Positions 1 to 14,121 of a stretch of DNA of 14,121 nucleotides are shown here, one piece after another. The notes below the pieces were generated by a model. It ran no database searches. It had not been told where the DNA came from and saw only the letters and a program-made list of their open reading frames with translations. The translations under genes and the position numbers were made by a program. This DNA is from Nitrospirota bacterium (lineage in GTDB: Bacteria > Nitrospirota_A > Leptospirillia > Leptospirillales > Leptospirillaceae), in NCBI GenBank assembly GCA_021838585.1, contig JAKCDE010000028.1, positions 1-14,121 of the forward strand, in the 5' to 3' direction. Position 1 is the first letter of the stretch; each line of letters starts with the position of its first letter.

Positions 1-43
1 TGCGTTCGGGATCCACCTTCATGCTGTCTGCATCCGCACTCAT
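1..43 (-). CDS. Start of an unidentified gene, cut by the window edge
   Basis: An ATG (bases 43-41, minus strand) is preceded by AAAGGAGG with a 5-base spacer, an excellent ribosome binding site. The visible codons read MSADADSMKVDPER and run off the window. The gene begins 28 bases after the stop of the ABC exporter gene on the same strand, so it is probably the next gene of the galE-SemiSWEET-msbA operon. Fourteen residues are too few to assign a family. Genes next to msbA often act in lipid A or surface glycan synthesis, but that is only context. Confidence 0.6.
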   Translation of the reverse strand, partial: MSADADSMKVDPER

Positions 44-71
44 GGAAGCCTCCTTTGATCGGACACTTCTT

Positions 72-1859
72 TCACACCACCTCTTCCGGGAGGACCTCTC
101 CCGACCGCATCAGGTGGAGGATGAAGCCCTTGTACCGGCTGTCGATGGACATCAGTTCGTCGTGAGTTCCGCTCTCGATCAGTCGGCCCTTTTCCAGGAC
201 ATACACGACAGAGGCCTGTCGGATTGTCGTAAGACGATGGGCGATGGCGAGCGTCGTCCGCCCCCGCATGATCTTCTCGAGGGCCTTCTGGACCATCCAC
301 TCCGACTCGGAGTCGAGCGCGCTTGTCGCCTCGTCCATGATCAGTAGCGTGGGGTTTCTCAGAACAACCCGGGCCAGGGCGAGCCGCTGCTTCTCCCCCC
401 CCGATAAGAAAATCCCCCTCTCCCCCACCCGGGTCTCATAGCCGTTCGGCAGGGCGGAAATGAAATCGTGGGCATAGGCCGCCCGGGCCGCCTCGACCAT
501 TTCCTCATCGGAGACATCTCTTTCGAGACCATAGAGGAGATTGTCGCGAACCGTCTGGTTCATCAGGATCACATCCTGAGTCACGAACCCGATGATTTTC
601 CGAAGGCTCGCCGCATCGATCTCTGAAAGAGGAATGCCGTCCCAATAGATTTCACCTTCAGTGGGTCGGTAGAATTTTGGCAGAAGATTGGCGATCGTGC
701 TTTTTCCGGAGCCCGAAGCCCCCACAAGCGCCACAAAGGCCCCCGCCGGAATCGAAAGAGAAATCTCCGAAATGGCGTTACTGCTGCCGCCAGGGTAGGC
801 AAAGGACACATTTCGGAGTTCGATCCCTGTTTCCAGACCTTTGACCTCCTTTTTGCCGTTCTCATGAACCCGCTCTTCCGGAACCGAAAGGATGTCGACC
901 ATCCGCTCGGCGGCGGCCAGCGACTGCTGGATGTCGGTCTGGGCCCCGGCGAATCCCTTGATGGGCTGATAGAGCATCTGGGCGGCGGCGATGAAGCCCA
1001 CCAGGGTCCCGAAACTCAGGGTGCCGTGGATGACCGCGTAGCCCCCGATCCAGACCGCGAGCCCCGCCGCCAGCGCTCCCAGCGTCTCCATGACCGGAGA
1101 GAGCAGGTTCGAATACTTGGCGGTCTTGATCTGGAACCCCACGAACTCGTCGCTGTACCTTTTGAAGCTCTCCCGCTCCCGATCCTCCGAGACCACCCCC
1201 TTGATCAGCCGGATGGAGGAAAGACTTTCGGAGAGATGCTGGTTCACGTCACCGAAGGATTCCTGGGTCTTTCGCGAGAGGGTCTTGAGCTTTTTCCCGG
1301 TCTTTCGGATCGGGATCAGAACCGTCGGAAGCGTCACCAGCAAAAAGAGGGTGAGCTTCGGACTCATGACGAACATGGAGACCAGCACGCCCACGATCGT
1401 GAACCCCTGCTGGATCAGATCCCGGAAGGTGTTCGCCACCCCGCCCTGGAGACGCTCGGCATCGTAGGTCACCCGCCCCATCAGGGATCCCGTCCCCTCC
1501 CTGCCGAAGTAATCCAACGGAAGCGAGAGCAGATGTCCGAAAAGGCTCTTGCGCACATCGTTGACCATCCGGAGCGCGGCAATCCGGAGAAGGTAGTTCT
1601 GGAAGAAGACCGCAACGCCCTTCAGCGCAAAGAGAAGAAAGAAGGCGAAGGGAAGGATGAAGAGATAGTGGGTGTTCTTCTGAGTGAAGATCTTGTCGAT
1701 CAGCTCCCGGAGAACGAGAGGCACCCCGCTCGTCATGGCGGAGGCCACAAAGCCCAGGAGGATCCCCCCGACGATGTGGGCGCGGTAAGGCCGGATCCAC
1801 CCGTGGAAATAGGGTTTGATCCTCTGGTAGGCCGGATCCTTCCAGAAAAAGAAGGTCAT
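72..1859 (-). CDS. msbA: MsbA-like ABC exporter (permease-ATPase half transporter)
   Basis: This 595-residue half transporter has an N-terminal ABC type-1 transmembrane domain (about residues 20-320, six helices expected) followed by one nucleotide-binding domain (about 345-585). Visible motifs are Walker A GASGSGKST (380-388), Q-loop Gln428, signature LSGGEKQ (485-491), Walker B LLIMDE (505-510) and switch His541. Length and order match MsbA and related lipid flippases, which act as inner-membrane homodimers that flip lipid A-core using ATP. The open frame extends 24 codons upstream. The ATG at 1859 was chosen because the family begins near there and GGGAG lies about 10 bases before it. The gene starts 37 bases after the SemiSWEET gene and shares its strand with galE, supporting an envelope role. 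A multidrug or peptide exporter of the same fold cannot be excluded. Confidence 0.85.
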   Translation of the reverse strand: MTFFFWKDPAYQRIKPYFHGWIRPYRAHIVGGILLGFVASAMTSGVPLVLRELIDKIFTQKNTHYLFILPFAFFLLFALKGVAVFFQNYLLRIAALRMVNDVRKSLFGHLLSLPLDYFGREGTGSLMGRVTYDAERLQGGVANTFRDLIQQGFTIVGVLVSMFVMSPKLTLFLLVTLPTVLIPIRKTGKKLKTLSRKTQESFGDVNQHLSESLSSIRLIKGVVSEDRERESFKRYSDEFVGFQIKTAKYSNLLSPVMETLGALAAGLAVWIGGYAVIHGTLSFGTLVGFIAAAQMLYQPIKGFAGAQTDIQQSLAAAERMVDILSVPEERVHENGKKEVKGLETGIELRNVSFAYPGGSSNAISEISLSIPAGAFVALVGASGSGKSTIANLLPKFYRPTEGEIYWDGIPLSEIDAASLRKIIGFVTQDVILMNQTVRDNLLYGLERDVSDEEMVEAARAAYAHDFISALPNGYETRVGERGIFLSGGEKQRLALARVVLRNPTLLIMDEATSALDSESEWMVQKALEKIMRGRTTLAIAHRLTTIRQASVVYVLEKGRLIESGTHDELMSIDSRYKGFILHLMRSGEVLPEEVV

Positions 1860-1896
1860 TGGCGCGGGTCTCCCGGCCAGAAGGGGGTGGTTCTCT

Positions 1897-2172
1897 TCAC
1901 TTCCACCGCCACTTGGCCACCAGGAGGACAAAGGAGAGCAGAAGGGTGATCCCGTTGGCCAGGATCATGGGAAGGGCCCCGAGACGGATCCCGTAGACCA
2001 GCCAGAAAAAGACCCCGGCCGTAAAGAGGAGATACATTCCCAAAGATATGCTCCGAGTGTCCCGCGTCCGGAGGGTCTTCACCACCTGGGGGAAGAAGGC
2101 GACCGTCGTCATCGTTCCGCCGAGGTACCCGAACCATTCGTCACGCACCGGAGACCGTCCCATGGGTTTCAT
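1897..2172 (-). CDS. SemiSWEET-type PQ-loop sugar transporter
   Basis: A 91-residue protein with three predicted membrane helices (about 14-31, 43-61, 65-85), the size and topology of bacterial SemiSWEETs. These are half-size versions of SWEET/MtN3 transporters that dimerise to make a sugar uniporter. The Pro28-Gln29 pair at the end of helix 1 is the PQ-loop signature, and Asn73 lies in helix 3. The start at 2172 is chosen because GGAAAG sits about 6 bases upstream. Alternatives are ATG at 2163 and GTG at 2148, the latter overlapping the galE stop. With the chosen start the gene overlaps the end of galE by 32 bases, so coupled translation is likely. Its place between galE and the ABC exporter suggests sugar transport linked to envelope metabolism, but the substrate cannot be read from sequence. 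Confidence 0.8.
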   Translation of the reverse strand: MKPMGRSPVRDEWFGYLGGTMTTVAFFPQVVKTLRTRDTRSISLGMYLLFTAGVFFWLVYGIRLGALPMILANGITLLLSFVLLVAKWRWK

Positions 2173-3184
2173 TTGTCTGCTTTCCCAGCCCGCTCTGCCA
2201 CCGCCAGGCGTCGGCGCACATCCGTTCGATCCCCAGCTCCGCCCTCCATCCCAGAAGCTTTTCCGCAAGGGAGGGATCGGCCCAGCAGGCCGCCACGTCC
2301 CCGTGGCGCCGGGGAACGATTTTGTAAGGAATAGACCGTCCCGACACCTTCTCGAAGGCCCGGACCATCTCGAGGACGGAGGTCCCTCTCCCTGTCCCCA
2401 GATTCACGGTGAGGGGTCCGGGCCCCTCCCAGGAGGAAAGAGCATTCAGGGCCGCCAGATGGCCCTTCGAAAGGTCCATCACATGAATGTAGTCCCGGAC
2501 CCCGGTCCCGTCCTCCGTGGGGTAGTCGTTCCCGAAGACCTGGAGAAAGGGCCGGATCCCCACTGCCACCTGGGCCACGAAAGGCATCAGGTTGTTCGGC
2601 ACCCCCCGGGGATTTTCCCCGATCACTCCGGAAGGATGGGCCCCCACAGGATTGAAATATCGAAGCAGGGAGACCTTCCAGGAGGAATCGGAGGCCACCA
2701 GGCTCCGGAGGATCTCCTCGATCGCCAGCTTCGTCGTCCCGTAGGGATTGGTGGCGGCAAGGGGGGCATCCTCGGCGATCGGCAGGCGCTCGGGAACCCC
2801 GTAGACCGTGGCGGAGGAGCTGAAGACCAGGGTCTTCACCCCCTTCTCCCGCATTGCAAAGAGAAGGGAGAGCGTTCCGGTCACGTTGTTGTCGTAGTAT
2901 TCGAGAGGAAGTCGGGAGGACTCGCCCACGGCCTTCAGTCCTGCGAAGTGGATCACCGCCCGGGGGCGTTCCCGCTCCAGGATCTCCTCCATCCCTTTCC
3001 GGTCCCGGATATCCGCCTCGTAAAGCGGAGCCTTCCTCCCGGCGATCGCCCCGATCCGGTCCGCCACATCCCGCTCGCTGTTCGAGAGATTGTCGAGAAG
3101 GACCACCTCGAATCCCGCCTCGAGCAGAACCAAGGCCGTGTGGGAGCCGATATACCCCGTCCCCCCCGTGACCAGAACCTTCAT
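2141..3184 (-). CDS. galE: UDP-glucose 4-epimerase
   Basis: A 347-residue extended short-chain dehydrogenase. It has the N-terminal NAD-binding glycine motif GGTGYIG (7-13), Ser124 in SSSATVYG, and the catalytic pair Tyr148-x3-Lys152 in NPYGTTK. The GalE-typical RYFNPVGAHPSG (175-186) and the DYIHV region (231-235) are also present. Length matches E. coli GalE closely. The enzyme interconverts UDP-glucose and UDP-galactose through a transient 4-keto intermediate with tightly bound NAD, in the cytoplasm, supplying galactose for surface polysaccharides. The ATG at 3184 is supported by GGGGAG about 8 bases upstream. It appears to be the first gene of an operon continuing into SemiSWEET and the ABC exporter. 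UDP-GlcNAc epimerase activity is also possible. Confidence 0.93.
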   Translation of the reverse strand: MKVLVTGGTGYIGSHTALVLLEAGFEVVLLDNLSNSERDVADRIGAIAGRKAPLYEADIRDRKGMEEILERERPRAVIHFAGLKAVGESSRLPLEYYDNNVTGTLSLLFAMREKGVKTLVFSSSATVYGVPERLPIAEDAPLAATNPYGTTKLAIEEILRSLVASDSSWKVSLLRYFNPVGAHPSGVIGENPRGVPNNLMPFVAQVAVGIRPFLQVFGNDYPTEDGTGVRDYIHVMDLSKGHLAALNALSSWEGPGPLTVNLGTGRGTSVLEMVRAFEKVSGRSIPYKIVPRRHGDVAACWADPSLAEKLLGWRAELGIERMCADAWRWQSGLGKQTNETHGTVSGA

Positions 3185-3268
3185 CCTATTGCTCCCCTTT
3201 CCTGTCGTTCCGCGTTGACAAGCGCCAGGGACTTCCCCACACTAGAAAAAAGTCCAGACCCCATGCAC

Positions 3269-3298
3269 ATACTACAGAACATATCGACCACAAATCAA
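3269..3298 (-). promoter_or_regulatory. Candidate sigma-70-like promoter for the galE operon
   Basis: On the minus strand TTGATT (3298-3293) and TAGTAT (3274-3269) are separated by 18 bases. This places transcription start about 75-80 bases before the galE ATG. Both boxes match consensus at 4 of 6 positions or better, within an AT-rich patch of the 202-base spacer between galE and the divergent DUF2231-like gene. On the plus strand TTGACA (3215-3220) could serve the divergent gene, but no good -10 box follows it. Assigned by eye. Confidence 0.4.
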
Positions 3299-3386
3299 AA
3301 AATCACCGGAGTCCCGCCCTCCTCACCGCTCCTTTCCGGGGCTTTCCGGGATCCGGGATGAGATCCGACCAAAGGAAATACTCCCA

Positions 3387-3833
3387 GTGCCGATCCACCC
3401 ATTTTTCGTCCACTTCACCCTTTCACTGGCGTTTTTATTTGCGGCAATGGAGATTTTTCCTTCTCTTCGCGAGCGGATACCGGAAAAAGAAGGGAGTCTG
3501 ATCGGAGTCGGCACCGTCGTGTTCATCGCCCTGGCCGCTCTTTCCGGGTGGCTCTCCCTCGAGACCCTCCAGGAGCGACGGATTCCTATTCCTCCCGCCG
3601 CCGCCATCCACAGGCTTCTGGCCCTCTCCGGGTCCGCTCTCCTGGCTCTTCTCTGGATCGCAGGGCTTCGGCGGCTCCGTCTGGCTCCCCCCATACGCCG
3701 GTCGATCGGCCTTGCCGGCCTCCTGCTCCTTCTGGGAGCCGCGGCAGTGGGAGGCCATCTCGTCTACGACGACCGGCTCGGAACGGATTTCGGCGCCCCC
3801 TCCCCGGCCGCGCCTCCCGCCATTCGCCCCTAG
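3387..3833 (+). CDS. DUF2231-like integral membrane protein
   Basis: A 148-residue hydrophobic protein with four predicted membrane helices (about 8-24, 38-56, 75-94, 106-126). The N-terminal HPFFVHF and the C-terminal GGHLVYDDRLG (122-132) resemble the DUF2231 family, whose members end helix 4 with a GGxLVYxxG-type motif. No biochemical role is established for the family; conserved histidines suggest a possible cofactor or metal link, which is inference. The start is a GTG; GGA lies 10 bases upstream, and no alternative in-frame ATG fits better. The C-terminal tail (136-148) is rich in Pro and Ala. It is the only plus-strand gene in the left half and converges on uppP, overlapping it by 4 bases. 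Confidence 0.75.
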   Translation: MPIHPFFVHFTLSLAFLFAAMEIFPSLRERIPEKEGSLIGVGTVVFIALAALSGWLSLETLQERRIPIPPAAAIHRLLALSGSALLALLWIAGLRRLRLAPPIRRSIGLAGLLLLLGAAAVGGHLVYDDRLGTDFGAPSPAAPPAIRP

Positions 3834-4678
3834 CGCAAGATTATTAAGGAGAGAGCCCCCGCCGCCAGACAGTAGAGGCCGAAGGGGGCCAGGGCCTGGT
3901 TCGCCTCGAATTTTCTGAAGTAGCGCATGAGAAGGAAGGTGGTGAGCCAGGCGGTGGCGCAGGCGACCGTTCCCCCGGCCAGGGCGAGCTTGATGGAGGC
4001 CGGAGTGCCGTACCGGATCAGCTTCGGGATTTCCAGAACCCCCGCCGCCCCGATGATGGGCGTCGACAGAAGGAAGGAAAAGCGGGCGGCCTCCGCATGT
4101 CCCAGCCCCCCGAAAAGCCCTCCCACCATCGTGATCCCCGAGCGGGAGATTCCCGGCAGGAGCGCGACCGCCTGGAAGATCCCGATGAAAAAGGCCCGGA
4201 GGGGTCCCATCCGGTCTAGGTCGACCGACAGGGCCCCCGTCCGCCAGCGACGGAGGATTTCCGAAAGGATCAGGACTCCTCCGTTCAGCAGAAGAAAGAC
4301 CGCCGCCAGAGAGGGTGCGGCAAAGAGATGGCGGATCTTCTTTTCGAGAAGAAGCCCGATCAGTCCGGCGGGAACGGTTCCCGCGACGAGAAGCCAAAAG
4401 AGATGGCGGGCCGAACGGGCCTCCGGAACCCGGTTCGCTCGTCCGGGGACAAGAAAGGCCCCCAGGATCTCCCGCCATTCCCGGTTGAAATAGAGGAGCA
4501 GGGCCAGCGTGGTTCCCAGATGGAGGGAGACCATGAATGGAAGATAGGAAGGATCCTTTTCGATCTCCCCCCAGCCCAAAAGGGCGGGGAGGATGACTCC
4601 GTGGCCCAGCGAACTGATGGGAGCAAGTTCGGTAAGCCCCTGGGTCGCGCCGATCACGAGTGCCTGCAATGTCGTCAT
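3830..4678 (-). CDS. uppP: Undecaprenyl-diphosphatase (BacA family)
   Basis: A 282-residue polytopic membrane protein of the usual UppP length. Motif 1 reads QGLTELAPISSLGH (13-26), giving the (E/Q)xxxE glutamates and His26. Motif 2 is PGISRSG (175-181) with the phosphate-binding Arg179. The enzyme removes a phosphate from undecaprenyl diphosphate at the membrane, recycling the lipid carrier used for peptidoglycan and O-antigen, and gives bacitracin resistance when abundant. Motif 1 has Leu where E. coli has Thr (SSLGH versus SSTGH), a mild deviation. The start at 4678 has only a weak AAAGG about 11 bases upstream. The nearest upstream gene on this strand is the antitoxin-like gene, 100 bases away and unlike it in composition, so co-regulation is doubtful. 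Confidence 0.93.
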   Translation of the reverse strand: MTTLQALVIGATQGLTELAPISSLGHGVILPALLGWGEIEKDPSYLPFMVSLHLGTTLALLLYFNREWREILGAFLVPGRANRVPEARSARHLFWLLVAGTVPAGLIGLLLEKKIRHLFAAPSLAAVFLLLNGGVLILSEILRRWRTGALSVDLDRMGPLRAFFIGIFQAVALLPGISRSGITMVGGLFGGLGHAEAARFSFLLSTPIIGAAGVLEIPKLIRYGTPASIKLALAGGTVACATAWLTTFLLMRYFRKFEANQALAPFGLYCLAAGALSLIILR

Positions 4679-4778
4679 GAAACAATGGACCTTTCTTTTA
4701 AGGGAGAAGGGTTAGGAAAGGTCCTGTCTCCGGGTTGGAATGATGAGAATGAACCCTGTCTGATCCCATGCCAGGAAT

Positions 4779-5021
4779 TCAATGATATTTTTCCTCGAGA
4801 GTCTTTCGATGATCCGTTTCGTCCACTTCGGATCCACGAAGAATTCCGATAAGGCTTTTTGTCAGGGGCGGAATATCCTCATTAACCCCGGACTTCTCCT
4901 GATCCATAAGGGAAAAATACTCCGAAACAACTTGGGACAAAGATTTTCCATTGTCACGAGCGTGTTTCTTTGCCTTTTTGATCAATGTCTCTTCCATCCG
5001 AAGTGTCAATTTTGTTGGCAT
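4779..5021 (-). CDS. Antitoxin-like DUF6364 family protein (ribbon-helix-helix type)
   Basis: An 80-residue protein beginning MPTKLTLRMEETLIKKAKK, the amphipathic beta strand and helix typical of the DUF6364 antitoxin-like family, followed by GKSLSQVVSEYF, which fits the second helix of a ribbon-helix-helix fold. Such proteins bind DNA as dimers, repress their own promoter and neutralise a PIN-domain RNase encoded just downstream. A very strong site GGGAGAGG precedes the ATG. The next 100 bases downstream hold no recognisable PIN gene, so this looks like an orphan antitoxin. Base composition stands out: about 45% GC over 4801-4980 by direct count, while flanking genes are near 60-70%. This suggests acquisition by transfer. 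The C-terminal half (45-80) is charged and probably the toxin-binding segment. Confidence 0.75.
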   Translation of the reverse strand: MPTKLTLRMEETLIKKAKKHARDNGKSLSQVVSEYFSLMDQEKSGVNEDIPPLTKSLIGILRGSEVDETDHRKTLEEKYH

Positions 5022-5035
5022 GTCCCTCTCCCTTT

Positions 5036-5066
5036 TGACGTATTACACTTTATAAGCCTTACGTCA
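5036..5066. promoter_or_regulatory. Perfect inverted repeat, candidate operator of the antitoxin-like gene
   Basis: TGACGTA (5036-5042) and TACGTCA (5060-5066) form a perfect 7-base inverted repeat with a 17-base AT-rich centre that contains TTTATAA. It begins 15 bases upstream of the antitoxin-like start codon, just outside the ribosome binding site, where the core promoter should lie. Ribbon-helix-helix antitoxins commonly autorepress through such half-sites. Assignment as operator is inference from symmetry and position. Confidence 0.55.
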
Positions 5067-5131
5067 TTTGATCCAGAGCCTCAAATCGGAGAGATTGTCA
5101 TCCTCAGATATCCTCTATGATCCCACGAGTC

Positions 5132-5557
5132 TCAGATATAGAACATGAGGGGCTGCTCTCCACGGTCCTTGTCGATCGCCTTGATGCAGTCGGCCAGAGT
5201 CACCTTTTCAAGCTCTGCGTTGACCGCCTGGCTCAGCTGGTCAAAGAGAAATCGCAGGGCCGGCCCAGGCGGTGAGGAGGGATCGTAGAGAGAGACCGTG
5301 CCCTCAAGCGCCTGCACGATCCCCGAAAGACGGATTTCGGAGGGTTCCCGGACCAGCTTGTACTTCCCCTGGGGTCCGCGACTCGACTCCACAAATCCGT
5401 TCTTCACCAAAGTGGCCATGATCTGTTTCAGAAACGGTTTGGGGATCTGGGAGCGCTGGGCGATGTTGGCCCCGGTGATCCCCTGGGTCCCCGCGTTGGC
5501 GATCTCCACCATGGCCCGGATCCCGTAATCCACACGCTGGGACAGCTTGCAGGACAT
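5132..5557 (-). CDS. Rrf2-family transcriptional regulator without Fe-S cysteines
   Basis: A 141-residue protein with the Rrf2 winged-helix start MSCKLSQRVDYGIRAMVEIA, the recognition region IPKPFLKQIMATLVKNGFV, and the wing SSRGPQGKYKL. IscR, NsrR and RirA bind an Fe-S cluster through three cysteines around residues 90-110. Here the only cysteines are Cys3 and one near 124, so a cluster of that kind is not expected; this fits the cluster-free branch (CymR-like). Its ligand and targets are unknown. The open frame runs far upstream into the MCP gene, but the ATG at 5557 has a perfect AAGGAGG with a 6-base spacer and matches the family start. It begins 23 bases after the MCP-like gene and probably shares its transcript. 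Confidence 0.88.
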   Translation of the reverse strand: MSCKLSQRVDYGIRAMVEIANAGTQGITGANIAQRSQIPKPFLKQIMATLVKNGFVESSRGPQGKYKLVREPSEIRLSGIVQALEGTVSLYDPSSPPGPALRFLFDQLSQAVNAELEKVTLADCIKAIDKDRGEQPLMFYI

Positions 5558-5580
5558 ATCAAACCTCCTTGAAACTTTTT

Positions 5581-7272
5581 TTAAAGACGGAATCGGTCGA
5601 TTTCCCTGTCGAGCTCCTTCACCACCTTCAGGATCTCTCCCAGATGGCGCTCCTCCAGAGGCTTCTGGCCCATCTGTCCGCGAAAGTCCTCCGCCAGGGA
5701 GTCGAGAATCGCCTGGATCTTCAGAATGGCCTCGGTCTCGGTGCGGATCCGCTCTGCCATCCCCTCCCATTGCAGAGCTACCCGGGAGAGAGCCTCCTGG
5801 AAAAGCGTCCAGGTCTCCTGAAATCCCTCAAGGCCCCGGTCGGCCGTCTCCAGCCCCTCGGCCCTTCCGGAAAGGGAAGCCGCGACATGGTCGAGCCGGC
5901 CGTTCAGTTCCGAGAGTTCGTTCCCGATGGCCCCGAGGGCCGTCTCGGTCTTTCGGGAGAGGTCGGCGACCGTGTCGGCCACGATCCGGAATGTCCGGCC
6001 TCCGGCACCGGCATGGGAGGCCTCGATCGCCGCGTTCATCCCCGTGAGATGCAGCTCTCTGGCGATCTCGTTGATGGTGGCGAAGGCCTGGGCGAGGCTG
6101 CGGCGCATCTTTTCGAGCCCTTCCCCCTCCCCGACCAGACTTCCGGAGAGGCTGCGGGCCTCCCGGACGGAGTCCCGGACCGACTGGGTCACCTGACCAA
6201 TCTTCCGGGACTTCTCCGAAAACCAGGAAAAGCTCCGGGCCACCTCGTTCTCGGAGAGACCGGACTTGCCGCTCAGAAGATCCCGGACCCGGAGCCTGAG
6301 CTCGTCTAAAGCCAGGCGGACCTCTTCCTCTTTGCGGTAGCGCCGCTCGTGATCCCGGTCCAGAAGCTCGGCATGGGCCTCGATCCACCGGACCCTGTCG
6401 GAAACCTCCCCCATCCACCCCCGGAAGAGATCCACGAACCGGTTCAGAAAATAGACCAGCCTCCCCAGCTCGTCGTCGCGCGTACGGGGAAAGGAGAGCC
6501 GCAGGTCGGGGTTGTCCGGCCCCACCATGGCGATGGCCCGGGAGAGTCCGTCGAGGGGACGGACCAGAGAGCGACGGATCAGGAGGATCACCACCAGCAC
6601 CAGCGTTTCGAGGATTCCCGAAAACATCCAGAAGCGGGCCCACCGACCGGCCCGCATTTCCCGGGCGAAGGCCGTCCCGTCGGAGTAGAGGACAAGGGTT
6701 CCCAGTCGCTTCCCGCCCTGCGGACAGGAGGGACAGGAGGCATCGCTGGAGAGGGGAAGGCGCACGAGAAAAACCCGCCTCCCCGACCGAGATCGTCCCT
6801 CCAGGAACCCCTTTCCCGGCCTGTCCGAGAGGAGGCGGGAGACGGAGACCGGAAGCTCCGGACCCGAGGAGAGGAGAACGCTCTGCCCGTCCGTTCCCAG
6901 AAGGACCGCTTCGTCGGGAGAGGACTGGCGAATCGTCCTGAAAAGGGCCTGCGCCCCCGGAAGATCGTCCTTCTCGAGGAGACGGACGAGGGAGGCCATC
7001 AGAACGTCCGCCTCAGCAGAAAGCCTCCGGTCGATGGAGCGGACAGCCTCCCGATTCTCCTGGCGGTCGATCTGGTAGGCCAACACGGAAAAGCCCACGG
7101 AAAGGGCCAGAAAGAGCCAGAGAAAGAAGCGGGTCGTGACCTTCCGCGTCCAGGGAACGGGGGCCATCGCAAAGAGTGGAGGAGCCGGGTCCCTTTCTGT
7201 CCTCCCCCGCCCCGGGAGATCGGAGCTGGAACGCTCGCCGGGAGTCTTCAGAATTTCGGGTTGCGAAGCCAC
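5581..7272 (-). CDS. MCP-like membrane signal transducer with HAMP domain
   Basis: A 563-residue protein. It has a cytoplasmic lead (1-47), membrane helix 1 (about 48-66), a periplasmic sensor region (67-213), helix 2 (about 214-232), a HAMP-like region (233-285), then a long coiled-coil cytoplasmic part. The segment INEIARELHLTGMNAAIEAS (400-419) followed by AGAGGRTFRIVAD matches the chemoreceptor hairpin that contacts CheA and CheW. The sensor carries Cys180-Pro-Ser-Cys183, resembling a CxxCH haem site but with Pro after the second Cys. The C-terminal half is shorter than in classic MCPs and shows no clear methylation sites or CheR-binding pentapeptide. A GTG start is chosen because GGGAG lies 8 bases upstream; the later ATG (residue 36) has no such site. 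It lies between lgt and the Rrf2 gene in a tight operon, with no other chemotaxis genes nearby. Confidence 0.8.
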   Translation of the reverse strand: MASQPEILKTPGERSSSDLPGRGRTERDPAPPLFAMAPVPWTRKVTTRFFLWLFLALSVGFSVLAYQIDRQENREAVRSIDRRLSAEADVLMASLVRLLEKDDLPGAQALFRTIRQSSPDEAVLLGTDGQSVLLSSGPELPVSVSRLLSDRPGKGFLEGRSRSGRRVFLVRLPLSSDASCPSCPQGGKRLGTLVLYSDGTAFAREMRAGRWARFWMFSGILETLVLVVILLIRRSLVRPLDGLSRAIAMVGPDNPDLRLSFPRTRDDELGRLVYFLNRFVDLFRGWMGEVSDRVRWIEAHAELLDRDHERRYRKEEEVRLALDELRLRVRDLLSGKSGLSENEVARSFSWFSEKSRKIGQVTQSVRDSVREARSLSGSLVGEGEGLEKMRRSLAQAFATINEIARELHLTGMNAAIEASHAGAGGRTFRIVADTVADLSRKTETALGAIGNELSELNGRLDHVAASLSGRAEGLETADRGLEGFQETWTLFQEALSRVALQWEGMAERIRTETEAILKIQAILDSLAEDFRGQMGQKPLEERHLGEILKVVKELDREIDRFRL

Positions 7273-7287
7273 GCAGGAAACTCCCGT

Positions 7288-8097
7288 CTAGGGGGAGGCC
7301 GGAGCGGATCCCGCCCCGCTCCGGCTTCGGCGGTAGGCGCGGAAGACCATGGCCGCCCCCAGGAGCGCCATGGGAAAGGAGAGGATCTGGCCCATGGAAA
7401 AAGGGCCGAGCACGAGACCGAGCTGGGGATCCGGCTCCCGGAAAAACTCGCCCACGAACCGGAAAAGTCCGTACAGCCCGATGAAGCTCCAGAAAATCAC
7501 CCCATCCGGCCGGGACTTTCGGGAAAGTCCGTAGAGGATCAAAAACAGGAGAATCCCCTCCATGAAGCCCTCGTAAAGCTGTGACGGATGCCGGCAGATG
7601 GGCCCGCCCATGGGGAAGACCATGCACCAAGGGACATCGGTCGGCCGGCCGAAGAGCTCTCCGTTGATGAAATTGCCCATGCGCCCCATGAAGAGCCCCA
7701 GCGGAACGGGCAATACAGAAAAATCCGCCAGCTTCCAGAAAGGAAGGGCATTCTTCCGGCAGTACCACCAGCCGGCCAGAACGACCCCCAGAAATCCTCC
7801 GTGAAAGGACATCCCGCCCTTCCAGACGGCCACGATCTCTAACGGGTGCGCCAGATAGTAGGGCAGGTTGTAGACGAGAACATACCCCAGCCTTCCCCCC
7901 AGGATCACCCCCACGGCGGCATAGGAGAGGAGATCGTAGACCTGCTCCTTCGAGAGAGGCGCGCTCCTTCTTTCCGACTCCCTCTTCAGAATATAATAGG
8001 CGCCGAGAAAGGCAAGGACGTACATGAGGCCGTACCACCGGATCCTGAGGGGACCGATGGAGAGGAGCACGGGGTCGATATGGGGATAGGCGATCAC
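7288..8097 (-). CDS. lgt: Prolipoprotein diacylglyceryl transferase
   Basis: A 269-residue polytopic inner-membrane enzyme of normal Lgt length. Motifs include GGRLGYVLVYN (67-77), WKGGMSFHGG (92-101) with essential His99, the Lgt signature GRMGNFINGELFGRP (138-152) with Arg139, Asn142 and Asn145, and RHPSQLYE (169-176). EFFREPD (217-223) lies near the end. Lgt moves diacylglycerol from phosphatidylglycerol to the lipobox cysteine of prolipoproteins, the first step of lipoprotein maturation. The start is a GTG without an evident Shine-Dalgarno sequence; a hairpin occupies the region just upstream. The gene ends 15 bases before the MCP-like gene, whose ribosome binding site abuts the lgt stop. 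Confidence 0.95.
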   Translation of the reverse strand: MIAYPHIDPVLLSIGPLRIRWYGLMYVLAFLGAYYILKRESERRSAPLSKEQVYDLLSYAAVGVILGGRLGYVLVYNLPYYLAHPLEIVAVWKGGMSFHGGFLGVVLAGWWYCRKNALPFWKLADFSVLPVPLGLFMGRMGNFINGELFGRPTDVPWCMVFPMGGPICRHPSQLYEGFMEGILLFLILYGLSRKSRPDGVIFWSFIGLYGLFRFVGEFFREPDPQLGLVLGPFSMGQILSFPMALLGAAMVFRAYRRSRSGAGSAPASP

Positions 8098-8105
8098 GAG
8101 AGGCG

Positions 8106-8138
8106 TCCGGAACGGAGAGGTCCCCTGTCCGTTCCGGA
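8106..8138 (-). promoter_or_regulatory. Stem-loop in the dksA-lgt spacer
   Basis: TCCGGAACGGA (8106-8116) pairs perfectly with TCCGTTCCGGA (8128-8138), giving an 11-bp GC-rich stem with an 11-base loop. It fills most of the 51-base gap between the dksA-like gene and lgt and ends 8 bases before the lgt GTG. No run of T follows, so it is a poor intrinsic terminator. It could adjust lgt translation, stabilise or process the transcript, or weaken read-through. The structure is seen directly; the role is unknown. Confidence 0.6.
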
Positions 8139-8148
8139 GACAAGGTTC

Positions 8149-8559
8149 TCAGGTTTCATCGGCATCGCGAAGGGATTCCTCGCGTTCGATTTTTTCAAGC
8201 TCTTCCTTCTTTCTCTGGCACCGGATGCAGAGCTGGGCGAAGGGCATGGCCATCAGGCGCTTCTCTTCGATCTCTCCCCCGCAATCCTCGCAGTTTCCGT
8301 AGACCCCTTCGTCGAGTCGGAGCAGTGCCTGGTCGACGGAGCGCTTCATGCGGTTGCGCATCTCGAGAAGCGCGAGATCCACCCCCTCCCCCATGTCGAT
8401 GGCCGACAGGTCTCCCTGGTCGAGGACGGAGTCGACCCGGTTCGCGTTGTCCGGACCGATCTGCCGGACAAGGTGGGTCCGGATGTCCCGTTCGATCGCG
8501 GCCTTCTTCTCCGACAGAAGATCGTGAAGGCGCTGGTACCGCAACCCCTTTTCATCCAT
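8149..8559 (-). CDS. TraR/DksA-family zinc finger protein
   Basis: A 136-residue protein with an N-terminal helical region (about 1-85) expected to form a coiled coil and a C-terminal C4 zinc finger: Cys90-x2-Cys93 and Cys111-x2-Cys114, in CEDCGGEIEEKRL and LCIRC. DksA-type proteins enter the secondary channel of RNA polymerase and, with ppGpp, tune promoters of rRNA and biosynthesis genes. The coiled-coil tip motif DxxDxA of E. coli DksA is not clearly present; the aligned stretch reads DLSAIDMGEGVD. It may therefore be a DksA relative rather than an orthologue. The ATG has AAAGGA 9 bases upstream. It is the first gene of the run dksA-lgt-MCP-Rrf2 and diverges from the endonuclease III gene. 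Confidence 0.85.
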   Translation of the reverse strand: MDEKGLRYQRLHDLLSEKKAAIERDIRTHLVRQIGPDNANRVDSVLDQGDLSAIDMGEGVDLALLEMRNRMKRSVDQALLRLDEGVYGNCEDCGGEIEEKRLMAMPFAQLCIRCQRKKEELEKIEREESLRDADET

Positions 8560-8597
8560 GATTTGTGATCCTTTCGCTAGAGAATGAGGAGATCCGG

Positions 8598-9266
8598 ATG
8601 CTCCTGGAATCCCCCGATACGATAACGGACCGGCTCGTGCGGGTCGAGGTCATGCTTCTGGAACGGAAAATTCCGGCTCCGGGGATCGAGCAGCTCGGCG
8701 TCTCCGGAGACCCCTTTCGCGTCCTGATATCGACCATCCTGTCTCTGCGGACCCGGGACCGGGTCATGGAAGAGGCCTCGAAAAGGCTCTTTTCCATGGC
8801 CCCCGACCTTGACCGTCTGGCCCGGCTGTCGGAAGGCCAGATTCAGGAGGCCATTTATCCGGTGGGATTTTACAGAACAAAGGCCAGAACAATCAAGCAA
8901 ATCGCAAAATCACTTCTCGAGAAGCACAACGGACTGGTTCCATCCCGGCTTCCAGAGCTCCTTTCCCTTCCGGGCGTCGGGCTCAAAACGGCGAACCTGG
9001 TTCTGTCGGCGGGGTTCGGAGGAGCGGCTCTGTGCGTCGACATCCACGTCCACCGGATCCTGAACCGGTGGGGATCCCTGAAAACAGGTTCGGCCGACGA
9101 AACCTTCCGGACGCTTGACGGGGTCCTTCCTCCCGCAATCAAATCCAGGGTCAATCCCCTGCTCGTCTCCTTCGGGCAGGCCCTGTGCCTTCCTCTGTCG
9201 CCACGATGCTCCGTCTGTGCTTTTGAAAAAGACTGTCCAAAAGAGGGCGTTCTCCATCGGCGTTAG
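8598..9266 (+). CDS. nth: Endonuclease III-like DNA glycosylase (HhH-GPD, 4Fe-4S)
   Basis: A 222-residue DNA repair enzyme. It has the helix-hairpin-helix LPGVGLKTA (124-132) with catalytic Lys130, the catalytic aspartate Asp148 in VDIHVHRI, and a C-terminal 4Fe-4S loop Cys197-x6-Cys204-x2-Cys207-x5-Cys213. All residues for a bifunctional glycosylase/AP lyase acting on oxidised pyrimidines are present. The segment ILSLRTRDRV replaces the SAQTTD form of E. coli Nth and resembles the type often seen in archaea and thermophiles. A GTG at 8565 is in frame, but ATG 8598 has GAGGAG with a 6-base spacer and is preferred. The gene stands alone on its strand, between the divergent dksA-like gene and the terminator at 9443. 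Confidence 0.93.
   Translation: MLLESPDTITDRLVRVEVMLLERKIPAPGIEQLGVSGDPFRVLISTILSLRTRDRVMEEASKRLFSMAPDLDRLARLSEGQIQEAIYPVGFYRTKARTIKQIAKSLLEKHNGLVPSRLPELLSLPGVGLKTANLVLSAGFGGAALCVDIHVHRILNRWGSLKTGSADETFRTLDGVLPPAIKSRVNPLLVSFGQALCLPLSPRCSVCAFEKDCPKEGVLHRR
8619..8647 (-). promoter_or_regulatory. Weak candidate promoter for the dksA operon inside nth
   Basis: On the minus strand TCGACC (8647-8642) and TATCGT (8624-8619) are 17 bases apart, each matching sigma-70 consensus at 4 of 6 positions. The 38-base gap between the dksA and nth start codons is too small for promoters in both directions, so at least one must lie within coding sequence. This is the best minus-strand candidate by eye, but it is weak. 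Confidence 0.25.
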
Positions 9267-9442
9267 GTCGACGAAAATCCGATGGGATGCGGAAGTCCGC
9301 CTTCCGGCGTCCGTGAGCGTCAACCCGGTAAAAGGCGCCTGACAGGAACGAAAGGGTGTCCCTCCAATCTCATACATTCTCTTCCGGGAGCAGGACCTGA
9401 GGCGGACCACCCGGCATCCTGTCTCCCCTATCCCCAGGAACC

Positions 9443-9471
9443 AAAAAAGGGGAGGTCGCCCTCCCCTTTTT
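9443..9471. terminator. Bidirectional rho-independent terminator
   Basis: AAAAAGGGGAGG and CCTCCCCTTTTT form a perfect 12-bp stem around a TCGC tetraloop, with A-rich and T-rich flanks so that each strand ends in a U tract. It lies between nth (plus) and the redox fusion gene (minus), which converge here, and can end both transcripts. The rest of the spacer (9267-9495) shows no gene or other signal. Confidence 0.92.
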
Positions 9472-9495
9472 CATATTCTACAAAAGAAACCTGTT

Positions 9496-12400
9496 TCAGC
9501 CAGGTACGGCCTGGGTCCGGTGTTCGAAGCCCGTCACCGTGTTGAAGTGGATGAAGACGGGGGCCTCCGGATTCTCCTGACGCTCGATGCGCTCGGCGGG
9601 ATCCACACGTCCCTCGAGCTCGCACCGGATGCAACGGGTCGACTCGATCCAGGCATCCTGAACGGTGAATCCGGTCTCAACCTCGGCAAAACCCTGTCGT
9701 GCCGGCAGCGGAAGCGCCGGCATTGGAACCCTGTGAACATCCCCCAGAACAAAGGCGTCGTTGTCCACCTTCGGAAAATGGAAGGGGAAGGTCCGGTCGG
9801 GGTTTCCCTTGAGATAGCGGTCGATGAAGACCGCGCACTGCTCTCCGTCCCGGATGGAGTGAATGACGTCGAGCGGTCCGGTCATGTTGTCGCCACCGGC
9901 GAAGACGGCCGGCCGGCTTTCGCTCATGAGAGTGTCGGGGTCGACCTTCACCGTTCCCCACTTGTGGAACCCGATTCCGTTCTTCTCGAAAACGGTGGTG
10001 TCCATCGTCTGGCCGATGGCGGCCACGACGGTGTCGACGGGAACGGATTCGATCTGTCCCTTGACCGCCACGGGCTTTCTCCGGCCGCTGTTGTCAAACT
10101 CCCGGGAGAGGGTGTTGACCTGGAAGTCGATCACCGTCTCGGTCGAGCCGTCCTCGTTGGCGCGGTCCCGAATCTCGAGCGGCGCCAGGAGGAAGCGGAA
10201 TTCGATCCCTTCGTGTTCGGCCTCCTGGACCTCGAACTCGTGGGCGGGCATCTCTTCCCGGGTCCGGCGGTAGAAGACCGTCACCTTTTCCGCACCCAGT
10301 CGGATGGCGGAACGGGCCACGTCGATCGCCACATTGCCCCCTCCGATCACCGCCAGCCTCTTTCCGACCTGGACCGGCTCGTTGGTCAGGGCCTTTCTGA
10401 GGAATTCGATCCCGTTCTGGACCACCGGATGATCCTCTCCCTTCACCCCCATCTTCTGGGGCTTGTGGGCGCCGATTCCCAGGAAAGCGGCATCGTAGCC
10501 CTCCTTGAAGAGATCTTCCAGCGAAAAGTCCCGGCCCAGGGCGGTATTGGTCCTGAAGGTCACGGGAAGCCCATCGAAGATTCCGAGCTCCCAGTTGAGA
10601 AGCTCGCGCGGGAGACGATAGGCCGGGATCCCCACCGCCAGCATGCCGCCGATCACATTGTACTGCTCGAAGACGGTCACCTTGTACCCCATGCGCCCGA
10701 GATAGAAGGCGCAGGTGAGGCCGGCCGGTCCCGACCCGATGATGGCGACCTTCTTGTCGAGATCGGCCGCCGGCTCGTAATGCGGGCGAATGCCCTGGTT
10801 GTATTCCCAGTCGTAGGCGAAGCGCTTGAGCCCGTTGATCGCGATCGGCTCGTCGAGATCGCCGCGCCGGCAGGGACCTTCGCAGGGGCGATAGCAGGTC
10901 CGGCTGATAATTCCCGGGAAGGGAAGTCGCTCCCGGATCGTCTCCAGGGCCTCCTTGAATTCGCCGCGGAAGATCTGGGTGATGTAGCGCGGGATGTCGA
11001 TTCCCACCGGGCATTCATGCTGGCAGGGAGCGTAGACGATTTCCTTGCAGGACTGGGAGACGCACTTTCTCCGCTTGATGTGGTCCTCGTATTCCGCCCG
11101 GAAATACCGGATGGTCGACAGGACCGGATTGGGGGCGGCCTGTCCCAGTCCGCACAGGGAGTTGGCCTTCACATAGGTCGAGAGGTTCACGAGGTCGTCC
11201 AGATCCTTCATCTCTCCGCGACCTTCGCTGATCCGCTCGATCATGTCCAGCATGACCTTCGTTCCGTCGCGGCAGGGAGTGCACTCCCCGCATGACTCGT
11301 CCTTCGTGAAGGTCATGAAGTACTTGGCCGTGTCGACGATGCAGTTCGCCTCGTCGAGAACGATAATGCCGCCCGATCCCATGATCGCCCCCGCGGAAAT
11401 CAGGGATTCGAAGTCGATCGGGGTCTCGATAAGACTGCCCGGGATGCAGCCGCCCGAAGGGCCGCCCAGCTGGGCGGCCTTGAACTTCTTCGTGCCGCTC
11501 ATGCCGCCTGCGATTTCGTAAACGATTTCCTTGAGGGTCGTTCCGGCGGCCACCTCGATCAGGCCGGTCCTCTTGATTTTTCCCGTCAGGGCGAAGGTCT
11601 TCGTTCCCTTGGTCTTCTCGGTTCCGAAAGAGGCGTACCACTCGGCCCCGCCAAGGATGATGTGTGGAACATTGGCCAGGGTCTCGACGTTATTGATGAC
11701 GGTAGGGTGGCCCCAGACGCCCTTCTGGGCCGGGAAAGGCGGTTTGGGCCACGGCATGCCGCGGTCCCCCATCAGGGAGGCCAGAAGAGCGGTCTCCTCT
11801 CCGCACACGTAAGCCCCGGCTCCCTCCTTGACCTCAATGTCGAAGCTCAACGCCGTCCCGAAGATGTTTTTCCCCAGGAACCCCCGCTCCCTAGCCTGTC
11901 CGATCGCCCGATTCAGAAGCTTGATGGCGTGGGGATATTCGGCGCGGCAATAGATGTACCCCTTCTGGGCGTGTCCGATGGCGAAGGCGGCGATGGTCAT
12001 TCCCTCGAGAACGGAATGGGGGTCCCCCTCCAGAACCGATCGGTCCATGAAGGCTCCGGGGTCTCCCTCGTCGGCATTGCAGACGACGTACTTTTCGTCC
12101 CCCTGGGACTGATAGGTGAACTTCCACTTGAGGCCCGTCGGGAAACCGGCTCCGCCTCTTCCCCGCAGACCGGACTGTATCATGACCTCGACCACCTGCT
12201 CGGGGGTCATCGTCTTGAGGACCTTTTCCAGCGCCTTGTACCCGTTCGTTGCCAGGTAGTCCTCGATCGAGGAGGGATCGATCACCCCGCAGCGGCGGCT
12301 GACGATCTTGTTCTGCTTCCGGAAATAATCCGTGTCGTTGAAGGCGGAAAGCCCCTCAAAGGCCGGAACTCCATCTTCCGTCGACTGGCCGAAAGCCAGA

Positions 12401-12672
12401 TCGGGGAAGATGGTCCGGTCGACAAAATGCGCCTTCAGGATCTTCTCGACCGATTCGACGGTGACCTGGTGGTAGGTAACCCGGGGGCGGCCCGCCACCT
12501 GAACATCAAGAAGCGGTTCATTGTGGCACATGCCGACGCAGCCGGTGGGATGGACGGTCACGGGGTAACCATTTTCGGCCACAAGCCGCACGACCTCGTC
12601 GTGGATTTTCCGGGCGCCGCTCGCCAGCCCGCAGGTGGCCATCCCGATATAGATGGAAGAGGACTTGTCCAT
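9496..12672 (-). CDS. NuoF-GltD fusion flavoprotein, candidate NADH/NADPH transhydrogenase
   Basis: A 1058-residue multidomain redox enzyme. Order: thioredoxin-like ferredoxin domain (about 5-95; Cys14, Cys45 and Cys49 in TGCVGMC); NuoF-like NADH/FMN domain with the glycine-rich GRGGAGFPTGLKW (171-183) and GAGAYVCGEET (284-294); SLBB region (about 360-415); NuoF 4Fe-4S site CGECTPC (461-467) plus Cys507. Then a GltD/NfnB-like half: cysteines 550, 554, 593, 597 and 601 for Fe-S clusters, FAD motif GSGPAG (646-651), NADPH motif GGGNVA (777-782), AIGQ (885-888), and a C-terminal CIRC (1014-1017). Separately these modules oxidise NADH (complex I, HydB, FdsB) and use NADPH (glutamate synthase small subunit, NfnB). 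One chain with both suggests electron transfer between the two pools, possibly with ferredoxin as third partner; that is inference. ATG 12672 (GAAAGG, 7-base spacer) is preferred over ATG 12696, which has no ribosome site and overlaps the small ORF upstream. Confidence 0.88.
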   Translation of the reverse strand: MDKSSSIYIGMATCGLASGARKIHDEVVRLVAENGYPVTVHPTGCVGMCHNEPLLDVQVAGRPRVTYHQVTVESVEKILKAHFVDRTIFPDLAFGQSTEDGVPAFEGLSAFNDTDYFRKQNKIVSRRCGVIDPSSIEDYLATNGYKALEKVLKTMTPEQVVEVMIQSGLRGRGGAGFPTGLKWKFTYQSQGDEKYVVCNADEGDPGAFMDRSVLEGDPHSVLEGMTIAAFAIGHAQKGYIYCRAEYPHAIKLLNRAIGQARERGFLGKNIFGTALSFDIEVKEGAGAYVCGEETALLASLMGDRGMPWPKPPFPAQKGVWGHPTVINNVETLANVPHIILGGAEWYASFGTEKTKGTKTFALTGKIKRTGLIEVAAGTTLKEIVYEIAGGMSGTKKFKAAQLGGPSGGCIPGSLIETPIDFESLISAGAIMGSGGIIVLDEANCIVDTAKYFMTFTKDESCGECTPCRDGTKVMLDMIERISEGRGEMKDLDDLVNLSTYVKANSLCGLGQAAPNPVLSTIRYFRAEYEDHIKRRKCVSQSCKEIVYAPCQHECPVGIDIPRYITQIFRGEFKEALETIRERLPFPGIISRTCYRPCEGPCRRGDLDEPIAINGLKRFAYDWEYNQGIRPHYEPAADLDKKVAIIGSGPAGLTCAFYLGRMGYKVTVFEQYNVIGGMLAVGIPAYRLPRELLNWELGIFDGLPVTFRTNTALGRDFSLEDLFKEGYDAAFLGIGAHKPQKMGVKGEDHPVVQNGIEFLRKALTNEPVQVGKRLAVIGGGNVAIDVARSAIRLGAEKVTVFYRRTREEMPAHEFEVQEAEHEGIEFRFLLAPLEIRDRANEDGSTETVIDFQVNTLSREFDNSGRRKPVAVKGQIESVPVDTVVAAIGQTMDTTVFEKNGIGFHKWGTVKVDPDTLMSESRPAVFAGGDNMTGPLDVIHSIRDGEQCAVFIDRYLKGNPDRTFPFHFPKVDNDAFVLGDVHRVPMPALPLPARQGFAEVETGFTVQDAWIESTRCIRCELEGRVDPAERIERQENPEAPVFIHFNTVTGFEHRTQAVPG

Positions 12673-12673
12673 G

Positions 12674-12790
12674 TCAGAGCCTTTCTTTGGGGTCATTGAC
12701 GGAACGGACGGAGACCGCGTCCCGGGTCCTGATGTGAGGCATGGAGTCGGTATGAATTCGAGCTTTCAGAAGTGGCAGAAGAAACATCAT
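12674..12790 (-). CDS. Small ORF directly upstream of and coupled to the redox fusion gene
   Basis: A 38-codon frame starting with tandem ATG codons (MMFLLPLLKARIHTDS...) and ending TGA one base before the ATG of the fusion gene (TGACATGG). AGGAGG lies 6 bases before the first ATG, as good a ribosome site as any in the window. The peptide has a short hydrophobic start and a basic remainder ending DPKERL. I recognise no family and no Cys-based motif. It could be a real small subunit, a leader peptide that loads ribosomes onto the fusion message, or a remnant of a longer gene. The frame is closed upstream by a TGA near 12852, so there is no longer ancestor in frame here. Confidence 0.5.
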   Translation of the reverse strand: MMFLLPLLKARIHTDSMPHIRTRDAVSVRSVNDPKERL

Positions 12791-12932
12791 GAGCCCCCTC
12801 CTCGTTGAGGAGAACTTGACCGATGAAGCCGGTGGAGATTCCTTCCGCCTTCATGGAGGAAGTCCGGCTCCCTTTCGGGATCGAAGAAGAGACGGGCGAA
12901 ATCCCGCGACCCGTCTCCCCGTTTGTCCGAAC

Positions 12933-12960
12933 TTTATCACGACCCCGGGCGGATGTGCAA
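12933..12960 (-). promoter_or_regulatory. Candidate promoter for the small ORF and redox fusion gene
   Basis: On the minus strand TTGCAC (12960-12955) and GATAAA (12938-12933) are 16 bases apart. Transcription from here would give a leader of about 135 bases to the small ORF and about 255 bases to the fusion gene. The 221 bases between the small ORF and the channel gene (12791-13011) hold no other convincing gene, and no clear terminator follows the channel gene, so read-through is also possible. Confidence 0.4.
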
Positions 12961-13011
12961 GCCGTTCGGAAGAAAACCGGGTTCCCGCCGAAAAATCCAG
13001 CCACTTCCCTA

Positions 13012-13878
13012 TCAAGAATTCTCTGACTCCCGGGAGCGGAGGGCCAGTGGTCGGAGGGCGGAAAAGAGAATGCGATTGGCGTCGAGCAGCTCCTCTCCCT
13101 TCCATCTGGAGCGGATTTCGACGGTCAGGACGCTGGGCGTCATCGTATGGGGGAAGAGTTCGACCGGCCCCACCAGCCGCTCTTCGGAGGACAACAAATC
13201 ATTCAGCCTCCTTTTCAGGGACTCGAGATCGGTCTCCGAAGGAAGGTCCGCAAAAAGGCGGAGCGGTCTTTCTTCAACGCCTTCATTCCGGATGACCATG
13301 GCCTGGAGCATGATATTGTTGGGAACGAGGAGCTCTCTCCCGTCCTCTCCTGCAAGACGGGTATAGATCTTTCCGATTTCAAGGACCGTCCCCCTATGCT
13401 CGGGAGAAACCAGTCCATGGGGATAGGTCGCCGCCAGGCGGGGATACTGCCAGGCCACGAAAGACACTTTTTCGCCGACCCGGAAAGGATGGGTCGCCGC
13501 CAGAACGATCCCCGCAAAGATATTGGTCAGACTGTTCTGTGCGACAATTCCGGCCAGGGCCGAAAGAATGGCTCCTCCAAGGACGAGATTCTTGAAGCCG
13601 GCTCCCAGAAAGGTCACGAGAAGAACCCCCCAGATCAGGAAATAGCCCACATCGAGAAAATAGCGAAGGGTGATGATCCGGTCATGGTCCATGTGGCCCT
13701 CAAGGGTCTTCATCAGGCGTGCCTGGAGAACCTTGAGAAGCGCATAGCCGATGACGAGGATGCCTCCGACCATGAAGGTCTCCTGGGACTCCTTCACGAT
13801 ATAGTGGTGCTCCACCAGATAATGCACCAGGCCGGAGTACAGGGATATGGCAAGGACAAAAAGGGCCGTTTTCCACAT
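13012..13878 (-). CDS. MscS-family mechanosensitive channel
   Basis: A 288-residue membrane protein with helices near 2-19, 36-53 and 76-94, then the pore-lining Gly/Ala-rich helix VLGGAILSALAGIVAQNSLTN (99-119), the junction PFRVGE (131-136), and the cytoplasmic beta and alpha/beta domains ending near 280. LVPNNIM (184-190) matches the conserved PN motif of MscS. Such channels open under membrane tension to release solutes during osmotic downshock. The segment 140-162 in the beta domain is longer than in E. coli MscS. An upstream TTG at 13917 is in frame, but ATG 13878 has AAAGGAG with a 7-base spacer. The gene lies 117 bases past the rRNA operon terminator, and I see no strong promoter in that gap. 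Confidence 0.88.
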   Translation of the reverse strand: MWKTALFVLAISLYSGLVHYLVEHHYIVKESQETFMVGGILVIGYALLKVLQARLMKTLEGHMDHDRIITLRYFLDVGYFLIWGVLLVTFLGAGFKNLVLGGAILSALAGIVAQNSLTNIFAGIVLAATHPFRVGEKVSFVAWQYPRLAATYPHGLVSPEHRGTVLEIGKIYTRLAGEDGRELLVPNNIMLQAMVIRNEGVEERPLRLFADLPSETDLESLKRRLNDLLSSEERLVGPVELFPHTMTPSVLTVEIRSRWKGEELLDANRILFSALRPLALRSRESENS

Positions 13879-13994
13879 ACACAATCTCCTTTGTATGGAG
13901 GATTCGAATGCCGGCAAAGGCGGATGAAGTGAGGGGCGTACAGGAAGACATCTCAGAAATAACGATTGATGAGAAATCTTATCAGAAAGACGTC

Positions 13995-14031
13995 AAAAAA
14001 AACCCCCTGGGAGCGGGAGGCTCGTTGGGGG
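13995..14031 (-). terminator. Rho-independent terminator of the rRNA operon
   Basis: Read on the minus strand, CCCCC (14031-14027) pairs with GGGGG (14007-14003), and inside it GAGC pairs with GCTC around a 5-base loop, separated by a 3x3 internal loop. Eight Ts follow (14002-13995). It lies 46 bases past the 5S rRNA end, as expected for an rrn terminator. Confidence 0.85.
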
Positions 14032-14076
14032 CGATGGGGGGGAGAGAAGAAAAGAGGAAGAGAGAGAAGAAAGGAG

Positions 14077-14121
14077 TCCGGCAGCGACCGACTTTCCCAC
14101 ACCCTCGCGGGTGCAGTATCA
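14077..14121 (-). rRNA. rrf: 5S ribosomal RNA, 3' part (gene continues past the window)
   Basis: Minus-strand sequence matches the 3' third of bacterial 5S rRNA: a TGATACTGC start like the GATGGTACTGC of loop E/helix IV, the helix IV hairpin around CCCGCGAGGGTG, the GGGAAAGTCGG stretch, and the closing GTCGCTGCCGG of helix I. The exact 3' end is near 14077. The 5' two thirds, and presumably 23S and 16S, lie beyond the right edge. Confidence 0.9.

Follow-up and report, generated by a model that had tools for sequence, protein, structure and literature searches.

The window analyzed here is a stretch of 14,121 nucleotides (positions 1 to 14,121 of contig JAKCDE010000028.1) from a Nitrospirota bacterium of the Leptospirillum family. 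Its minus strand carries one uninterrupted open reading frame (9496-12696, 1066 aa). The encoded protein begins with a domain that aligns with thioredoxin-like domains, followed by a NuoF module, a Fer4_20 region and a GltD-type FAD/NADPH module, which Pfam and NCBIfam models identify. The sequence-only reading of this DNA had described a single frame joining complete NuoF and GltD modules in this order, which is borne out by the open minus-strand frame, the domain matches and the conserved cofactor residues. Residues of the fusion are numbered from 12696, and conservation refers to an alignment of 64 fusions, namely this one, 61 chosen from 120 listed matching proteins, and two from the Nitrospirota genome G218. 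The features of the locus are as follows.

9496..12672, minus strand: NuoF-GltD fusion gene, 1058 aa from the ATG at 12672; the open reading frame extends to 12696
12421..12663, minus strand: N-terminal thioredoxin-like domain, approximately residues 12-92, with C22, C53 and C57; StnB-type, aligning with the first residues of the StnB and NfnB chains
11077..12276, minus strand: NuoF module, residues 141-540, with FMN/NADH domain, SLBB-like stretch and 4Fe-4S region
11152..11292, minus strand: NuoF [4Fe-4S] cluster cysteines C469, C472, C475 and C515, present in 64 of 64 fusions; cluster (B1 in StnB) assigned by homology
11047..11082, minus strand: linker H539...C545...C550, probable Zn site as in the StnB linker, present in 64 of 64 fusions; runs into the GltD module
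10792..11055, minus strand: Fer4_20, residues 548-635, with C558, C562, C601, C605, C609 and K624 (aligned with StnC K170)
9850..10755, minus strand: GltD-type FAD/NADPH module (Pyr_redox_2), residues 648-949, with GSGPAG at 654, GGGNVA at 785 and YRR at 809-811
9622..9699, minus strand: C-terminal cysteine segment, approximately residues 1000-1025, with C1022 and C1025; aligns weakly with the N-terminus of free-standing NfnB/GltD-type chains
9444..9470, minus strand: hairpin AAAAGGGGAGG-GCGA-CCTCCCCTTTT after the stop, a possible terminator, read directly in the sequence

The ATG at 12672, already taken as the start in the sequence-only reading, appears to be a likelier start than the end of the frame at 12696 because it is aligned among the six closest loci that hold the start, with a GAAAGG/GGAAG-like stretch 5' of each; in less closely related loci, a codon other than ATG occupies this position, and an ATG is found one codon further in. 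The hairpin at 9444..9470 is not among the sites listed by the terminator scan, which returned 3 terminator-like sites against 4.1 in shuffled sequences, and the promoter scan found none. Within the NuoF module, Pfam detects Complex1_51K (174-345) and NADH_4Fe-4S (455-539), and the SLBB match (368-416) scores 22.9 bits, under the cut-off of 27. The NuoF models TIGR01959, NF010120 and NF008436 reach 498 of 559, 391 of 389 and 381 of 749 bits, respectively. An AlphaFold model of the fusion has a mean pLDDT of 84.3 and a pTM of 0.72.

Apart from the NuoF cluster and the linker, C558, C562, C601, C605, C609, K624, C1022, C1025 and the Y809-R810-R811 motif are also kept in all 64 fusions. Presumably, the cysteines include the ligands of the two GltD clusters, and we take the YRR motif to reflect a preference for NADPH. 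The C-terminal segment gives weak second alignments to 4ylf_B (12-43) and 5jca_L (8-48), and StnC also aligns with the fusion across this segment; part of the GltD cluster motif thus appears to have moved to the C-terminus of the fusion. The solved structures nearest to the two halves are the StnB, StnC, NfnB and NfnA chains, and a match to a solved chain has an E-value of 2.9e-198. In five pairs, dN/dS is 0.016-0.071, two of these having dS >2, near saturation; a sixth pair is saturated. The fusion is under purifying selection and, given the match to the solved chain, the conservation of the cysteines in all 64 sequences and the low dN/dS, is not a chance product.

The N-terminal domain, which the sequence-only reading had called ferredoxin-like, is indeed present, but its type is thioredoxin-like, with three cysteines as in StnB. 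Over its first ~90 residues, the fusion can be aligned with the thioredoxin-like domain at the start of StnB and of the Thermococcus NfnB chain, and C22 lies one column beside a position that holds a cysteine in 24 of the 64 aligned fusions. In the StnB domain, as described in a section of PMC7483475, glycine replaces two of the four usual cysteines. By analogy with the StnB linker, in which Zn has been reported in the passages on this protein in PMC10482914, H539, C545 and C550 are probable Zn ligands. K624 aligns with StnC K170 (StnC numbering was counted from the alignment, in which C114 falls at its published place); the same passages describe this lysine as strictly conserved in StnC, with a glutamate at its position in NfnB, and regard the FAD of StnC as non-bifurcating.

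The NuoF-GltD fusion is neither unique nor rare, and elsewhere it is common beside hydrogenase genes. Of the 120 listed matching proteins, 119 cover at least 92% of the query. In a survey with the fusion P0053, near-full-length matches were found in at least 45 of 299 genomes from the phylum to which G395 belongs (the genome of a Thermacetogenium locus, taken as Bacillota). In this survey and in that of Nitrospirota, the two best candidates per genome were scored and the counts cover the matches listed, so that they are lower bounds. All 15 Bacillota loci examined (of the 45) contain a NuoE-like gene in the stretch, and 14 contain a hydrogenase or formate dehydrogenase gene; in L157, which lacks the latter, the contig breaks off inside the fusion. 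The Nitrospirota genome G218 encodes two fusions, one with FdhA and the other with an [FeFe] hydrogenase, both with NuoE-like genes. Overall, among the loci examined outside the Leptospirillum family, a NuoE-like gene is present at 17 of 17 and a hydrogenase or formate dehydrogenase gene at 16 of 17. The HydDB rule for group A2, a downstream protein with GltD but not NuoF, does not fit the fusions. Our search of the (mostly open-access) literature for NuoF-GltD fusions and for Leptospirillum returned no description of such a single chain.

Within the Leptospirillum family, the fusion is encoded in at least 13 of 21 genomes. Among the matches listed for 395 Nitrospirota genomes, it is full-length in 12 genomes of this family and in G218, and partial in the thirteenth family genome; no fusion is among the matches listed in the other 8 family genomes (64-96% complete). 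The named relatives are from Leptospirillum sp. and Nitrospirae MAGs. We compared 13 stretches from 12 family genomes, several of them short (3.7-6.1 kb, four below 6.2 kb). In 12 stretches, nth faces the fusion; 10 have dksA and lgt after it (the remaining stretches are short), and an MscS-like gene precedes it in 5 as well as in the window. Searches of these 13 stretches with tblastn yielded no NuoE-, FdhA- or [FeFe] HydA-like match, and none of ten upstream reading frames in three stretches belongs to a redox family (nine have no Pfam match and one is a TPR protein). Thus, the fusion of this family seems to stand alone, without hydrogenase-type neighbors.

The closest kin of the NuoF half is found in the same family. 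A 617-aa NuoF-type protein, present in at least 18 of the 21 genomes (in one of them in part), is 65-67% identical to residues 14-563 of the fusion and ends in a two-cluster ferredoxin domain. In all 5 stretches examined, its gene is part of a nuo cluster, with NuoE and NuoG adjacent. The NuoF genes of other Nitrospirota also belong to nuo clusters in all 4 stretches examined, two of which, L015 and L090, are the same place. At columns that are nearly invariant in the other NuoF-like sequences, the NuoF half of the fusion shows 3 departures, the same number as the complex I paralogue. In the genome that harbors the window (82% complete), neither this paralogue nor its NuoE was found. In the sections of Schut et al. 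2022 (PMC9304861) that deal with it, complex I with this kind of NuoF is called Nuo-Bfu, with Nitrospirae among its bearers, and BfuB is defined by IPR011538, IPR019554, IPR019575 and IPR017896 (4Fe-4S ferredoxin); the words 'fused' and 'fusion' do not occur in the main text of that article. The NuoF copy of the family is presumably of the Nuo-Bfu kind.

In the phylogenetic trees, all built from samples of fusions, the NuoF half groups with the family's own NuoF (support 90/81) and with complex I NuoF of Nitrospirota (100/99), the six rows from other Nitrospirota representing three sequences, each included twice; a second NuoF tree was built without the long branch P0088. Kinship with the other fusions is rejected: forcing the NuoF half to join the nearest of these (P0009-type) costs 61 log units (p-AU 4.5e-5), and joining it to all fusions in the tree costs 180 (p-AU 8e-66). 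A clade of family NuoF and other Nitrospirota NuoF that leaves out the fusion has a p-AU of 0.058, and under either topology, the NuoF half lies among complex I NuoF without a fusion partner. The sequence-only reading named orthology to a formate dehydrogenase subunit as an outcome that would speak against it; this does not apply because the NuoF half groups with NuoF of complex I, apart from the fusions of the hydrogenase and formate dehydrogenase loci. The GltD half sits on a long stem, and its join with P0058 was flagged as a case of long branches meeting. Since the test does not reject a grouping of the GltD half with those fusions that come closest in the NuoF tree (p-AU 0.15), an alternative history may be that of an imported fusion in which the resident NuoF took the place of the original NuoF half. 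As donors of the GltD half, other GltD-like proteins of the family were set aside, with identities of 29-34%.

The explanation we favor, with a probability of about 0.5, is that a duplicated complex I nuoF whose ferredoxin domain was swapped for an NADPH module encodes a soluble NADH:NADP+ oxidoreductase. A copy of nuoF from the family's own complex I would have given up the two-cluster ferredoxin domain at its C-terminus and acquired a StnC-like GltD module. For the resulting enzyme, we infer an electron path, direction and substrates that involve no coupling to ferredoxin: NADH would reduce the FMN of the NuoF part, single electrons would travel via the iron-sulfur clusters of this part and of the GltD part to the FAD, and this FAD, of the non-bifurcating StnC kind, would reduce NADP+. 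In an iron oxidizer that makes NADH by reverse electron flow, the fusion would feed NADPH to biosynthesis. The exchange between NADH and NADPH proposed in the sequence-only reading is thus retained as the leading role, and its suggestion of possible ferredoxin coupling is weakened because the GltD module takes the place of the two-cluster ferredoxin domain of StnB/HydB and no NuoE-like gene is found nearby.

In the passages on Leptospirillum in PMC5772234 and PMC5418355, NAD(P)H is produced by reverse electron flow via bc1 and NADH dehydrogenase, and the enzyme that makes NADPH is not specified. Our search of the family for NADPH sources covered PntB, SthA and PF10418: PntB was found in none of the 21 genomes, the SthA model exceeded the cut-off in none (weaker relatives occur in all 21), and PF10418, typical of NfnA, was found in 6, the genome of the window (82% complete) and G019 and G010 (99%) not being among these. 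The role of the fusion appears to be dispensable because 8 of the 21 genomes show no such gene, among them G037 (96% complete), in which PntB, SthA over the cut-off and PF10418 were not found either. Transfer from NADH to NADP+ is uphill in cells, according to a passage of PMC10482914, so that the fusion would depend on a partner or on NADH being in large excess over NAD+. The route that electrons would take from FMN to the GltD clusters with no NuoE is hypothetical.

An unlikely alternative, though the one that fares best, is that the fusion serves as another NADH module of complex I, replacing NuoF and borrowing NuoE (and NuoG), so that proton-driven NADPH would be produced as well as NADH. 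The close identity to complex I NuoF, the retention of nearly invariant columns and the wide occurrence of that NuoF in the family all support such a role, but no NuoE-like match occurs in the 13 stretches, the GltD module may clash with docking and, in G019, a single contig, the fusion (C1:1,072,901) lies ~650 kb from complex I NuoF (C1:1,720,761). A more specific version, which we consider rather improbable, would make the fusion an exchangeable input module that docks on NuoE and NuoG where the ferredoxin-type NuoF otherwise sits, with proton-driven reverse electron flow reducing NADP+ directly; if so, one membrane machine would switch between ferredoxin/NADH and NADPH output by the swap of one subunit.

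It is similarly doubtful that the fusion is a Stn-like, ferredoxin-bifurcating transhydrogenase with a new ferredoxin site and a NuoE encoded elsewhere. The StnB-type N-terminal domain, the NuoF cluster and the linker residues are kept, and L. ferriphilum genomes are described in passages of PMC5418355 as encoding an rTCA cycle and ferredoxin oxidoreductases, but the fusion has no two-cluster ferredoxin domain, and the PF01257 matches found in the family include no dedicated NuoE gene. The strong matches are NuoE-sized frames (beside NuoF where positions were compared) and NuoEF-type frames of 617-864 aa; the weak ones are short frames and the fusion itself.

Partnership with GltB, as the small subunit of glutamate synthase, is very unlikely. 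GltB-like matches exist in 20 of the 21 family genomes (in one, of the weak kind alone), and the GltB locus L179 has no neighbor matching the fusion, but the fusion scores under the cut-offs of all small-subunit models (187 of 448, 284 of 483 and 337 of 472 bits), GltB-like genes and the fusion lie 45-90 kb apart where they share a contig (G010, G028 and G019), and eight genomes with GltB-like matches or other GltD-like proteins show no fusion. It is hardly credible that the fusion has strayed from a hydrogenase or formate dehydrogenase of which it was a subunit, as the neighborhoods of fusions outside the family might suggest, because, in the search at the fusion loci, neither kind of gene was found in the 13 family stretches, and the NuoF half does not belong to the group of those fusions.

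If the favored explanation of a soluble NADH:NADP+ oxidoreductase is correct, a lone fusion of NADH and NADPH modules that arose from a complex I subunit would be a simple way to make NADPH where PntB and SthA over the cut-off are absent. It would also offer a single polypeptide for testing electron exchange between the NuoF and GltD flavins without ferredoxin. More broadly, the survey suggests that many hydrogenase loci have an NADPH module built in.

Among known systems, the Stn transhydrogenases were described earlier as StnABC of Sporomusa ovata, and their relatives include NfnABC of Thermococcus sibiricus and Caldicellulosiruptor saccharolyticus. The comparison with StnB and StnC made in the sequence-only reading stands: the fusion shares with StnB the N-terminal domain and the NuoF-like core with its NADH/FMN site and 4Fe-4S cluster, and with StnC the GltD part including the lysine at the K170 position. 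Unlike Stn, with its separate subunits, the fusion is one chain in which the GltD module directly follows the linker, where StnB has its C-terminal two-cluster ferredoxin domain; no Pfam match corresponds to the NuoG-like part of StnC, I568 is the counterpart of StnC C114, and no gene like StnA (NuoE-like) was found in the 13 stretches from 12 genomes. Compared with NfnAB, the GltD module resembles NfnB, but the NAD site is of the NuoF type rather than that of NfnA, and a lysine replaces the glutamate near the FAD cluster of NfnB. The NuoF of Nuo-Bfu, the closest kin of the NuoF half, carries the two-cluster ferredoxin end and belongs to a nuo cluster, whereas the fusion bears a StnC-like NADPH module instead and lies outside such a cluster. 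With Pfam as a proxy for InterPro, the fusion also differs from BfuB in having no ferredoxin domain, and the 13 family stretches contain neither BfuC (NuoE-like) nor BfuA of the two kinds queried (FdhA- and [FeFe] HydA-like). The fusions of Bacillota and G218 have the same domain order and conserved cysteines, but their NuoF halves fall outside the clade of Leptospirillum-family NuoF, and NuoE-like and catalytic genes are adjacent to them, in contrast to the fusion of this family (0 of 13 stretches). Thus, NuoF-GltD fusions beside hydrogenase genes are common, and what appears to be distinct here is a solitary fusion with a NuoF half that probably derives from complex I.

Further features were noted in the window, elsewhere in its own genome and in G019, a single-contig genome of the Leptospirillum family. 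The features concerned are:

L175 (own genome, contig C83), 3333-5633: NuoE-NuoF single chain, 766 aa
L178 (G019), 5561-10105: GltD-like protein and pyruvate/2-oxoacid:ferredoxin oxidoreductase genes
L177 (G019), 6926-10214: GltD-like protein, Rieske and cytochrome b locus
Window, 4779-5021: small ORF
Window, 5581-7272: methyl-accepting chemotaxis-type protein (weak HAMP match)

The window's own genome encodes NuoE and NuoF as one chain, close to an NfeD-like gene, and searches of the 14 kb of L175 with NuoB, NuoD, NuoG, NuoH, NuoJ and NuoL query proteins gave no matches. In G019, a GltD-like protein of 570 aa carrying a 4Fe-4S dicluster is encoded next to the 2-oxoacid oxidoreductase genes, and another, of 613 aa and with additional 4Fe-4S motifs, lies immediately upstream of the Rieske and cytochrome b genes, a set that perhaps represents an NAD(P)H-linked bc-type complex operating in reverse electron flow.

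Within the window, lgt adjoins the chemotaxis-type gene. The small ORF, matched in two other opened stretches (L012 and L014), looks like a candidate ribbon-helix-helix antitoxin.

In the 15 Bacillota hydrogenase loci opened (L152-L166), the NADPH module forms the end of a HydB-like subunit, and 7 have a short second ORF upstream that matches the NuoF query; these enzymes are predicted to be NADH/NADPH hydrogenases. In L161, one cluster holds two fusions, one beside a formate dehydrogenase and the other beside an [FeFe] hydrogenase.
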